From Leadbetterella byssophila DSM 17132 (GTDB lineage Bacteria > Bacteroidota > Bacteroidia > Cytophagales > Spirosomataceae), in contig NC_014655.1 of NCBI RefSeq assembly GCF_000166395.1, positions 2,976,001 through 3,040,000 of the forward strand: a stretch of DNA of 64,000 bases, written 5' to 3'. The position numbers were made by a program, and so were the translations under genes. This document shows, in pieces, positions 1 to 64,000 of this stretch; the first letter of the stretch is position 1; every line of letters starts with the position of its first letter. Under the pieces are notes generated by a model that searched no databases, was not told the DNA's origin, and was given only the letters and a program-made list of their open reading frames with translations.

Positions 1-477
1 TACTTAGGGGCACATTCCGACCAACATCTACTCTACTGTGCCTGGGAAAAAAGGGATAGCACACTGGTTTCAAAGGAAGAATTTGTGAAGGATGTAGTAG
101 ATAATTTAGCAGAGCTGAAAAAGCAGGGAATAGATCATGCCCCCTATTATATGCCTCCCTATGAATGGTATAATGCTGAAATCAGTACTTGGGCAAAAGA
201 ATTAGAGCTACAGATAGTAAACTTTACACCAGGAACTTTATCAAATGCTGATTATACCACTCCTGATATGAAGAACTACAGGAGTTCTGAAGTGATTTAT
301 GAAAGTATAATCCAACTAGAAAGAAAGAAGAGTCTAAATGGATTCATTCTTCTAGTACATATGGGAACTCATCCGGACAGGAAGGATAAGTTTTATTTAA
401 AGTTGCCCCAACTGTTTGATGCTTTACAAGATTACGAATGGGTACGGATAGATGAGCTATTAAAAAAGGGGCCTTAG
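1..477 (+). CDS. Polysaccharide deacetylase family protein, 5'-truncated by the window edge
   Basis: The reading frame is open from base 1 to the TAG at 475-477, so only the C-terminal ~158 residues are present. The first visible residues (GAHSDQHLLYCAW at about residues 3-15 of the fragment) resemble the part of NodB-type deacetylases where a conserved GHS/H motif precedes a strand, and the fragment ends with LNGFILLVHMGTHPDR, typical of the last barrel strand. Such enzymes remove N- or O-acetyl groups from cell-wall or environmental polysaccharides. An internal GTG at 85 could be mistaken for a start but the homology begins upstream of it. The stop codon lies inside a terminator hairpin. 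The family call is moderately secure; substrate is unknown. Confidence 0.7.
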   Translation, partial: YLGAHSDQHLLYCAWEKRDSTLVSKEEFVKDVVDNLAELKKQGIDHAPYYMPPYEWYNAEISTWAKELELQIVNFTPGTLSNADYTTPDMKNYRSSEVIYESIIQLERKKSLNGFILLVHMGTHPDRKDKFYLKLPQLFDALQDYEWVRIDELLKKGP

Positions 478-490
478 CCCCTTGTATTAT
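462..490. terminator. Bidirectional hairpin terminator between deacetylase and LolA-like gene
   Basis: Arms AAGGGGC (466-472) and GCCCCTT (477-483) enclose the loop CTTA, with an A run upstream and T-rich sequence downstream, so it can act for both convergent genes. The deacetylase stop codon is within the loop/arm. Confidence 0.8.
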
Positions 491-1173
491 TTTATTTCGA
501 ATGCAGAATCCGGAATTTCAGCGTTGATCTGAAGTGTAGTATACTGCTTTTCTATTGTCATTCCCATAGCTTCTTGAACCAGGGTATTAGCCATTTTAAT
601 TCCCGAACCTTGGTCTTTGTAATCTTTATAATGTATAGATACCACTCCCGTTTGACTTTCAATCTCCTGCTTTAATTTTAATCCACTTGTCATCGAATAG
701 AATTCTTTAATTGAATTCAAGCCTGGGATTCCTTTAACAAGGATGACATAACAATCTTCATCTCCCGCCTTTTCATTGGTGGTGCTTTCTAAAGTGATGC
801 CTTCGTCTGCGTACATCAATTCAGGAAATATCAATGCTTGAGTCAATAATGTTTTTGCGGCATCTCCTTCTAAGGTTTGAGATTGTCCCATTTGACTTAC
901 GAAGGCTTTTGATCCATCAAAGATTACCTTTGCCATCTCTACTCCATTCTGATCTACTACAGAAGAGTATTTATTAGGTGCTTTTTTATTTTCAACAGCC
1001 TCTATTTCCTGACCCATAACAGAGGTGGTAGAAACAGCATACAGAGATTTAACCTTATCCATGTTCTCTCTACCACCAATAGCGCTAAAGTATTTTTCCA
1101 GTACTTCCTTCGGGGTGATGTTCTGAGCAAAAGTTGTAGTGCTAACTAAAAGAGCCAAAATTAGTTTTTTCAT
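487..1173 (-). CDS. Secreted LolA-like / outer-membrane-lipoprotein-sorting-fold protein
   Basis: A 228-residue protein with a signal peptide (MKKLILALLVSTTTFA, cleavage near residue 17). The mature part begins with ITPKEVLEKYFSAIGGRENMDKVKSL, the helix-plus-GG motif common at the start of Bacteroidota periplasmic LolA/LppX-like proteins, followed by alternating strands that would build a half-barrel. No catalytic residues are visible. This domain is also found appended to M16 peptidases in this phylum. A role in binding a lipid or lipoprotein is an inference from fold only; substrate is unknown. It converges with the deacetylase and has its own upstream region of about 180 bp shared divergently with the next gene. 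Confidence 0.6.
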   Translation of the reverse strand: MKKLILALLVSTTTFAQNITPKEVLEKYFSAIGGRENMDKVKSLYAVSTTSVMGQEIEAVENKKAPNKYSSVVDQNGVEMAKVIFDGSKAFVSQMGQSQTLEGDAAKTLLTQALIFPELMYADEGITLESTTNEKAGDEDCYVILVKGIPGLNSIKEFYSMTSGLKLKQEIESQTGVVSIHYKDYKDQGSGIKMANTLVQEAMGMTIEKQYTTLQINAEIPDSAFEIK

Positions 1174-1309
1174 TGTATTTAATTATGTTCTATTTGCAAA
1201 TTAAATCAATTTACCTAACAAGCTTTTGTAAAATAGTATTAAAGGGAAATTAAATTGGTAAACGGCTGTTATAAAGGTTGAAATTCATTCCATTACGAAT
1301 TCAATTTTT

Positions 1310-1317
1310 TATCTTTG
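1310..1317 (+). promoter_or_regulatory. Bacteroidota -7 box TATCTTTG
   Basis: A perfect TAnnTTTG match lies 33 nt before the ATG at 1351. No good TTTG -33 element is seen at 17-23 nt upstream, so the call rests on the -7 box and position. Confidence 0.5.
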
Positions 1318-1350
1318 AACCCGTTTAACAGAAAAAGCATATAAACCTAG

Positions 1351-1956
1351 ATGTATAAGTACCTCATATTTATTTTGTTCTCCTTTTCCCTTTCTGCTCA
1401 AATCATTCCTCCTGTAGAAGAACTACCGGAAGAAGAAGAAGCAGTAGAATTGGAAAAGCCTAAATCTCCCTGGAAAGAGAAATTCCATTATGGTGGAAAC
1501 ATTTGGGTAGGTTTTTGGGGCACTTTATATCTAGAAGCTACTCCTATGGTAGGTTGGGATATCACCGAGAAGGGTACTGTGGCCGGAGTGGGCGCCTCCA
1601 TTCTATACTATGGAGCAGAGAAGATGTACGGCGGAGGCTTATCTGTAGGGCCTAAGGTATTTGTTCGACAAGCCATCTGGAGGACTGTATTTGCCCATGC
1701 AGAGTATGAGTTGATGAACTCTTCCCCTTATAATTTTTATGACGTAGATCCTACTACCATTACAGGATTAAACCCGAAAAACAAATGGGGCGGAACAGGG
1801 TATATTGGAGCGGGATTTTATCAAAATGGAATGCGTACACAAGGAGGCGGTTTTATATCCGTTTTGTATAATTTAAATGCCCCCAATTCCGGCTACATCA
1901 ATAGGCAATCTATTGGTGACGGACGATTTGTCTTACGAATAGGGTTCTTTATTTAA
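1351..1956 (+). CDS. Small secreted protein, possible outer-membrane beta-barrel
   Basis: A 201-residue protein of unknown function. Residues 1-16 form a signal peptide (MYKYLIFILFSFSLSA). A short acidic, proline-containing segment (PVEELPEEEEAVELE) follows, then glycine- and aromatic-rich alternating strands (GGNIWVGFWGTLYLEATPMVG, spread over residues ~48-68) and a C-terminus ending in FVLRIGFFI, the aromatic-terminal beta-signal usual for outer-membrane barrels. It is short for a transporter and would fit an 8-strand barrel. Its last four bases overlap the end of purU, which is transcribed toward it. Family identity not recognised. Confidence 0.55.
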   Translation: MYKYLIFILFSFSLSAQIIPPVEELPEEEEAVELEKPKSPWKEKFHYGGNIWVGFWGTLYLEATPMVGWDITEKGTVAGVGASILYYGAEKMYGGGLSVGPKVFVRQAIWRTVFAHAEYELMNSSPYNFYDVDPTTITGLNPKNKWGGTGYIGAGFYQNGMRTQGGGFISVLYNLNAPNSGYINRQSIGDGRFVLRIGFFI

Positions 1957-2792
1957 AGAATAACGGTCTTGTTGCCGTAAATGAATACTCGGTCAGAGAA
2001 GACCCATTCCAAAGCTTTTAAAAGAACTCTCGTTTCTACTTCTCTACCGTCTCTCGCCATGTCTGAGGCCGAGTATCGGTGATCAATTTCCTTAGTGTCT
2101 TGGGCTATGATAGGGCCTTGGTCAAGCTGATCAGTAACAAAGTGAGCCGTGGCTCCAATGATCTTGACGCCTCTGTCGTATGCTTGTTTGTAGGGCTGAG
2201 CTCCTACGAATGCTGGTAAAAAGGAATGGTGGATGTTTATAATCTTATTAGGGTATCTTCTGATGAATTCCGGAGAAAGAATTCTCATGTATTTCGCCAA
2301 AACTAGGTAATCTGCGGAATAACTAGATAGTATTTCCAATACCTTAGCTTCGTGTTCTTCTCTACTTAAACCCTCAGCTTCAATAGCATGAAAGGGCAGG
2401 CCGAATTTTTCAACAAAGGGTTGTAATGTTTTATGATTGCTGATTACCCCTAAAACGTTTGCGTTGATCTCCCCAAACCAGTTACGAACTAAGATTTCAG
2501 AAAGGCAGTGATGCTCTTTTGTACATAAAATAACAATATTCTTCTTTTGAAGAGTATCAAGCTTGAAGTGGAAAAGGGGATCAGTTATTCTACTCTTGAG
2601 CGCCTCTAGAAGTGCCTCTTTTTCAAAACTTCCAGGATGTTCGAATTCCGTACGCATATAAAAATGCTTGTCCGGACTTACATATTCCGACTGCTTAAGA
2701 ATATTACATCCGTACTCAAAAAGCACGGATGTAACATGAAAGATTAAGCCTTTTGCATCTGGGCCCTCAGTGAGAAGAATGTATTTTCCCAT
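1953..2792 (-). CDS. purU: Formyltetrahydrofolate deformylase
   Basis: The enzyme hydrolyses 10-formyl-THF to THF and formate, balancing one-carbon pools. The 279 residues show an N-terminal ACT domain (about 4-80; GKYILLTEGPDAKGLIFHVT) and a C-terminal formyltransferase domain (about 84-279). The catalytic region around residues 185-230 has INIHHSFLPAF followed by GATAHFVTDQLDQGPIIAQD, which supply the Asn/His/Asp triad of the family. Length matches PurU. It lies 1 bp downstream of der and is probably co-transcribed with it; its 3' end overlaps the convergent barrel-like gene by 4 bp. Confidence 0.93.
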   Translation of the reverse strand: MGKYILLTEGPDAKGLIFHVTSVLFEYGCNILKQSEYVSPDKHFYMRTEFEHPGSFEKEALLEALKSRITDPLFHFKLDTLQKKNIVILCTKEHHCLSEILVRNWFGEINANVLGVISNHKTLQPFVEKFGLPFHAIEAEGLSREEHEAKVLEILSSYSADYLVLAKYMRILSPEFIRRYPNKIINIHHSFLPAFVGAQPYKQAYDRGVKIIGATAHFVTDQLDQGPIIAQDTKEIDHRYSASDMARDGREVETRVLLKALEWVFSDRVFIYGNKTVIL

Positions 2793-2793
2793 C

Positions 2794-4107
2794 TTATTTC
2801 TTTCTGAAGAAGGTGGTAATCACCACTCCCTCAAAACCGAAATGCTCTCTTATCTGATTCTGTAAGAATCTTTGATACGATTCTTTCACATACTGTGGAA
2901 GATTACAGAAGAAGATAAAGGTAGGAGAAGGAGTAGGCAACTGTACAATATACTTGATTTTCACCGTCTTTCCTTTAATACTTGGAGGTGGCGTGCGTTC
3001 GATAATAGGCAGCAACACATCGTTTATCTTGGAAGTAGGGATCTGCGTAGTCTTGTTCTCATAAACTTCCATAGCGGCTTCAATCACTTGGAAGATTCTT
3101 TGCTTATTAAGTGCAGAAGCAAAGATCACCGGCATATAATTCATAGGAGCAATACGCTCTAGAATCTCCTTTTTCATGGTGTCAGCCGTTTTGGAATCTT
3201 TTTCCAGGGCATCCCACTTATTGACCATTAACACTATACCCTTCTTTGCATTATGCGCCTGCGCTATGATACTGATGTCCTGGGATTCTAGCCCCTTTGT
3301 AGCATCTAATAAGATAATACAGACATCAGATTTATCTAAAGCTTTAATAGAACGAAGTACAGAGTAGAATTCCAAATCCTCATTCACCTTAGCCTTTTTA
3401 CGAATTCCGGCTGTGTCCGTCAAGATGAAATCCTTGCCAAACATTTTATAGCGTGTATCTATGGCATCTCTTGTAGTGCCGGCGATATCTGTAACTATAC
3501 TTCTATCTTTACCTAATAAGGCATTCAGAAATGAAGATTTTCCGGCGTTGGGTCTTCCTAAGATTGCAATTCTAGGTACCCCCTCTTCATTTGCTTCCTC
3601 CTTTTCATCTGATAAATGTTCACAAAAAGCATCCAGGAGTTCTCCTGTACCACTTCCGTCAATAGCAGAAATGGGATAAACTTCTGAATTCAAGCCCATG
3701 CCGTAGAATTCAGAGGCAGTAAGGTTTGCTCTTTCAAAGGTTTCTGCCTTGTTAGCTACAATAAATACAGGCTTTTTGCTTCTTCTCAATACATCTGCAA
3801 ATTCCTCATCCAGCTCCGTTAAACCATCTTTTGCATCTACTACAAATAGGATAACCGTAGCTTCTTCAATGGCTAACTCTACCTGAGAGCGTATCGCTTC
3901 TTCAAAGGTATCGTCAGATCCCACTACATATCCACCTGTATCTATCAGTGTAAAGTGTTTTTTTAACCAAAAGGCATTTCCGTAATGGCGATCACGTGTA
4001 ACGCCAGGCTGGTTATCTGTAATGGCTACTCGCTCCTCAATTAATCTGTTAAAAAGGGTAGATTTCCCTACATTGGGTCTACCCACTATTGCTACAATAT
4101 TTGCCAT
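2794..4107 (-). CDS. der: Ribosome-assembly GTPase Der (EngA)
   Basis: Der has two tandem GTPase domains and acts in 50S ribosomal subunit maturation. The first P-loop GRPNVGKST is at residues 9-17 and the second GRPNAGKSS at about 181-189; DTGG and DTAG G3 motifs follow each. The second domain has a normal NKWD, while the first G4 motif reads NKAE instead of NKxD (about residues 117-120). A KH-like domain occupies the C-terminal ~85 residues. At 437 residues the length is normal. It is first in a two-gene unit with purU, preceded by a TAACTTTG -7 box. Confidence 0.97.
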   Translation of the reverse strand: MANIVAIVGRPNVGKSTLFNRLIEERVAITDNQPGVTRDRHYGNAFWLKKHFTLIDTGGYVVGSDDTFEEAIRSQVELAIEEATVILFVVDAKDGLTELDEEFADVLRRSKKPVFIVANKAETFERANLTASEFYGMGLNSEVYPISAIDGSGTGELLDAFCEHLSDEKEEANEEGVPRIAILGRPNAGKSSFLNALLGKDRSIVTDIAGTTRDAIDTRYKMFGKDFILTDTAGIRKKAKVNEDLEFYSVLRSIKALDKSDVCIILLDATKGLESQDISIIAQAHNAKKGIVLMVNKWDALEKDSKTADTMKKEILERIAPMNYMPVIFASALNKQRIFQVIEAAMEVYENKTTQIPTSKINDVLLPIIERTPPPSIKGKTVKIKYIVQLPTPSPTFIFFCNLPQYVKESYQRFLQNQIREHFGFEGVVITTFFRKK

Positions 4108-4159
4108 AAGTCTATTATTAAAAGCTTTTTCCCGGCTACTAAAAAGGGAAAAAAGGTCA

Positions 4160-4167
4160 CAAAGTTA
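4160..4167 (-). promoter_or_regulatory. -7 box TAACTTTG for der-purU
   Basis: Reads CAAAGTTA on the plus strand, i.e. a perfect TAnnTTTG on the minus strand, 52 nt upstream of the der ATG. Confidence 0.5.
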
Positions 4168-4194
4168 CTAAGAAAATCTGGAAAGGGCTTGATA

Positions 4195-5091
4195 TTAAAC
4201 AAATAAAGAGTTCCATGAAATTAAAACAATAGCAAGCACTGCTAAGGCTAATCCCACTTTGTTCATGTTATTTAACTTCTCCTTAAACAGGAGTACAGAT
4301 ATAAAAGCAGAAACTAAAATGACTCCCATGTTATACAAAGGATACACAAAAGCTCCACTACTTTCATAATAGTTCAAAGCCATAATCAGGAAATAAAAGG
4401 ATAGAAAATTTGGTACTCCTAGGGTTATTGAAGCCAGCAAAACCTTCCAGTTCCATTGATCTAATCCTTTAATACCCCTATATATACCTAACAATATTCC
4501 GCAAAGAATAGCTCCCAATACCATGATTAACATCACAGGAATAGCTCCGGGGCTATTCTTTATCAGGTTCATCTGTATATAGTTTATAGCTGTATTACTA
4601 ATCCCATAACATATAAAAACCGCTAAAGCTAAACCGCCACTTTGCCAAAATCCAGCTTTGTGGTCTGAACCATCAGCTTTATAAGTTGCAATCCCTACTG
4701 CTATTATTCCAATTACTAGTCCGGTATAGTTTATTGGACCAAAGGCTAGTCCTTCTGATCCAAATACAAAAAGACTAAACAGTACAGGAATGATCAATGA
4801 AATATTGTTTGCCAACGATGTGAGGGTCATTCCTATTCTTTGGGTGGCGGCTCCACTAAGCATGAAGGTGATGATAAATCCCATTCCCAAAGCCAGGCAA
4901 TACCAGGTCCAGGATACATTGAGGTCAAGTTGGAAACTCTCCTCTTTCCCCATCAGACTGTACCCTAACAGAAAGCAGACAAAATAATTCAAAATAATGA
5001 CAGGAACTGTAGGGATATTAAACCTTGGAAAAAGTCTAAAGTTGATAAGTAGTCCCACAGATAGAAGTATGCTTAGCAGAAGGTAGAGCAT
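4195..5091 (-). CDS. EamA/DMT-type membrane transporter
   Basis: A 298-residue, almost entirely hydrophobic protein with about ten predicted membrane helices arranged as two repeats, the pattern of the drug/metabolite transporter superfamily. The N-terminal helix (MLYLLLSILLSVGLLINF) and the C-terminal helix (NKVGLALAVLAIVLISWNSLF) bracket it, and the basic SVLLFKEKLN loop before the last helix is typical of EamA repeats. Substrate cannot be read. It is monocistronic, with a promoter just upstream and divergent from the ABC exporter gene. Confidence 0.75.
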   Translation of the reverse strand: MLYLLLSILLSVGLLINFRLFPRFNIPTVPVIILNYFVCFLLGYSLMGKEESFQLDLNVSWTWYCLALGMGFIITFMLSGAATQRIGMTLTSLANNISLIIPVLFSLFVFGSEGLAFGPINYTGLVIGIIAVGIATYKADGSDHKAGFWQSGGLALAVFICYGISNTAINYIQMNLIKNSPGAIPVMLIMVLGAILCGILLGIYRGIKGLDQWNWKVLLASITLGVPNFLSFYFLIMALNYYESSGAFVYPLYNMGVILVSAFISVLLFKEKLNNMNKVGLALAVLAIVLISWNSLFV

Positions 5092-5136
5092 TGGATAGGG
5101 TTTTTGTGATTAACAATTTCTCTACGAGTATAGTGT

Positions 5137-5169
5137 CAAATGTAGGATACATTTTAATTTCAAACCAAA
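5137..5169 (-). promoter_or_regulatory. Promoter for the DMT transporter
   Basis: On the minus strand a -7 box TACATTTG (5137-5144) has a TTTG element (5166-5169) 21 nt further upstream, which matches the TTTG-N17-23-TAnnTTTG consensus. Confidence 0.6.
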
Positions 5170-5219
5170 AATTGCCCACTTCAGGTTTAATCTAGCTCAA
5201 AAGTAAGGCAATACTTTTT

Positions 5220-5227
5220 TACCTTTG
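5220..5227 (+). promoter_or_regulatory. -7 box TACCTTTG abutting the ABC exporter start
   Basis: A perfect TAnnTTTG ends only 5 nt before the ATG at 5233, which predicts a leaderless or nearly leaderless mRNA. Confidence 0.5.
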
Positions 5228-5232
5228 CGCCG

Positions 5233-7050
5233 ATGAAAATTTACTTGCGTATACTCGGCTTTGCTGGAAGCTTGAAGAATTTCTTGGTTCCTTTTGCCAT
5301 ATTTTCCCTCATTGCAGGGGTATTTGGGGTGCTCAATCTGGCCTTACTCAAGCCTTTGCTCGACGTTTTATTTGAGCAAGTTAGCCCTGAAAAGCTACAA
5401 ACCATCTTAGCCACTGAACCTAAATGGTACAATATCATTGGCCACTTCTATAAAGGTTTTGCCCAAAATGCCTTGGAAAATGGAAAGTTAGCTACTCTAA
5501 AATTCGTCGTATTTGCTGTGATCCTAGCTAGCTTGATCAATAACCTGGCAAAATACCTTAGTGTTCGTGTTTTGGAAAAATTCAAAACAAACATGATCGC
5601 TAATTTACGAAACAGGGTTTTTGAGCATACCATGGGTTTACACCTGGGTTTTTTTACGAACGAACGGAAAGGTGAATTGATGTCCAGAATCACCGGGGAT
5701 GTACAGGAGGTTGAAAATTCCATTGCTAGTTCATTTTCAGCGGTCATCAAAGAGAGCATTTCCCTAGTATCTTTTATAGTAGCCTTAGTAGCCATATCCT
5801 GGGAACTGTCTTTATTCGCATTACTCCTAGTACCTGTGATCTCAGGTTTTTTGGCATATATGATCAAAAAACTGAGAACCAATGCTACTGACTCACAGCA
5901 GCGACTTAGTAATATTGTCACCGTAATGGATGAAGCGTTTGGAAGCATGCGAGTGGTAAAGGCATTCAGAGCAGAGCGCTTTGTATCGGGTAAATTTGCT
6001 CATGAAAATGATCAATATAGAAAAGCCGTTTATGGTTACTCCAAAAAAAGAGAATTAGCCAGCCCATTCTCAGAATTCTCTGGAGTGACTGCAGTAGCCG
6101 GCTTGTTGTACTTTGGAGGTGCTTTGATCCTGAATCAAAGTAGCGATCTTCAGGCTTCAGATTTTATCACCTTTATAGCACTTTTCTCACAAATCACTCG
6201 TCCGGCAAAAGACATTTCCAATGCCTTTGGTCAGGCACAAAGAGGTATAGTGGCCGGAGGAAGAATCCTAGAATTACTTGATAAGGACGTAGAGATCCCT
6301 GACGGTCAAATGGAGATGAAATTTGAAAAAGAGATTGAATTTGACCACGTAAACTTCTCCTATACGACTGACAGACCTATTTTGAAGGATATCAGTTTTA
6401 CTCTGAACAAAGGTGAGACGGTAGCATTAGTAGGTGCTTCAGGAGGAGGAAAGTCCACCATAGCTGATTTGCTTATCCGATTTTACGATGTCAGCTCCGG
6501 TAAGATCAAGATTGATGGGGTAGACATACGTGACCTAAGCCAATCTAGTTTAAGAAGCCAAATGGGCGTGGTAACGCAAGAGCCCATGCTCTTTAATGAT
6601 ACCATTGCAAACAACATTGCTTTTGGTAGAGTGGTTTCAGAAGAGGAAATTATCCGTGCAGCTAAAATAGCAAATGCCCATGATTTCATCATGGCACAGC
6701 CTGAAGGATACCAAACTTCTGTGGGAGACAGAGGCTCACGTTTATCCGGTGGACAAAAACAAAGAATATCCATAGCGAGGGCTATTGTTCAGAATCCTCC
6801 TATCTTAATTCTTGATGAAGCCACTTCTGCTTTGGATACAGAATCTGAGAAGTTGGTTCAAGAAGCACTCACCGAATTGATGAAAAATAGAACCACTCTG
6901 GTAGTAGCTCACCGTTTGAGTACCATTCAGAATGCCAATAAGATTCTGGTGATCAACGAAGGTAAGATTGTGGAGGCCGGAACACATGAGGAACTAGTGG
7001 CTTTAAATCAAGGATATTATAGGAAATTGGCTAGTCTTCAAGAGCTTTAA
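5233..7050 (+). CDS. ABC exporter, fused membrane and ATPase domains (MsbA-like)
   Basis: A 605-residue half-transporter that would act as a homodimer to export lipids or hydrophobic compounds across the inner membrane. Residues ~15-330 form the six-helix exporter domain. The nucleotide-binding domain has Walker A GASGGGKST at about 401-409, signature LSGGQKQR at about 502, Walker B ILILDEATSALD at about 524 and the H-loop VVAHRLST at about 556. Length and domain order match MsbA/BmrA-type exporters; lipid A flipping is plausible but not provable here. It stands alone, divergent from the DMT transporter. Confidence 0.9.
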   Translation: MKIYLRILGFAGSLKNFLVPFAIFSLIAGVFGVLNLALLKPLLDVLFEQVSPEKLQTILATEPKWYNIIGHFYKGFAQNALENGKLATLKFVVFAVILASLINNLAKYLSVRVLEKFKTNMIANLRNRVFEHTMGLHLGFFTNERKGELMSRITGDVQEVENSIASSFSAVIKESISLVSFIVALVAISWELSLFALLLVPVISGFLAYMIKKLRTNATDSQQRLSNIVTVMDEAFGSMRVVKAFRAERFVSGKFAHENDQYRKAVYGYSKKRELASPFSEFSGVTAVAGLLYFGGALILNQSSDLQASDFITFIALFSQITRPAKDISNAFGQAQRGIVAGGRILELLDKDVEIPDGQMEMKFEKEIEFDHVNFSYTTDRPILKDISFTLNKGETVALVGASGGGKSTIADLLIRFYDVSSGKIKIDGVDIRDLSQSSLRSQMGVVTQEPMLFNDTIANNIAFGRVVSEEEIIRAAKIANAHDFIMAQPEGYQTSVGDRGSRLSGGQKQRISIARAIVQNPPILILDEATSALDTESEKLVQEALTELMKNRTTLVVAHRLSTIQNANKILVINEGKIVEAGTHEELVALNQGYYRKLASLQEL

Positions 7051-7153
7051 TTTGCGCTTATGGATTAGAAATTCTACCTTACGCTCAATTTTCCTTGTCG
7101 GGCAGGCAAAAAGTTTGCTCCTTACCATGATTTAAAAACTAAACGATCACTAA

Positions 7154-8584
7154 ATGAAGAAGTTAATTGGTGGATGGCTTTGCTTATCGCTGGCTTTCTT
7201 TTCCTGCGAAAGCTTGACAGAGGTATCAAAAATCAAAAATGGCGACGAAGATCCCAATGCAGTTACTCCAGCGGCTAATAAAGGTAATTCAAATACTACG
7301 GTAAACAGTTGGATCTATGACAACATGAACGTCTATTATCTCTGGGGAGATAAAATGCCGCTTAAGTCGAGTACTAAAACATCTATAACTCCAGATAAAT
7401 ATTTCGCGTCTTTGCTTTACCAATACGGTACAGTGGACCGCTTTTCCTGGATTGAAGAGGATGCAGAAGAACTAGCAAATAGTTTAAATGGAATCACCAA
7501 ATCATCAGGATTTAGTTATATGCCTTATTTGGTGAGATCCGGATCCAAAGATGTTCTTTTTGCCGTCAGATATGCTATCAAGAACTCTCCAGCAGCTAAA
7601 GCGGGACTGAAAAGAGGCGATATCATTATGAAGGTGAATGGAGTACAGATTGACACATCTAATTATAGGACCATCCTTAGCCCTGAAGTATTAGATCTTA
7701 CTTTAGGTACTTCTAGTAATGGAAGCTTTGTGGCCTCAAACACTAGCATTAAGGTCACCAAAGAAGTCATTCAGAACTATCCCGTTCACCACAGTTCTAT
7801 CATTGACCTGGGGAATAAAAAAGTGGGGTACATAGTATACAATCAATTTATCCCTGGTACTGCTAACACATTTGATAATGAGTTGAGATCCATATTTGGA
7901 AACTTTAAGGGGGCAGGAGTAAGTGAATTGGTCTTGGATTTACGGTATAACGGAGGAGGCTACATAACCTCTTCAGATGTGCTAAGCTCTTTGATAGTGA
8001 AAGATTTGAAGCCCGGCACATTGATGAACAAGCAGATTTGGAGTGCTAATTATATGGCATTAGCAAATTTTCCCTCTAGTGTATACGAAACCAAATGGTT
8101 AAGTGAGCCAAATAATCTAGGTAATCTAAGTAGAGTTTATGTCCTGGTTTCGAATTCCACAGCTTCCGCTAGTGAGTTGGTGATCAATAACCTTAAGCCG
8201 TTCATGGACGTTATCCTCATTGGTGAGAATACCTACGGGAAAGATGTAGGTTCGATTACCATTGATGATAAGGAGAATAAATACAGATGGAAATGGGGCT
8301 TGCAGCCTATCGTTTTACGTACAGTAAATGCTATTGGAGAAGCTAAATATGGTACGAAAGATGGATTTGTGCCCGACTATAGAGTGGTAGATAATAAATT
8401 GCCGTATCGACCTTTCGGAGATCCGGAAGAGACTCTTTTGAATGTAGCATTGCAGCACATTTCCGGAACGATGACTTCTGCCAGAGTACGTGTAGAGAAA
8501 GGAATGGATAGTTTTGGAGCCTCCGGGGGCTTTGATAATCCGAGAAATAATATTCGCGATATGTACTGGGATAGAAAACAGTAA
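7154..8584 (+). CDS. S41-family C-terminal processing protease, PDZ-containing lipoprotein
   Basis: The 476-residue protein begins with a lipoprotein signal whose lipobox is AFFSC (Cys ~19), so it should be membrane-anchored in the envelope. A PDZ domain (about 105-190) includes the NSPAAKAGLKRGDIIMKVNG signature. The S41 core follows, with LVLDLRYNGGG and the catalytic serine in NSTASASE (about residues 333-340) and the lysine in GENTYGKD (about 357-364), giving a Ser-Lys dyad. Target proteins are unknown. It is flanked by >90-bp gaps and appears monocistronic. Confidence 0.87.
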   Translation: MKKLIGGWLCLSLAFFSCESLTEVSKIKNGDEDPNAVTPAANKGNSNTTVNSWIYDNMNVYYLWGDKMPLKSSTKTSITPDKYFASLLYQYGTVDRFSWIEEDAEELANSLNGITKSSGFSYMPYLVRSGSKDVLFAVRYAIKNSPAAKAGLKRGDIIMKVNGVQIDTSNYRTILSPEVLDLTLGTSSNGSFVASNTSIKVTKEVIQNYPVHHSSIIDLGNKKVGYIVYNQFIPGTANTFDNELRSIFGNFKGAGVSELVLDLRYNGGGYITSSDVLSSLIVKDLKPGTLMNKQIWSANYMALANFPSSVYETKWLSEPNNLGNLSRVYVLVSNSTASASELVINNLKPFMDVILIGENTYGKDVGSITIDDKENKYRWKWGLQPIVLRTVNAIGEAKYGTKDGFVPDYRVVDNKLPYRPFGDPEETLLNVALQHISGTMTSARVRVEKGMDSFGASGGFDNPRNNIRDMYWDRKQ

Positions 8585-8592
8585 TTCATTGT

Positions 8593-8622
8593 TTTGACAA
8601 CAAAAAAAATGTGCTAACTTGC
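8593..8622 (+). promoter_or_regulatory. Promoter for ilvE
   Basis: TTTG at 8593-8596, an 18-nt spacer, then TAACTTGC at 8615-8622, a close variant of TAnnTTTG. It lies 21 nt before the chosen ATG at 8644 and rules against starting at the GTG at 8611, which would fall within the promoter. Confidence 0.45.
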
Positions 8623-8643
8623 ACACGATTAAACACTTTAGAA

Positions 8644-9714
8644 ATGGCAATACAGACAGGTAACTTCAAAATCACACAGGTGGAGAAGAGTAGGATTCAT
8701 CAGTTGGACCCAAATAACATTGTGTTTGGCTCACTGTTTACAGATCACATGTTAGTGGCTGACTACATTAACGGCGAATGGAAGACACCGGAAATTCTTC
8801 CTTATGGTAAAATGGAGTTTACTCCGGCCCTCGCTTCTCTGCACTATGGTCAAGCGATTTTTGAAGGGATGAAGGCGTTTAAATCTGACAGTGATGAAGT
8901 CTTCATGTTTAGGCCATTAGAGAACTTCAAGCGCTTCAATATTTCTGCCGAAAGAATGAGTATGCCGGCCGTTCCGGAAGAAATCTTCATCGGAGGTCTA
9001 GAAGAGCTTCTTCGTCTGGATGCTGCTTGGGTTCCAAAAGGGGGAGATAATTCTTTGTATCTTCGTCCATTCATGTTCTCTACAGATGAATACTTAGGGG
9101 TTAGAACGTCCTTGAACTATAGATTCATGATTATCATGAGCCCTGCCGGTCCTTATTATTCTAAACCACCAAAAGTTAAAGTAGAGACAGAATACATCCG
9201 TGCCGCTCCGGGAGGTGTAGGTTATGCAAAATGTGCAGGTAACTATGCCGCCTCCTTATATCCTGCTAAATTGGCCGCTGACCAAGGATATACTCAATTG
9301 CTTTGGACAGATGCTATTGAGCATAAGTATTTTGAAGAGTCAGGTACCATGAACGTGATGTTCGTGAAGGATGGTAAAATTATTACTCCTGCAGTTAGTA
9401 CTACGATCTTGAAAGGTACTACTCGTGCAGCTCTATTGCAGATTGCAAAAGACGAAGGATATACTATCGAAGAAAGAAAAGTCTCTGTAGAAGAGATTAT
9501 AAATGGTATCAAAGATGGTTCCGTAACAGAAATCTTCGGTGTAGGGACAGCAGTAGTAGTTTCTCCTTTCTCCGCAGTAGGATACGAAGGCGTAGACCTT
9601 GAACTTCCAGAAATCACAGAGAAATCTGTTTCTCAAATCTTGAAAACTATTCTTAACAACATACGTACAGGAAAAATAGCCGATAAGTACGGATGGGTGT
9701 GGAAAGTAGCATAA
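8644..9714 (+). CDS. ilvE: Branched-chain amino acid aminotransferase
   Basis: This PLP enzyme transfers the amino group between glutamate and the 2-oxo acids of leucine, isoleucine and valine. The protein (356 residues from the ATG at 8644) shows the class IV fold: the PLP lysine is in GVGYAKCAGNYAAS (Lys at about 196), followed by the LLWTD...YFEESGTMNVMFV block and GTTRAALLQIAKDEG near the phosphate-binding region. I prefer 8644 to an upstream in-frame GTG at 8611 because the upstream residues are not family-like and overlap the promoter. It is not in the leu operon but serves the same pathway. Confidence 0.95.
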   Translation: MAIQTGNFKITQVEKSRIHQLDPNNIVFGSLFTDHMLVADYINGEWKTPEILPYGKMEFTPALASLHYGQAIFEGMKAFKSDSDEVFMFRPLENFKRFNISAERMSMPAVPEEIFIGGLEELLRLDAAWVPKGGDNSLYLRPFMFSTDEYLGVRTSLNYRFMIIMSPAGPYYSKPPKVKVETEYIRAAPGGVGYAKCAGNYAASLYPAKLAADQGYTQLLWTDAIEHKYFEESGTMNVMFVKDGKIITPAVSTTILKGTTRAALLQIAKDEGYTIEERKVSVEEIINGIKDGSVTEIFGVGTAVVVSPFSAVGYEGVDLELPEITEKSVSQILKTILNNIRTGKIADKYGWVWKVA

Positions 9715-9728
9715 AGCTTTAATATTTG

Positions 9729-9736
9729 TATCTTTG
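9729..9736 (+). promoter_or_regulatory. -7 box TATCTTTG upstream of GH9 gene
   Basis: A perfect -7 motif 44 nt before the GH9 ATG. It is immediately followed by a strong hairpin, so a transcript from here would carry that hairpin in its leader. Confidence 0.4.
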
Positions 9737-9737
9737 T

Positions 9738-9772
9738 AAGAGGTTGTCTACGTAAAGACAGCCTCTTATTTG
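9738..9772 (+). terminator. Hairpin after ilvE, terminator or 5'-leader element
   Basis: Twelve-bp stem (9738-9749 with 9756-9767, one G-U pair), loop ACGTAA, then a short T-rich tail. It can end ilvE transcription, but its position downstream of a -7 box means it could instead be a leader structure of the GH9 mRNA. Confidence 0.6.
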
Positions 9773-9780
9773 TTTATACC

Positions 9781-11529
9781 ATGAGATTATTTCTATTCAT
9801 CCTTCTAACCTCATTTTATCTACAGGCACAAACCCACTTTCGCATTAATCAGGTAGGATACCTGCAGAATGAAAACAAAGTAGCAGTAGCCTTTTCTAAA
9901 GTACCACTTACCCAAAAGGTGTATCTAGTAGATGCCCAAACAGACAAAACTGTACTGACTCCGAAAATAAAGGCGGTAACTAATGGGAATTGGGGGACAT
10001 TCGACTACTACTACGAACTGGATTTTTCGAAAATTCAAAAGATAGGTAACTACTACTTGAAGTCCGGAGATGATAAATCTACAATCTTTCCTATTGGAAC
10101 TAAACTTTACGCCGGAATTCCAGATCTCCTTCTAAGGTTTATGCGCCAACAAAGATGCGGCTATAATCCAGAACTAGATGTGTATTGTCACCAAAAGGAT
10201 GGATATAGTTTTTATGGACCAATGAAAGATACCACCTTTGTAGACGTCAGCGGAGGTTGGCATGACGCAGGAGATCAATTGAAATACCTTATAACATCAA
10301 GCTATGCTACAGCGCATATGCTTAAAACCTATGAACTTTATCCTAATAAGTTTGAAGATAAAGTAGATGCCTTAGGTAAACCTGGCGCAAATGGTATACC
10401 TGATATTTTAGACGAAGCAAAATGGGGATTGGATTGGTTACTTAAAGTACACCCGGATCCTAAAAGCCTCGTACATCAAATAGCTGACGATAGAGACCAC
10501 GCTGGATATAAAATGCCAGATAATGACAATTCAGATTACGGTTGGGGGGCAAACTCTTACAGACCAGCCTATTTTGCCACTGGTGAACCTCAAGGTTTAG
10601 GCAAGTTCATGTCTTCAGCTACGGGAGTTTCTAATCTTGCGGGAAGATGCGCTGCTGCTTTTGCATTAGGGGCAAAACTGTGGAAATATGATGCTGAATT
10701 TGCAGCTAGATGTGCGGAAGCGGCTAAAACCGTATATGCTTTAGGCAAAGAAAAACCGGGCTACCAACAAGGAAATTCAGTTAAAGCACCATATCGCTAC
10801 AATGAAAGCACTTGGTATGACGATATGGAATGGGGGGCTGCAGAACTTTATCGTTTGACGGGAGATAAATCCTACTTAGATGATGCAAAAGAATTCGCCC
10901 TAAAAAGTAATACCGAAGATTCCTGGACGGTAAAAGATACTACAGATCATTACCGTCTATATCCTTTCTTGAATTTTGGACATTTTGTTTTACACGAGTT
11001 AGTGGATAAGGATTTTCAAAAGAAATTAGAATCCTACTATGAAGAAGGTATCCGATATACTTTAAACAGAGCGAATAGAAATCCATTTAAGGTGGGAGTT
11101 CCTTTCCTTTGGTGTTCAAATAACTTTCTATCCAGTTTAGCAGGCCAGTTGATTCTGTTTGAGAAAATGACAGGATCAAAAAAATACAATGAGTACTTAT
11201 TACTCCAAAGGGACTGGCTGCTGGGAAGGAACCCTTGGGGAACATCCATGTACTCCGGAATTCCGGAAAATGGAGAGTTTCCTAGAGAAGTTCATACCAG
11301 CTTATACGCCTTGAAGAAATTAGAAGTTCCCGGCGGCCTGGTAGACGGACCAGTTTATGCTTCGATCTATAATAATTTGATTGGAATTCATCTTCTGCAT
11401 CCTGATGAATTTGCAGAATTCCAAAACAACCACGTGGTTTATCACGATGACTTAGGAGATTACAGTACAAATGAGCCCACCATGGATGGAACCGCAGGGT
11501 CCTTGCTCATGATGGCACATTTCCTTTAA
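9781..11529 (+). CDS. Glycoside hydrolase family 9 (endoglucanase/cellulase type) with N-terminal Ig-like domain
   Basis: A secreted enzyme predicted to hydrolyse beta-1,4-glucans or related polymers. Signal peptide 1-17 (MRLFLFILLTSFYLQAQ). Residues ~18-105 form the CelD-type Ig-like domain (RINQVGYLQNENKVAVAF). The (alpha/alpha)6 catalytic domain follows: GGWHDAGDQ at about 158-166 gives the base/nucleophile aspartates, REVHTS and the C-terminal DLGDYSTNEPTMDG (Glu at about 564) gives the acid. At 582 residues it is a complete single-module GH9 with no carbohydrate-binding module. No SusC/SusD pair is nearby. Confidence 0.92.
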   Translation: MRLFLFILLTSFYLQAQTHFRINQVGYLQNENKVAVAFSKVPLTQKVYLVDAQTDKTVLTPKIKAVTNGNWGTFDYYYELDFSKIQKIGNYYLKSGDDKSTIFPIGTKLYAGIPDLLLRFMRQQRCGYNPELDVYCHQKDGYSFYGPMKDTTFVDVSGGWHDAGDQLKYLITSSYATAHMLKTYELYPNKFEDKVDALGKPGANGIPDILDEAKWGLDWLLKVHPDPKSLVHQIADDRDHAGYKMPDNDNSDYGWGANSYRPAYFATGEPQGLGKFMSSATGVSNLAGRCAAAFALGAKLWKYDAEFAARCAEAAKTVYALGKEKPGYQQGNSVKAPYRYNESTWYDDMEWGAAELYRLTGDKSYLDDAKEFALKSNTEDSWTVKDTTDHYRLYPFLNFGHFVLHELVDKDFQKKLESYYEEGIRYTLNRANRNPFKVGVPFLWCSNNFLSSLAGQLILFEKMTGSKKYNEYLLLQRDWLLGRNPWGTSMYSGIPENGEFPREVHTSLYALKKLEVPGGLVDGPVYASIYNNLIGIHLLHPDEFAEFQNNHVVYHDDLGDYSTNEPTMDGTAGSLLMMAHFL

Positions 11530-11597
11530 AATTGAGTATACGGTACAATATTTAAACAACTAATAGGAAGTAGCCAAGAGCATACTTTCACTTAGAC

Positions 11598-11605
11598 TAT
11601 CTTTG
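11598..11605 (+). promoter_or_regulatory. -7 box TATCTTTG abutting the nrnA-like start
   Basis: A perfect TAnnTTTG ends 3 nt before ATG 11609; the in-frame TTG at 11603 lies inside the box and is therefore not the start. Predicts a leaderless mRNA. Confidence 0.5.
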
Positions 11606-11608
11606 TAT

Positions 11609-12649
11609 ATGGAAGAACATCTGTTTTTTACCCATAAGGCGGAGGAAAAAGAAAGCTTTCTTCAGCGTCTTTCAGGTTATCCATCCATTGTAATCACTTT
11701 CCATCAAAATCCGGATGGTGATGCTTATGGATCCTCTTTAGGATTGAAGTTTTATCTGGAAAGTAAGGGTAAGAGTAATGTTACCTTAATAAGTCCCACG
11801 GAACCGGCAGAGTACTTGAAATGGATGCCTGGCGCCTCAGAGGTTAAGGTATGGGATGAGAGTCATAGAGAAATAGTGGAAGAAGCAGATATCATTTTTT
11901 GCTTGGATTTCTCTTCCGGCTCCCGACTAAAAGAGATGAAAGATACCGTAATTCAAGCAAAAGCTTTGAAGATAGTGGTAGATCATCATGAACAGCCTGA
12001 ATCCTTTGGGGACTTGTATTATTGGGATGTTAAGGCTTCATCGACCTGTGAGTTGATCTTTAGGTGGATCAAGGACATGGAACCTGAAGCAAGCATCACG
12101 AAAGAGGCGGCGATTTGTCTGTACACTGGCCTATTAACAGATACTGGTTCATTCAGATTTGACGCTACTACCCCTGCAGTACATAGGATAGCTGCAGAAT
12201 TATTAGAACGAGGTGTGGTGCCGGCTAAAGTTCATAGAAGTTTATTTGACAATAATCCTCTTGAAAAGCTAAAATTCTTAGGATTTGTGTTAGGTGAAAA
12301 GTTGAACTACCTGCCGGAATATAGAGTAGCATATATGGCGATTTCAGAGGAAGAATTAAAACGTTATAATTCCCGCAATGGAGATACAGAAGGGTTAGTA
12401 AATCAAGGCTTAAGTATAGCTAACTCCGTGATGTCTGTATTATTTACAGAAAAAGAAGGTCAGATTAGGATTTCGTTTCGCTCAGTTGGAGACTTTTCCG
12501 TAGCAGACTTTGCTAGAGCTCATTTTGATGGGGGAGGGCATAAAAATGCCTCAGGGGGGAGATCTCAATTATCTTTGAATGAAACTGTTGAAAAATTCCT
12601 AACTTTGCTGCCCAACATAAAAGCGGAGCTGCTTAGTCAGCCTTCTTAA
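11609..12649 (+). CDS. nrnA: DHH-family phosphoesterase, NrnA-like oligoribonuclease / pAp phosphatase
   Basis: DHH/DHHA1 enzymes of this type degrade short oligoribonucleotides and dephosphorylate 3'-phosphoadenosine 5'-phosphate. The 346-residue protein has the metal motifs NPDGDAYGSSLG (about 34-45), FCLDFSSG, VVDHHEQP (DHH at about 125-127) and TGLLTDTGSFRF, with the C-terminal DHHA1 motif FDGGGHKNASGG at about 304-315. Length fits NrnA. A TTG six bases upstream is in frame but overlaps the promoter, so ATG 11609 is chosen. The two FKBP genes follow 30 bp downstream and may share the transcript. Confidence 0.88.
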   Translation: MEEHLFFTHKAEEKESFLQRLSGYPSIVITFHQNPDGDAYGSSLGLKFYLESKGKSNVTLISPTEPAEYLKWMPGASEVKVWDESHREIVEEADIIFCLDFSSGSRLKEMKDTVIQAKALKIVVDHHEQPESFGDLYYWDVKASSTCELIFRWIKDMEPEASITKEAAICLYTGLLTDTGSFRFDATTPAVHRIAAELLERGVVPAKVHRSLFDNNPLEKLKFLGFVLGEKLNYLPEYRVAYMAISEEELKRYNSRNGDTEGLVNQGLSIANSVMSVLFTEKEGQIRISFRSVGDFSVADFARAHFDGGGHKNASGGRSQLSLNETVEKFLTLLPNIKAELLSQPS

Positions 12650-12679
12650 TCAATTGCGTAATTATAATTAAAGAAACGA

Positions 12680-13516
12680 ATGAAATTAAAACTCTCAGCC
12701 CTTGTACTCTTAACCGCAGGTATTATCTCTTGTAATGAGCATAAGGTAACTACTACCCCTGACGGTGACCGTCTTCAGATTCATGAGAAGGGAACCTCAG
12801 GAAAATTTGCTAAAGACGGTGATATCATCAATTTCGACTTGGTGATCAAAACTGCGAAAGACTCTGTGATTAAGAGTTCTTACGAAGACGGAAATCCTTT
12901 TAATGTTCCTATTCAGAAAGGTTTCTTTAAAGGATCATTTGAAAATGCACTTTACCACATAGGTGAAGGAGATAGTACTACCGTTCTTGTAAGTGCTGAT
13001 ACTTTATTTAAAATGATGGGACAACCTGTTCCTTTGGAGATTGGAACCGGTACAGATCTAAGATTCATCGTAAAGATGCATAAGATCCAGTCTCAAGAAG
13101 ATTTTCAAAAAGAGCTAGCAGAGAAAAAGGCTCAAGAGCCTAAGATAATTCAAGAGTACGTTGACAAGAACATGAAAGGTGCTCTTAAAGAAGGAGAAAT
13201 ATATCACTTACAAACTGTTGCCGGTTCCGGAGATTTAGTGAAGGATGGTGACGAAGTAAAAGTGAAGTATGTAGGAAAATTTGTAGACGGTAAAATCTTC
13301 GATCAATCTCAAGGAGATGCTACTCTGGATTTACAAGTTGGTGCCGGCCGTGTAATACCAGGATGGGAAATTGCGTTAAAAACTATGCGTAAAGGTGGAA
13401 AGAGCGTAGTGATCATCCCTTCTGAACTTGCTTACGGTGAAAGAGGTGCCGGTCCTATCGCTCCTAACAGTCCTCTCGTTTTTGAGATGGAAGTGGTAGA
13501 TGTAATAAAAAAGTAA
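12680..13516 (+). CDS. FKBP-type peptidyl-prolyl isomerase lipoprotein with two FKBP-like domains
   Basis: A 278-residue envelope protein predicted to catalyse proline isomerisation during folding of exported proteins. The signal ends in a lipobox GIISC (Cys ~18). Residues ~35-135 form a degenerate FKBP-like domain (DGDIINFDLVIKTAKDSVI), and residues ~185-277 form a canonical one with VKVKYVGKFVDGKIFDQS, VIPGWEIALKTMRKGGKS and PSELAYGERGAGPIAPNSPL. It resembles the gliding-associated lipoprotein GldI family in arrangement, but that equivalence is inference. The next gene, a paralogue, starts 4 bp downstream. Confidence 0.85.
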   Translation: MKLKLSALVLLTAGIISCNEHKVTTTPDGDRLQIHEKGTSGKFAKDGDIINFDLVIKTAKDSVIKSSYEDGNPFNVPIQKGFFKGSFENALYHIGEGDSTTVLVSADTLFKMMGQPVPLEIGTGTDLRFIVKMHKIQSQEDFQKELAEKKAQEPKIIQEYVDKNMKGALKEGEIYHLQTVAGSGDLVKDGDEVKVKYVGKFVDGKIFDQSQGDATLDLQVGAGRVIPGWEIALKTMRKGGKSVVIIPSELAYGERGAGPIAPNSPLVFEMEVVDVIKK

Positions 13517-13520
13517 AGTA

Positions 13521-14396
13521 ATGATAAGAAAAAGTTTATTTGTAATTGTTGCGGCGTTTGGTCTTACTTCTTGTTTGAATGAACCTAAGGAATCTGATAT
13601 CACAATCCTAGGTAGAGAACAAGAGAAAATTATGGATGAGTATGTGGCAGCAAATAACTTGACAGGACGTAAAGAAGCTCTTTATGACTTTTATGGCAAC
13701 TACTATCCGGTATTTACCATGATAGAAACAAAAGGGGATACCATTACAAAGTACGACAAAAATCAAGCTATCTGGATAGCGTACACCATTAAGACTCTTG
13801 ATAATAGAGTTGTGGAAACGGTAAAACAAGAAGATTCCGTTTTCGTGTATGCAGGTGGATATGCTAATAAGATTTTAGGTTTATCTGTGGCCTCTACTAA
13901 CTTCTTAGGAAATGGAGGAAAAGGCAGTTTCATTTTGCCAAGTACTTTGGGATACGGTGGAAATCCTCCTGGAGGAGTCGAATACAATGCCCTCCTAAAA
14001 GTTGACGTTCAAGTTGTGAATCGCCTTTCTGAAGCGGACCAATTAAACTTTTTTATCAAGAAGAATAAAATTAATATCACCCAAAGTACTGAAACAGGTT
14101 TATTAGTAGCAAAAACCAAGGAAACTACTGACTCTTTAGCGGTAGGACCTAGTGTTACTGTTAAATACGTAGGTAAGTTTCCTTCAGGTGTAGTGTTTGA
14201 TAAGAGTGAAACAGGAGCAACTTTCCAATTATCCGGAGTAGTGCCAGGTTTCTCTGAAGCTATCAAATTAATGCGAAGAGGAGAGAAGGTTACCGCTTTC
14301 TTACCTTCAGCCTTAGGTTATAAAGAAACGGGTTATATGAGTATTCCGGGCTATATGCCGCTAATATTTGAGATTGAATTAGTACAGCATAAGTAA
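13521..14396 (+). CDS. FKBP-type peptidyl-prolyl isomerase lipoprotein, second copy
   Basis: A 291-residue paralogue of the preceding gene with the same architecture: lipobox LTSC (Cys ~18), an N-terminal FKBP-like domain (about 70-165; AIWIAYTIKTLDNRVVET ... LPSTLGYGGNPPGGV) and a C-terminal one (about 200-291; VTVKYVGKFPSGVVFDKS ... LPSALGYKETGYMSIPGY). Here the active-site aromatic residues of the C-terminal domain are less conserved than in the first copy, so one domain of each pair may be chaperone-like only. It is separated from the upstream copy by 4 bp and is followed by a strong terminator, then the group II intron. Confidence 0.8.
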   Translation: MIRKSLFVIVAAFGLTSCLNEPKESDITILGREQEKIMDEYVAANNLTGRKEALYDFYGNYYPVFTMIETKGDTITKYDKNQAIWIAYTIKTLDNRVVETVKQEDSVFVYAGGYANKILGLSVASTNFLGNGGKGSFILPSTLGYGGNPPGGVEYNALLKVDVQVVNRLSEADQLNFFIKKNKINITQSTETGLLVAKTKETTDSLAVGPSVTVKYVGKFPSGVVFDKSETGATFQLSGVVPGFSEAIKLMRRGEKVTAFLPSALGYKETGYMSIPGYMPLIFEIELVQHK

Positions 14397-14400
14397 ATGA

Positions 14401-14433
14401 AAAGGCCCGATTTTTACATCGGGCCTTTATTTT
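14401..14433. terminator. Terminator hairpin that is the group IIC intron target
   Basis: Arms AAAGGCCCGA (14401-14410) and TCGGGCCTTT (14419-14428) with an 8-nt loop, then ATTTT. It ends the FKBP operon and, before intron insertion, would also have been just beyond the leuB stop codon. Confidence 0.9.
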
Positions 14434-15018
14434 GTGTGCCCAGCATGTGCAATAACTCTAGGGTGTAAGTCCCGAACACGCCTTTGCAGTGGGAAGTGTT
14501 AGCTTAGGACAAGGGTGTCCACCGTGAGGTGGAATCTGAAGGAAGTTTGAGGCAAAACCTCGATCCGACGAACAGAAACTACATACAAGGCCGCAAGTGT
14601 TGGGTGAGGCTGCAAAACAAGCCGAAGCCCTAAACTGTACGGAAACACTATGGTAAATGTAGCGGATATATGAGGTGAAAGTTATTGTTCTTACCTGGGG
14701 AGATCTGACTAAACTCTGTCAAAGGTATACGCGAATGCCCGCGAAGAAACATATAGCAGAATAATAATGCTAGTATGCTTTAGTCAGAAGTCAGCAGAGG
14801 ACATAGTACCCTGCTTCTCTACTTTATACAGGGGAAGGTCTGAATGTTAGAATGGCAAAGGAACCATGAAGTTTATGACGAAGTGTTAAAAGCCGAACCA
14901 CATAAGAGAACTGCTTGCATGAGGGTAGGTCGGAAACTGATAGTAAAATGCAAGAGGAGCTTAGCTGAGTCGTGCAACGAAGTGGACACAATGCCTGAGG
15001 TTTTTTTTTAGTAATACT
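14434..15018 (+). ncRNA. Group II intron domains I-III and start of IV (no ORF)
   Basis: This 585-nt stretch without a gene is the 5' ribozyme part of the intron. It begins GTGTGCCCAGC and contains the GGGTGTAAGTCCCGAACACG hairpin region near 14460-14480 and several G-rich paired segments. Individual domain limits cannot be set reliably without folding. Confidence 0.75.
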
Positions 15019-16293
15019 ATGTTGGAAGAGATATTACACATCCGAAATGTCAAACACGCAGTTGATCGTGTCATCTCTAATGGAGGTGCTAGCGGAGTTG
15101 ATGGTATGCAGATCGATAATCTTCGTGACTACCTTAACACGCACTGGCAATCCCTGCGATCGGATATTCTCTCTGGCACTTACCGCCCACAAGCTGTTCG
15201 GAAAGTAGAGATTCCCAAAGCAAGTGGCGGCAAGCGTATGCTGGGTATCCCAACGGTCATCGACCGTGTTATTCAGCAAAGCATTTCCCAATGGCTTGGG
15301 TTAAAGTATGAGGGTGATTTTCACGATAACAGCTACGGCTTCCGTCCGAATCGTAATGCTCATCAGGCCGTCATTAAAGCGCAAGAGTATCTGAACTTGG
15401 GCTACACGTGGGTCGTTGAACTTGATTTGGAACAATTCTTCGATCAAGTGAACCACGACATACTGATGCATCTTTTGAGCAAGAAGATTACGGATCGTCG
15501 AGTCCTAGCGCTGATCGGGAAATACCTTCGTTGTGGGATTATGGATCATGGTCTTGAACAAAAGCGAACCAAGGGCACACCACAGGGCAGTCCTTTAAGT
15601 CCACTTTTGTCAAACATCATCCTGAACGAACTGGATACGGAACTCAGCTCCCGTGGACATCGATTTGTACGTTATGCGGATGACTGTAGTATCTACGCGA
15701 AGAGCAATAAATCCGCCACTCGTATTATGCGCAACATCACCAGTTACATCGAATCTACACTAAAACTGAAAGTGAACCGTGAAAAGAGTAAGGTAAGCAA
15801 ACCTTCCCAAAGTAGTTTACTCGGCTTTAGTTTCTTCAAAACTCAAGGAGATTGGCAGATTCGTATCTCTGCAAAGAGTATCGAACGAATCCGAGAGAAG
15901 TTACGTCAAAATACTCGACGTAATACAGCTACTCCTATGCATGAGCGACTGACTAAACTACGGCAAATTATTCACGGCTGGGTGGATTACTTTCGTATAG
16001 CAACGAATAAGAAGGTGATGGTAACACTAGATGAACTAGTGCGAAGACGCTTGCGTGTTCTGCTTTGGAAGCAATGGAAGACCGCAGGTAATCGAATTCG
16101 GAACTTAATGAAACTGGGAGCCAAACGCTGGCTTGCCTACCAACATGCGAACACCCGTAAATCCTATACTCGGACAGGGACAAGCCCTATCGTTCAAACA
16201 ACGCTAACAAACTCATACTTTACTAAATTAGGTTACGAAGGATTTGCAGACTACTATTACTGGAGAACAACGCATCAAACGACGTTATTCTAA
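15019..16293 (+). CDS. ltrA: Group II intron reverse transcriptase/maturase (class C, no endonuclease domain)
   Basis: The intron-encoded protein assists splicing and reverse-transcribes the intron into DNA during mobility. The 424 residues contain the RT blocks KVEIPKASGGKRMLGIPTV, SYGFRPNRNAHQAV, ELDLEQFFDQVNHDIL, GTPQGSPLSPLLSNI and the active site FVRYADDC (YADD at about 219-222), then a maturase X domain with GWVDYFRIA at about 316-324. It ends soon after with no C-terminal HNH endonuclease, as expected for class C. The frame is intact. It is higher in G+C and in CGT/CGC arginine codons than the neighbours, consistent with transfer. Confidence 0.95.
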   Translation: MLEEILHIRNVKHAVDRVISNGGASGVDGMQIDNLRDYLNTHWQSLRSDILSGTYRPQAVRKVEIPKASGGKRMLGIPTVIDRVIQQSISQWLGLKYEGDFHDNSYGFRPNRNAHQAVIKAQEYLNLGYTWVVELDLEQFFDQVNHDILMHLLSKKITDRRVLALIGKYLRCGIMDHGLEQKRTKGTPQGSPLSPLLSNIILNELDTELSSRGHRFVRYADDCSIYAKSNKSATRIMRNITSYIESTLKLKVNREKSKVSKPSQSSLLGFSFFKTQGDWQIRISAKSIERIREKLRQNTRRNTATPMHERLTKLRQIIHGWVDYFRIATNKKVMVTLDELVRRRLRVLLWKQWKTAGNRIRNLMKLGAKRWLAYQHANTRKSYTRTGTSPIVQTTLTNSYFTKLGYEGFADYYYWRTTHQTTLF

Positions 16294-16296
16294 CAA

Positions 16297-16329
16297 ACCG
16301 CCTTGGTACGGATCCGTATGCCGGGTGGT
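16297..16329 (+). ncRNA. Group IIC intron domain V
   Basis: The strand ACCGCCTTGGTACG pairs with CGTATGCCGGGTGGT around a GATC loop, with a two-base bulge on the 3' strand. The lower helix carries a CGC triad, the class C variant of the usual AGC catalytic triad. Confidence 0.8.
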
Positions 16330-16340
16330 GTGAGAGGACA

Positions 16341-16361
16341 GATAGGGAAATAATCCCTATC
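16341..16361 (+). ncRNA. Group IIC intron domain VI-like hairpin
   Basis: Perfect 7-bp stem GATAGGG/CCCTATC with loop AAATAAT, 12 nt from the inferred 3' splice site. Confidence 0.65.
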
Positions 16362-16372
16362 TTCCTACTCGA

Positions 16373-17437
16373 TTAGATTCTTTTCAAGATCTCCTCTCCA
16401 ATTTCTTGAGTGCCTAAGATCATTTCTTTAGGTGTATTTTCATCTGCAATATCTCCAGTTCTAAATCCGGCTTTTAATACGGCGTCAACTGCTGAAATTA
16501 CAGCCTCGCTTTCTTCTTTTAGGCCAAACGATATATCTAATAATAAGGCAGCAGACAAAACAGAAGCCATAGGGTTAGCTAAGTTCTTACCTGCAATATC
16601 ATGTGCCGAACCGTGTATTGGCTCATATACGCCTGTACTTTCTCCGATAGAAGCTGAGGCTAGCATACCCATAGAACCCGCTATCTGAGAAGCTTCGTCA
16701 GTAAGTATATCCCCGAATAAGTTGCCTAATACCACCACGTCAAATCTTTTAGGGTCTTTGATTAAAAGCATGGCAGCAGCATCAATAAACTGGTGTTCTA
16801 CAGTAACTTCAGGATAATCTTTAGAAACCTCTTGAACCACCTCTCTCCAAAGTCTACTGGATTCTAGCACGTTAGCTTTATCCACAGACATCAGCTTTTT
16901 GCCACGAGTCATGGCGGCATCAAATGCTTTTCTCGCAATCCTCTCCACCTCATAACGATGGTAGATCATCAAATCTGAAGCAGAATCCTCTGTCCTTTTC
17001 TTCTCTCCAAAGTAAACGTCTCCTGTTAACTCTCTGAAAAACAGGATGTCAGAGCCTTTTAGGATCTCTGGTTTAATGCTTGAGGAGGCTAAAAGTTCGT
17101 CAAATAACTTGATTGGACGTAAATTTGCGAATAAACCTAGCTCTTTACGCATCTTTAATAGACCTTGTTCTGGTCTAACCTTGGCATTGGGATCGTTATC
17201 ATACTTTGCATGTCCCACTGCACCAAAAAGAATGGCGTCAGAAGATCTCATTTTAACCAGAGTTTCTTCAGGTAGGGGATCACCTGTAGCTTCTATAGCC
17301 ACGTGGCCTATTAATGCTTCATCATAAGTGAAATCATGTCCAAATTTCTCCGCTACGCGTTCTAAAACCTTCTTTCCTACTTGCGTAACTTCTTGTCCGA
17401 TTCCATCTCCCGGAACCACTAGAATATGTTTTCTCAT
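16373..17437 (-). CDS. leuB: 3-isopropylmalate dehydrogenase (also able to act on methylmalate)
   Basis: NAD-dependent oxidative decarboxylation of 3-isopropylmalate (leucine branch) or erythro-3-methylmalate (citramalate branch). The 354 residues show VPGDGIGQEV at the N-terminus, RELTGDVYFGEKKR substrate-binding segment, the metal-binding aspartates in GNLFGDILTDEASQIAGSMGML and the NAD-binding GSAHDIAGKNLANP. It is the last gene of the leuC-leuD-cimA-leuB unit, 6 bp after the synthase. Its TAA stop touches the 3' end of the group II intron, which now separates it from the terminator hairpin. Confidence 0.96.
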   Translation of the reverse strand: MRKHILVVPGDGIGQEVTQVGKKVLERVAEKFGHDFTYDEALIGHVAIEATGDPLPEETLVKMRSSDAILFGAVGHAKYDNDPNAKVRPEQGLLKMRKELGLFANLRPIKLFDELLASSSIKPEILKGSDILFFRELTGDVYFGEKKRTEDSASDLMIYHRYEVERIARKAFDAAMTRGKKLMSVDKANVLESSRLWREVVQEVSKDYPEVTVEHQFIDAAAMLLIKDPKRFDVVVLGNLFGDILTDEASQIAGSMGMLASASIGESTGVYEPIHGSAHDIAGKNLANPMASVLSAALLLDISFGLKEESEAVISAVDAVLKAGFRTGDIADENTPKEMILGTQEIGEEILKRI

Positions 17438-17443
17438 AAATTC

Positions 17444-18967
17444 TTAATTGTATTGTCGAGCTATTAGGTTTAACATCTTTTGCGTGGCTTCAATTGCAGA
17501 GACGGTCTGGTCAGAATCAAGGCCACGAGTTTTAGTATTTTTGCCATCCAGATCCCAAGTGATAATGGTTTCACAAAGGGCATCTGTCTTGCCTCCCGGT
17601 GGGATACGTACCAAGTAATCAGTGAGCGAAGGTAAAGAAATGCCTTTTTTCTTCAATGCTTTCTTTAATGCATTCATGAAGGCATCGTATTGTCCATCAC
17701 CTTGTGCATTTTCCTCTAAAACATCTCCAAATATTTGAATTTGTAATGTTGCAGAAGGTTGCAATCCCCTGGAATGTGTGAGCACATAGTTCAGAATCTT
17801 GATATCTTCAGAAATAGTGGCTCTGTCTAGTACATCAGAAATGATATAGGGAAGGTCCTCCTTCGTGACGGTCTCTTTTCTGTCTCCTAATGAGATAATC
17901 CTGGCAGTGACCTTTTTTAGGTCTTCGTCATTTAGTTTGATGCCTAGTTCTTGAAGGTTCTTTTCTATGTTCGCCTTTCCTGAAGTTTTACCTAAGGCAT
18001 AAGAAGTTTTTCGTCCAAAACGTTCAGGATTTAAATCGCTGACATACAGATTTTTCTTCTTGTCTCCGTCAGCATGAACTCCGGCAGTTTGGGTAAATAC
18101 ATTTTCCCCTACTATAGGGTAGTTTTCCGCGATACGAATACCGGAAAAGCTCTCTACAATCTTGGAAATGGAATATAAAGAGGACTCCACCACTGAAGTA
18201 CTTATTCCTGGTAAAAAGTCATTAATAACGGCTACAACACTGGCTAATGAAGCATTTCCTGTTCTTTCGCCCAGCCCATTTACGGTCAAATGTATTCCTT
18301 TTACTCCCGCTCTGAGCGCATTTAAGACATTAGCGGTGGCTAATCCATAGTCATTGTGCCCGTGGAAGTCAAAGTGTAATTCCGGATATTTTTCTATGAT
18401 CTCTTTCAAGAAATCATAGGTTTCATCCGGAGTCAAAATACCTAAAGTGTCCGGTAAAAGAATTCGCTTTACGGGTTCCTTTCTAAGAAATTCAAGAAAT
18501 TCAAACACATATCCTTTGGAATGGCGCATACCATTGCTCCAATCTTCCAAGTATACATTGACTGTGATGCCTCTTTTGTTTGCTTCCGAAATAACCGCTT
18601 GAATATCAGAAAAATGTTGTTCCGGAGTCTTGCCTAGTTGGTGGGTTAAGTGGTTTAAAGAACCTTTTGTTAGAAGGTTCATCACCTTTGCTCCTGCTTC
18701 TTCCATCCATTCTATGGAAGCTAAACCATCTACAAAAGTGAGTACTTCAATCTGGTTTAGAAAACCGTTTTCTCCAGCCCAACTAGTAATGGCTTTTACC
18801 GCTTTTAGCTCTCCTTCAGATACTCTTGCGGAGGCTACCTCTAACCTATCTACTTTTACTTCCTGTAAAAGAAGCTTCGCGATGGTCAGCTTCTCAGATG
18901 CGGAGAAAGAAACTCCACTCGTCTGCTCCCCATCGCGAAGGGTAGTATCCATTACCTCTATTTTCAT
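17444..18967 (-). CDS. cimA: Probable (R)-citramalate synthase (LeuA/CimA family)
   Basis: A 507-residue HMGL-like acyltransferase with N-terminal TIM barrel, metal ligands in the family's DTTLRDGEQ (Arg11, Asp12) and FHGHNDYGLA, and a C-terminal LeuA-type regulatory dimer domain (about 385-507; GDGQYDAFMNALKKALKKKG and VRIPPGGKTDAL). From memory of the Leptospira CimA sequence, this protein aligns closely through its whole length, and the residues that line the pyruvate pocket there (Leu81, Leu104, Tyr144) correspond to Leu76, Leu99 and Tyr139 here. That points to acetyl-CoA + pyruvate giving citramalate. 2-isopropylmalate synthase activity remains an alternative. It starts 2 bp after leuD. 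Confidence 0.75.
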   Translation of the reverse strand: MKIEVMDTTLRDGEQTSGVSFSASEKLTIAKLLLQEVKVDRLEVASARVSEGELKAVKAITSWAGENGFLNQIEVLTFVDGLASIEWMEEAGAKVMNLLTKGSLNHLTHQLGKTPEQHFSDIQAVISEANKRGITVNVYLEDWSNGMRHSKGYVFEFLEFLRKEPVKRILLPDTLGILTPDETYDFLKEIIEKYPELHFDFHGHNDYGLATANVLNALRAGVKGIHLTVNGLGERTGNASLASVVAVINDFLPGISTSVVESSLYSISKIVESFSGIRIAENYPIVGENVFTQTAGVHADGDKKKNLYVSDLNPERFGRKTSYALGKTSGKANIEKNLQELGIKLNDEDLKKVTARIISLGDRKETVTKEDLPYIISDVLDRATISEDIKILNYVLTHSRGLQPSATLQIQIFGDVLEENAQGDGQYDAFMNALKKALKKKGISLPSLTDYLVRIPPGGKTDALCETIITWDLDGKNTKTRGLDSDQTVSAIEATQKMLNLIARQYN

Positions 18968-18969
18968 CC

Positions 18970-19563
18970 TTAGATTCTGGTTTTTTCGAACTCGCTAATC
19001 TCAGACTTTAAGGAAAGTAGATAATCTATATCATCATACCCGTTTAGAAGGTTGTTCTTCTTATATCCATTGATTTGGAAACTCTCACTTTCTCCCGTTA
19101 CTAGTAAAGTTACCTTTTGCTCAGGTAAATTAACTTCTACCTCTGTACTTGGATCTGATTCAATGGCACGGAAGATCTTGTCCAAAAATTCAGGACTTAC
19201 TGTAACAGGTAGTATTCCTATGTTTAAGGAATTTCCTTTGAAAATATCAGCAAAGAAACTGGAGATTACGCATCTGAAACCATAATCATATATGGCCCAT
19301 GCGGCATGTTCTCTACTTGATCCTGAACCAAAGTTTCTGCCGGCTACTAAGATCTTTCCGGAATAGGTTGGATTGTTTAAGACAAAATCTTCTTTAGGGG
19401 TACCGTCTGAATGATATCTCCAGTCTCTGAAAAGATTGTCACCAAATCCCTCTCTTTTCGTAGCTTTCAGGAATCTAGCAGGTATGATCTGATCTGTGTC
19501 CACATTCTCTAAAGGAAGAGGTACACATGAGGAAGTCAAAATATTAAAACTATCGTATGCCAT
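18970..19563 (-). CDS. leuD: 3-isopropylmalate/citramalate dehydratase small subunit
   Basis: The small subunit pairs with LeuC to isomerise 2- to 3-substituted malates. The protein (197 residues) has [13 protein letters not shown] near the N-terminus and the signature [17 protein letters not shown] at about 70-86. I place the start at the ATG at 19563 ([11 protein letters not shown]), because an upstream in-frame ATG at 19605 would overlap leuC and add a non-family sequence. It lies 13 bp after leuC and 2 bp before the synthase. Confidence 0.93.
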
Positions 19564-19576
19564 GATTTGAATAAAA

Positions 19577-20974
19577 TTATAAAAGTTCTCTAGGGTCTGC
19601 CACAACTCCGGAAACGGCCGCTGCCGCTGCCACTAGTGGTGAAGCCAATAAAGTACGTGCATTAGGACCTTGACGGCCTTCAAAGTTTCTATTTGATGTA
19701 GACACCGCTAATTTACCGGCTGGTATCTTATCATCATTCATTGCTAAACAAGCTGAACAGCCCGGCTGTCTTAAATCAAATCCCGCGTCCGTTAAGATAT
19801 CGTATATACCTTCTTCCTTGATCTGATTCAATACAGTATGAGAGCCCGGTACTAACCAAGCGGTGATATTTTCCGCTTTCTTGCGTCCTTTAACTACTGA
19901 AGCAAAGGCACGGAAATCTTCAATTCTACCATTGGTACAAGATCCTAGAAACACATAGTCTACAGGTTGGCCAAGTAGTACTTGTCCTTCCTCGAAGCCC
20001 ATATAACCTAAGGCCTTCTTATAACTCGCTTCTCCATCTTTAACTTCAGATGCATGCGGAATAGGCTTAGTAATGCCAATACCTAAACCAGGGTTAGTAC
20101 CATAGGTAATCTGCGGTTCAATGTCTTCAGCATTGTAATTCAATTCCAGGTCAAAAACGGCATCTTCATCAGTTTTCAACTGTTTCCATTCTTCCACATA
20201 TTTGTCCCAATCTGCACCTTTTGGAGCCTTTTCTCTTCCTTTTAACCAAGCAAAAGTAGTTTCGTCAGGGGCAATCATACCCCCTCTGGCACCCATCTCA
20301 ATGGACATATTACAGACGGTCATACGTCCTTCCATGCTCATGTTCTCAAATACCTCTCCTGCATATTCTGCAAAGTATCCTGTAGCACCTGAAGCAGAAA
20401 TTTGAGAGATAATATATAACACTACGTCTTTAGGAGTAACTCCTTTTCCTAGCTTACCATTAATAGTAATCCTCAGTTTCTTAGGCTTTGGCTGCATGAT
20501 ACATTGTGAAGCCAATACCATTTCCACCTCAGAAGTACCAATACCAAAAGCTATACAGCCAAAAGCTCCGTGAGTAGAAGTGTGAGAGTCTCCACAAACA
20601 ATGGTCATCCCTGGTAAAGTGATTCCGTTTTCCGGTCCTACCACGTGGACAATTCCGTTCTTGTTGTGTCCCAATCCCCAGTGAGAAATGCCGTACTTCG
20701 CCGTATTGCTTTCCAGTGCTTTCAACTGATTAGCGGACAATGGATCAGATACCGGTAGGTGCTGATTAATAGTAGGAGTGTTATGATCTGCGGTAGCAAA
20801 GGTTCTATCAGGGTACATTACTCCAATCCCCCTGCTTTCTAGTCCTAAAAAGGCTACAGGGCTCGTCACCTCATGAATAAAATGTCTGTCAATGAACAGA
20901 ACGTCTGGTCCGTCTTCTATGTGTTTGACCACATGCTTATCCCAAACCTTGTCGAAAAGCGTCTTTTGTGCCAT
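19577..20974 (-). CDS. leuC: 3-isopropylmalate/citramalate dehydratase large subunit
   Basis: The aconitase-family large subunit binds a [4Fe-4S] cluster and with LeuD isomerises isopropylmalate or citramalate. The 465-residue protein has [19 protein letters not shown] near the N-terminus, [20 protein letters not shown] (about 135-155), and the three cluster cysteines in LGSCTNGR (~346) and PGCSACLA (~406 and ~409). It is the first gene of the operon, with a ~95-nt leader below a TAACTTTG -7 box. Confidence 0.96.
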
Positions 20975-20978
20975 AGTT

Positions 20979-21035
20979 TACTGTAAAGAATTAAACAACG
21001 TCTCAAAAATGAATGAATTATTTATGTAAAACATT
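20979..21035 (-). other. Possible leader peptide ORF upstream of leuC
   Basis: An ATG-initiated 18-codon frame encodes MFYINNSFIFETLFNSLQ and ends with TAA three bases before the leuC ATG. It contains two Ile, two Leu and four Phe codons but no run of branched-chain codons and no obvious attenuator hairpin. It may couple translation to leuC or may be chance. Confidence 0.25.
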
Positions 21036-21068
21036 ATTTTGAAGTCCAAAAAATAACGGAAAAAGTTC

Positions 21069-21076
21069 AAAGTTAT
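21069..21076 (-). promoter_or_regulatory. -7 box TAACTTTG for the leu operon
   Basis: CAAAGTTA on the plus strand gives a perfect minus-strand TAnnTTTG about 95 nt from leuC. A well spaced TTTG -33 element was not seen. Confidence 0.45.
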
Positions 21077-21127
21077 GTTTTGGGCTATATTTAAAAACTT
21101 TCTATCCAAATCTTTGGCATATCATTA

Positions 21128-21143
21128 AGTATTACAATACTTA
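21128..21143. promoter_or_regulatory. Inverted repeat, candidate operator
   Basis: AAGTATT and AATACTT separated by AC form a perfect 7-2-7 dyad about 50 bp upstream of the leuC -7 box. It could bind a dimeric regulator of the leu operon or the divergent gene. Confidence 0.3.
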
Positions 21144-21333
21144 TTTAGTCATGAGGATCTTTTTCAGTAAAATCTGCAATACACTTTAAAGTTTTTCAAA
21201 AGATTGTTAAGCTAATTACCGTTGGTGTAACATTATATCCGTTCCTCCTACTTCTCTTGGATTTATCAAAAATTATGCGTAACTTAATTATATAATAAGA
21301 TTGTGAATTTCAATAATCTAACACTATAAAACT

Positions 21334-22302
21334 ATGTTTACATTCATCTTAATCCTTTTACTTTTTGCCATTATTCTGCTGTTTCATTTTTCCACCCGCT
21401 TTAAGGTTTTTGAATGGAGAGTGTATGAAAATGGAAACAAATACCTGCACGTCAATTATAAACTCATGGTCTTGACGGTTTTAGCATTTATAGCTATCCT
21501 GGTTCAGCCCTATGATCTGGTAAGAATAAATGCAGGTGCAGTAGGCTTAAAAGAATCTTTGATCGGTGATAAAAGAGGTATAGGATCTGTCAAATTAGTT
21601 TCTGGTTTTCAGATCTACAATAAATTCTTTGAAAGGGTTTATGAAATAGAGACCGACCAAAAAAATGTCCATTATGAGACATTAGGGGTTATTGTAAAAG
21701 GTGGATTCTCCTGCAAAATCAAACCAACTTTTAATTACAAAGTTAAACCAGAAAATGCAGATCAGTTATTCATTGAGCTCCGTCAAACCTTTAAACAAGG
21801 AGGTTTGAAAGCTGTAGAAACTACCTGGTTAGAAACTGCCATACTGGGTGGAGTCAATGATGTTTCAAACCGTTTTGCCGTGGACTCCATTTTCAACCAC
21901 AGGGAGGCTTTCGAGCAGCAAATTTCTTTGGAAGTAAACAAAAGGGTAGGTAAGTATTTCGAAGTTACTCAATTGAGAACGAACATCCTTCCTCCGGAAT
22001 CTTTGCAAAAGTCTATCGAAGGAAAGACCAAAGCTATCCAAGAAGCGGAAGAATTTGAATATAGAGCTAAAAGGGCTGTTGCCGAAAACAAGGAGAAAGT
22101 AGCTCGTGCTCAAGGAGACTACGAAGCTGCTTTACTTGAAGCCAAAACAAAAGAAGCTCTTTCTCAACCTAAGATGTTAGAACTTTACCGTGCAGAAACG
22201 GAAAGAGTTTGGGCGCAGAAAGGAGTCAGTCCATATGGAAATAACAATACCTTTATTTCAGGCAAGAACGACAACGGATTTATGCTTAATCTCCGCAATT
22301 GA
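21334..22302 (+). CDS. SPFH/Band 7 (prohibitin-like) membrane protein
   Basis: A 322-residue inner-membrane scaffold-type protein. Two N-terminal membrane segments (about 1-18 and 44-62) are followed by an SPFH domain (about 65-230) with VRINAGAVGLKESLIGDKRG and ELRQTFKQGG, and by an Ala/Glu/Lys-rich coiled coil (about 228-290: EAEEFEYRAKRAVAENKEK). SPFH proteins oligomerise and organise membrane domains or modulate proteases; a specific job cannot be assigned. Its stop is 6 bp from the convergent glycosyltransferase stop. Confidence 0.8.
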   Translation: MFTFILILLLFAIILLFHFSTRFKVFEWRVYENGNKYLHVNYKLMVLTVLAFIAILVQPYDLVRINAGAVGLKESLIGDKRGIGSVKLVSGFQIYNKFFERVYEIETDQKNVHYETLGVIVKGGFSCKIKPTFNYKVKPENADQLFIELRQTFKQGGLKAVETTWLETAILGGVNDVSNRFAVDSIFNHREAFEQQISLEVNKRVGKYFEVTQLRTNILPPESLQKSIEGKTKAIQEAEEFEYRAKRAVAENKEKVARAQGDYEAALLEAKTKEALSQPKMLELYRAETERVWAQKGVSPYGNNNTFISGKNDNGFMLNLRN

Positions 22303-22308
22303 TCCTTC

Positions 22309-23661
22309 TTACATCTTCTGGGCTAATTGTCCCAGAAGATGTATTACTGGAATGAGGTAGAGTACAAAGAGCGTGATATAAAATCCTATTATAAGCTTTT
22401 GAGGGATCCATTTGGATATCCAATAATTTCCTGTCAAAAAAGGCACGATAGTCGCCAGTAACCCAGGGAATATGTAGATGGCCTTCATGAACACAAAGGT
22501 TCTGCCAATCAAAGAGAACAATACGCCAAATCCAATATATCCGGCTATATAAAGAGCATAAATCCACATGGGGTTTTCTGACCACGGGTCTCTAAATAGC
22601 TGCCTAATCCCCAATAAGATACCTATGAACAGGATCAAGGTAGGTACTATACCTACAGCCAAGGAAACTTTTCCTATGAAGGTGATAAATCGGTTATCCG
22701 TTCTCCATTCATGAGGCCAATTGTCAAAACCTAAAAAATAAAACCTTCCATATACCTGAGAAAAATGCGAATGCATATGCTTCTGTCTGATTTTCCCCGT
22801 ATAAGATAAATGTGGATTTTTAATGAGGTCAATATAGTGGAACTTGAAGAAGCCGGAATATACAGATAGTATTCCCGGTATATAGGTATTCTCCGGTAAA
22901 TAAAGATGAGGTAATTCGTAAGTAGGAGTGTTGTAGGTAAATAGTTTGCCTGACTCTCTATAATCCCGGGCGTATCCATTGAAAAAGAAGAAGGTAGTAG
23001 CACTGAATAGTATACCAATTACTACAGTACCTAAATACCCGTTTCGCAGTGATAAGCTGTAATTTTTCCGTAGAATACTTAACAAAACCAGAGCTATTAC
23101 AGACCCTATAAAATATACCCCAAAGTTTAGTTTAGCCATGGAGCCTAAAACCAAACTAACAATGATCAATGCTGAATACAAGAGGTTAGGTTTTCTGTAG
23201 ACTTGCAGTAATGCGTATAGATTAAGAGTTCCTAAGAATATAATAAAAGCGTCATTTGTAGCTTGTCCGGAAATAGCTATAAATCTGGGATTAAATGCAA
23301 TAAAGGCAAATACCAAAAGTTTAAGGTATTCAGCAAAGGGTAAGGTACGAATGAATTTCATCATGAGGAATAAACTCCCCACCCCAAATACGGCGCTGAA
23401 CATTTGTGCACTGATATGTTTGGCCCAATCGCTCTCAATACCAAACAGATTCCAAAAGGTTGCTACCATCAAATGATATAATTTAGGATGATAGCATTGC
23501 CAGCATTGTGTTGACCTCGGGAGCTCTCCGAATCTTGCAATGAGCTCAATTACAGTGAAATGGTCATCATTCGCATATCCTCCATTCAGGGTTGCTAATG
23601 CGAAAATTAATAGGGATGAAATGCCTAGAATCCAGGCATATAAGTTGCTCTTTGATGTCAT
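22309..23661 (-). CDS. GT39/ArnT-like polyprenol-dependent glycosyltransferase, multi-pass membrane protein
   Basis: A 450-residue protein with about ten to twelve membrane helices. After the first helix a periplasmic loop contains NGGYANDDHF, whose acidic pair matches the catalytic Asp position of GT-C/PMT-type enzymes, then CYHPKLYHLMVATFWNLFG. Such enzymes transfer a sugar from a lipid carrier to protein, lipid A or a glycan at the periplasmic face. Acceptor and sugar are unknown. It lies 15 bp downstream of the GH16 gene and probably shares its transcript. Confidence 0.65.
   Translation of the reverse strand: MTSKSNLYAWILGISSLLIFALATLNGGYANDDHFTVIELIARFGELPRSTQCWQCYHPKLYHLMVATFWNLFGIESDWAKHISAQMFSAVFGVGSLFLMMKFIRTLPFAEYLKLLVFAFIAFNPRFIAISGQATNDAFIIFLGTLNLYALLQVYRKPNLLYSALIIVSLVLGSMAKLNFGVYFIGSVIALVLLSILRKNYSLSLRNGYLGTVVIGILFSATTFFFFNGYARDYRESGKLFTYNTPTYELPHLYLPENTYIPGILSVYSGFFKFHYIDLIKNPHLSYTGKIRQKHMHSHFSQVYGRFYFLGFDNWPHEWRTDNRFITFIGKVSLAVGIVPTLILFIGILLGIRQLFRDPWSENPMWIYALYIAGYIGFGVLFSLIGRTFVFMKAIYIFPGLLATIVPFLTGNYWISKWIPQKLIIGFYITLFVLYLIPVIHLLGQLAQKM
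22311..22342. terminator. Perfect 12-bp hairpin at the SPFH/glycosyltransferase convergence
   Basis: ACATCTTCTGGG (22311-22322) pairs with CCCAGAAGATGT (22331-22342) around an 8-nt loop. It lies inside the last codons of the glycosyltransferase and just past the SPFH stop. There is no T run on either side, so it may protect 3' ends rather than terminate by itself. Confidence 0.5.
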
Positions 23662-23676
23662 AAATTAGTGATGTAT

Positions 23677-24465
23677 TTATTTCTTCCACCCATATACGCG
23701 GACATAATCCACCTCAAATTCAGCAGGAAAGGCAGCTTCATCTATGCCCTTTTGGCCGCCCCACATTCCACCTACGGCCAAATTGATCAGCCAATGGAAT
23801 TTCTGGTCAAATGGCCAGGCATTCTTGTCCTCACCTTCATTGTCGAAGTGGAAGAGTTCTACATCGTCAACAAACCCTTTGATATAGGTAGGTGTCCAAT
23901 CTACACGGTACAGATGGAAGGAGTTAGTAGCTCCTGGAAGCTTTCGACTTGCAGTCTTCTGAGTTCCAATGGAATGGTGGTAAGCCTTAGTGTGTACACT
24001 GATATGAACCACGTCCGGATCATAGCCCACATGTTCTAGTATGTCAATTTCCCCCGAACTTGGCCATCCGCCATATTCCCAATCCGTAGGAAGCATCCAT
24101 ACCGCAGGCCAGGTGCCCCTACCGGTAGGTACTTTGGCACGGACTTCAAACCTACCATATTTAAAATCTCCTTTTTTCTTACTGACTAACCTTGCTGAAG
24201 TGTATTCCTGGCCTTCATATGATTCTTTAATCGCTCTTATTTTAAGTGTGCCATTAGAGACAAAGGCATTCTCTTTCCTGGCATTCGTGTAATATTGCAA
24301 CTCTTGATTTCCCCAGCCATTATTGCCATTCCCTACATCGTACGACCACTTTTTAGGATCTGGCAAACCTTCATAATTGAACTCATCTGCCCAGATGGGC
24401 TTTTTCGTAAATCCTGAAGGAGAGAAAAGCAATGATGTTAAGAAGAAGTATAGAATCATGTTCAT
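23677..24465 (-). CDS. Secreted glycoside hydrolase family 16 (beta-glucanase/laminarinase type)
   Basis: A 262-residue enzyme predicted to cleave beta-1,3 or beta-1,3/1,4 glucans by a retaining mechanism. Signal peptide at 1-20 (MNMILYFFLTSLLFSPSGFT). The catalytic motif GEIDILEHVG (about 135-144) supplies the Glu-Asp-Glu set with nucleophile and acid/base two positions apart from the Asp. Upstream YTSARLVSKKKGDFKYGRFEVRAKVP is the standard strand preceding it. Length equals a single GH16 domain. It heads a two-gene unit with the GT39-like protein; promoter is back-to-back with that of map. Confidence 0.92.
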   Translation of the reverse strand: MNMILYFFLTSLLFSPSGFTKKPIWADEFNYEGLPDPKKWSYDVGNGNNGWGNQELQYYTNARKENAFVSNGTLKIRAIKESYEGQEYTSARLVSKKKGDFKYGRFEVRAKVPTGRGTWPAVWMLPTDWEYGGWPSSGEIDILEHVGYDPDVVHISVHTKAYHHSIGTQKTASRKLPGATNSFHLYRVDWTPTYIKGFVDDVELFHFDNEGEDKNAWPFDQKFHWLINLAVGGMWGGQKGIDEAAFPAEFEVDYVRVYGWKK

Positions 24466-24502
24466 TTGATGGGTTTACTTGCCAACATAAAGGCATTTAG
24501 AT

Positions 24503-24510
24503 CAAAAATA
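24503..24510 (-). promoter_or_regulatory. -7 box TATTTTTG for GH16
   Basis: CAAAAATA on the plus strand, 37 nt upstream of the GH16 ATG. It sits 2 bp from the oppositely oriented map box. Confidence 0.45.
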
Positions 24511-24512
24511 AT

Positions 24513-24520
24513 TAAATTTG
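24513..24520 (+). promoter_or_regulatory. -7 box TAAATTTG for map
   Basis: Perfect TAnnTTTG, 34 nt before the map ATG, back-to-back with the minus-strand GH16 box. Confidence 0.5.
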
Positions 24521-24554
24521 CGGTGAAAATAAAGGGTTTATAGCCTAAATAATT

Positions 24555-25319
24555 ATGTCTATTTCTGAAGAGTCTGAATTAGAGGGGATGAAAGCAGTAG
24601 GCCATGCAGTAGCCTACACCTTGAGTGAAATGAGAAAATATGCCCAAGTGGGCATGAGTACCTACGAATTAGATCAGTATGGTGCACAAATTATGGAGAA
24701 ATTAGGTGCAAAATCAGCACCTAAACTGACCTACGGTTTCCCGGGATACGCCTGCATCAGTACTGGAGGTGAGTTCTGCCATGGAATTCCATCAAAAGAG
24801 AGAATTTTAACTGAAGGTGAACTGATCAATATTGACGTTTCCGCAGAACTAAACGGTTTTTGGGCAGATAATGGATGCTCCTTTGTTTTAGGAGAAGATA
24901 TCCATGGGCACCAAGCCTTAGTGAATGCCTCCAAAGAAATTCTTCAAAAAACCATTAAGAAAATCAAAGGCGGGGTGAGGATAGCGGATATCGGTCATTT
25001 TATGGAGATGGAAGCTAAGAGATACGGTTATAAAGTCATTCGAAATCTGGGAGGACATGGTGTAGGTAGAAGCTTACATGAGCAGCCTGATGAATTGATG
25101 AATTACAAACAGAAAGATGATCAAAGAAGATTTCGTAAACACTCCGTAGTAGCTATAGAAACCTTTATCGCTACCCATTCCACTATCGCCGTTGAATTAA
25201 ATGACGGCTGGACCATGGTGGGTAATAAAGGAGGATTTATGGCTCAACATGAACATACCTTGATGGTGACGGAAGATCAACCTCTGATATTTACAGAAGC
25301 TAATGGAATTTTTGAATAG
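24555..25319 (+). CDS. map: Type I methionine aminopeptidase
   Basis: Removes the initiator methionine from nascent proteins. The 254-residue protein has the five metal ligands of the family: Asp in NIDVSAE (about 93), Asp in FWADNG (about 104), His in GGHGVGRSLHE (about 168), Glu in VAIETF (about 201) and Glu in AQHEHTLMV (about 232). No N-terminal zinc-finger extension is present. Its final codons GAA-TAG lie in the left copy of the 27-bp hairpin repeat that flanks the insertion sequence. Confidence 0.96.
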   Translation: MSISEESELEGMKAVGHAVAYTLSEMRKYAQVGMSTYELDQYGAQIMEKLGAKSAPKLTYGFPGYACISTGGEFCHGIPSKERILTEGELINIDVSAELNGFWADNGCSFVLGEDIHGHQALVNASKEILQKTIKKIKGGVRIADIGHFMEMEAKRYGYKVIRNLGGHGVGRSLHEQPDELMNYKQKDDQRRFRKHSVVAIETFIATHSTIAVELNDGWTMVGNKGGFMAQHEHTLMVTEDQPLIFTEANGIFE

Positions 25320-25339
25320 GAGGCTAAGCCTCCTATTCT
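25313..25339. repeat. Left copy of the 27-bp hairpin repeat flanking the IS
   Basis: A perfect 8-1-8 core palindrome (AGGAGGCT-A-AGCCTCCT) extended outward to GAATAGG/CCTATTC. It covers the map stop codon and is identical to 27081-27107. In the uninterrupted state it would be the shared terminator of map and the RND gene. Confidence 0.9.
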
Positions 25340-25366
25340 CTTGAGTTTGGTTATTTACTAGATATT

Positions 25367-25407
25367 AAAAAAAAAGTGCGTCAGATTTTGATTTGTCGCA
25401 TTTTTTT
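25367..25407. terminator. Hairpin near the left end of the IS
   Basis: A nine-A run plus GTGCG faces CGCA plus a seven-T run, so it can terminate read-through from map before the transposase. IS ends often carry such insulation. Confidence 0.55.
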
Positions 25408-25438
25408 GTGAGATTTATATCTAGTTACACGACTAGAC

Positions 25439-25645
25439 ATGGGATATCCGACGAAAATTCAATTAATTAAGAGAGCCAAGAGTGAGCAGTGGTACGTAAA
25501 TTTTCCTGCTGCTGTTGCGCAAGCCATAGAGTTCCAGCAAGGAGAAGTGGTGGAATGGGTGATTGACGATCATCAACGTTTGGTTCTACAGCGTAGTGAC
25601 GACTCTGTAAAAGAGCTTAAAAAAAAACTCCCAAGGAAGGTCTAA
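25439..25645 (+). CDS. AbrB/MazE-like N-terminal segment of the transposase (orfA)
   Basis: A 68-residue ORF (MGYPTKIQLIKRAKSEQWYV...) whose middle, VNFPAAVAQAIEFQQGEVVEWVIDD, looks like a SpoVT/AbrB swapped-hairpin segment (P-A-x-A...F..G..VEW.I). It ends in KELKKKLPRKV just past an A9 run at 25619-25627. The transposase frame is open immediately downstream in the -1 frame from 25621, so this is most likely the N-terminus of a frameshift fusion rather than a separate antitoxin-like protein. I recall related transposases in other phyla that carry this segment in a single frame. Confidence 0.6.
   Translation: MGYPTKIQLIKRAKSEQWYVNFPAAVAQAIEFQQGEVVEWVIDDHQRLVLQRSDDSVKELKKKLPRKV
25619..25627 (+). 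promoter_or_regulatory. A9 slippery run, candidate -1 frameshift site
   Basis: Nine adenines at the orfA/orfB junction (CTT AAA AAA AAA CTC in the orfA frame). A -1 slip, or an added A in the transcript, joins orfA to the transposase frame; a TAA at 25618-25620 blocks that frame upstream. The fused product would be about 543 residues. Confidence 0.6.
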
Positions 25646-27069
25646 TTTGTTCTTTTCGGGAATTATTTGAAAAGTGCTTACCAGCGTTTAATCAACTTAG
25701 AACCTTTGAGCGAGCTCGGACTCTTGCTTTAGGTGTTTTATCGTGTGTTGGCCGATGTACTATTACGGGAATGGTAACGGCCAGTGGTGCTCAGTTCTTG
25801 GACTGGTCGGCTACCTATCGCCTTTTTAAGGGCAGCCGAATGAATATGAGCAAGATATTTGGCTGTATACGCAAAGAAGTAGTACTTACTAACGGTTGGG
25901 AGCATCCTTATATTTATGCTCATATGGACGATACATTACTACGTAAACGAGGAAAGAAAATCTTCGGAACGGGTTGGATGCGTGATCCACTTGGTCCGCC
26001 ATTTAGCAGTAATTTTGTGTGGGGGCAGCGTTTTATTCAAGTGTCTTTATCGCTACTAGAAAAGGGAGTGTTTGGGCCTTCTCGAGCAATTCCTGTTGAC
26101 TTTACCCATTGTCCACCAGTAAAAAAGCCTACTAAAGGCGCTGACGAGCAAACCACAGCTACTTTTTTGCAACAACACAAGAAAGAGAAGATGAGTGCAG
26201 TAGGTCTGCAGCGTATCCTCTCTCTGAGAGAAGATTTAAATGCGGACGGTTTTTCTAATAAGAAAGTGGTGTTAAGTGTTGATGGTAGTTACACCAACGA
26301 AACGGTAATAAAAAAGCTGCCAGCCGGAGTGGAATTAATAGGGAGAATAAGAAAAGATGCAAAGCTATTTTCTCCTGCCGAAGTAAAAATAAATCAAAGG
26401 GGAAGAAAACCTTATTTTGGAAGAGAGTTACCTACACCAGAACAAATACGGCAAAGTCCAGAAATACCATACCAAAAGATAGAAGCATGGGCAGCAGGTA
26501 AAAAACGAGTCTTTGAGGTGAAAACACTAAAAAATGTTAGGTGGAGGAAATCCGGGGAGCGAAACCTGATGCTAGTCATTATTCGTCCAGTTAGTTACCG
26601 ACTTACAAAAAGCTCCAAATTACTTTACCGAAACCCTGCCTATCTAATTTCTACCTCCCAGCATATAGATATCCAATTACTTGTACAGGCTTATATTAGA
26701 AGGTGGGAAATAGAGGTAGGCTTTCGTGATCAAAAAACATTGATCGGCTGCGGACAGGCACAAGTGCGTGAGAAAACAGCTGTCGAGAAAGTGCCCCAAT
26801 TTATATCAGCATGTTACGCAATGATCTTACTGGCAGCTCACAAATCAAACGAAAAAAAATCGCAGCAACTTCCAGGAACTAAATGGTACAAAAACGCAAA
26901 AAGAAAAAGAATTACCACAGGAGATTTACTCAATCGTGTGAGAATGGAAAACTGGCTTGAAAGTGTACAAATTAATTTAACCGACTTCGCAAAACTCCAA
27001 CAAAAAATGGCAAAGTTGGGTAAAATCAACAATCCAGCAATCGAAGCTATATTTTACAACAGAAATTAG
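25621..27069 (+). CDS. DDE transposase (orfB part), IS4/IS701-like
   Basis: The first ATG of this frame is at 25771, but the frame is open from 25621 and the intervening residues (FNQLRTFERARTLALGVL) are transposase-like, supporting expression by fusion with orfA. The catalytic triad is visible: Asp in AHMDDTLLRKRGKK, Asp in LSVDGSYTNE, and Glu in YIRRWEIEVGFRDQK, followed by the usual GCGQAQVR block. Family placement IS701-like versus general IS4 is uncertain. The reading frame is otherwise undamaged, so the element could be active if frameshifting works. Confidence 0.85.
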   Translation, partial: KKTPKEGLICSFRELFEKCLPAFNQLRTFERARTLALGVLSCVGRCTITGMVTASGAQFLDWSATYRLFKGSRMNMSKIFGCIRKEVVLTNGWEHPYIYAHMDDTLLRKRGKKIFGTGWMRDPLGPPFSSNFVWGQRFIQVSLSLLEKGVFGPSRAIPVDFTHCPPVKKPTKGADEQTTATFLQQHKKEKMSAVGLQRILSLREDLNADGFSNKKVVLSVDGSYTNETVIKKLPAGVELIGRIRKDAKLFSPAEVKINQRGRKPYFGRELPTPEQIRQSPEIPYQKIEAWAAGKKRVFEVKTLKNVRWRKSGERNLMLVIIRPVSYRLTKSSKLLYRNPAYLISTSQHIDIQLLVQAYIRRWEIEVGFRDQKTLIGCGQAQVREKTAVEKVPQFISACYAMILLAAHKSNEKKSQQLPGTKWYKNAKRKRITTGDLLNRVRMENWLESVQINLTDFAKLQQKMAKLGKINNPAIEAIFYNRN

Positions 27070-27080
27070 CCAAAGAGGAG

Positions 27081-27107
27081 TGAATAGGAGGCTAAGCCTC
27101 CTATTCT
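27081..27107. repeat. Right copy of the 27-bp hairpin repeat
   Basis: Identical to 25313-25339. It includes the RND transporter stop codon (27101-27103, minus) and acts as its terminator. Confidence 0.9.
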
Positions 27108-30100
27108 ATTTTAGGTGGAAGTAATTTGTACATCACAGGTGTTACTATCCTTGTTAATACCAGAGAAGATATTAAGCCTCCTATGATTACTAATGCCAAA
27201 GGAGAATACAGAGGAGAATGTTCTAATACCAAAGGCATCAACCCCCCAATGGCCGTGAGAGTGGTTAATACTATCGGTATAAATCTGGTTTTACCCGCTT
27301 TCTCAATGGCTTCGTCAATACTCAATCCCTCCTCTTTTCTCAGGTAGTTAGTATAATCCACCAGCAGTATGGAGTTCTTTACTTCTATACCTGCCAAAGC
27401 AATGATCCCTACCACTGCTGTAAAGGACATGGTGTTTCCCGTTAGGAACAGTATCCCCACCGCGCCAATAACCCCTAGTGGAATTACAGACAAGACTATA
27501 AATGAGGACTTGAAGGTTTTGAATTCTAAAATCAGTACCGCCAATATTCCAAATATGGTGATGATGATGATGGTTCCCAATCCTCCAAATGTTTCCGCCT
27601 TTTGTTCTTCCTCTCCTGCCAATTGATAGGAATAACCTTTTGGAAACTTCAGCTCTTCTATTTTGGATTTAAACTTCTGAAGGGTCTCAGCCGTAGTGTA
27701 GCCTTCTTTCACAAAGGAGGAAACGGAAGTAAAGCGAGCTTGATTATAGTGCTGTATCCTATTAGACGAGCTTTCAAATTCCAAAGTAGCTAATTGACTG
27801 AGTGGGATCTGTGCTCCGTTTCCAGCCGGTACAAAAATCCTGTCAAAGACATCTGCACTAACCGCTCCATTTCTTGGAAGACTTAGTAAAAGCTCATTGT
27901 TTTCCCCATTTTCGTCTCTAAAGTTTCCAATAGGGAAGCCTGATATCGCCATACGGATATGCCTGTCGATTTCAAATGTAGGTATGCCGAATAAACCCGC
28001 TTTTTCTTTGTTTATTTTTACCCTTAGATCTGTAGTTCTATTGCTAATGGGATTATTCACGTAGATGGTCCCTTCCGTTTGCTTATAGAGAGACTCTACC
28101 TGCTCAGCTAAAGTTTTCAATGTGTCCAGGTTTTCCCCATATATACGGGTGGTCAATGGGGCTTCAACAGGAGCACCTTGCTCAAATTCCAAGGCCTTAA
28201 TTCTGGCACCTGGGTATTTGTTGAGTTTTTCTCTTAACTCATTAATGAACTGAGTGCGAACGGGCACGGAGGTGCCCTCATGCAACTGTACAAAGATTTG
28301 CCCATAATTAGTGGCTGTCCCTCCCTTTGGAACTATATTATAATAGATCCTAGGATTATCTTTCCCCACATTTGCTGCATAGTTCTTCACAAGTGAACTC
28401 TCGGCTAATAGACTTTCCGTGTATCGTACGGCAGAATCCGTTTGGGCAATGGAAGTTCCTAATGGAGTTTCAATATTAATGAGAAATTGAGGCTTCTCAG
28501 ATTTTGGAAACACTGTAATTCCTATCACAGGTATTAGCAAGATGCTACCCACAAACAGTAAAATGGCTATGCCTAATGTTTTGATAGGATTAAGTAATGA
28601 CCAGTGCAGAATCTTTTGATATGATCCGTCAATCACGCGGTTCATCAACTGTAAAACTCTGTTACCCTCCTCCTTCTCTTCTTTCGGCATCAGAATGCTT
28701 GCTAGAAATGGTACTATGGTCAAAGAGATAAATAAGGATGCTAGTACCGTCATGATCACGGCCATTGGTAAGCTTCGGATAAAATCTCCTGAAGCCTCTG
28801 GTAAGAAGGTTAATGGAAGAAAGGCGAGAATTAAGGTAGCTGTACATCCTAGAACCGCCATGGAAATCTGTTTGGTTCCTTCAATGGCTGCGTCTTTTCT
28901 GGAATAGCCCTCACGTAGATAACGCGCTATGTTTTCAACTACCACTATGGAGTCATCCACCAATAAGCCCAGTGAGATGATGAGACCTACCACTGACAAT
29001 TGATTGATGGAATATCCCAATAAATCTATACCCGCTAAACCAATAGCGAGTGAAAGGGGTATGGAGATCATTACGATCACGGATGCTCTGATCCCTAAGG
29101 GGATTAAGGTGATCAGTACTAACAGTATGGCTATTCCGAAATCTCTGCCAAGGCCCTTTAATCTCTTGGATACACTTTTAGCCTGGTCAAAACTCTTCTC
29201 TAATTGAATATTCGCTGGTAGCTTCTTTTCGAAGTCCTCAATGATCGGACTGATCTTACTATCAATTTCAAAAATATTGGTTCCGTATTTTTGACTTGCT
29301 GTAAGGAAAATAGCACGCTTACCATTAAGTCGGGCTAAATAATGATTTTCTTCATAATCAAAGTAGATGTCAGCTATATCTTTCAGATAGGTCAAGTTTT
29401 GTCCGGTGGTACTAACTATAGTTCTGCCTATTTCCTCTAGATGGCTATAACTTCCAGAAGTCTTCACATTGATTCTCCTTTCCCCAACTTCAATAGATCC
29501 TGCAGGAATGTTCAAGTTTTCCGACTGGATTAGGTTCATAACTTGAGCTAAAGGAATCTTAAAACTTGCCATCCTTTCTGTGTTCAAGTCTATTCTTACC
29601 TGTCTTTTAGGAACGGCATGAATGTCAATATCCTTGATTCCCTTAATCTTCTTAAGTTCATCCTTAAGTGCTTTAGCTTGCTGGTCTAGTTCATAATAGG
29701 ATGCAGACTCAGATAGTAGACCTACTTGTATAATGTTAACCGTTTCCGGAGTTACTTTGACCACATCTATGGAATAAATATCCTGAGGTAATTTGTTTCT
29801 CAGGGCATTTACTTCTCGTAGGACTTCATTATTTTTTTCTTTTTCATCAGCCTTGAAATCAAATTCTACCACTACACTGGCCACTCCATTTGCCGCATGA
29901 GAAACTATTTTTTTGATTTCACCTAAAGAGGCTAATTTCTCTTCTATAGGGTCTACCACTAGTTCCTCCATATCCTCTGGACTAGTACCGGGATATACCA
30001 CAATGATATTATTAAAGGTAGCCCGCATAGCAGGGTCTTCTGCCTTTGGCATCTTCATCAGGGAGCTTATCCCTATGGCCATAATCATAATAAATATGAT

Positions 30101-30145
30101 GACCGTAAACTGATGATTTTTTACAGAAAAGCTGGTAATTCTCAT
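27101..30145 (-). CDS. RND-family efflux transporter, inner-membrane pump subunit
   Basis: A 1014-residue AcrB/MexF-type proton-driven pump. It begins with a cytoplasmic tail and first helix (NHQFTVIIFIMIMAIGISSL), then the PAEDP-like KAEDPAMR motif and the large periplasmic loop. Helix 4 has GLLVDDSIVVVENIAR with the paired Asp residues of proton relay (about 399-400), and a second periplasmic loop and helix bundle complete the duplicated architecture. This points to the hydrophobe/amphiphile group more than to heavy-metal pumps, but substrate is uncertain. Its start overlaps the MFP stop by 4 bp. Last gene of the tetR-led operon. Confidence 0.93.
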   Translation of the reverse strand: MRITSFSVKNHQFTVIIFIMIMAIGISSLMKMPKAEDPAMRATFNNIIVVYPGTSPEDMEELVVDPIEEKLASLGEIKKIVSHAANGVASVVVEFDFKADEKEKNNEVLREVNALRNKLPQDIYSIDVVKVTPETVNIIQVGLLSESASYYELDQQAKALKDELKKIKGIKDIDIHAVPKRQVRIDLNTERMASFKIPLAQVMNLIQSENLNIPAGSIEVGERRINVKTSGSYSHLEEIGRTIVSTTGQNLTYLKDIADIYFDYEENHYLARLNGKRAIFLTASQKYGTNIFEIDSKISPIIEDFEKKLPANIQLEKSFDQAKSVSKRLKGLGRDFGIAILLVLITLIPLGIRASVIVMISIPLSLAIGLAGIDLLGYSINQLSVVGLIISLGLLVDDSIVVVENIARYLREGYSRKDAAIEGTKQISMAVLGCTATLILAFLPLTFLPEASGDFIRSLPMAVIMTVLASLFISLTIVPFLASILMPKEEKEEGNRVLQLMNRVIDGSYQKILHWSLLNPIKTLGIAILLFVGSILLIPVIGITVFPKSEKPQFLINIETPLGTSIAQTDSAVRYTESLLAESSLVKNYAANVGKDNPRIYYNIVPKGGTATNYGQIFVQLHEGTSVPVRTQFINELREKLNKYPGARIKALEFEQGAPVEAPLTTRIYGENLDTLKTLAEQVESLYKQTEGTIYVNNPISNRTTDLRVKINKEKAGLFGIPTFEIDRHIRMAISGFPIGNFRDENGENNELLLSLPRNGAVSADVFDRIFVPAGNGAQIPLSQLATLEFESSSNRIQHYNQARFTSVSSFVKEGYTTAETLQKFKSKIEELKFPKGYSYQLAGEEEQKAETFGGLGTIIIITIFGILAVLILEFKTFKSSFIVLSVIPLGVIGAVGILFLTGNTMSFTAVVGIIALAGIEVKNSILLVDYTNYLRKEEGLSIDEAIEKAGKTRFIPIVLTTLTAIGGLMPLVLEHSPLYSPLALVIIGGLISSLVLTRIVTPVMYKLLPPKIE

Positions 30146-31158
30146 GGCACTAAAACTGAGTCTCCGTTTGATACAAAACCGCTTCCATGGGTGATAATGG
30201 TCTCACCTAGTTTCAACCCTCCCTTTATTGCCACACTATTTCCATATAGTTTACCTATTTGGATTTGTCTCCTTTCGGCTTTCCCATTATTAACTAGGTA
30301 TACGTCTGCTTTATCCGCTTGAGCATTCACAAGGGCTTCTACCGGTATAGCCAGTGTTTCCGTCATGTTCTTCGTCTTGATGTTTACTCGAGCTACAAAA
30401 CCGGAAACAAGTCTTTTATTTACAGGAGCTAGATCAATCTCCACTTCGTATGTTCCGGTAGTTGGAGTGATCATTTGTGCTATTTGTCGGACCTTCCCTG
30501 TAAATACTTCTTCAGGATATGCATCAAGTCTGATTTCTGCAGGATCTCTAGGAGCCACTTTAACAAGATCTCTATCTGTTAGGCCTACTTTGACAGTATA
30601 GGCTTGTTCTCCACTGCCCATGATGAACATAGGGTGGAGTGGAGCTATTAATTCACCCTGTTCGGCAAGTTTCATCAGAATTCTGCCAGAAACCGGAGCA
30701 TAGATTTTGGATAGTTTTAAATTAAATTTTGCAGCATCTAAAGTTTGTTGAGCTATGTCCAAACCACTTTTAGCATCATTTAACAAGGTTCTTGTAGCGG
30801 CTTGGTCTTGGAATAATTTCTCTACACGTTCAAAATCTCTTTTGGCTTTTTCATAACCTATTTGGGCTTGATTTACCTGAGCGTCAATTTCTGATAAATC
30901 CAATTCTGCTAGTAGTTGGCCGGCCTTAACATACTGACCTTCTTCTACATGACATCTTTTGATCACACCTCCGGTTTTGAATGCTAACTTAATTTCATTC
31001 TTTGAACTTAGCATTCCGGTGGATTGGATGTTTTCATGGAAAGTGAGCTGGGCTACCTGTGCCACTTTTACCGCTTGTAGAACTTTGTCTTCTGTTTTTT
31101 GCTTGTCGGGGTTTTGGCAAGCTGTAAAAATTAAGAGTAATAAGCTAATCTTTTTCAT
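30142..31158 (-). CDS. RND efflux periplasmic adaptor (membrane fusion protein), lipoprotein
   Basis: The 338-residue adaptor links the inner-membrane pump to the outer-membrane channel. Lipobox IFTAC (Cys ~14) anchors it. A lipoyl/barrel-sandwich half (AFKTGGVIKRCHVEEGQYVKAGQLLAELD) is followed by an alpha-hairpin (about 80-135; DAQVNQAQIGYEKAKRDFERVEKLF), the second lipoyl half (IYAPVSGRILMKLAEQGE) and beta-barrel and membrane-proximal domains. It lies between the TolC-like gene (5 bp gap) and the pump gene (4-bp overlap). Confidence 0.92.
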   Translation of the reverse strand: MKKISLLLLIFTACQNPDKQKTEDKVLQAVKVAQVAQLTFHENIQSTGMLSSKNEIKLAFKTGGVIKRCHVEEGQYVKAGQLLAELDLSEIDAQVNQAQIGYEKAKRDFERVEKLFQDQAATRTLLNDAKSGLDIAQQTLDAAKFNLKLSKIYAPVSGRILMKLAEQGELIAPLHPMFIMGSGEQAYTVKVGLTDRDLVKVAPRDPAEIRLDAYPEEVFTGKVRQIAQMITPTTGTYEVEIDLAPVNKRLVSGFVARVNIKTKNMTETLAIPVEALVNAQADKADVYLVNNGKAERRQIQIGKLYGNSVAIKGGLKLGETIITHGSGFVSNGDSVLVP

Positions 31159-31163
31159 ATCTA

Positions 31164-32504
31164 TTAGTAGCCAGAGGCCTTTTTAAGTTCGCTGTATTTT
31201 ATCCAGGTGCTTAATTTTTCTATAGTGTAACTCAACTGTGCTGCTGTAAGGTCATTTTGGGCTTTTGTGATTTCTATAGTTAAGGCTGCTCCGTTTTTAT
31301 ATCGGGATTGAACAAGATCATGGACCTTTTTCGTTCTGTTTAAATCTAAGGTTTTACTTTGCAAAGCCTCTTGACTTTGTACGGCATCATGGTAGGCTTT
31401 ATAGATCTGCATTTCAATTTGTTTTTTCGCTTCTTCCAGTTTGCTATTCCATTGTAAAGCTCCTATTCTTGACTGTTGAATTTTAAGTTTCTTTTGCCCG
31501 GCATTATACAAGTTCCAAGTCATTCCTACTTGCCCCACCATATATGCTTGATTTCGAAAGGTGTAGCCAAATCCTTGAAAGCCGGTATTTACTCCAAGGA
31601 AAAGTGTAGGTAGTAGAGCATTTTTTTCATTCATGCTCACTAACGTCTGCTGTGCAGCTAAACCGGTTTGCAACTGTTCAAATTCAGGTCTGCTTAATAG
31701 AGCATTCTCTTGGAAATAGGAAATGGGCTTTAGAAGCGGAGGCTGAGAAAAGAAGGCACTGTCTGCTTCAATGTTTTCTTCTAAGTTTCTATTGAGAAGG
31801 AAATTGAAATAGGCCTTGGCTACTTTGGCATTTTTTTCCGCTTCTTTTTTCTGGATCTGCACCTTACTTAATTCATACTCCGCAGTGAGTTTAGCGTCTA
31901 TAAGTACTTCCTCGTGTTGAAGTAGTTTTTGATTTAATAGAACGTTCTCCTTCGCTAAATTTTCTGCGTATGCAAAGATCCTAATGGCTTCTAGTGCTTG
32001 GAGATATTGATAATAAGCTGATTCAATATTAGCTTTTAGTTCTAGTTGTAAATACTTTTTCTTTGCCTCCTCTGTCAGTAGTAATTGTTTTTGCAACTGC
32101 ACATTATATTTTATATCACTATTGAAAAGAGGAACCTTGATTTCCAACTTGGTGTCGTGAAAGTTCATGGGAGCCATTTGCTCACTTGTATTCTCTACTT
32201 GCGGAAAAACGGAAGTTCCTGTTAAGGCATTTAAGGTGCTGTACACCGGGTTAAGAAGATCACCTATTGGGATGTCAATCTTTCGCCCTCCAAATGCTAC
32301 GGAATAGGTGGGGGCAAAGTTGACCTGCGGAAAAAAATGAGTTTTAGCTATCTCAATGGCTTTGATAGACTTCTCTATTTCCATCTGTTGCTGCCGGAGT
32401 GCTAAATTACTCTCTAGACCCTGATGGATATACTGATCCAAAACAGGTGATTGAGCATTGGCTATTCCCCCTATGAATATAAGAATGAACGTTGTAAGTC
32501 GCAT
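31164..32504 (-). CDS. TolC-family outer-membrane efflux protein
   Basis: A 446-residue outer-membrane channel with a signal peptide (MRLTTFILIFIGGIANA). Two repeats of long amphipathic helices (e.g. AYENLAKENVLLNQKLLQHEEVLID-like segment around 175-205, and EEAKKQIEMQIYKAYHDAVQSQEAL around 370-395) flank beta-strand stretches, the OEP duplication. Positions of the strands fit a trimeric channel-tunnel. It follows tetR by 1 bp and precedes the adaptor gene by 5 bp. Confidence 0.9.
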   Translation of the reverse strand: MRLTTFILIFIGGIANAQSPVLDQYIHQGLESNLALRQQQMEIEKSIKAIEIAKTHFFPQVNFAPTYSVAFGGRKIDIPIGDLLNPVYSTLNALTGTSVFPQVENTSEQMAPMNFHDTKLEIKVPLFNSDIKYNVQLQKQLLLTEEAKKKYLQLELKANIESAYYQYLQALEAIRIFAYAENLAKENVLLNQKLLQHEEVLIDAKLTAEYELSKVQIQKKEAEKNAKVAKAYFNFLLNRNLEENIEADSAFFSQPPLLKPISYFQENALLSRPEFEQLQTGLAAQQTLVSMNEKNALLPTLFLGVNTGFQGFGYTFRNQAYMVGQVGMTWNLYNAGQKKLKIQQSRIGALQWNSKLEEAKKQIEMQIYKAYHDAVQSQEALQSKTLDLNRTKKVHDLVQSRYKNGAALTIEITKAQNDLTAAQLSYTIEKLSTWIKYSELKKASGY

Positions 32505-32505
32505 A

Positions 32506-33120
32506 TTAATAGGCTTTTAAAACTTGAATAAGACTGTTTAGGCCGCCTTGAATACGAGATTCTTTTTCTTCTTCTGAAAACATACCGCATCTTTTGCGAA
32601 GTTGAAGAGTGACTAATCCATGAACAGTAGCCCAGATCATCATGGATAGCTCGGGGACATTCGCATTCTTAAAATGGCCTTCTTCCTGGCACTGGGCTAC
32701 AAGATTTTCTAGTGCGAAGTACACATTCTTACCTTCTTCCCAAACATCATCTCTTATTTCCAAAGTCTCCATTGGAGCAGTGAGTAAGAACATGAGCTCA
32801 TACAATTCTGGATTTGAAAATGCAAAGTTGAGGTACTCATACCCTAGCTGGATTAACTTCTCAAAGGCCGTCTCTAAATGGGCTACCTTTTCAAAGGTTT
32901 TTCCAAATTCCACAAATGCCTCTTGATGAAGTACATAAAGTAGTTCGTTCTTGTCCTTGAAATATAGGTAGATCGTAGCAGGACTATATTCTATGTCATC
33001 TGCTATTCCCCGAATACTGGTTTTTTCATAACCCATTTCCAAGAATAGCTTCTTTGCAGAGTCCAATATCCTTCTACGCATCTCCTCCTTCTCTCTCTCT
33101 TTTCTATCAGATATTCCCAT
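32506..33120 (-). CDS. TetR-family repressor of the efflux operon
   Basis: A 204-residue regulator. The N-terminal HTH (about 10-60) shows RRRILDSAKKLFLEMGYEKTSIRGIADDI and SPATIYLYFKDKNELLYVLHQEAF, characteristic of TetR; the C-terminal all-helical ligand domain ends with MMIWATVHGLVTLQL, a WHG-type C-domain. As first gene of the operon it likely represses its own promoter and the efflux genes, and a dyad in the promoter fits as operator. Ligand unknown. Confidence 0.92.
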   Translation of the reverse strand: MGISDRKEREKEEMRRRILDSAKKLFLEMGYEKTSIRGIADDIEYSPATIYLYFKDKNELLYVLHQEAFVEFGKTFEKVAHLETAFEKLIQLGYEYLNFAFSNPELYELMFLLTAPMETLEIRDDVWEEGKNVYFALENLVAQCQEEGHFKNANVPELSMMIWATVHGLVTLQLRKRCGMFSEEEKESRIQGGLNSLIQVLKAY

Positions 33121-33139
33121 GTGATTTTAGTTAATGGGT

Positions 33140-33147
33140 CAAATTTA
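33140..33147 (-). promoter_or_regulatory. -7 box TAAATTTG of the tetR-efflux operon
   Basis: CAAATTTA on the plus strand, 19 nt upstream of the tetR ATG, immediately next to a perfect dyad. Confidence 0.5.
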
Positions 33148-33162
33148 ATAAACAGTGTTTAT
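33148..33162. promoter_or_regulatory. Candidate TetR operator
   Basis: ATAAACA-G-TGTTTAT is a perfect 7-1-7 inverted repeat directly upstream of the -7 box, where a bound repressor would block RNA polymerase. Confidence 0.55.
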
Positions 33163-33305
33163 AAAAAAAGCGATAGTAATAAAAAATTCAATGTTTTAAT
33201 ATTGAAAGTGGAGGGTTTTGGGCTATAATTAGTAATAATTTAATATCTGCTCGTTAATACTATTCAGGAATAGCGGTAAATTGACCGCTTAAAGTAGATC
33301 TAGAT

Positions 33306-35498
33306 ATGGGAAGTGTAACGGAAGGCGTAGCCTCATTTTTTAAAGACTTGCTCAACTTTGAGATGGGGAAAAGTGAATACGATTATAACCCGTCCATAAG
33401 AGACCAAAAGTCCGATAGCGATATTGAAAGATCCGACTTTATTTCCAGGGATTTAAGTTGGCTGAAATTCAATGAAAGAGTTTTGGATCAAGTGAGAAAT
33501 CCGGATCTTAATATTTTTCAGAAATTCAAATTCTTGGCCATCACCGGATCAAACCTAGACGAATTCTTAACGGTGAGGGTAGGAAGTCTATATAATTACC
33601 TTGATTTTGGTAAACCAAGATTGGATTATTCCGGATTACGTGAAACGGCCTTCCGTAAAGTTTTACTAAATCATATCAAGAAATTTTCTGATGAGAGAAA
33701 TAGACTATTTAGGGAAGAGCTTAAGCCTTTGTTTGAGGCAAATGAGTTTAAAATCGTAGAATATTCTGAATTACGGAAGGATCATAGACAATTGGTCAAT
33801 GAGTTTTTTGACCAAATGGTGTATCCTATGTTAACTCCTATGGTTTATGATCATACCCATACATTTCCAATACTACTTCCAAAAAACTTAATTTTAGGTG
33901 TAGTTTCTGTAGATCACAATGTAAATCCGGATTCTGACGATAACAGAAAACTTTCCTTTGTTCAGATTCCTTCAAACCTGCCCAAATTCTTCGAAATAGA
34001 AGATGAAGGAATGGTACTATTTCTACCCATTGAGGATGTAGTAAAGCATAATCTGACTAAGGTTTACAAGAATGTAAAAATCGAAAGTGTGGACCTTTTC
34101 CGAATCATCAGAAATGGTGATTTTGAATTTGAAGATGATGAATTAGATGAGGATTTTGTCAATGAAATGAAAGAAAAAATCCGCGGTCGTCAAGCAGGTA
34201 GGGTAGTATTCATGGTCATTGAAAGTTCACCGTCTACGTACATGATGGATATCCTTAAAAAGAAATGGGATATCGATAAGTATAACATCCAAATCAATAA
34301 TGATCTGATGGATTATACTCGTCTGATGCAGATAGTAAATCACGAGGATTTCAGATCTTACTTGCCGAAATCACCAAGTACCATTCCGCCTACTAACTAT
34401 AATAAGGATATTTCAATCTTTGAGAACATCAAAGAACATGATATCCTACTTCATCATCCTTATAATAGTTTTGAGCCGGTTTTGCATTTGATTGAGCGGG
34501 CTGCAGAGGATCCAAATGTACTATCAATCAAACTTACAATTTATAGATTAGCTAAAAATTCTAGAATCACTGCCGCACTTTTAAGGGCTGCAGAAAACGG
34601 CAAGCACGTTTCTGCCCTATTTGAAATCAAGGCTAGATTTGACGAAGAAAACAATATTAGAGAAGCAGAAAAACTCAGAAAGGCAGGTTGCTTTGTGATC
34701 TATGGTATAGGTTGGCTAAAAACGCACACCAAACTTATGCTAATAGTAAGGAAAGAAGGCAGCAGAGTAGTTCAGTATGCACATATGTCCAGCGGTAATT
34801 ACAATGAAGATACCTCAAGGTACTATACTGATGTAAGCCTTTTAACAGCAAATGAGGCCTATACTCACGATATTGCAGAGTTTTTCAATGCCATTACCGG
34901 ACACTCCCAACCGAAATCATATAACCACTTAATCACTTCACCTAAAGATATGCGAAATGCGATCTTAAGGATGATTCAAAGGGAGATTGACAATCATAAA
35001 AAAGGTAAGACCGCCGGTATATGCTTGAAGATAAACTCTTTGGAAGATAAAGATGTGATAGAGGCATTATATGCCGCATCTCAAGCAGGGGTAAAAGTGA
35101 ATCTTATTATACGAGGTATTTGTTGTCTACGCCCGGGAAGAGCAGGTTTAAGTGAGAATATAAAGGTTAGGTCAATAGTTGGAAATTACTTGGAGCATGC
35201 ACGCATACTTTATTTCCATAATGCCGGTGAGCCCGAAGTTTTTGTGGGTAGTGCTGACCTAATGGTGAGAAGTTTTGATAAGAGGATAGAGTCTCTATTC
35301 CAAGTAACTAATGAACAATTGTCCGCCCAACTGACCCATATTCTCAAAGCAAATCTGGAAGACAATTACAACGCTTATGAATTATTAGAAAATGGGGAAT
35401 ATGTGAAAGTAGAAACTAAAGATTTGCCTACTCTTAATGTTCACCAATATTTCTATGAACGGGATCAACAAAATTTGCTTACCGATAAATTATTCTGA
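33306..35498 (+). CDS. ppk1: Polyphosphate kinase 1
   Basis: Reversibly polymerises the gamma-phosphate of ATP into polyphosphate. The 730-residue protein has the N domain start FISRDLSWLKFNERVLDQ at about 46-63, preceded by a non-conserved 45-residue extension, and the catalytic phospholipase-D-like halves: YAHMSSGNYNEDTS (phospho-accepting His at about 492) and YFHNAGEPEVFVGSADLMVRSFDKRIE (second His at about 637). The SADLM and ARFDEENN motifs are also present. Extension upstream of the family start is accepted because no ATG lies closer. msrA follows 3 bp later, suggesting one stress-related transcript. Confidence 0.95.
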   Translation: MGSVTEGVASFFKDLLNFEMGKSEYDYNPSIRDQKSDSDIERSDFISRDLSWLKFNERVLDQVRNPDLNIFQKFKFLAITGSNLDEFLTVRVGSLYNYLDFGKPRLDYSGLRETAFRKVLLNHIKKFSDERNRLFREELKPLFEANEFKIVEYSELRKDHRQLVNEFFDQMVYPMLTPMVYDHTHTFPILLPKNLILGVVSVDHNVNPDSDDNRKLSFVQIPSNLPKFFEIEDEGMVLFLPIEDVVKHNLTKVYKNVKIESVDLFRIIRNGDFEFEDDELDEDFVNEMKEKIRGRQAGRVVFMVIESSPSTYMMDILKKKWDIDKYNIQINNDLMDYTRLMQIVNHEDFRSYLPKSPSTIPPTNYNKDISIFENIKEHDILLHHPYNSFEPVLHLIERAAEDPNVLSIKLTIYRLAKNSRITAALLRAAENGKHVSALFEIKARFDEENNIREAEKLRKAGCFVIYGIGWLKTHTKLMLIVRKEGSRVVQYAHMSSGNYNEDTSRYYTDVSLLTANEAYTHDIAEFFNAITGHSQPKSYNHLITSPKDMRNAILRMIQREIDNHKKGKTAGICLKINSLEDKDVIEALYAASQAGVKVNLIIRGICCLRPGRAGLSENIKVRSIVGNYLEHARILYFHNAGEPEVFVGSADLMVRSFDKRIESLFQVTNEQLSAQLTHILKANLEDNYNAYELLENGEYVKVETKDLPTLNVHQYFYERDQQNLLTDKLF

Positions 35499-35501
35499 GT
35501 C

Positions 35502-36119
35502 ATGAGAAAGTGGACGCTATTATTTTGGATAATTTTGCTTACAGGAAACGCGGCTTGTTCGCAGAAAAAACATAAGGATATGAGTAACTTACAAGAAGCC
35601 GTTTTGGCAGGAGGGTGTTTCTGGTGTACAGAAGCCATGTTTAAACAATTGAAAGGAGTAGATCACGTTGAATCCGGCTATGCAGGTGGAACGGTCATCA
35701 ATCCTACTTACGAACAAGTATGCTCTGGGACCACCGGTCATGCAGAAGTAATAAAAATTTGGTATGATCCAAACGTGATCACATTTACAGGATTGTTGGA
35801 AGTTTTCTTTAAAACACATGATCCCACTACCTTAAATAGACAAGGAAATGATGTAGGTACTCAGTATAGATCTGCCATTTTCTACAGAAACGAGGAAGAG
35901 AAGAAAATCTCCGAAGAGATCATCAAAGAATTAGATGCTTCAGGATACTATTCAGATAAGATTGTGACCTCTTTGGAACCTTTGAATAATTATTTCGCTG
36001 CAGAAAACTATCATCAAGATTATTTTAGAGTGAAAGGTGACCAAAATCCCTATTGCCAAATGGTAGTAAAACCTAAATTGGAAAAATTTGAGAAGGTATT
36101 TAAAGATAAGATCAAATAA
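35502..36119 (+). CDS. msrA: Peptide methionine (S)-S-oxide reductase, lipoprotein form
   Basis: Repairs oxidised methionine in envelope proteins. The 205-residue protein has a lipoprotein signal with lipobox NAAC (Cys ~20) and the catalytic motif GGCFWCTEAMF (Cys at about 39 and 42), followed by SGYAGG, and GHAEVIKIWYDP and GTQYRSAIF substrate-site segments. No MsrB domain is fused. The stop overlaps the start of the HIT gene by 1 base (TAATG), so translation is likely coupled. Confidence 0.93.
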   Translation: MRKWTLLFWIILLTGNAACSQKKHKDMSNLQEAVLAGGCFWCTEAMFKQLKGVDHVESGYAGGTVINPTYEQVCSGTTGHAEVIKIWYDPNVITFTGLLEVFFKTHDPTTLNRQGNDVGTQYRSAIFYRNEEEKKISEEIIKELDASGYYSDKIVTSLEPLNNYFAAENYHQDYFRVKGDQNPYCQMVVKPKLEKFEKVFKDKIK

Positions 36120-36517
36120 TGGCCAGCATTTTTAGTAAAATCGTAGCAGGAGAAATCCCTGCACATAAGATTGCGGAAAACGATGAGTTCTTAGCTTTCT
36201 TAGACGTTTTCCCTTGTCATGAGGGGCATACATTAGTAATCCCTAAGAAGGAGGTAGACTATCTCTTTGATCTAGATGCAGATACTTATACCCGTTTGTT
36301 TGAATTTGCCAGGTCAATTGAACCGGCCATTAGAAAAGCAGTACCATGTCTTCGAGTAGGTTTAGCCGTTGTGGGATTAGAGGTGCCACACGTACATATC
36401 CATTTGATTCCTATGAACTCCATGTCTGATATGGATTTTACAAACAAATTAAAGGTGAGTCAGGAAGAATTAGCAGCTACTGCCCAGAAGATACGCTCTT
36501 TCGTTCCATTACAATAA
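36119..36517 (+). CDS. HIT-family nucleotide hydrolase
   Basis: A 132-residue histidine-triad protein; such enzymes hydrolyse nucleoside phosphoramidates or dinucleoside polyphosphates. The triad HVHIHLIPM is at about residues 91-99, and SIFSKIVAGEIPAHKIAENDEFLAFLDVFP is the conserved N-terminal strand-helix. Length is standard. It is the third gene of the ppk1-msrA-HIT unit. Its last 41 bases overlap the 3' end of the convergent flippase gene. Confidence 0.93.
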   Translation: MASIFSKIVAGEIPAHKIAENDEFLAFLDVFPCHEGHTLVIPKKEVDYLFDLDADTYTRLFEFARSIEPAIRKAVPCLRVGLAVVGLEVPHVHIHLIPMNSMSDMDFTNKLKVSQEELAATAQKIRSFVPLQ

Positions 36518-37973
36518 CAAATGCGAGGAACACTAGGCAAATGCCGCATTGCAAAACAAAATTCCCCACGGAAGCTTTTGCGTCCCTAAAAGAATACAGG
36601 ATAATTATACCGGCAGCTATTGCCAAATACAAAAGCACTCTCCCCGTTTCATACGGAATGGGATAGTGCTTTTGTCCTAATATATAGCAAGCCCCCACCA
36701 TCATCAGAGAAGACAAGGCAAAGGCTATGGCACAGCCCATAAATCCGTAAACAGGTATCAAAAGAATGTTTAATGCCACAGTTACGCACATGGTTCCTAT
36801 GGTAATATAAGACCCATATTGGGTTTGATCACTTAATTTGAACCATATGGACAAGTTTCCATACAGGCCGATAAATAAATTGGCCAACAGTAACACCGGC
36901 ACCACCTCTAGGCCATATCTGTAGTTCTCTCCCAAGATTAGTGCAATGATGTTCAAGTTAACACTTACCCCTATCCAAATGACGATACAGGCTATAGTAA
37001 ACCATTTGGTACTCAAGGCAATCATCCCCGGAGAGTTCTTGTCTCCTACTTTTGAAAAGAATAATGGCTCTGCAGCATATCTATACGCCTGAACCACCAG
37101 GGTCATGAAGATGGAAAGCTTGTAAACATTAGCGTATAATCCAAAAGCCTCGTCTACTGACGGAAACTGAGGGTAGAATCCGGGAGGGAGGAATTTTCGG
37201 AATAAAAGTCGGTCAGCTACTAAATTGATAGATCCTGCCAGACCCATGATCATCAAAGGCCAGGCATACTCCAGTATCTTCTTCAATTCTGTTTGGTTCC
37301 ATTGCATTTTAAATCCAACAAACTGTTTCCAAAGCAGGAGTAGAGTCAGTAAACTGGCAATGTAGTTAGCAAAGATGATATAATCTGGACCATCTTCTAC
37401 GGAATAGAAATTTTTCACCCAGTAGGCCTGATCCGTTAAAAACTTTCCACTTAACACACCTTGACAAAAGAAAATGAAAAATAGTGTTGCTCCTATGGTC
37501 AAAAAGATGTTCGCTAGCTTGATAGCCACGAAGGTCTTCGCTTGTTGATTTGCCCTTAATTTCACAAAAGCAATGGCACATACTGCATCCACCCAAAGGA
37601 TGACTGCAAAAAGTATAACCAGATGGCTTGCATCCGGGAAATTTAGCGCTACCGCAATTTCCTCGGAAAAGAAAATAATCAGACCGGATAGCGTGGCGCC
37701 AAAGAGAATGATGAAAGTTAAGATTAAGTTGAAATACTTCTGTTGATTTTCCTTCTTAGAAGCAAAGCGAAAGAAAGCGGTCTCTAAGCCGAATGTATAG
37801 ATGATATTTAAAGGAACTACCAAGGCATAGAATAAGCCATTTTCTGCTAATAACTCCCTGTTTTCGAATACTCTAGTGTAAAGGGCCACCATCAGCCAGT
37901 TCAGTAGCCTACCTACTATAGTACTCATTCCGTATAAAACGGCATCGCCGGCCAGCTTCTTAAGAAAACTCAT
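36477..37973 (-). CDS. Polysaccharide-type flippase (Wzx/MurJ-like MOP superfamily)
   Basis: A 498-residue protein with about fourteen membrane helices. It opens with LAGDAVLYGMSTIVGRLLNWLMVALYTRVF, the usual MOP-superfamily first helix with its G-x-x-R-x-x-N pattern, and includes QAYRYAAEPLFFSK typical of O-antigen or lipid-linked sugar flippases. It would move an undecaprenyl-linked glycan across the membrane; which one is unknown. Promoter is 18 nt upstream. The stop codon lies inside the HIT gene, giving a 41-bp convergent overlap. Confidence 0.8.
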   Translation of the reverse strand: MSFLKKLAGDAVLYGMSTIVGRLLNWLMVALYTRVFENRELLAENGLFYALVVPLNIIYTFGLETAFFRFASKKENQQKYFNLILTFIILFGATLSGLIIFFSEEIAVALNFPDASHLVILFAVILWVDAVCAIAFVKLRANQQAKTFVAIKLANIFLTIGATLFFIFFCQGVLSGKFLTDQAYWVKNFYSVEDGPDYIIFANYIASLLTLLLLWKQFVGFKMQWNQTELKKILEYAWPLMIMGLAGSINLVADRLLFRKFLPPGFYPQFPSVDEAFGLYANVYKLSIFMTLVVQAYRYAAEPLFFSKVGDKNSPGMIALSTKWFTIACIVIWIGVSVNLNIIALILGENYRYGLEVVPVLLLANLFIGLYGNLSIWFKLSDQTQYGSYITIGTMCVTVALNILLIPVYGFMGCAIAFALSSLMMVGACYILGQKHYPIPYETGRVLLYLAIAAGIIILYSFRDAKASVGNFVLQCGICLVFLAFVIVMERKSVSSGQ

Positions 37974-37990
37974 ATATTTACATTGGTGGC

Positions 37991-37998
37991 CAAAGTTA
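37991..37998 (-). promoter_or_regulatory. -7 box TAACTTTG for the flippase
   Basis: CAAAGTTA on the plus strand, 17 nt upstream of the ATG at 37973. Confidence 0.5.
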
Positions 37999-38046
37999 CA
38001 CGGAAAATCTATCTCAAAAAAAACTTAAAAATTTTTTGCAGATTCT

Positions 38047-38076
38047 TTTGCATTTAAAAATTAGCTGCTACCTTTG
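38047..38076 (+). promoter_or_regulatory. Promoter for tRNA-Leu (and possibly tig)
   Basis: TTTG at 38047-38050, an 18-nt spacer and TACCTTTG at 38069-38076: the full Bacteroidota consensus. The tRNA begins 22 nt later. Confidence 0.75.
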
Positions 38077-38098
38077 CAGCCCGAAACAATGATTTACT

Positions 38099-38180
38099 GC
38101 GGGCGTGGCGGAACTGGTAGACGTGCTAGACTTAGGATCTAGTGCCGCAAGGCGTGGGGGTTCGATTCCCTCCGCCCGTA
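38099..38180 (+). tRNA. tRNA-Leu (anticodon TAG)
   Basis: The 82-nt sequence folds as a type II tRNA: acceptor GCGGGCG with CGCCCGT (G-T closing pair), D-arm GGCGGAACTGGTAGACG, anticodon loop CTTAGGA with TAG, an extended variable arm TGCCGCAAGGCG and T-arm GGGGGTTCGATTCCCTC. The long variable arm and the discriminator A support leucine. CCA is not encoded. Confidence 0.95.
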
Positions 38181-38187
38181 CTTCTGA

Positions 38188-38217
38188 CCCTTCAACCGGC
38201 TCGGTTGAGGGGTTTTT
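38188..38217 (+). terminator. Terminator after tRNA-Leu, before tig
   Basis: CCCTTCAACC pairs with GGTTGAGGGG around a 5-nt loop, followed by five Ts. It lies 21 nt before the tig start. Confidence 0.8.
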
Positions 38218-38238
38218 AAATTTTAAAACCTCAGTTAA

Positions 38239-39582
38239 ATGCAGACAAAATTCGATAAAGTGTCTTCTACCCTAGGAAATCTTAAGGTGGAGGTTAGCGA
38301 AGCGGATTATAAGCCTTCCGTAGAGAAGAAGATCAGAGAATACGCAAAAACTGCGCAGGTGAAAGGCTTTAGACCAGGACATGTGCCTATTCCTTACATC
38401 AAAAACCTGTATGGAAAAAGCATATTGGTAGATGAAGTAATCAGAATAGCAAGTGACGCTGTTAATAATGTAATCAAAGAGGAAAAATTGAACATCGTTG
38501 GTGAGCCTAAGCCAACTGAAGATTCTTTCCAAATTGACTGGCATAAGCAAAAAGATTTCACTTTTGAATATACTTTAGGTTTCGCATCTGCATTTACAGT
38601 AGACGTGAATAGCATTCCTGCTATCACTCAATACGAAATCGAGCCTTCTGAAGAGCAAGTTCAAAACTCCATCGAAGACCTTAAGAAGCGCTTTGGAGTG
38701 GATAAAGAACCAGAAGTTTCTGCTGAAGGAGATATCATCTTTGGTAAACTTTCTCAAGAATCTACAGAATTCTTCTTCCAGTCTGGAATTCCTACTGACA
38801 AAGTAAAAGCTGATGCTAAAGCTCAGTTCATTGGTTTGAAAAAAGAAGATACTATCAAATTTGATATCCAATCCATCTTTGAAACCGCTCGTGAATTAGG
38901 TTTTGCCACAGGTAAATCTGACGAAGAGGCTGAACAATTGCAAGGTGAATTCACGTTTGTAGTAGAGAGAATCTCTCGCGTAGAACCTGCAGAACTTAAT
39001 CAAGAATTCTTTGATAAAGTGTTAGGTGCTGATAAGGCGAAGGATGAGAAAGAATTTGTAGAACAAGTTCGCGCTATCATTAGCGAAAACTACAACCGTG
39101 AATCAGATTTCTTATTTGATTTTGAAGTTGAAAAAGCTCTTCTTGATAGCGTAACTATAGAACTTCCTGAAGAATTCTTGAAAGAATATCTTTTAGAAGT
39201 TAACCAAGGTAAAGCTACTGCTGAAGACTTGGAAAGAGAATTTCCTGCTATCTTGAGAGGAATCAAATTAGATTTCATCCGTGCTGAAGTAGCTAAAGAT
39301 CATGAGATCAAAGTGGAATACAATGACGTTGTAGAAGAAGTGAAATCTGAAATTCGTGGATACTTCGGTGGTCAAGCCGGATTTGACGGAATGGAAGAGT
39401 TCATAGACAATATGGCGAAGAAACAATTGGACGGAACCAACAAGGAAAACACTCGTAAATACTTCGAAAGAGCATTCGGAAGAAAGGTGTTGAATTTCCT
39501 TAAAGAGAAAGTTCAAAGAAACAAAGAAAGCGTATCCGTAGAGAAGTTCAATGAACTTGCTTCGGCTTCCTATAAAAATTAA
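38239..39582 (+). CDS. tig: Trigger factor, ribosome-associated chaperone
   Basis: Binds nascent chains at the ribosome exit and has PPIase-like domain. The 447-residue protein has the ribosome-docking N-terminal domain with GFRPGHVPIPYIKNLYG (corresponding to the family's GFRxGxxP signature) at about 42-58, a central domain with weak FKBP-type similarity (about 150-240) and a long helical C-terminal arm. Bacteroidota trigger factors are usually divergent in the middle, as here. It sits 58 bp after tRNA-Leu with a terminator between, and 116 bp before clpP. Confidence 0.93.
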   Translation: MQTKFDKVSSTLGNLKVEVSEADYKPSVEKKIREYAKTAQVKGFRPGHVPIPYIKNLYGKSILVDEVIRIASDAVNNVIKEEKLNIVGEPKPTEDSFQIDWHKQKDFTFEYTLGFASAFTVDVNSIPAITQYEIEPSEEQVQNSIEDLKKRFGVDKEPEVSAEGDIIFGKLSQESTEFFFQSGIPTDKVKADAKAQFIGLKKEDTIKFDIQSIFETARELGFATGKSDEEAEQLQGEFTFVVERISRVEPAELNQEFFDKVLGADKAKDEKEFVEQVRAIISENYNRESDFLFDFEVEKALLDSVTIELPEEFLKEYLLEVNQGKATAEDLEREFPAILRGIKLDFIRAEVAKDHEIKVEYNDVVEEVKSEIRGYFGGQAGFDGMEEFIDNMAKKQLDGTNKENTRKYFERAFGRKVLNFLKEKVQRNKESVSVEKFNELASASYKN

Positions 39583-39602
39583 ACTTACGTGACGGACTCG
39601 AG

Positions 39603-39634
39603 TCGGGCAGCGGTTTTTCCCTGCCCGATTTTTG
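39603..39634 (+). terminator. Terminator after tig
   Basis: TCGGGCAG (39603-39610) pairs with CTGCCCGA (39621-39628) around a 10-nt loop, then a T-rich tail. Confidence 0.85.
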
Positions 39635-39698
39635 TATTTTTAGGCTTTGAACTTTTACCCTGATTTCCATTGTTTTCTATAAATAATCAAAACATATT

Positions 39699-40376
39699 AT
39701 GAACTTCGGAGAAGAATTTAGAAAATATGCGGTACATCATGCCGGAATTTCGGGTCTAACCTTTGATGATTATGTAAAACATAATGTCACTAACATGACT
39801 CCGAACATCATTGAGGAGCGTCCTATGCGTTTCGCCGCTATCGACGTGTTTTCCCGTTTGATCATGGACAGAATCATCTTTGTTGGGACAGGAATAGATG
39901 ATCAAGTAGCGAATATTGTGGTAGCTCAATTGCTTTTCCTAGAGTCAGTTGATGCTAAAAAAGATATCCTTATGTATCTGAACAGTCCAGGTGGATCTGT
40001 TTACGCAGGTCTTGGAATGTATGATACTATGCAGTATGTAAGGCCGGAAGTGGCTACTATCTGTACTTCTCTTGCTGCCTCAATGGGCGCAGTGTTACTT
40101 GCCGGTGGTGCAGCCGGAAAAAGAACGGCTCTTCCTCATGCTCGTGTGATGATTCACCAACCAAGTGGCGGAGCTCAAGGACAGTCCAGAGACATGGAGA
40201 TCACCGTGAAACAAATCATTGAACTTAGAAAAGAGCTTTACGAAATTCTAGCTCAGCATACGGGTAAAACCTTTGAAGAAATTGAAAGAGATTCCGACAG
40301 AGACTACTGGATGAAAGCTGAAGAAGCGAAAGCTTATGGCCTAATCGATGAAGTGCTCTATCGCGATAAAAACTAA
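39699..40376 (+). CDS. clpP: ATP-dependent Clp protease proteolytic subunit
   Basis: Forms the tetradecameric serine protease that works with ClpX. The 225-residue protein has [20 protein letters not shown], the catalytic serine in [14 protein letters not shown] (about 128) and histidine in [11 protein letters not shown] (about 153), with the third member, Asp, in the following helix region. Residues 1-25 are an N-terminal extension relative to enteric ClpP, normal for this phylum. clpX begins 3 bp downstream, so the pair is one unit. Confidence 0.96.
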
Positions 40377-40379
40377 GAG

Positions 40380-41645
40380 ATGGGAAAAAGTAAAGAAGAA
40401 AATTGCTCGTTCTGCGGTAGAAGTAAGAACGAAGTAGAAATCCTCCTTACGGGTCAAAGCGGCAATATCTGCAATAATTGTATAGAGCAGGGCCATGAAA
40501 TGATCCAAAGGGAGATCTATGGTGTAGACGTTACTAAACCTAAAAAAAGGGATAAAGGCGGTACCCCAAAATTCGATCTGAAACCTCCTCAGGAGCTAAA
40601 GAAATATCTGGATCGCTTCATCATTGGGCAAGATGAAGCAAAAAAAGTCCTGACAGTGGCCGTTTATAATCATTATAAGCGACTAATGCAGCCTTCCACC
40701 GGTGATGATGTGAACATTGAGAAATCAAATATCATCATGGTAGGTGAAACAGGAACAGGTAAGACTTATTTGGCTAGAACTATAGCAAAAATGTTAGAGG
40801 TGCCTTTTGCCATCGCTGACGCAACTGTGCTTACTGAAGCCGGTTATGTAGGAGAAGATATTGAAAGTATCTTGACTCGTCTCTTACAAGCTGCTGATTA
40901 CAATGTAGAACAGGCTCAAAGAGGGATCGTATACATTGATGAGATTGACAAAATTGCCAGAAAGTCAGATAATCCATCTATCACCCGTGATGTAAGTGGG
41001 GAGGGTGTCCAACAAGGACTTTTGAAACTATTAGAAGGTTCTATAGTGGGCGTTCCACCGCAGGGAGGTAGAAAGCATCCTGACCAGCAATTGGTACAGG
41101 TGAATACGGAAAACATCCTGTTTATCTGTGGTGGTGCTTTTGACGGTATTGCCCGTCATATTGCTAAACGTATCAATACTTCACCAATAGGCTTTAGACA
41201 AGAAGGCAAAGGTGTTAATCTTCAATCAGACGAAAGTTTGATGAGATATGTAACTCAGCAGGATTTGAAATCATTTGGTTTGATTCCGGAGCTAATCGGT
41301 CGTTTACCTCTTCTAACCTATCTGAATCCACTAGATAGAAGTACTTTGAAGAGAATTTTGACTGAACCTCAGAATGCTTTGGTTAAGCAGTATAAAAAGC
41401 TTTTCCAAATGGAAAATATCAGCCTTGAATTTGAAGAAGCTGCTTTAGACTACATCGTTGATCAGGCAGTTAAATTCAACTTGGGCGCTAGAGGCTTACG
41501 CTCCATCTGCGAATCCATCCTCACGGATGCCATGTTTGAATTACCTTCAGATAAGAGCATAAAAGAGTTCCTTGTAACCCTTGATTATGCCAAATCAAAA
41601 TTCGAACATTCCAGTCTTTACGAGATCAGAAAAGACGCAGCATAA
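40380..41645 (+). CDS. clpX: ClpXP unfoldase subunit ClpX
   Basis: AAA+ ATPase that unfolds substrates for ClpP. The 421 residues contain the C4 zinc-binding domain [14 protein letters not shown]...ICNNC (about 8-36), Walker A GETGTGKT (about 122-129), Walker [12 protein letters not shown], the pore loop [11 protein letters not shown], and sensor-2 LGARGLRSI. An IGF-type ClpP-docking loop ([14 protein letters not shown] nearby) is in the usual place. Followed by a terminator. Confidence 0.97.
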
Positions 41646-41647
41646 AA

Positions 41648-41677
41648 AAATAGGCCTCGAAAGAGGCTTATTTTTTT
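41648..41677. terminator. Bidirectional terminator between clpX and the S58 peptidase gene
   Basis: Nine-bp stem ATAGGCCTC/GAGGCTTAT (one G-U) closed by a GAAA tetraloop, with an A run before and a T run after. Confidence 0.85.
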
Positions 41678-42762
41678 GATATCATCTTCCGTACTTCATC
41701 AATTGGCAGGGCTTCAACTGTGCCGGAGACTCCCTTTAAAGTTTGAGCCATAAAAAGAGAATTAAGTAACGCCTCCTCCGTGGCTTCAATAGTGGCAAGG
41801 AAGAGCGGAGAGGTGTCATCATTATGAAGCTCTGTGCTCGTGTAATACTTGCTTCCGGGTTTTATTCTAACTTCCTCTGCCGTAGAAAATGCTATCACAT
41901 AATCTCCACTGCCATTAGAAGCAATACCACCTGTCTTCGCTAATCCTAACATCGCCCTTTTAGCTAATCTTTCCAAGTTTCTGGAGCTTAATGGAGCATC
42001 TGTGGCCACTATCATCATACAGGAACCGTCTGCAGGGTCATTTAATTGATCATGTAAAAAATGTTTACCTAAATTCTTACCTACGGGAACACCGTTTATC
42101 TCCAATACCCCTCCGTAGTTACTTTGTACCAAAACACCTACCGTATAGCCGCCGGATTTTTCAGGTAAAACCCGGGAGGAGGTTCCTATTCCTCCTTTCC
42201 AGCCGAAGCAAACTGTGCCGGAGCCCGCTCCTACATTCCCTTCCTCAACAGGTCCTGACTTGGCATTTTTAATGGCATCTAATACATGCTGCTTTGTGAT
42301 TACTCTAGCAGAAATATCGTTTAAGTACCCATCATTTGTTTCTCCTACAAGAAAATTCACAGACTTCACTCTTTCATTTCCCTTTTGACTAAGTGTATAA
42401 TCAATTAGCGCATCTGCCGCCGTAGGAACAGACATGGTATTCGTCAGAATGATAGGCGTTTCTAGATTACCAAGTTCTTTGACCTGGCTAATCCCTGTCA
42501 ATTTGCCAAACCCGTTCCCTATATATATACCGGCAGGGACCTTATTTTGAAATATATTATCTTCATGAGGAAGTATGGCGGTTACCCCGGTATGAATCCT
42601 ATCTCCCTCATGCAGGGTAGTATGGCCCACTTTAACTCCTTTCACGTCTGTGATGGCATTTTGCTTTCCCGGAGTTAAAACACCAATTTTGATTCCCATT
42701 TCACGGGCTCTTTGAGCTTGTAAGCTTAATGATGCTAACATTAAAACGAAGAGTATTTTCAT
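41668..42762 (-). CDS. Secreted P1/S58-family (DmpA-like) aminopeptidase
   Basis: A 364-residue N-terminal-nucleophile-type peptidase with a signal peptide (MKILFVLMLASLSLQAQ). The body starts with GIKIGVLTPGKQNAITDVKGVKVGHTTL, the standard S58 opening, and the nucleophile region is KGGIGTSSRV at about 189-198, where autocleavage before the Ser gives alpha and beta chains in DmpA. GNVGAGSGTVCFGWKGG precedes it. Substrate specificity for D- or beta-amino peptides cannot be told. Monocistronic and divergent from the GH2 gene. Confidence 0.9.
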   Translation of the reverse strand: MKILFVLMLASLSLQAQRAREMGIKIGVLTPGKQNAITDVKGVKVGHTTLHEGDRIHTGVTAILPHEDNIFQNKVPAGIYIGNGFGKLTGISQVKELGNLETPIILTNTMSVPTAADALIDYTLSQKGNERVKSVNFLVGETNDGYLNDISARVITKQHVLDAIKNAKSGPVEEGNVGAGSGTVCFGWKGGIGTSSRVLPEKSGGYTVGVLVQSNYGGVLEINGVPVGKNLGKHFLHDQLNDPADGSCMMIVATDAPLSSRNLERLAKRAMLGLAKTGGIASNGSGDYVIAFSTAEEVRIKPGSKYYTSTELHNDDTSPLFLATIEATEEALLNSLFMAQTLKGVSGTVEALPIDEVRKMISKK

Positions 42763-42820
42763 TTTACACTTTTACTTTGCTCACAAATATCCTATTTTAC
42801 AGGTGAATTCAATCTAAACT

Positions 42821-44626
42821 ATGAAACTTAAATCCTTAGTTGGCTTATTATTTTCAAGTACCAGCCTTTTTGCCCAGTATAAAATAGCAGGCGATAAGAT
42901 TACTACGCCTTGGGCAGATAAAGTAGATGAGACTAAGCCCTTAAATGTTTATCCTCGCCCGCAATTGGAGCGTGAAAATTGGCAAAATCTTAATGGACTT
43001 TGGGATTATGCCATCACTCCTATAGACACTAAACCTTCACAGTATGAAGGGAAAATCCTGGTGCCATATGCGGTGGAGTCAGCTCTTTCTGGTGTAGGTA
43101 GAAGAGTGGGTAAGGACAGTACACTGTGGTATAAAACCCAAGTTGACCTGACAGCAAAAAACCATGAAGTTATTCTCCACTTTGGCGCAGTAGACTGGAA
43201 AACGGAGGTGTTTGTAAACGGCAAAAAAGTAGGGGAACATGAAGGCGGTTATGATCCTTTTTCTTTTAATATTACCCCTTTCTTGAATAAAGGTAGCAAG
43301 CAGGAAATTGTTTTATCCGTTTGGGATCCTACTGACAAAGGTCCGCAGCCTAATGGTAAACAAGTCTCTAATCCTCACGGTATCTGGTATACCCCTGTGA
43401 CAGGAATCTGGCAGACGGTCTGGATAGAACAGGTGCCTAAATCACATATTGTAAGTACAAAACATACCCCGGATCTGGATCAATCTGCTCTGGTTTTCTC
43501 TTCTTTAGTTGCCGAAGCTCAGGATGGTGATCTACTTAAAGTGGAAATTTTGGAAGGAGGCAAATCCGTACAAGAGCTAAGTTTTGCGCCTAATACAGAA
43601 CAAAGGATTAAATTGCAGAATCCTAAAATCTGGTCGCCAAGCCATCCATTTCTGTATGATTTAAAAGTAAGTTTAGTTCGTAAAGGAAAGGTAATAGATC
43701 AGGTCAAGTCCTACTTTGCCATGCGTAAGATCTCCATGAAAGCAGACGCAAAAGGCATTCAGAGATTGATGTTAAACAATGAGTTTCTGTTCCAGTATGG
43801 CCCTTTAGATCAAGGTTGGTGGCCTGACGGACTTTATACTGCACCCACTGATGAAGCTCTGAAATTTGATATAGTGAAGACCAAAGAAATGGGATTCAAC
43901 ATGATCAGAAAGCACATCAAAGTGGAGCCAGCTCGCTGGTATTATTACTGTGATACTGAAGGTATCCTAGTTTGGCAGGATATGCCAAGTGGAGATCTTG
44001 GCGGAAATGCCTGGGATATGAGATTAGGCAATATCAGTGGAAAGAATCTTGAAAAGAAGAGAACGGAAGCCTCTGAAAATATCTTTAAAAGGGAGTGGAC
44101 GGCCATTATGTCTACTTTGCATAACTTCCCAAGTATTGTAGTTTGGGTGCCATTTAATGAGGCCTGGGGCCAATTTAAGACCAAAGAAATGACCGAACTC
44201 ACCAAACGTTTAGATCCTTCTCGTCTCGTTAATAGTGCTAGTGGAGGAAACTTCTTCAATACCGGAGATATCCTAGACATTCACCACTACCCTGACCCTC
44301 AAATGCCGGATCCTCAGTTCTTCGGTATGGATCAGGTATTGGTTCTAGGTGAATTTGGAGGCCTTGGCTTACCCATAGAAGGCCATACCTGGCAAGACAA
44401 GAATAACTGGGGCTACCAAAGCTTTAAGAATAAAGAAGACTTAAAGAAAAGATATGCTGAATTTGTGGGCCAACTGAAGAATCTTATCCCATTAGGATTA
44501 TCAGCGGCGGTATACACCCAAACTACGGACGTGGAAGTTGAAACGAATGGCTTAATGACTTACGATAGAAAATTGACTAAGATGGAAGGCTTAAAAGAGT
44601 TGCACCAAATACTATATAATAAATGA
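42821..44626 (+). CDS. Secreted glycoside hydrolase family 2 enzyme (beta-galactosidase/glucuronidase-like)
   Basis: A 601-residue retaining glycosidase with signal peptide (MKLKSLVGLLFSSTSLFA). The jelly-roll sugar-binding domain (about 45-215; QNLNGLWDYAITPID and HFGAVDWKTEVFVNGKKVGEHEGGYDPF) is followed by an Ig-like domain and a TIM barrel. The acid/base Glu is in VVWVPFNEAWGQ (about 445) and the nucleophile Glu in LVLGEFGGLGLP (about 511). It is much shorter than LacZ and lacks its C-terminal domains. The DUF4177 gene overlaps its stop by 4 bp (ATGA). Confidence 0.9.
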   Translation: MKLKSLVGLLFSSTSLFAQYKIAGDKITTPWADKVDETKPLNVYPRPQLERENWQNLNGLWDYAITPIDTKPSQYEGKILVPYAVESALSGVGRRVGKDSTLWYKTQVDLTAKNHEVILHFGAVDWKTEVFVNGKKVGEHEGGYDPFSFNITPFLNKGSKQEIVLSVWDPTDKGPQPNGKQVSNPHGIWYTPVTGIWQTVWIEQVPKSHIVSTKHTPDLDQSALVFSSLVAEAQDGDLLKVEILEGGKSVQELSFAPNTEQRIKLQNPKIWSPSHPFLYDLKVSLVRKGKVIDQVKSYFAMRKISMKADAKGIQRLMLNNEFLFQYGPLDQGWWPDGLYTAPTDEALKFDIVKTKEMGFNMIRKHIKVEPARWYYYCDTEGILVWQDMPSGDLGGNAWDMRLGNISGKNLEKKRTEASENIFKREWTAIMSTLHNFPSIVVWVPFNEAWGQFKTKEMTELTKRLDPSRLVNSASGGNFFNTGDILDIHHYPDPQMPDPQFFGMDQVLVLGEFGGLGLPIEGHTWQDKNNWGYQSFKNKEDLKKRYAEFVGQLKNLIPLGLSAAVYTQTTDVEVETNGLMTYDRKLTKMEGLKELHQILYNK

Positions 44627-44823
44627 AAAAGTACGAATACAAGGTAATTAACGCTACTACTATTGGCTTCTGGAAGCCGAAACTAGAGACGAATGTGGTT
44701 ACGGAAGAAATGAACAAATTGGGTCAAGACGGATGGGAGTTAGTCTCAGTTATGGATACTAGTGTAGGGTATGGTCAAACAAACGAAATACTGCTGTTCT
44801 TCAAGAGAGAAGCTAGATTCTAA
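44623..44823 (+). CDS. DUF4177-like small protein
   Basis: A 66-residue protein, MKKYEYKVINATTIGFWKPK..., with the LNKLGQDGWELVSV-like segment (EEMNKLGQDGWELVSVMD, about 29-46) that marks the DUF4177 family. No signal peptide or catalytic residues. Translationally coupled to the GH2 gene by an ATGA overlap, but the pairing may be incidental; function unknown. Followed by a clear terminator. Confidence 0.75.
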   Translation: MKKYEYKVINATTIGFWKPKLETNVVTEEMNKLGQDGWELVSVMDTSVGYGQTNEILLFFKREARF

Positions 44824-44828
44824 ATAAA

Positions 44829-44860
44829 GAAGGTGGTCCTTTGACCACCTTTTCTATTTT
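44829..44860. terminator. Bidirectional terminator between DUF4177 gene and dihydroorotase gene
   Basis: AAGGTGGTC (44830-44838) pairs with GACCACCTT (44843-44851) around CTTT, then TTCTATTTT. Confidence 0.85.
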
Positions 44861-46197
44861 CTCGGACAAAATGTTAGCCTCCTTCCCGGTTCACTGAAGA
44901 TGAATTCGCCATTATCATACTTTAATTCTCCGGAAACGAAGGTTTTTTCTATGGTTGAGCCAAAGGTCTTGCCTACAAATGGAGACCAGCCACATTTGTA
45001 TTCCAGACTTTCCATTGTTACGGTAAATGGCCTATTGAGATTCACTAATACCAAATCAGCCCAGTAACCTTCTCTAATGTATCCTCTTTCCCTGATTTTA
45101 AAACAATCTGCCGGGGCATGAGCCATTTTCTCTACCACTTTTTCCAATGAAATCTTCCCTTGCAAGTGCATATCTAACATGACTTGTAGACTGTGCTGTA
45201 CTAGAGGAACACCTGAAGGTGATTGCCAGTAAGATCCTGACTTCTCCTCCCAGGTATGAGGAGCATGGTCAGTGGCGATAATATCTAATTTATCATCCAA
45301 TAATCCTTGAAGTAAGGCATCTCTCTGTCCGTGCTTTATGGAGGGATTACATTTGATTTGAGTACCAAAGGTCTTGTAGTCTTCAGCGTCAAAATACAAA
45401 TGATGAACACACACTTCAGAAGTAATTTTCTTTTCAGCCAAAGGGAGGGAAGAACCAAATAGGTCTAATTCTTTTGCTGTAGAAATATGAAGGATATGTA
45501 ATCTTGTTCCAAGTTTTTGTGCCAGGTCTACGGCAAAACTTGAAGATGTATAGCAGGCATCTACATCACGGATCAGAGCATGAATATCATATGGAACTTC
45601 ATCTGTAGGATATAGTTCTTTATACTTTGCCAAATTTGCTTTTACAGTAGCTTCATCTTCGCAATGCGTTGCAATTAATCCTTCGAAATTCCCAAAGAAT
45701 TTCTCCAAGGTCTGTGCATTATCTACAAGCATGTTTCCCGTGGAACTACCCATGAATAATTTCAAACCACACACCTTGCTTAAGTCCGTACGCATGGCTT
45801 CATCATAATTGTCGTTCGATCCACCCATGAAAAAGCTATAGTTGGTCCAGGAATCTTGCTCCGCTATCGCATATTTTTGCTCAAGTAATTCTTGAGTAAG
45901 TGTGTTAGGTACGGTGTTTGGCATCTCCATGAAGCTGGTGGTACCTCCTGCGAGTGCAGCTTTGGATTCTGTTGCAATTTGGGCTTTGTGCGTTAAGCCC
46001 GGCTCACGAAAATGTACTTGATCATCAATGACTCCAGGTAATAAATGCAGGCCTTCTCCATTGATTTCTTTATGATTCGTAAGTTTATCAATGATAGGAG
46101 CCAGTTTTACAATTCTACCTTTCTGTATTAAGATATCTTGATGTTCAATTTTGCCCTCGTTTACAATCGCTACATTGCGAATAATGTAATTCTTCAT
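44854..46197 (-). CDS. pyrC: Dihydroorotase (Bacteroidota type)
   Basis: Cyclises carbamoyl-aspartate to dihydroorotate in pyrimidine synthesis. The 447-residue amidohydrolase has metal-site motifs DDQVHFREPG (about 58-67), the lysine of LKLFMGSSTGN (about 144), ATHCED, LHILHIS and ATDHAPH (about 306-312). The usual HxH at the first site reads QxH, and I recall the same in other Bacteroidota sequences; an allantoinase-like hydantoinase role cannot be excluded. It is last in the mnmD-TPR-pyrC unit, overlapping the TPR gene by 4 bp. Confidence 0.87.
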   Translation of the reverse strand: MKNYIIRNVAIVNEGKIEHQDILIQKGRIVKLAPIIDKLTNHKEINGEGLHLLPGVIDDQVHFREPGLTHKAQIATESKAALAGGTTSFMEMPNTVPNTLTQELLEQKYAIAEQDSWTNYSFFMGGSNDNYDEAMRTDLSKVCGLKLFMGSSTGNMLVDNAQTLEKFFGNFEGLIATHCEDEATVKANLAKYKELYPTDEVPYDIHALIRDVDACYTSSSFAVDLAQKLGTRLHILHISTAKELDLFGSSLPLAEKKITSEVCVHHLYFDAEDYKTFGTQIKCNPSIKHGQRDALLQGLLDDKLDIIATDHAPHTWEEKSGSYWQSPSGVPLVQHSLQVMLDMHLQGKISLEKVVEKMAHAPADCFKIRERGYIREGYWADLVLVNLNRPFTVTMESLEYKCGWSPFVGKTFGSTIEKTFVSGELKYDNGEFIFSEPGRRLTFCPRK

Positions 46198-47315
46198 GCA
46201 TTCAATTTTTTCTGCTCATCTTTAGCTACGGCGATTAACCAAAGATACTCAGCATTCTTTAAACAAAGTTTATAGTAATTTTTAGCGCCGGTTTTGTCTC
46301 CTTCCTTCTGTGCGATCCTCGCTAAGCCCAAATAGGCAAATGCCACATATTCTTTAGTGAACCTTTCATTAGCCTTTACCTTTAGGGCATTCTGATAGGA
46401 TGCCTTTGCGACTGAGAAATCCTTATCCCTATGCTCTGCAATATACCCTTCAAACATATGATAAGAAAGTTTAGCTATAGGATTTGAGATGTTTTTGAGC
46501 TCAGCATTGACCTTCTCCGCTTGATCAAATTTTAAGTTTAGCAAAAGGCCCTCAATATAGGATATCCTAAAGATATAATTCCTTGGATAACGTTGATACA
46601 AGTCTTGAGAGAAATGTAAGGCCTTTCCAAAGTTTGATTCATACTTGATATATATGTCTCGTAAATAAGTGCCGGCTTCTGTCTTACTGAAAACAGAATT
46701 TTTATAGGATTTTTCTAACTCAGCCAGACCCTGTGCCATATTCCCTGAATCAAAGAACACCATTATGGGCTTTACTATAGGTTTTGTCTCAGGATAGCGC
46801 TCCCTGTAGTAATTGTATAAGCCATTAGCAAACAAAAATTCGGCATTAGTGTTTTTGAACTTTTTGCCCTCTTTGAAGAATTTTAGTGCTTTCCTGGCCT
46901 CTTGAGCAGCACTCATGGAATTTCCTTTATAATTTTCAGCAAGTGCCAAAAAGCCATGTCCAGCCAGTAAGAAAAAGGTGCATTCCATCCTATAACCAGG
47001 TTTATCATAGTACTTATGGCTGGCTTCTACACAAAGATTAAGCTCTTTTTGATATTGAGCTAAAGCATTTGGCTGCTGGTCTATCGGTAAGTACTTCCAC
47101 TGCAACTGCAATGCATTGAGAAGATAATGTACGGGATGATCTTTATACTTCGTTTTTACAGGTGCGAAGGTAGCTGCGGCCTGATCATGTTGTAAGTTGT
47201 ATAAATAATCTAAACCTTTTAGTACCGTTTCAATGGTGGCCTTATCCTCTAAAAACTGTGCTTTTAGAGGTGTAATCCATCCTATCCAAACCAAGAGTAG
47301 TAATATTCTTTTCAT
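46194..47315 (-). CDS. TPR-repeat protein with signal peptide
   Basis: A 373-residue secreted or periplasmic protein (signal MKRILLLLVWIGWITPLKA). It is helical throughout, with helix pairs such as ANERFTKEYVAFAYLGLARIAQKEGDKTGAKNYYKL (end of the protein) matching the TPR pattern of A/G/Y positions. No enzyme domain. Probably a scaffold. It overlaps both mnmD and pyrC by 4 bp, so all three are expected to be translated from one mRNA. Confidence 0.65.
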   Translation of the reverse strand: MKRILLLLVWIGWITPLKAQFLEDKATIETVLKGLDYLYNLQHDQAAATFAPVKTKYKDHPVHYLLNALQLQWKYLPIDQQPNALAQYQKELNLCVEASHKYYDKPGYRMECTFFLLAGHGFLALAENYKGNSMSAAQEARKALKFFKEGKKFKNTNAEFLFANGLYNYYRERYPETKPIVKPIMVFFDSGNMAQGLAELEKSYKNSVFSKTEAGTYLRDIYIKYESNFGKALHFSQDLYQRYPRNYIFRISYIEGLLLNLKFDQAEKVNAELKNISNPIAKLSYHMFEGYIAEHRDKDFSVAKASYQNALKVKANERFTKEYVAFAYLGLARIAQKEGDKTGAKNYYKLCLKNAEYLWLIAVAKDEQKKLNA

Positions 47316-47959
47316 TTCTTGATAGCTCGTAAGACTTCTCGCTTGTGTGGAGGTCCCGGGTGTTTCTCTACTTCAAATCCCACTGCTTTCAGGTTTCTCT
47401 GTACCATTCCTTTTGAACAGTAGGTGCTTAAAACACCTCCTGCCTCCAGCATGTCTGCTATCCTTTGGAACAATTCCTCAGACCACATCTCTGGCTGGGC
47501 TTCCGGTGAAAATGCATCGTAATACACCAAATGAAACTTCCTGTCTGAAAGGAAATCCTGAACCTTTACGTTTTGCTTAATAACGCTGTAATAGGGGTGT
47601 ATGGTGTGCTGTTCCCCCCACGCTAGTTCTTGGTATACCTGAATCTCAGTGGGAAATTGATCAAAGTGAGCTTTAGGTATAGGATATGCTTCCAAACCAA
47701 TATATTCCGTTTGCCTCTGAGATTTTTCTGCTGCTAAGCCCGTAAGCCATGCATTAAGGCCGGTGCCAAATCCTACTTCTAACAATTGAATAGGGTCATT
47801 GAAATGTTCCATTATGTAATTATACCCCAATTCTATAAATACACGCTCTGATTCCGTTCTTGCTCCAAAAATGGAATGATAGTGCTGATCAAATTGATCA
47901 GAATAGAAAGTAATGGAGCCGTCTCCTGTGGTCCGAATGCCCAATTCCCTGTTTTCCAT
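47312..47959 (-). CDS. mnmD: tRNA (mnm5s2U34) methyltransferase, MnmD-type single-domain
   Basis: SAM-dependent methyltransferase that completes 5-methylaminomethyl-2-thiouridine at the wobble position of tRNA. The protein (215 residues) shows the SAM site LLEVGFGTGLNAWLT at about 53-68 and the DAFSPEAQPEMWSEELF block at about 143-160, both diagnostic of the MnmC methyltransferase half without the FAD oxidase half. I set the start at ATG 47959 (MENRELGIRTT) because a TATCTTTG -7 box lies at 47967-47974 and the longer frame to 48049 has unrelated residues. Confidence 0.87.
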   Translation of the reverse strand: MENRELGIRTTGDGSITFYSDQFDQHYHSIFGARTESERVFIELGYNYIMEHFNDPIQLLEVGFGTGLNAWLTGLAAEKSQRQTEYIGLEAYPIPKAHFDQFPTEIQVYQELAWGEQHTIHPYYSVIKQNVKVQDFLSDRKFHLVYYDAFSPEAQPEMWSEELFQRIADMLEAGGVLSTYCSKGMVQRNLKAVGFEVEKHPGPPHKREVLRAIKK

Positions 47960-47966
47960 GAAGGTA

Positions 47967-47974
47967 CAAAGATA
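47967..47974 (-). promoter_or_regulatory. -7 box TATCTTTG abutting the mnmD start
   Basis: Minus-strand TAnnTTTG ending 7 nt before the ATG at 47959. Supports the shorter mnmD start and predicts a near-leaderless mRNA. Confidence 0.55.
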
Positions 47975-48039
47975 AGAATAAAGATGCTCAGGAAACTGAA
48001 AGAGCTTAGGGATTGTTTTAAGGAGAAAACATCGAATAA

Positions 48040-49584
48040 TTGCAGTCACACATTCAAAAGCTACCCCTAGAGCAGGTGGCTAATTTTCCGAAGCTATTTC
48101 TGGATTATTTAAATGAAAAGCCGGAGCTAAAACCTCTTTATGGCCATTTCCCTAGAATTGAAAATTTTGATTCTCTGATTCAAGAGAAAGATTTTGCCCA
48201 TCGAGCCGTTCTGGTAAAGGTACTGGAAGAGCAATATGCAAAGCTTGGTGTTCCTGAGAATGTTAAATTATTAGGAGAAGACAATACGTATAGCGTTACT
48301 ACCGGTCACCAATTAAATATTTTCACCGGTCCCCTATATGTCATCTATAAAATAGTTAGTACCATCAACCTGGCTAAGCGTTTGAGCGAGGCATACCCCG
48401 ATAAGAACTTCGTGCCAGTGTATTGGATGGCCACTGAAGATCATGATTTTGAAGAAATTGCTTCTTTCTTTTTGTTTGGAAATAAATATTCCTGGACTAC
48501 TACTCAAAAAGGTGCCGTAGGTGAAATGAGCTTGGACGGCATCCAAGAAGTAATTGATCAATTAAAAGATAAGCCGGAAATCTTCATCAAAGCCTACTCT
48601 CAAAATGATAATTTGGCAGATGCAGTTCGTCAATATATGCATGAACTTTTTGGCGAGCATGGATTGGTATGTGTCGACGGAAACCACAGAGACTTCAAAG
48701 AAATATTTAAGCCGGTAATTAAAGAGGAGTTATCTAACGGTATAGTTAAGCAGAAACTGGATGAGAATGCGGTGCTTTTAGATCAATTAGGTTATAAGCC
48801 GCAAATCCATCCCAGAGAAATCAATCTATTTTACAAAGACAAAGGTCTTAGAGAAAGAATAGATCTGGTAGAAGGTGAATATAAAGTACTGGAAACTGCA
48901 CTTAGTTTCACCAAAGAAGAGATAGAAGTATTATTACAAGAACATCCGGAGAGATTTAGCCCGAATGTTGCCCTTCGACCCCTTTATCAAGAAATGATTC
49001 TTCCAAATGTTGCCTACTTAGGTGGTCCCTCTGAATTGACCTATTGGCTACAATTGAAAGGTATTTTCGATCACTTCAAGGTGGCATTTCCAGCTGTGAT
49101 GCCTAGAAATCTGGCCTTGGTGGTTAATGAGAACCTTCAAAAACGTTTAGATAAACTGGGTGTCAAAGTGGAAGACCTGTACCAGGATGATGCAAAACTA
49201 AGAAAGGCGTATGTGGATCAGGTCTCGGAAAACCAACTTCAACTTCAAGAAGAGCAAGCTTCCTTAGATGAGTTGTTTGATTCCATTATCCGTAAAGCTA
49301 TTTCTGTAGATCCTACCCTTAAAGGAGCCATAGAAGCTGAAAAGGTCAAGGTGTCTAAAGGTATCAGTAACCTTGAAACCAGAATCAAAAAAGCTGAAGA
49401 AAGAAAGTTTGAGACCTCCATTCAGCAATTAATGGGAGTGAAAGAAAAACTTTTTCCAGGAGGAAGTCAGCAGGAAAGAAAAGACAATTTCCTAAACTTC
49501 TATCTGAATAATCCCGGATTCTTAGACCTACTTTTTGAAACTTTTGACCCTCTAGATTACAGGTTTAACGTACTGTACCTGTAA
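48040..49584 (+). CDS. bshC: Bacillithiol biosynthesis cysteine-adding enzyme BshC
   Basis: Adds cysteine to GlcN-malate in the last step of bacillithiol synthesis. The 514-residue protein contains YSVTTGHQLNIFTGPLYVIYKIVSTINLAKRL at about 87-118, VPVYWMATEDHDFEEI at about 126-141, and the C-terminal coiled-coil, all characteristic of BshC. An in-frame TAA directly precedes the TTG at 48040, so translation must start there or later; the first ATG is too far inside. An AAGGAG 14 nt upstream gives weak support. Divergent from mnmD. Confidence 0.93.
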   Translation: MQSHIQKLPLEQVANFPKLFLDYLNEKPELKPLYGHFPRIENFDSLIQEKDFAHRAVLVKVLEEQYAKLGVPENVKLLGEDNTYSVTTGHQLNIFTGPLYVIYKIVSTINLAKRLSEAYPDKNFVPVYWMATEDHDFEEIASFFLFGNKYSWTTTQKGAVGEMSLDGIQEVIDQLKDKPEIFIKAYSQNDNLADAVRQYMHELFGEHGLVCVDGNHRDFKEIFKPVIKEELSNGIVKQKLDENAVLLDQLGYKPQIHPREINLFYKDKGLRERIDLVEGEYKVLETALSFTKEEIEVLLQEHPERFSPNVALRPLYQEMILPNVAYLGGPSELTYWLQLKGIFDHFKVAFPAVMPRNLALVVNENLQKRLDKLGVKVEDLYQDDAKLRKAYVDQVSENQLQLQEEQASLDELFDSIIRKAISVDPTLKGAIEAEKVKVSKGISNLETRIKKAEERKFETSIQQLMGVKEKLFPGGSQQERKDNFLNFYLNNPGFLDLLFETFDPLDYRFNVLYL

Positions 49585-49689
49585 AACTGGTACATTTTTG
49601 TCAGAAGCTAACACTAAATGGCATTAGTTTCGTTCTTTTATTTCTTGGTTTAGGACAATTTTTTATAAATTGCTTCAAATCGAGATAGA

Positions 49690-50169
49690 ATGAATAGAAG
49701 ACAAGCTATAGGTTGGGGAGCCGCTGCAGCAATAGCCATTCCCACAGGGTGGTTATGGTGGAAAAAGTCAGACTTTGACGAGGTAAGTGCTTGGGGCAAA
49801 AAGGAGGAAAATGTCCTTTCTGCGGCCGTTGATGCCCTGCTGCCTGAAGGAAACATGCCGGGCGGAATAGAATTAGGGGTAGACAAATTTGTCAGCAAAA
49901 TGATTCATGATTGCTTACCCATAGAGGAAAAGCAGGCTTTTGCAAAAGAACTGCTTGTACTGGCTAAAAAGGATTTCTCTACCCAGACTCCTGAAGACAG
50001 ACTATCCCTACTAAAATCTTATCCTGAAGATAGTACTTTTATTTCTCTTCTGAGAAATTTAGCCATTCGTGGGTACACCACTTCTGAGTATTACATGATG
50101 CAAGTGCAAGGCTTCGAATTCATTCCCGGTCATTATTCTGGATGCGTAAACCTTAACCAAAATGCCTGA
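49690..50169 (+). CDS. Gluconate 2-dehydrogenase subunit 3-like protein with Tat-type leader
   Basis: A 159-residue small subunit that accompanies GMC-type dehydrogenases. The N-terminus MNRRQAIGWGAAAAIAIPTGW is a plausible twin-arginine leader followed by a hydrophobic stretch. The body carries ENVLSAAVDALLPE and helical VDKFVSKMIHDCL typical of the subunit-3 family. Its stop overlaps the start of the GMC oxidoreductase gene by 8 bp, so the two are translated together. It probably chaperones or exports the catalytic subunit. Confidence 0.8.
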   Translation: MNRRQAIGWGAAAAIAIPTGWLWWKKSDFDEVSAWGKKEENVLSAAVDALLPEGNMPGGIELGVDKFVSKMIHDCLPIEEKQAFAKELLVLAKKDFSTQTPEDRLSLLKSYPEDSTFISLLRNLAIRGYTTSEYYMMQVQGFEFIPGHYSGCVNLNQNA

Positions 50170-51850
50170 AAAATTTGATGCCATAGTTATAGGCTCCGGA
50201 ATTAGCGGAGGCTGGGCTGCAAAAGAACTTTGTGAAAAAGGACTTAAAACGCTTGTTTTAGAACGAGGAAGAGAAGTCAAGCATATCGAAGATTATCCTA
50301 CAGGCACTATGCTTCCTTGGGAATTCGAACATAGAAACCGTCTAACTAGAGAAATGAAAGAAGCAAATCCTATCGTTTCTCGTTGCTATGCATTCTATGA
50401 AGGGACGGAACATTTCTTTGTGAAGGACGATGAGCATCCTTATATTCAAGAGAAGCCGTTCGACTGGATACGGGGTTATCAGACCGGAGGGAAATCACTC
50501 ATGTGGGCAAGGCAAACCCAAAGATGGTCAGATTTCGATTTTGAAGGTCCGGCCAGAGATGGATTTGCGGTAGATTGGCCCATCAGATATGCTGATATTG
50601 CTCCTTGGTATTCCTATGTGGAGAAATTTGCAGGAATCTCTGGTAATAAAGACGGTTTGAAGAACTTACCGGATGGAGAATTCTTGCCGGCACATGAAAT
50701 GAACTGCGTGGAATCACATTTCCAGTCGCAAATAGCAAAACACTACAAAGACAGACATATTATTCAAGGACGCTGTGCCCATATCACAGATAATAGGCAG
50801 ATTTACTTAGATCAAAATCGTAGTAAGTGCATGCACAGAACCATTTGTGAAAGAGGGTGTCCATACGGAGGTTATTTTTCAAGCAATTCTAGTACACTAC
50901 CTGCAGCCCAGAGAACAGGAAACTTAACTTTACGTCCTCATTCTGTGGTTCATTCCATATTATTTGATGAGAAACTAGGAAAAGCTAAAGGAGTTAAAGT
51001 TATAGATGCTATATCAGGAGAGGAAATAGATTTTCATGCAAGGATCATCTTTGTCAATGCTTCAGCGCTTAACTCCAATCTCATTCTTTTGAATAGTAAA
51101 TCTTCAAGATTTCCTAATGGATTAGGGAATGATAACGGGATGCTAGGAAAATATGTGGCCTTCCATAACTACAATAGAACCATCTCTGCAGAATTTGAGG
51201 GTTATTTAGATAAGACAACCTCAGGGAAACGCCCCAATTCACCTTATGTTCCTCGATTTAGAAACGTTGAAAAACAAGAGACTGATTTCTTAAGAGGGTA
51301 CGCGGCAGGTTTTCAGGCTTCTAGAAATCCTTATTACCCTTCTGATGGTTGGGGCGAAGATCTAAAAGAAAGTCTATCTACAAAAAAGTATAACGATTAC
51401 TGGACTGTAGGCTCGCACATGATGGGAGAAACCATTCCTAAAGAATCCAACTATGTGGCCCTTGATGATAAGGAAGTAGATAAATGGGGAATTCCTAAAC
51501 TTAGGATCTCCATAGACTACGATGAGAACGACAAGAAAATGGAGCAAGATTACATGGATCAGTTCACAGAGATGTTTGAGAAAGCTGGCTTTAAAAACAT
51601 TAAAACCAGAGAGTCAAAACGTAATCCTGGAAATGATATCCACGAGATGGGCGGAGTTAGAATGGGGCATGATCCTAAGACCTCACTTCTAGATAAATGG
51701 AATGCCTTGCATCACTGTCAAAATGTCTTCGTAACAGATGGCGCATGTATGACTTCCACTTCTACTCAAAATCCATCTTTGACCTATATGGCTTTGACCG
51801 CTCGTGCTGTTGACTATGCGGTGAACAGAATGAAGAGAGCGGAGCTCTAA
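50162..51850 (+). CDS. GMC-family FAD oxidoreductase
   Basis: A 562-residue flavoprotein dehydrogenase of the type that oxidises sugars or polyols. The FAD-binding GxGxxG is in DAIVIGSGISGGWAAKEL at about 5-22, with LERG following; WARQTQRWSDFDFEG is in the usual FAD-covering region. Near the C-terminus HEMGGVRMG (about 494) and TSTQNPSLTYMALTARA (about 533-549) are the GMC_oxred_C signature with its His and Asn. No signal peptide; overlaps the subunit-3 gene, which could provide export. Substrate unknown; no cytochrome partner is adjacent. Confidence 0.88.
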   Translation: MPEKFDAIVIGSGISGGWAAKELCEKGLKTLVLERGREVKHIEDYPTGTMLPWEFEHRNRLTREMKEANPIVSRCYAFYEGTEHFFVKDDEHPYIQEKPFDWIRGYQTGGKSLMWARQTQRWSDFDFEGPARDGFAVDWPIRYADIAPWYSYVEKFAGISGNKDGLKNLPDGEFLPAHEMNCVESHFQSQIAKHYKDRHIIQGRCAHITDNRQIYLDQNRSKCMHRTICERGCPYGGYFSSNSSTLPAAQRTGNLTLRPHSVVHSILFDEKLGKAKGVKVIDAISGEEIDFHARIIFVNASALNSNLILLNSKSSRFPNGLGNDNGMLGKYVAFHNYNRTISAEFEGYLDKTTSGKRPNSPYVPRFRNVEKQETDFLRGYAAGFQASRNPYYPSDGWGEDLKESLSTKKYNDYWTVGSHMMGETIPKESNYVALDDKEVDKWGIPKLRISIDYDENDKKMEQDYMDQFTEMFEKAGFKNIKTRESKRNPGNDIHEMGGVRMGHDPKTSLLDKWNALHHCQNVFVTDGACMTSTSTQNPSLTYMALTARAVDYAVNRMKRAEL

Positions 51851-51859
51851 AACTTTGCT

Positions 51860-51867
51860 TAACTTTG
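51860..51867 (+). promoter_or_regulatory. -7 box TAACTTTG abutting the priA start
   Basis: Ends 4 nt before ATG 51872, predicting a leaderless or near-leaderless mRNA. Confidence 0.5.
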
Positions 51868-51871
51868 TGGT

Positions 51872-54337
51872 ATGGATGTATTCATAGATGTCATTCTTCC
51901 TGTTCCCATACCACAATTTTTTACCTATAGATTGCCGCGCCATTTGGCAGAGCTCGCTAAGGTAGGATGTAGGGTGGTCGTGGAGTTTGGTAAATCCAGA
52001 GTGATGACAGCTCTGGTGGTGAAAATCCATGGAAACCCTCCTGAAAAGTATCCTGCGAAATATATTCAGGAGTTACTAGATACCGAACCGGTGGTGACTC
52101 CTACCCAGATTTGGCTTTTCCAATGGGTGGCAGAATACTACATGTGTACTGCCGGAGAAGTCATGAACGTGGCTCTTCCATCGGGTCTAAAAATTTCTTC
52201 GCAATCAAAGATCCAATACAATCCTGATTTTCATCATGATGAACTCCTAACAGATCTAGAGAAATCTTTTATGGATGTCTTAATAAGGGAGGACTCTATT
52301 TCATATGAGGAGGCTGGGCGCTTATTGGGTGAACAAGACCTGAATAAATTCCTTAAGAGCCTTGTTGCAAAGCATGCTATCATCCTGTTTGAAGAGGTGA
52401 ATGAGCGCTATAAGCCAAAATTGATCAAGAAGATCAGGCTGCATTCGGATTATGCTACAGATGAAAATGCCTTAATGCTCCTAGAGAGTTTAGGCAAAGC
52501 AAAGAAGCAGCAGGAGGTATTGCTGAAATATCTAAGTATTATACCGCTTGATCAATTAAGCGAAAAAAATGAAGAGGGTATAGACAAGCAGCGCTTAAAG
52601 GAAGCTGAAGTGAGTGATTCAGCTTTAGCAGCTTTGATTACGAAAGGCATTTTTGAACAATGGGAAGTACAGGTTTCTCGATTTGATTCACTTGAAAGTG
52701 ATTCTTTGAGAGAGATTCAACTATCTCCGGCTCAAGAAGCTGCTTCAGACCAGATAATGGGCCTCTTTTCAACTAAAGATGTAGTCTTGTTTCATGGTAT
52801 TACAGGTAGTGGAAAGACGGAGGTTTATATTGATATCATCAAAAAAGCCCTAGACTCAGGTACTCAGGTACTTTTTCTTCTGCCGGAAATAGCCTTAACT
52901 ACTCAGATCGTCAGAAGGTTAAAGAGAGTCTTTGGAGATACTATGGGGATTTATCACTCCAGATTCTCAGATAACGAGCGCGTGGAGGTATGGAGAGGAG
53001 TTTTGGATCAAAAATTCCAATTTGTGGTGGGGGTGAGGTCTTCCATTTTCCTGCCTTTTTCTAATTTAGGACTTATCATAGTGGATGAGGAACATGAAAG
53101 TTCCTATAAACAGTTTGATCCGGCTCCTAGGTATCATGCTCGTGATGTAGCCATTATGTTAGCTTTGAAGATGAAAGCCAGAGTGCTTTTAGGTTCTGCT
53201 ACTCCTTCTATGGAGTCATTCTATCAGGCACAGACAGGTAAATATGGCTTAGTAAGTTTAAAGGAGAGGTTTGGGAATGCGCAATTGCCTCATATACGTT
53301 TAGTAAATATGAGGGTGGAAAGAGAAAAAAAGACCTTAACAAAAGAATTTAGCTCTGTCCTTTTAGAAGCCATTGGTCAGAATATCGAAAATAAAAAGCA
53401 AAGTATCATCTTCCAAAACAGAAGAGGATATGCTCCATATCTGAACTGCCAGCAGTGCAACTGGATACCTCACTGCAATCAATGTTCTGTCACGCTAACG
53501 CACCATCTAAATGCCAGAACACTTATCTGTCACTACTGTGGTTATTCAGAGTCAGTGCCCAGAGTGTGTCCGGCATGTGGTTCGCCGCATGTGAGGTCAG
53601 TGGGTGTAGGGACGGAAAGGATTGAAGATGATTTGAGAGAAATCTTTCCTGAAGCTGGTGTTTTAAGAATGGATCTGGATACTACTCGAACTAAGAATGC
53701 TTACGAAAATATCATCGGAGAATTTGAAACGGGAGAGGTGGATATTTTAGTGGGAACCCAAATGGTCACTAAAGGACTGGACTTTGACAGGGTAAACCTG
53801 GTAGGCGTATTTAATGCGGATAAGTTGATTAATTTTCCTGATTTTAGGTCCGGAGAAAGGGCATTCCAATTGATCACTCAGGTTAGCGGCAGAGCAGGAA
53901 GGAGGGAAGAAAAGGGAATAGTGCTCATACAGACGAATAATCCTGCAAATCGCGTTTTACAATATATAGTAGATAGTGATTATGAAGGATTTTATGCTTC
54001 AGAGATTAAAGAGAGAGAGGCATATAATTATCCTCCCTTCTCAAGAATAATTGAGTTGACAGTCAAAGATGTAGATAGAAATTTAGCTCAGGAAGCAGCA
54101 GAGGTCCTTGCAAAGAGGATGAAGGACTATTTAGGGGAGCAGAGGATTTTGGGGCCAGAAAGAGGGCTGGTAGAGCGCATTAGGAATAAATTTCACTTTG
54201 TAATTTGGATGAAACTTGAAAAGGAAAAGATGAATATTCAAGCTACAAAGCAGTATCTACGGGAAGAACTGGTACATTTGATTACGGAAAAGAAGTTTAA
54301 ATCCGTACAAGTGGTGGTCAATGTAGATGCCGTCTAA
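51872..54337 (+). CDS. priA: Primosomal replication-restart helicase PriA
   Basis: 3'-5' DNA helicase that reloads the replisome at stalled forks. The 821 residues have the N-terminal DNA-binding domain (MDVFIDVILPVPIPQFFTYRLP), Walker A GITGSGKTEVY at about 309-319, DEEH box at about 405-408, and a zinc-binding insert with eight cysteines (CQQC, CNQC, CHYC, CPAC; about 527-572) in helicase domain 2, then GTQMVTKGLDFDRVNLVGV and SGRAGR motifs. All expected parts are present. Confidence 0.96.
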   Translation: MDVFIDVILPVPIPQFFTYRLPRHLAELAKVGCRVVVEFGKSRVMTALVVKIHGNPPEKYPAKYIQELLDTEPVVTPTQIWLFQWVAEYYMCTAGEVMNVALPSGLKISSQSKIQYNPDFHHDELLTDLEKSFMDVLIREDSISYEEAGRLLGEQDLNKFLKSLVAKHAIILFEEVNERYKPKLIKKIRLHSDYATDENALMLLESLGKAKKQQEVLLKYLSIIPLDQLSEKNEEGIDKQRLKEAEVSDSALAALITKGIFEQWEVQVSRFDSLESDSLREIQLSPAQEAASDQIMGLFSTKDVVLFHGITGSGKTEVYIDIIKKALDSGTQVLFLLPEIALTTQIVRRLKRVFGDTMGIYHSRFSDNERVEVWRGVLDQKFQFVVGVRSSIFLPFSNLGLIIVDEEHESSYKQFDPAPRYHARDVAIMLALKMKARVLLGSATPSMESFYQAQTGKYGLVSLKERFGNAQLPHIRLVNMRVEREKKTLTKEFSSVLLEAIGQNIENKKQSIIFQNRRGYAPYLNCQQCNWIPHCNQCSVTLTHHLNARTLICHYCGYSESVPRVCPACGSPHVRSVGVGTERIEDDLREIFPEAGVLRMDLDTTRTKNAYENIIGEFETGEVDILVGTQMVTKGLDFDRVNLVGVFNADKLINFPDFRSGERAFQLITQVSGRAGRREEKGIVLIQTNNPANRVLQYIVDSDYEGFYASEIKEREAYNYPPFSRIIELTVKDVDRNLAQEAAEVLAKRMKDYLGEQRILGPERGLVERIRNKFHFVIWMKLEKEKMNIQATKQYLREELVHLITEKKFKSVQVVVNVDAV

Positions 54338-54357
54338 CTAAAATTGCACAATACTTT

Positions 54358-54720
54358 ATGAGCTTAAAATCATCCATTTCCGATTTTCTTAAATTTGACG
54401 AGTTGAAAGATACGCTATTAAAATTAGTGGAGTCCAAAGTGGAACTCAAAAAGCTGGAGCTTCTGGCTAAAGTGGAAAAACTTTTGGCTAAGATTATTCT
54501 CCATATTCTGGTCGCGATTTTTCTGTTTATCATCTTCCTCTTATTGAATATTCTGGTAGCAGCAGTCATTAACTATTATATGAAAAGTTACTGGATGGGC
54601 TATGCCATTATTACGGGCTTGTACGTAGTCCTTTTTGGTATATTTCAATTCTTTAAACCAAAGGTTTCCGAGTTTATTGCTGCCAAGATTGCAGATCTAA
54701 TTGTAGAAGAACAGTTCTAA
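54358..54720 (+). CDS. Small membrane protein of the holin-X (DUF1469) type
   Basis: A 120-residue protein with a charged, lysine-rich N-terminal helix (about 1-48), two membrane helices (about 49-75 and 83-100), and a short charged tail. This matches the Phage_holin_3_6/DUF1469 pattern seen in many Bacteroidota chromosomes with no prophage around. No phage gene is nearby, so I read it as a membrane-stress or envelope protein of unknown role. Followed by a terminator. Confidence 0.6.
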   Translation: MSLKSSISDFLKFDELKDTLLKLVESKVELKKLELLAKVEKLLAKIILHILVAIFLFIIFLLLNILVAAVINYYMKSYWMGYAIITGLYVVLFGIFQFFKPKVSEFIAAKIADLIVEEQF

Positions 54721-54741
54721 TTGTAACATTTTTGAAGATAT

Positions 54742-54768
54742 AGCCCTCTAATAAGAGGGCTTTTTTTA
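54742..54768 (+). terminator. Terminator after the holin-like gene
   Basis: AGCCCTCT (54742-54749) and AGAGGGCT (54754-54761) around AATA, followed by seven Ts. Confidence 0.9.
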
Positions 54769-54830
54769 TTTAAAGCATTAGAAATTTATGAGAATTAAGA
54801 TATTTGTTCAACTAAAAACAATTCCTTCAT

Positions 54831-56708
54831 ATGAATACAACTAAATTCCTTACAGTTTTTATTCTTCTTTCTGTCCAGGTTTGGGCTCAGGGAGAATTCA
54901 CCGTCACTCCAGAAAAGCCCGAAGCAGGGAAAGAGATAACGATTACTTACAAGCCAAGTTCTAATGTGCCGGCTAAAATCCAAGCCTATGAATTTAGGGG
55001 TGTAATTCAGCAAGCTTTAGATATTTCTACGAAGAGAACCGCAGGGAAGTATGTGGCAACGATTAAGCCAGACACTTCAGCCACTTTTGTTTATTTTCAA
55101 ATGACCGCAGGCGGAGCTCTCGACAATAACAAAGGAGACGGCTACACCATTGAATTGTACCGAAATGGAAAGCCTAGAAAGAATGCGAATATTGCTAAGG
55201 CCTATTTCTACCAATATTTCGGAGAAGAAGTGGGGGTAAGTAGCGATAAAGAAAAAGCATTGGCATCTTACAAAAAAGAGCTAGATCTCTATCCCGAAAA
55301 TGAGTCAGTAAGATTGAGCATTCTCCAGTTAGAAATGTCTTTGGATGCTGAAAAAGGGAAACAGTTGGTGAACGAGGAGATTACTAGGAAAAGGTCCTTA
55401 GGTTTGAATAAAGAAGATGATTATAACCATTTATCCCGCCTATATAGTTTTCTTAAGGATAAAGAGCAAATAGATAATCTTACTCTAGAGAAAAAGGAAA
55501 AGTTTCCTAATGGAATGTGGGCGGCACAAGAAGAGGTGAATAAGTTTTCAGCGGAGCAAGACTTAGATAAAAAAATGTCTATGTTGAAGGTTTTGGAAGA
55601 AAATGCTAAAACTGATCCTAGATATGCACGTTATAAAGATAACAAAGTCTACTTAAGGTCAGAGATCGTTAGGACGCTTACCTCTGCAAAAAAATGGGAT
55701 GAAGTAGAGAAGTACTTAAATGAATTAGAACTTACACCTGATAAGATACAGGAAGGTGAGTCTAGAGAAATCCTTGGTAGGATGTATAATTCTTTGGCCT
55801 GGAACATGTATGAAGATGGGAAGAATCTAGATCTAGCAGAAAAGCTGGCAAAGGTGGCTACAGAAGATCAAATGGCTAAGATTACTCAGGCAGAAGGCAA
55901 AAGTGAAAATGTGCTAAAACCTCTGAAGGATTCATATAGTATGTATGCTGATACGTATGCTGCAGTATTATTAAAGGCCGGGAAATACCAACAAGGTTTT
56001 GATATTGCAAAGGTATCTGTTCTAGACTATTCAGGAGGAAATTATCCTGATTATAATGGAATCTATGCTCAATTAGCCGAAAAGGTTCTTAAGCAAGAGG
56101 AATATATTCCTCAATTAGAAAAGTTTGTTGTAAACGGGAAATCAAATGAATTGATTAAGGAGATTCTACAGAGAAATTATAAAGGGGCTGAGTCATTTGA
56201 TGTCTATTATTCTAAATTAGGAGAGCAGGCTAAAACTAAAATGAAAGAAGATCTCTTGAAGAAGATAGAAAACAAGCCTGCACCAAAATTTGCCTTAAGT
56301 AATTTAGACGGTAGCCAAGTTAGCTTAGATGAGCTCAAAGGGAAGACCGTTGTAGTAGACTTTTGGGCTACCTGGTGTGGACCCTGCATAGCATCTTTTC
56401 CGGGTATGAAAATGGCTCAGGATAAATTCAAAGATGACCCTAATGTCAAATTTGCATTCATTAATTCTTGGGAAAGCAGTAAAGAAGTGAAGAAAGATGT
56501 GGCAGAGTTTATAAAGAAGGGAGCTTACCCATTTGATGTATTATTTGATTTAGATAATAAGGTGATCGAGTCCTATGGAGTGTCAGGGATACCTACTAAG
56601 TTTATTGTTGACAAAAATGGTGCTGTAAGATTTACCTCCATTGGCTTTAGCGGAAGTGCAGAAAAGCTTGTGGATGAAATTTCTTTGATGATTGATTTGG
56701 TGAAGTAA
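54831..56708 (+). CDS. Secreted TPR protein with C-terminal TlpA-like thioredoxin domain
   Basis: A 625-residue envelope protein (signal peptide to about residue 20). Residues ~20-115 look like an Ig-like strand domain (GEFTVTPEKPEAGKEITITY), ~120-480 are TPR-like helices, and the C-terminal ~150 residues are a TlpA/ResA thioredoxin domain with the redox motif FWATWCGPCIASFPGMK (CGPC at about 516-519) and the cis-proline in GVSGIPTKF. It would reduce or transfer disulfides on exported proteins or cytochrome c. It stands alone between two terminators. Confidence 0.88.
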   Translation: MNTTKFLTVFILLSVQVWAQGEFTVTPEKPEAGKEITITYKPSSNVPAKIQAYEFRGVIQQALDISTKRTAGKYVATIKPDTSATFVYFQMTAGGALDNNKGDGYTIELYRNGKPRKNANIAKAYFYQYFGEEVGVSSDKEKALASYKKELDLYPENESVRLSILQLEMSLDAEKGKQLVNEEITRKRSLGLNKEDDYNHLSRLYSFLKDKEQIDNLTLEKKEKFPNGMWAAQEEVNKFSAEQDLDKKMSMLKVLEENAKTDPRYARYKDNKVYLRSEIVRTLTSAKKWDEVEKYLNELELTPDKIQEGESREILGRMYNSLAWNMYEDGKNLDLAEKLAKVATEDQMAKITQAEGKSENVLKPLKDSYSMYADTYAAVLLKAGKYQQGFDIAKVSVLDYSGGNYPDYNGIYAQLAEKVLKQEEYIPQLEKFVVNGKSNELIKEILQRNYKGAESFDVYYSKLGEQAKTKMKEDLLKKIENKPAPKFALSNLDGSQVSLDELKGKTVVVDFWATWCGPCIASFPGMKMAQDKFKDDPNVKFAFINSWESSKEVKKDVAEFIKKGAYPFDVLFDLDNKVIESYGVSGIPTKFIVDKNGAVRFTSIGFSGSAEKLVDEISLMIDLVK

Positions 56709-56728
56709 AACCTTAGTCTTAGATAATT

Positions 56729-56770
56729 AACCCCACCTTGAATTGTCCCAGGGTGGGGTTTTCTTTTATT
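56729..56770 (+). terminator. Terminator after the TlpA-like gene
   Basis: AACCCCACC (56729-56737) pairs with GGTGGGGTT (56752-56760) around a 14-nt loop, followed by a T-rich tract. Confidence 0.85.
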
Positions 56771-56785
56771 TTCACGTATTTTTCT

Positions 56786-56793
56786 TAGTTTTG
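56786..56793 (+). promoter_or_regulatory. -7 box TAGTTTTG for the peptide transporter
   Basis: Perfect TAnnTTTG, 25 nt before the ATG at 56819. Confidence 0.5.
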
Positions 56794-56818
56794 TACAATA
56801 TTTACTTTATTGTACCCT

Positions 56819-58552
56819 ATGCATTCGTCTTCAGAGAATCAATTTTTTCAATCTCGGGTTTTAGGTCATCCATCCAGTCTATTTGTTCTATTTTTTACAG
56901 AAATGTGGGAGAGGTTCTCATTCTATGGTATGAGAGCGCTCTTGGTCTTATTTCTTACTTCAAGTATTGGGGATGGAGGCTGGGATTGGACTAGAGAACA
57001 AGCCATGGCTTTATTTGGCTCTTATGTAGGTTTAGTCTATCTCTCTACCATGTTAGGTGGCTATTTCGCGGATAATGTGATAGGTTACCGTTGGGCTGTG
57101 GTAGTAGGAGCAGGTTTGATGACCTTAGGTCATGCTTCAATGGCAGCTGAGACTCCCTTCTTTACCTATTTGGGACTGATTCTATTGGTATTCGGAAATG
57201 GATTTTTCAAGCCAAATATGACTTCCATCTTATCTGAAATCTATAAAGATCATCCGGAGAAGAAAGATGGGGCTTATACCATATTCTATATGGGCGTTAA
57301 TTCCGGCTCTTTCTTCGGGATCCTGTTATGCGGTTATTTAGGAGAAATGGTGGGTTGGAGTCTGGGCTTTGGCTTAGCAGGGATTTTTATGTTCTTTGGT
57401 TTGCTTCAATTTTGGTTCTCTCAGGGAATCTTTGGTGATATTGGATTAAAGCCGGCAAAGCAGAAAGCTTCTGTAGAGAAGGGAGAAAATCCTTTCACTT
57501 CACTTCACTTGGGTATGATTGGATTAATGGTGATACTCGGTTTATTATGGATCATTTTTGAGCCGGTAAAAATCATTTCTGGAGGGTCTATTGACATTTT
57601 TAACTTCAATGTTGGCGGCATTTCTGGAAATAATTTTACCATTTTGTTTGCTTTAGCTCTGTTTTTGATACTGCTACTTATTCGTATTCCAAAATACGAT
57701 GTGGTCACTAGAGACCGCATGATGGCTGTTACATTCTTTGCCTTTCTAGCCGCTTTCTTCTGGGCTATTTTTGAACAGGCTCCAGGAACCTTAACCATTT
57801 TTGCTAGGGATTATACCAATAGGGTTTTAGACGGTAATGCTGGATTGATTTTTAAGATGGCCAATGCCTCCTTGACCGTAATTCCCCTGAGCATTATTAC
57901 CTGGGTGTTGTTTAAGCTTTTCGGGCAAACGTTTAAGAAATATACTTTGGCTAACTTGATTCTTTCAGTAAGTTTCGTGATCGTATGGTGTATAGCTTTA
58001 TGGATGCTGAAGAACCAGTTTTCTGTAGATGCCTTAGAAGTTCCCGCTTCTTGGTTCTCTACTTTAAACTCTTTGTTTGTCATCAGTTTAGCTCCATTGT
58101 TTACCAAACTTTGGGATAGTAGATACAGCCCTCCGGCTAACTTCAAATATGGTCTGGGAATGCTATTGTTAGCCATTGGTTGTGCATGTATAGCTTTCGG
58201 CGCCAGTTCCATTGAGGTGGGAGCGAAAACAGCCTCAGTTAGTATGATATGGCTCATATTAGTCTATCTGTTCTTTACTATGGGTGAGCTTTGTATCTCG
58301 CCTGTTGGTCTGTCCTATGTGAGTAAATTAGTGCCTCCAAGGATGATTGGTGTGATGTTTGGTATCTGGTACCTGGCCGTAGCCATAGGTATGAAAGCGG
58401 CAGCAAAATACGGTGAAAGCATTGACCGTGTGGCTGACGAAAAAGGGATAAGCTTCTTCTTTTGGATGCTCGCGTCTGTTGCTTTTGGAGCGGCAGTTTT
58501 AGCCGTTATTGCAAGACCAGTGATAAGGAAATTAATGCATGGTGTGAGGTAG
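56819..58552 (+). CDS. Proton-dependent oligopeptide (POT) transporter
   Basis: A 577-residue MFS symporter for di- and tripeptides. The POT signature is EMWERFSFYGMRALL at about 29-43 (the ExxERFxYYG motif that couples protons). About twelve to fourteen membrane helices follow, with an extended central loop (about 215-235) and the GELCISPVGLSYVSKL block near the end. Start at ATG 56819 is preferred over the in-frame TTG at 56810. It converges on the large surface-protein gene and shares a hairpin. Confidence 0.93.
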   Translation: MHSSSENQFFQSRVLGHPSSLFVLFFTEMWERFSFYGMRALLVLFLTSSIGDGGWDWTREQAMALFGSYVGLVYLSTMLGGYFADNVIGYRWAVVVGAGLMTLGHASMAAETPFFTYLGLILLVFGNGFFKPNMTSILSEIYKDHPEKKDGAYTIFYMGVNSGSFFGILLCGYLGEMVGWSLGFGLAGIFMFFGLLQFWFSQGIFGDIGLKPAKQKASVEKGENPFTSLHLGMIGLMVILGLLWIIFEPVKIISGGSIDIFNFNVGGISGNNFTILFALALFLILLLIRIPKYDVVTRDRMMAVTFFAFLAAFFWAIFEQAPGTLTIFARDYTNRVLDGNAGLIFKMANASLTVIPLSIITWVLFKLFGQTFKKYTLANLILSVSFVIVWCIALWMLKNQFSVDALEVPASWFSTLNSLFVISLAPLFTKLWDSRYSPPANFKYGLGMLLLAIGCACIAFGASSIEVGAKTASVSMIWLILVYLFFTMGELCISPVGLSYVSKLVPPRMIGVMFGIWYLAVAIGMKAAAKYGESIDRVADEKGISFFFWMLASVAFGAAVLAVIARPVIRKLMHGVR

Positions 58553-58570
58553 GGATTTCCCTACCTCTTT
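58546..58570. terminator. Bidirectional hairpin between the POT transporter and the surface protein
   Basis: GAGGTAGGGA (58546-58555) and TCCCTACCTC (58558-58567), then TTT. It covers the ends of both convergent genes. Confidence 0.7.
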
Positions 58571-61407
58571 ATCAATGTTACATATCCTTTAAAGGTTTTC
58601 TCACTTCCTAAAGGATCTAATCTTTCAAACTTCACTTTGATAGAATAGTAGTAAGTGCCGGGAGCAACTTCCTTCCCTTGATCATCTTTACCGTCCCATT
58701 CTATCGCATCACTATTGATTACTCTAACTCTTTGTCCATGTGCACCGTAGATTTCCATTGCGGCACTTGATATAAATGCTGGGCAATTTAAAGGAGTAAA
58801 AGTGTCATTTTTCCCGTCCCCATTCGGAGAGAAGACGTTAGGGAAATTTAAGGTTTCACAATTGTCAAAGCAGATCTTATTGCTCAAGCTACTTCTTAAG
58901 CCCAGAGAATTTACAGCTTCTATTGTATAACATCCCGCAAATCCTTCCAAGCGGTTCTTTCTATGTGTAAAAGTATTTCCTGTCACAGAGCTTAAAAGCA
59001 CCGGGTCGCGAAGTTCATATCTAGAGAAGTAGATATTGTAACTTACGATGTCCGTTCTGCAATCTCCCTCCGGATTTTCCCAGGTCAAGGTATTGGAGAA
59101 GATGCCTTCGTTGCAGAAATCTGCCGACTGAAGATCTTCACATTTGATAGTGCTTGCTGCACTTAAAACAGGAGCACATGGTGGAGTCTGGTCTTGAGGT
59201 GTAATGCATCTCTCCTGAGAAAAATTGGTAAGGATTCCTAACTCCTTAAATGCTTCATATTCGCCCTGTGTTAATATTCTGTAACAATAGGTCTCTCCAT
59301 TTTCTAACAAGGTACTGATGTCTCCATCACCCTTTTCTAAATCCTCCCCTCTGTCTAAATACTCAAAGCTATTGACATCAGATACCGGAATTTTCGCAAT
59401 CAAATTAAAGTTGCCATCCTCTCCTTTTCTATACAAGTAATGGGTTTGATTTTCATTGCTCCAGGGAGTATTGGCTTCCCAGAATAAAGGAACTTGTTGA
59501 TCTGAAGTTTGCGCATTCAAGAATACGGAGGAGGCAGGTAGTGAAGTTCCTCTCAACTGAGTTCCATTCGTGTAGAATTCTACTTTGTAGCGGTACACCT
59601 TTTGGGAAGTATTTAGATTTTGATCAATAAACTTCAAGTCTGTAGTGTCAGTAAATGAAGTAGTCTTGGTGTGTACTAAGGTAAAGTTTTCTCCACCAAT
59701 ACCCTCCGCTCTGTACAATTTGTACACTCGGTCCGCCGCCAATGTGTTCAAATCTATATTTACCGGAAGAGACCATTTTACCTCAATCTTACCAGAAGTG
59801 GTAGAAGTTTCTGTAACTGAAACCTTGGTCATAACGCTGGTGCCGGGTTTTACTTCTGATCCTATACAGAATTCAGCTGAGGGGGCACTTTGGATATTGA
59901 TGAAAGTATTTTCCGCTATTTCAGTCACAAGTCTGTAGCTGTAGATTTCTCCTTCCGGTGCTTGAGTATCAATAAAGCTACTCTCTGTAGCTGGAACTTC
60001 TCCAATTAAAGTATAACCCCATGCACTTGGCATTCCTGGGCTACAAGCTCTTGGGTTTAAGCCGCTACAGCCGTTCTTGCGGTAAATAAGAATCTTTCCG
60101 TTTTCACTGCATGTAGTAAGAGGATTCCAAGATAGCTTGTTTCCGTTACTAACCGGCTCCGCTGTTAGTGCTTTAGGACTTGGAGGGAGGATCTTAATGT
60201 TCAGGGACTTTAAGTCAACTAAGGAGGTACTAAACCTACCCGGATTATCTTCCACCTTGAAGACTACATTGTAGGCCTGCTCGCGGGCGTGTAGACAATT
60301 GGTCTCCCAAACAAACTTACCTATGACTTTTCCTACTGCAGGGGTACTGGTAAATGTTGCCGGTTTGGGGTCTACGTACTGTACAGGATTCCCTGCCGGA
60401 TCCAGATTATATACACCTCCGGAGCTAGTCAAACGGAGTTGTTGGTTGATATTTTCATCCTCTCCGATGACCTCAAACTCTATGGTTTCACCTGCCTCGA
60501 CACAGAGGTCTGCTGGCAAGGTGAGCTTAGGAGCTTTATTGTCGGTTTCAACAACAATAATCTGCATATCGCGCACTATTTCTCCTATTTTGATGTATCC
60601 TCCATCGAATCCCTTCCGCCATTCCTCTATGACAAATGCCACATTGTATTGTCCTGCTTGCCTAGGAGCATCCCAGATAAGGTCACCAGTTCTCGGGTCT
60701 ATACTGTAGGTTGCAGGACCGGTACCTGCAGAATTAAGAACAGGTGGTGGTCCTACGGTATTGGGTTCTAGATATTCAGGGATGAATTCACCCAGACCGG
60801 TAGTTGCCCCTGTTCCTGGGGAAACTTGAGCTTTTCTAGGTATGGTTAGTTTGTAGGAAAGGGAGTCTCCGTCTATGTCAAATGCTCCCGGGTTATGTAT
60901 GAATCTCTGTCCTAAGGCAGCGGAGTCCAAAGGTATATTTAATAATACCGGGGTGCTGTTAAAGCCTATGTTTGAATTGATTAATATAGAGGTCTGAACA
61001 AAGAAACTAATACTTTGGGATCCGTCAGGAGCAGGTAAATTGATGGTATTATCATTCCGGTTAATGATACTCACTCCAATAGTATAGTACCCTGCAGATG
61101 GAAATGTATAGGTAGTATCATAGACATTCCTTGCCGTAGCCTGATTGATCATTATCCTTTGTTTCCTTCTTACCGTAAGTTTTTCCACTCGGTTTGTGGA
61201 GAAGCCCATGTTGAAATCTACAGTATTTTGCTGGTCATTCGCCGCTTTACCATTGATTTCATCGGTGTAGGTAATCAAGGTGATTCTGTACGTCAACTGT
61301 GTTCCGGGAAGACGTGTGGCTGTAATTTCTCCCGCCCTAATATGAGTAGCTTGGCTAAGTAAGGGGACAAGAAGGAATAGTAGAAAAAGAATGTAGTTTT
61401 TCTTCAT
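58561..61407 (-). CDS. Large secreted protein with gliding-motility-associated (CHU_C) C-terminal domain
   Basis: A 948-residue surface protein with signal peptide (MKKNYILFLLFLLVPLLSQA). The N-terminal ~270 residues are strand-rich (THIRAGEITATRLPGTQLTYRITLITYTD), followed by several fibronectin-III/Ig-like modules, and the C-terminus carries NVFSPNGDGKNDTFTP and GTYYYSIKVKFERLD...GYVTLIKR, the gliding-motility/type B sorting domain recognised by the type IX secretion system. Exposed, adhesin-like; no enzymatic motif. Start at 61407 (MKKNY) is chosen over an ATG 9 bases upstream. Confidence 0.88.
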   Translation of the reverse strand: MKKNYILFLLFLLVPLLSQATHIRAGEITATRLPGTQLTYRITLITYTDEINGKAANDQQNTVDFNMGFSTNRVEKLTVRRKQRIMINQATARNVYDTTYTFPSAGYYTIGVSIINRNDNTINLPAPDGSQSISFFVQTSILINSNIGFNSTPVLLNIPLDSAALGQRFIHNPGAFDIDGDSLSYKLTIPRKAQVSPGTGATTGLGEFIPEYLEPNTVGPPPVLNSAGTGPATYSIDPRTGDLIWDAPRQAGQYNVAFVIEEWRKGFDGGYIKIGEIVRDMQIIVVETDNKAPKLTLPADLCVEAGETIEFEVIGEDENINQQLRLTSSGGVYNLDPAGNPVQYVDPKPATFTSTPAVGKVIGKFVWETNCLHAREQAYNVVFKVEDNPGRFSTSLVDLKSLNIKILPPSPKALTAEPVSNGNKLSWNPLTTCSENGKILIYRKNGCSGLNPRACSPGMPSAWGYTLIGEVPATESSFIDTQAPEGEIYSYRLVTEIAENTFINIQSAPSAEFCIGSEVKPGTSVMTKVSVTETSTTSGKIEVKWSLPVNIDLNTLAADRVYKLYRAEGIGGENFTLVHTKTTSFTDTTDLKFIDQNLNTSQKVYRYKVEFYTNGTQLRGTSLPASSVFLNAQTSDQQVPLFWEANTPWSNENQTHYLYRKGEDGNFNLIAKIPVSDVNSFEYLDRGEDLEKGDGDISTLLENGETYCYRILTQGEYEAFKELGILTNFSQERCITPQDQTPPCAPVLSAASTIKCEDLQSADFCNEGIFSNTLTWENPEGDCRTDIVSYNIYFSRYELRDPVLLSSVTGNTFTHRKNRLEGFAGCYTIEAVNSLGLRSSLSNKICFDNCETLNFPNVFSPNGDGKNDTFTPLNCPAFISSAAMEIYGAHGQRVRVINSDAIEWDGKDDQGKEVAPGTYYYSIKVKFERLDPLGSEKTFKGYVTLIKR

Positions 61408-61488
61408 GTAGTACACGTGCTTATGCTATAAAGATAAAACTTTAACGCAAATACCTTATATTTATTCTGAATGATTTGGTCCAAAATC

Positions 61489-62256
61489 TTAGCGTGCGGC
61501 CATCCTTATGGCTCCATCCAGACGAATGACCTCTCCGTTAAGCATTGGATTTTCAATGATATGTCGGACTAAAAATGCGTACTCCTCTGGTTTTCCTAAT
61601 CTTGGAGGGAAAGGTACTTGAGCTCCTAGGGAGTCCCTCACTTCTTGAGTATATGCTGCTAATAAGGCCGTTTCAAAGATGCCGGGAGCAATGGCCATTA
61701 CACGGATTCCATGTACGGATAATTCTCTAGCAATAGGCAATGTCATGGAAACTATGCCCCCTTTAGAAGCAGAGTAAGCAGCTTGACCTATTTGCCCTTC
61801 GAAAGCAGCCACTGAAGCGGTATTGATGATTACCCCTCTTTCTCCTAATTCATTTGGTTCATTTTTTTGGAGTTCATCAGCCACTAATCTCAGGGTATTG
61901 AAACTGCCAATAAGATTTACCTTAATGATTCTTTCAAAGAAACTTAGTTCATGTACTCCTTTTCTTCCCAGAATCTTCTGAGCAGGTCCTAAACCCGCAC
62001 AGTTGATTAATCCACCTATGGAACCTAGCTCCTTCTTTCCGGCCGTTAAGGCCTCTAATACTTGTGTTTCATTAGTGATGTCTGTAGATTGAAAAAGGGC
62101 ATTTGGCCCTAATTCTGAAGCTAAAGCTTGACCAGAGGCTTCGTTGATGTCTAAGATAAGAACCTTTCCACCTTGTTCTACGATCATCCTAGATGTGGCC
62201 TCCCCAAGACCTGACGCCCCGCCGGAGACCACAAAGGTTTTGTTGTTTATTTGCAT
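61489..62256 (-). CDS. Short-chain dehydrogenase/reductase, 3-hydroxyacyl-CoA dehydrogenase-like
   Basis: A 255-residue NAD(P)-dependent SDR. The cofactor motif is VSGGASGLGEATSR at about 9-22, NAG-type CAGLGPA at about 86-92, the catalytic serine near 148, and YSASKGG (Tyr and Lys at about 161 and 165). The AAFEGQIGQAAYSASK segment and the C-terminal GKPEEYAFLVRHIIENPMLNGEVIRLDGAIRM strongly resemble type II 3-hydroxyacyl-CoA dehydrogenase (HSD10). Lies 13 bp after metG. Confidence 0.87.
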   Translation of the reverse strand: MQINNKTFVVSGGASGLGEATSRMIVEQGGKVLILDINEASGQALASELGPNALFQSTDITNETQVLEALTAGKKELGSIGGLINCAGLGPAQKILGRKGVHELSFFERIIKVNLIGSFNTLRLVADELQKNEPNELGERGVIINTASVAAFEGQIGQAAYSASKGGIVSMTLPIARELSVHGIRVMAIAPGIFETALLAAYTQEVRDSLGAQVPFPPRLGKPEEYAFLVRHIIENPMLNGEVIRLDGAIRMAAR

Positions 62257-62269
62257 ATTTTGGGTTGAA

Positions 62270-64000
62270 TTAACTCACCGGAGCTCCACTCCATACCTTC
62301 TTATGAGGTTGAAGTAAAGAAAGGCTGCCGTCCTTATCCTCTGCCATGAGAATCATACCTTGTGATTCTATGCCCATCATGGCTCTAGGAGCAAGGTTTG
62401 CAATGAAGGTTACTTGCTTACCTACCATCTCTTCTGCAGAGAAGTGCTCTGCTATTCCGCTTAATATGGTTCTTTTCTCCATACCATCATCGATGAGGAA
62501 TTTTAGGAGCTTCTTGCTCTTCTTTATAGGTTCTGCTTCTAAAATAGTTCCTATACGAATGTCTAATTTAGCAAAATCGTCGAATTGAATCGTAGGTTTC
62601 AATTCCGGTACATTCTTTCCTTCTAATTCGTTCACCTTCTTAGTATCTAATAATTTTTGTACTTGAGCATCAATTACTGCATCTTCAATTTTTTCAAATA
62701 GGAGTCCTCCTTCATTTATGGTAGTTCCTGCAGGAACCAAATCTGTCTTCCCTGCATCAGACCATGTGGGTATTGCACCTGTAGTATTCCACTCTTTCGC
62801 ACTCATTTGATCCATGATCTTCCTAGAGGTGAAGGGCAGGAATGGCTCAGAGACTATAGCTAAGGTTCCGGTGATTTGATGTGCCACAAACAGGATAGTT
62901 TTCACTCGTTCAGGGTCTTTTACCTTCCAAGGTTCGGTATCAGCAAGGTATTTGTTGCCCAGTCTAGCCACTTCCATCATGCCTGCTAGTGCTTCTCTAA
63001 ATCTATAATGCTGAACGGAATCTCCTATCTGTTCAGGCAGTTTTTTCAAAGCTTCTAAAGTTTGAGTGTCAATCTCCTCAAAGGTGCCTGGAGTAGGAAC
63101 TTTACCTTCAAAATACTTCTTAGTGAGTACTATAGTTCTATTAACAAAGTTCCCGTAGATACCCACTAGCTCCGAGTTATTCTTGGTTTGGAAATCCTTC
63201 CAAGTAAAATCATTGTCTTTCGTCTCTGGAGCATTAGCAGTAAGTACATAGCGTAGCACATCTTGTTTTCCTGGGAATTCCTGAAGGTATTCATGTAACC
63301 ATACGGCCCAGTTTCTGGATGTAGAGATCTTATCGTTCTCCAGGTTCATGAATTCATTTGCCGGTACATTATCCGCCAAAATGTAGGAGCCCTCTGCCAT
63401 GCACATGGCAGGGAAGATGATGCAGTGGAAAACGATATTATCTTTCCCTATAAAGTTAATTAGCTTTGTGTCCTTATCTCTCCAGTAATCCTCCCAGTTC
63501 TTGCCTGTTTTTTCCGCCCATTCTTTGGTCATAGAAATATAACCAATAGGTGCATCAAACCATACATATAGTACTTTTCCATCAGCTCCTTCAACAGGTA
63601 CTTTTACACCCCAGTCTAAGTCGCGCGTCATAGCTCTAGGTTGCAGACCTTGTTTCAGCCAAGATTGGCATTGACCAAATACATTGGTTTTCCATTCTGT
63701 ATGACTATTGACATACTTCTCAATCTCAGGCTGCATCTTATCTAATGGCAAGTACCAGTTCTTGGTGGCCTTCATGACCGGCGCAGATCCAGAGATTGTA
63801 GATTTAGGTTGAATTAGGTCAGTAGGAGATAGTGAAGATCCACATTTTTCGCATTGATCACCGTAGGCTCCTGGACTGTGACAAACAGGACATTCACCCA
63901 CTATGTATCTATCTGCGAGGAACTGCTGAGCGGTTTCGTCAAAGTATTGTTCCGTTTCAATCTCATCAAAAAAGCCTTTGTCATACATCTTTCTGAAGAA
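62270..64000 (-). CDS. metG: Methionyl-tRNA synthetase, N-terminus beyond the window
   Basis: Charges tRNA-Met. The frame is open past the right edge (FFRK precedes the first internal ATG at 63988), so about 100-150 N-terminal residues including the HIGH motif are missing. Visible are the zinc knuckle [35 protein letters not shown], the catalytic KISTSRNW (KMSKS equivalent), and the C-terminal EMAP/Trbp111 tRNA-binding domain [17 protein letters not shown]. The SDR gene follows 13 bp downstream. Confidence 0.97.

Follow-up and report, generated by a model that had tools for sequence, protein, structure and literature searches.

Very probable structure-aimed transposition, with duplication of whole target hairpins, in an IS701-related insertion sequence group

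We found that an IS701-related group of insertion sequences (ISs) with a predicted Tn5-type fold very probably aims its transposition by the secondary structure of the target DNA. On the evidence of the genomic sequences, the insertion sites are hairpins of differing sequence, the breakpoints fall symmetrically near the hairpin foot and the whole hairpin is duplicated. In the window, by which we mean the whole 64,000-nucleotide stretch of the Leadbetterella byssophila DSM 17132 genome that was analysed, a 1,741-bp IS with imperfect inverted ends, CTTGAGTTTGG and CTCCTCTTTGG, lies between two identical 27-bp hairpin copies, TGAATAGGAGGCTAAGCCTCCTATTCT, at positions 25313-25339 and 27081-27107. 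As folded DNA, this 27-bp repeat gave -11 kcal/mol, with a z-score of -6.4 against 200 dinucleotide shuffles. The features of the locus are listed below, the two neighbouring genes being named as in the preliminary description.

24555-25319, + strand: left neighbour, putative map, convergent
25313-25339, no strand: left copy of the target hairpin, 27 bp, with 12-bp arms and 1 bp beyond the arms on each side; contains the map stop codon (25317-25319)
25340-27080, + strand: insertion sequence, 1,741 bp; five genomic copies, 1,740-1,741 bp
25340-25355, + strand: left terminal inverted repeat, beginning CTTGAGTTTGG
25439-25645, + strand: ORF1, putatively AbrB/MazE-like, 68 aa; seen in 43/55 related loci, upstream of the transposase
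25619-25627, + strand: A9 run near the ORF1 end, from which the -1 frame continues open into the transposase
25621-27069, + strand: transposase frame, 482 codons plus stop, with a predicted Tn5-like fold and a YREK motif; its first 45 codons are free of ATG, GTG and TTG
27065-27080, - strand: right terminal inverted repeat, reading inward CTCCTCTTTGGCTAAT
27081-27107, no strand: right copy of the target hairpin; contains the RND gene's stop codon (27101-27103, - strand)
27101-30145, - strand: right neighbour, putative RND gene, convergent

The preliminary description had placed the IS between two identical 27-bp hairpins, with the stop codon of map in the left copy and that of the RND gene in the right copy. 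Both statements were correct and the coordinates exact. When the copies of the element and their flanks were compared across the genome, we observed that the other four copies likewise lie between duplicated hairpins, so that all five carry such a duplication (27, 26, 19, 26, and 26 bp), with five different hairpin sequences. Because the sequence differs at each of the five copies, the hairpin is the target rather than a constant component of the element. This bears out the earlier suggestion that the two window hairpins are copies of a single native one, duplicated when the element came in, each of the five own copies having its own duplicated hairpin. The further claim that both neighbours keep a working terminator held in part: a consensus scan showed that both IS neighbours retain a terminator-like hairpin, one on each side, with a predicted role in termination. 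We also noted that the tail beyond the stem at the window hairpins now derives largely from the IS ends.

Judged by the flanks of its relatives, which occur in many bacteria, hairpin targeting is the rule for the whole IS group. A hairpin with a score of at least 6 was found at the boundary in 88/94 flanks from 60 loci, which are partly non-independent (L015 and L054 are one site, and L024 and L026 have a common right flank), compared with 98/5,900 control positions taken within those loci and 59/4,700 mononucleotide shuffles. In the 55 scan loci, ends were called by the IS-end matrix alone. The left flanks of L043 and L077 yielded no scored hairpin (0-1), and four further flanks score 4-5. 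Perfect target duplications were obtained at 20 sites and measure 15-34 bp, the ISs at these sites being 1,734-1,788 bp long. In 19/20 the centre of the duplication lies no more than 0.5 bp from the hairpin dyad; the twentieth, L036, was mis-scored by the script and is symmetric by eye. The length of the duplication is correlated with that of the hairpin (r = 0.75 across the 20 sites and 0.84 without L036), the left foot offset equals the right in 18/19, and the breakpoints occur at the stem foot or at most about 4 bp from it, symmetrically around the dyad. Self-complementarity exceeded the 99.9th percentile of 10,000 random segments in 18/20 duplications, and two, L032 (0.10, half a base off) and L036 (0.64), have low in-register self-complementarity.

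Counting from the cut, A is favoured at +1 and G at +7 on both strands, with G at +7 in 61/84 distinct flanks. This preference implies that bases near the hairpin foot are read in addition to structure. The targets comprise intrinsic terminators as well as hairpins without a T tract. All five own targets have a T run of at least 4 on one side or both, and no such run is present on either side in 8/20 native targets, which indicates that a transcription terminator is not required. A T tract as a requirement, that is, the use of true terminators only, was rejected on the same count. The shortest target, L039, has a 6-bp stem, a 3-nt loop, and a 15-bp duplication, and would not be expected to extrude readily on its own.

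On the preliminary account, an empty site should hold one hairpin and not two, and this is what we found for a related copy. The joined flanks of the Sphingobacterium copy L027 align with L173 of a sister Sphingobacterium over 2,039 columns at 78.6%, and the site has one hairpin. Among the copies searched, which were this one, the window copy, L028 and L005, clean empty sites came from this copy only. Searches with map and the RND gene in 10 genomes of the genus, own genome included, did not find an empty site for the window copy. The sole close map relative (G005) has a different gene downstream, and in eight relatives no map junction was recognisable by eye in the 260 bp past the RND gene. 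For a Pedobacter copy (L028), the intergenic region of the sister genome differs and gave no empty site, and for the own copy L005, the flanks lie about 1 kb apart in G009 with other sequence between them. Two scans of viral contigs yielded no relative of the IS, and the plasmid collection yielded 80 records, every one below 60% identity.

The window transposase scored 179.5 bits against NF049999 (IS701_3), above the cut-off of 170, and 51.7 bits against the older NF033540, below the cut-off of 150. It failed NF033559, the model of the IS1634 family (16.4 bits, cut-off 100), and no IS1182 model was among the nine NCBIfam families listed at E <= 1. Two hairpin-group copies in one genome (G168) scored 164.7 bits, just under the NF049999 cut-off. 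The YREK motif is complete: in 34 sequences, Y358 is nearly invariant and R361, E365, and K372 are invariant, with the spacing Y-2-R-3-E as published. The structural model of the transposase (pLDDT 80.9) matched the Tn5 transposase by Foldseek (E 3.3e-10) and by VIA-align (Z 21.8, rmsd 4.7, 384 aligned), so the modelled protein has a Tn5-type fold. ORF1 matched PF04014 with E <= 0.01 in 28/39 members; the window member reached 19.6 bits, under the cut-off of 24.7. Its model (pLDDT 63) gave VapB, C56, and MazE as the best Foldseek rows, all at E > 1. An in-phase A7 lies within the ORF1 end region in 39/46 (35/46 under a narrower rule), and in the window copy the -1 frame, which leads into the transposase, stays open for 482 codons. 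ORF1 is predicted to be joined to the transposase through the A run by a -1 frameshift. We also considered L022, which has a 552-codon open frame, as a case of ORF1 and transposase in one frame, and rejected it: its A run has one base fewer, and ORF1 enters another frame.

The scheme that follows is inferred as regards extrusion, the existence of a fusion protein, and the part played by ORF1. The palindrome would extrude as a cruciform, or its strands would fold as hairpins. The acting protein, probably ORF1 and transposase fused through a -1 frameshift on the A run, would then join the two IS 3' ends, each to the phosphate at one of the two 5' hairpin feet. Since these feet are close to each other at a four-way junction whatever the hairpin length, the active-site spacing of short-stagger IS701-like relatives could serve. 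Once repaired, the two long gaps would leave a duplication equal to the hairpin length; strand transfer to a folded palindrome at each of its two 5' feet would thus duplicate the whole hairpin. As the outcome, each neighbour would keep a hairpin and the IS would sit between two terminator-like stems. We give an even chance to the full version of this reading, a widespread group in which an AbrB-like domain, frameshift-fused to a Tn5-fold core, recognises the extruded cruciform and transfers the ends to the 5' feet at the four-way junction, so that the duplication is the hairpin, of any length, and the insertion is self-insulating with a hairpin on each side.

Folded DNA could also be met while single-stranded, on a lagging-strand template or coupled to transcription, with one folded strand targeted at a time and no cruciform in supercoiled duplex. 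Short stems such as that of L039, with its 15-bp duplication, would hardly extrude in a duplex, and both group IIC introns and IS200/IS605 elements act on DNA that is single-stranded or folded. We nonetheless consider this route unlikely, since duplication of a whole hairpin needs both 5' feet, which are on opposite strands and which a cruciform presents together; the 8/20 targets with no T run of at least 4 on either side also count against it. Another explanation is that the palindrome is read as duplex and not as folded DNA, by a dimeric transposase or by the AbrB-like ORF1 on two half sites, with a fixed cut distance and flexible spacing. The A at +1 and G at +7 on both strands are consistent with such reading, and AbrB/MazE-type proteins bind duplex DNA as dimers. 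However, the arms are paired over their length (a median of 86% complementary paired positions in the duplications vs a mean of 25% in random segments) although their sequences vary from site to site, a duplex-reading protein would be unable to sense the complementarity of two arbitrary sequences, and the duplications, at 15 to 34 bp, follow the hairpin. Taken together, these points leave duplex reading decidedly improbable.

Distant IS701-like relatives, which have related IS ends (CTCGACTTT), provide a contrast to targeting of folded DNA. Their insertions (n = 9) are bordered by short repeats of about 5 bp, such as CTAAG, with hairpins at 0/18 flanks, and a search of whole loci found ORF1 in 0/10, with no domain better than E 11. 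These relatives bear on survivor bias, in which insertion would be random, intergenic insertions (often at terminators) would persist, and the long repeats would have another cause. All five own copies do lie between convergent ORFs, but a bias toward gene ends cannot produce dyad centring in 19/20 or a length that follows the hairpin, and the flanks of the distant relatives have no hairpins, which makes survivor bias very hard to credit. The preliminary alternative of a short CTAA/CTAAG duplication at the loop, with IS ends happening to match the hairpin arms, has virtually no chance of being right: CTAAG does occur in the window hairpin, at its loop region, and CTAAG repeats border 4/9 of the distant insertions, but the same IS ends adjoin different hairpins in the other four copies of the element, which refutes it, and the CTAAG in the window hairpin is chance.

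Targeting of folded palindromes invites comparison with several known systems. Group IIC introns insert at terminators and, unlike the window IS, are retroelements. Insertion at palindromic repeats or terminators is common to these introns, to our group, and to other ISs found at conserved REP sequences (PMC8450116, PMC1525189); whole-hairpin duplication at differing sequences is not stated in the accessible parts of the REP papers. IS1272 and TnSha1 of the IS1182 family undergo stem-loop replacing transposition (Furi 2016, PMC4923244; Wan 2017, PMC5678879). In the accessible text of these papers, their targets, like ours, are hairpins sharing hardly any sequence or none, of which several are transcription terminators, and one target is used in both orientations. 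There the stem-loop is deleted with no target duplication, whereas here a hairpin is found on both sides of the IS; our group also has a different transposase family, and it keeps a partial preference for certain bases at +1 and +7 while its hairpins lack a sequence consensus. Duplication of the hairpin, by attack at the 5' feet, was drawn as possible pathway b in Wan 2017 (PMC5678879). Among IS701 family members, as the available portion of De Palmenaer 2008 (PMC2266710) has it, almost all have 4-bp duplications, the elements are 1,400-1,550 bp long, and only 4/27 have the Y of YREK. The window transposase passes NF049999 and the IS ends are related, but our group differs from that account in its 15-34 bp duplications, its length of 1,734-1,788 bp, its complete YREK, and the extra, putatively AbrB-like ORF1 with a slippery A run. 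IS1549 and IS1634 of the IS1634 family likewise make long target duplications whose length varies (8-514 bp), and for these the same source, where available, proposes no model (PMC2266710), whereas NF033559 puts the window transposase outside that family. A literature search that took in subscription journals thinly, and ran without ISfinder, retrieved no report of whole-hairpin target duplication by an IS and none of an AbrB-like ORF in IS701 relatives.

In the usual description of DDE transposases, active-site spacing fixes a target duplication of near-constant length. In this group the hairpin at the target determines the length, an indication that strand transfer takes place on folded DNA. 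Hairpin targeting is already known from IS1272, and what appears new from our comparisons is that the hairpin is duplicated instead of deleted; these ISs would be natural examples of a pathway previously drawn only as a possibility. The formation and use of cruciforms in cells becomes a testable question, with this group as a test case for transposition aimed by shape and not by sequence. The group also suggests a route by which ISs could spread with little damage to genes and terminators, and hints at a terminator-directed insertion tool. As it stands, NF049999 lumps the hairpin group with relatives of other target choice.

Lastly, we observed unlike sequences at the two ends in 9/33 interior two-ended sites, and imperfect or mismatched repeats in four further of the 33 (L016, L022, L024, and L026). 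L016 and L024 each hold the other's exact partner repeat (19 and 18 bp), and the 19-bp hairpin of this pair recurs elsewhere in that genome. Recombination is a plausible origin of the unlike-ended sites. In L047, both hairpins are repeated palindromes, as found by a genus search of two genomes.

The window IS, an IS701-related insertion sequence of Tn5 fold that carries ORF1 and a transposase, lies between two identical hairpins:

25313-25339, left hairpin copy, 27 bp, includes the map stop codon
25340-27080, IS, 1,741 bp, flanked by two identical hairpin repeats
27081-27107, right hairpin copy, 27 bp, includes the stop codon of the convergent RND gene

Both hairpins were found as the preliminary description had claimed, and they contain the stop codons of the two genes that it names map and RND. 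Folded as DNA, the 27-bp repeat forms a stem-loop (z -6.4 vs shuffles). A consensus scan also bears out, at the level of prediction, the claim that both neighbours retain a terminator: terminator-like sites are still predicted, for map on the plus strand of the left copy and for the RND gene on the minus strand of the right copy, with tails, TCTTGAGTTT and ACTCCTCTTT, that the IS ends supply for the most part. One arm of the target hairpin, TAAGCCTCCTAT, occurs a third time at window 27173-27184, within the RND gene and 80 bp off the right copy, probably by chance.

Five IS copies, L001 (the window copy) to L005, occur in the L. byssophila genome (G000; a single contig of 4,059,653 bp). L001, L002 and L003 are the same in sequence, L004 differs by 8 substitutions, and L005 (G000:C1:1995838-1997581) is one A short in a run, so that its transposase frame is disrupted near codon 413, although the 26-bp hairpin duplication at this copy has stayed intact. 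All five copies are flanked by perfect direct repeats (27, 26, 19, 26 and 26 bp for L001-L005) that start directly at the IS ends, each comprising an entire hairpin whose sequence differs from copy to copy. The proposed comparison of all genomic copies therefore identifies the hairpin as the target and not as an invariant part of the element, since five copies have five different hairpins. Every copy sits between convergent open reading frames, and all five native sites have a run of at least four T on at least one stem side, like intrinsic terminators.

The other proposed check, of empty sites in relatives, revealed one hairpin and not two at the site of a related copy, L027, in Sphingobacterium cavernae. 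Joined together, the L027 flanks match the sister genome G568 at 78.6% identity in an alignment of 2,039 columns, and G568 has one hairpin where L027 has two hairpins and the IS. G624 likewise has one hairpin at this site, its alignment being split into two blocks. No syntenic empty site of the window copy was found among 10 genus genomes.

Counting the genome itself, matches were found in 2 of 59 near relatives (the second being G052, same order, 24% identity) and in 8 of 395 genomes of the phylum, some of them only fragments. A single scan of genome contigs that used an alignment of four sequences as the query yielded 55 loci, labeled by organism as Bacteroidota, Balneolota, Ignavibacteriota, Thermodesulfobacteriota, Myxococcota, Pseudomonadota, Chloroflexota, Synergistota, Actinomycetota, Bacillota and Acidobacteriota, and by record title as Armatimonadota. 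Since the six loci from isolates (L027, L028, L045, L047, L054 and L067) all belong to Bacteroidota or Balneolota, the spread beyond these two phyla rests on the others, which come from metagenome bins in which single contigs may be misplaced.

IS ends of the 55 loci were called by a terminal-repeat weight matrix alone, and those of the own-genome and phylum copies by exact end sequences. A hairpin scoring at least 6 was present within 3 bases of the boundary in 88 of 94 usable flanks (60 loci), compared to 98 of 5,900 other positions in these loci and 59 of 4,700 mononucleotide-shuffled flanks. The remaining flanks scored 0-1 (left ends of L077 and L043) or 4-5 (both ends of L036, right end of L073 and left end of L022), the latter four having, by eye, short or long-looped stems. 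The flank set includes both L024 and L026, which have a common right flank, and both L015 and L054, which are one site; L054 was left out of the duplication and cut-site-preference analyses. Reading from the boundary into the hairpin, 49 of 84 distinct flanks (92 in total) have A at position +1 and 61 of them have G at position +7, compared to an average G fraction of 0.27 in the neighbouring positions (binomial p 2.5e-18 with flanks treated as unrelated, ignoring kinship). These preferences imply that base reading near the hairpin foot supplements structure.

After removal of 5 sites too close to a contig end, 33 of 38 two-ended sites remained, and at 20 of these the duplication is perfect, with lengths of 15-34 bp (median 23). 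By script, 19 of 20 duplications are centred no more than 0.5 bp from the dyad of the hairpin; for the remaining one, L036, the script settled on a different stem, and by visual inspection its repeat is symmetric. The length of the duplication tracks that of the hairpin (r = 0.75 over all 20 sites, 0.84 when L036 is excluded), and the cut-to-foot offset does not differ between the two sides of the stem in 18 of 19. Self-complementarity exceeds the 99.9th percentile (0.73) of 10,000 random same-locus segments in 18 of 20 duplications, the exceptions being L032 (0.10, out of register by half a base) and L036 (0.64).

Of the other 13 sites, several are in G168. There, L016 and L024 each have the exact partner of the other's target repeat, the pattern expected of recombination between two copies, although those hairpins belong to sequences that are repeated in that genome. 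L024 and L026 have ~200 bp of right flank in common; L026 has a 19-bp repeat with the outermost base altered, and in L022 the left and right hairpins are reverse complements of each other apart from a single mismatch. Nine sites have unlike flanks (L030, L038, L043, L047, L053, L058, L061, L075 and L077), with a hairpin scored on both sides except to the left of L043 and of L077. Such sites could stem from recombination, from assembly joins or from insertions whose two IS ends were joined to different hairpins. At L047 (Aquiflexum lacus), both target hairpins match short repeats present in many genomic copies, so the IS uses interspersed palindromes too.

As distant controls we used nine IS701-like insertions: five from plasmid records (8 retrieved of 80 with a distant match, 3 of which, from Novosphingobium, Azospirillum and Streptomyces, were left out for unrecognisable ends), three copies of one element in G088 and one in G235. 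These have ends CTCGACTTT and lengths of 1,437-1,544 bp. Equal 5 bp flank seven of the nine (CTAAG four times, CTGAG, ATTAG and CTTAT), and in the Sinorhizobium and Ochrobactrum controls the flanking 5 bp differ by one base. Hairpin scores stayed below 6 at all 18 control flanks. A transposase tree with 41 sequences split the 34 of the hairpin group from 7 controls by one branch with support of 100/100, the root not being fixed. Both ORF1-bearing hairpin-targeting elements and ORF1-less short-repeat elements (G088, G235) exceed the cut-off of NCBIfam NF049999.

A protein cannot read the complementarity of two arbitrary arms in duplex DNA; only folding reveals it. In the simplest reading, the two IS ends would be transferred to the two 5' feet of the folded palindrome, and repair after transfer at both feet would copy the whole hairpin. 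The folded form could be a cruciform or single-stranded hairpins. Transfer to the 5' feet is drawn as pathway b in the IS1272 discussion of Wan et al. 2017 (PMC5678879). Hairpin and terminator targeting is already known from IS1272, which removes its target hairpin (PMC5678879, PMC4923244), whereas the hairpin group duplicates it whole. This duplication together with an AbrB-like ORF1 is apparently new, as no DDE IS group with both was found in the literature searched.

The transposase model (pLDDT 80.9) has a Tn5 fold by Foldseek (3.3e-10) and aligns with Tn5 over 384 residues (VIA-align Z 21.8, rmsd 4.7). D103, D104, R361, E365 and K372 are invariant in 34 transposases, with D221 and Y358 near-invariant, and the Y-R-E spacing agrees with the YREK motif as described in PMC2266710. 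Upstream lies ORF1 (68 aa), to which 38 others are 56-89% identical, compared to 40-67% for 33 other transposases. ORF1 was found in 43 of 55 loci. Among the remaining 12 loci, 6 have at most 231 bases upstream and 6 match part of the transposase only, where the searched stretch may lie inside the transposase gene. It was found in none of 10 distant loci, each searched over its whole length. MazE_antitoxin (PF04014) matches 28 of 39 ORF1 members at E <= 0.01, and a fold search with the modeled protein gives no more than a hint of AbrB/MazE likeness.

Near the end of ORF1, 39 of 46 sequences have an in-phase A7 heptamer (35 by a narrower rule) and 33 of 46 a run of at least 9 A; the transposase frame is -1 relative to ORF1. 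In 39 of 46 sequences the -1 frame contains an ATG, GTG or TTG among its first 45 codons; the window copy and six others have none there. Given the A run and the lack of such codons in this stretch, the window copy likely yields an ORF1-transposase fusion via -1 frameshifting or transcriptional slippage; internal starts are possible in the other sequences. In L022, the run is A8 and ORF1 continues into another frame.
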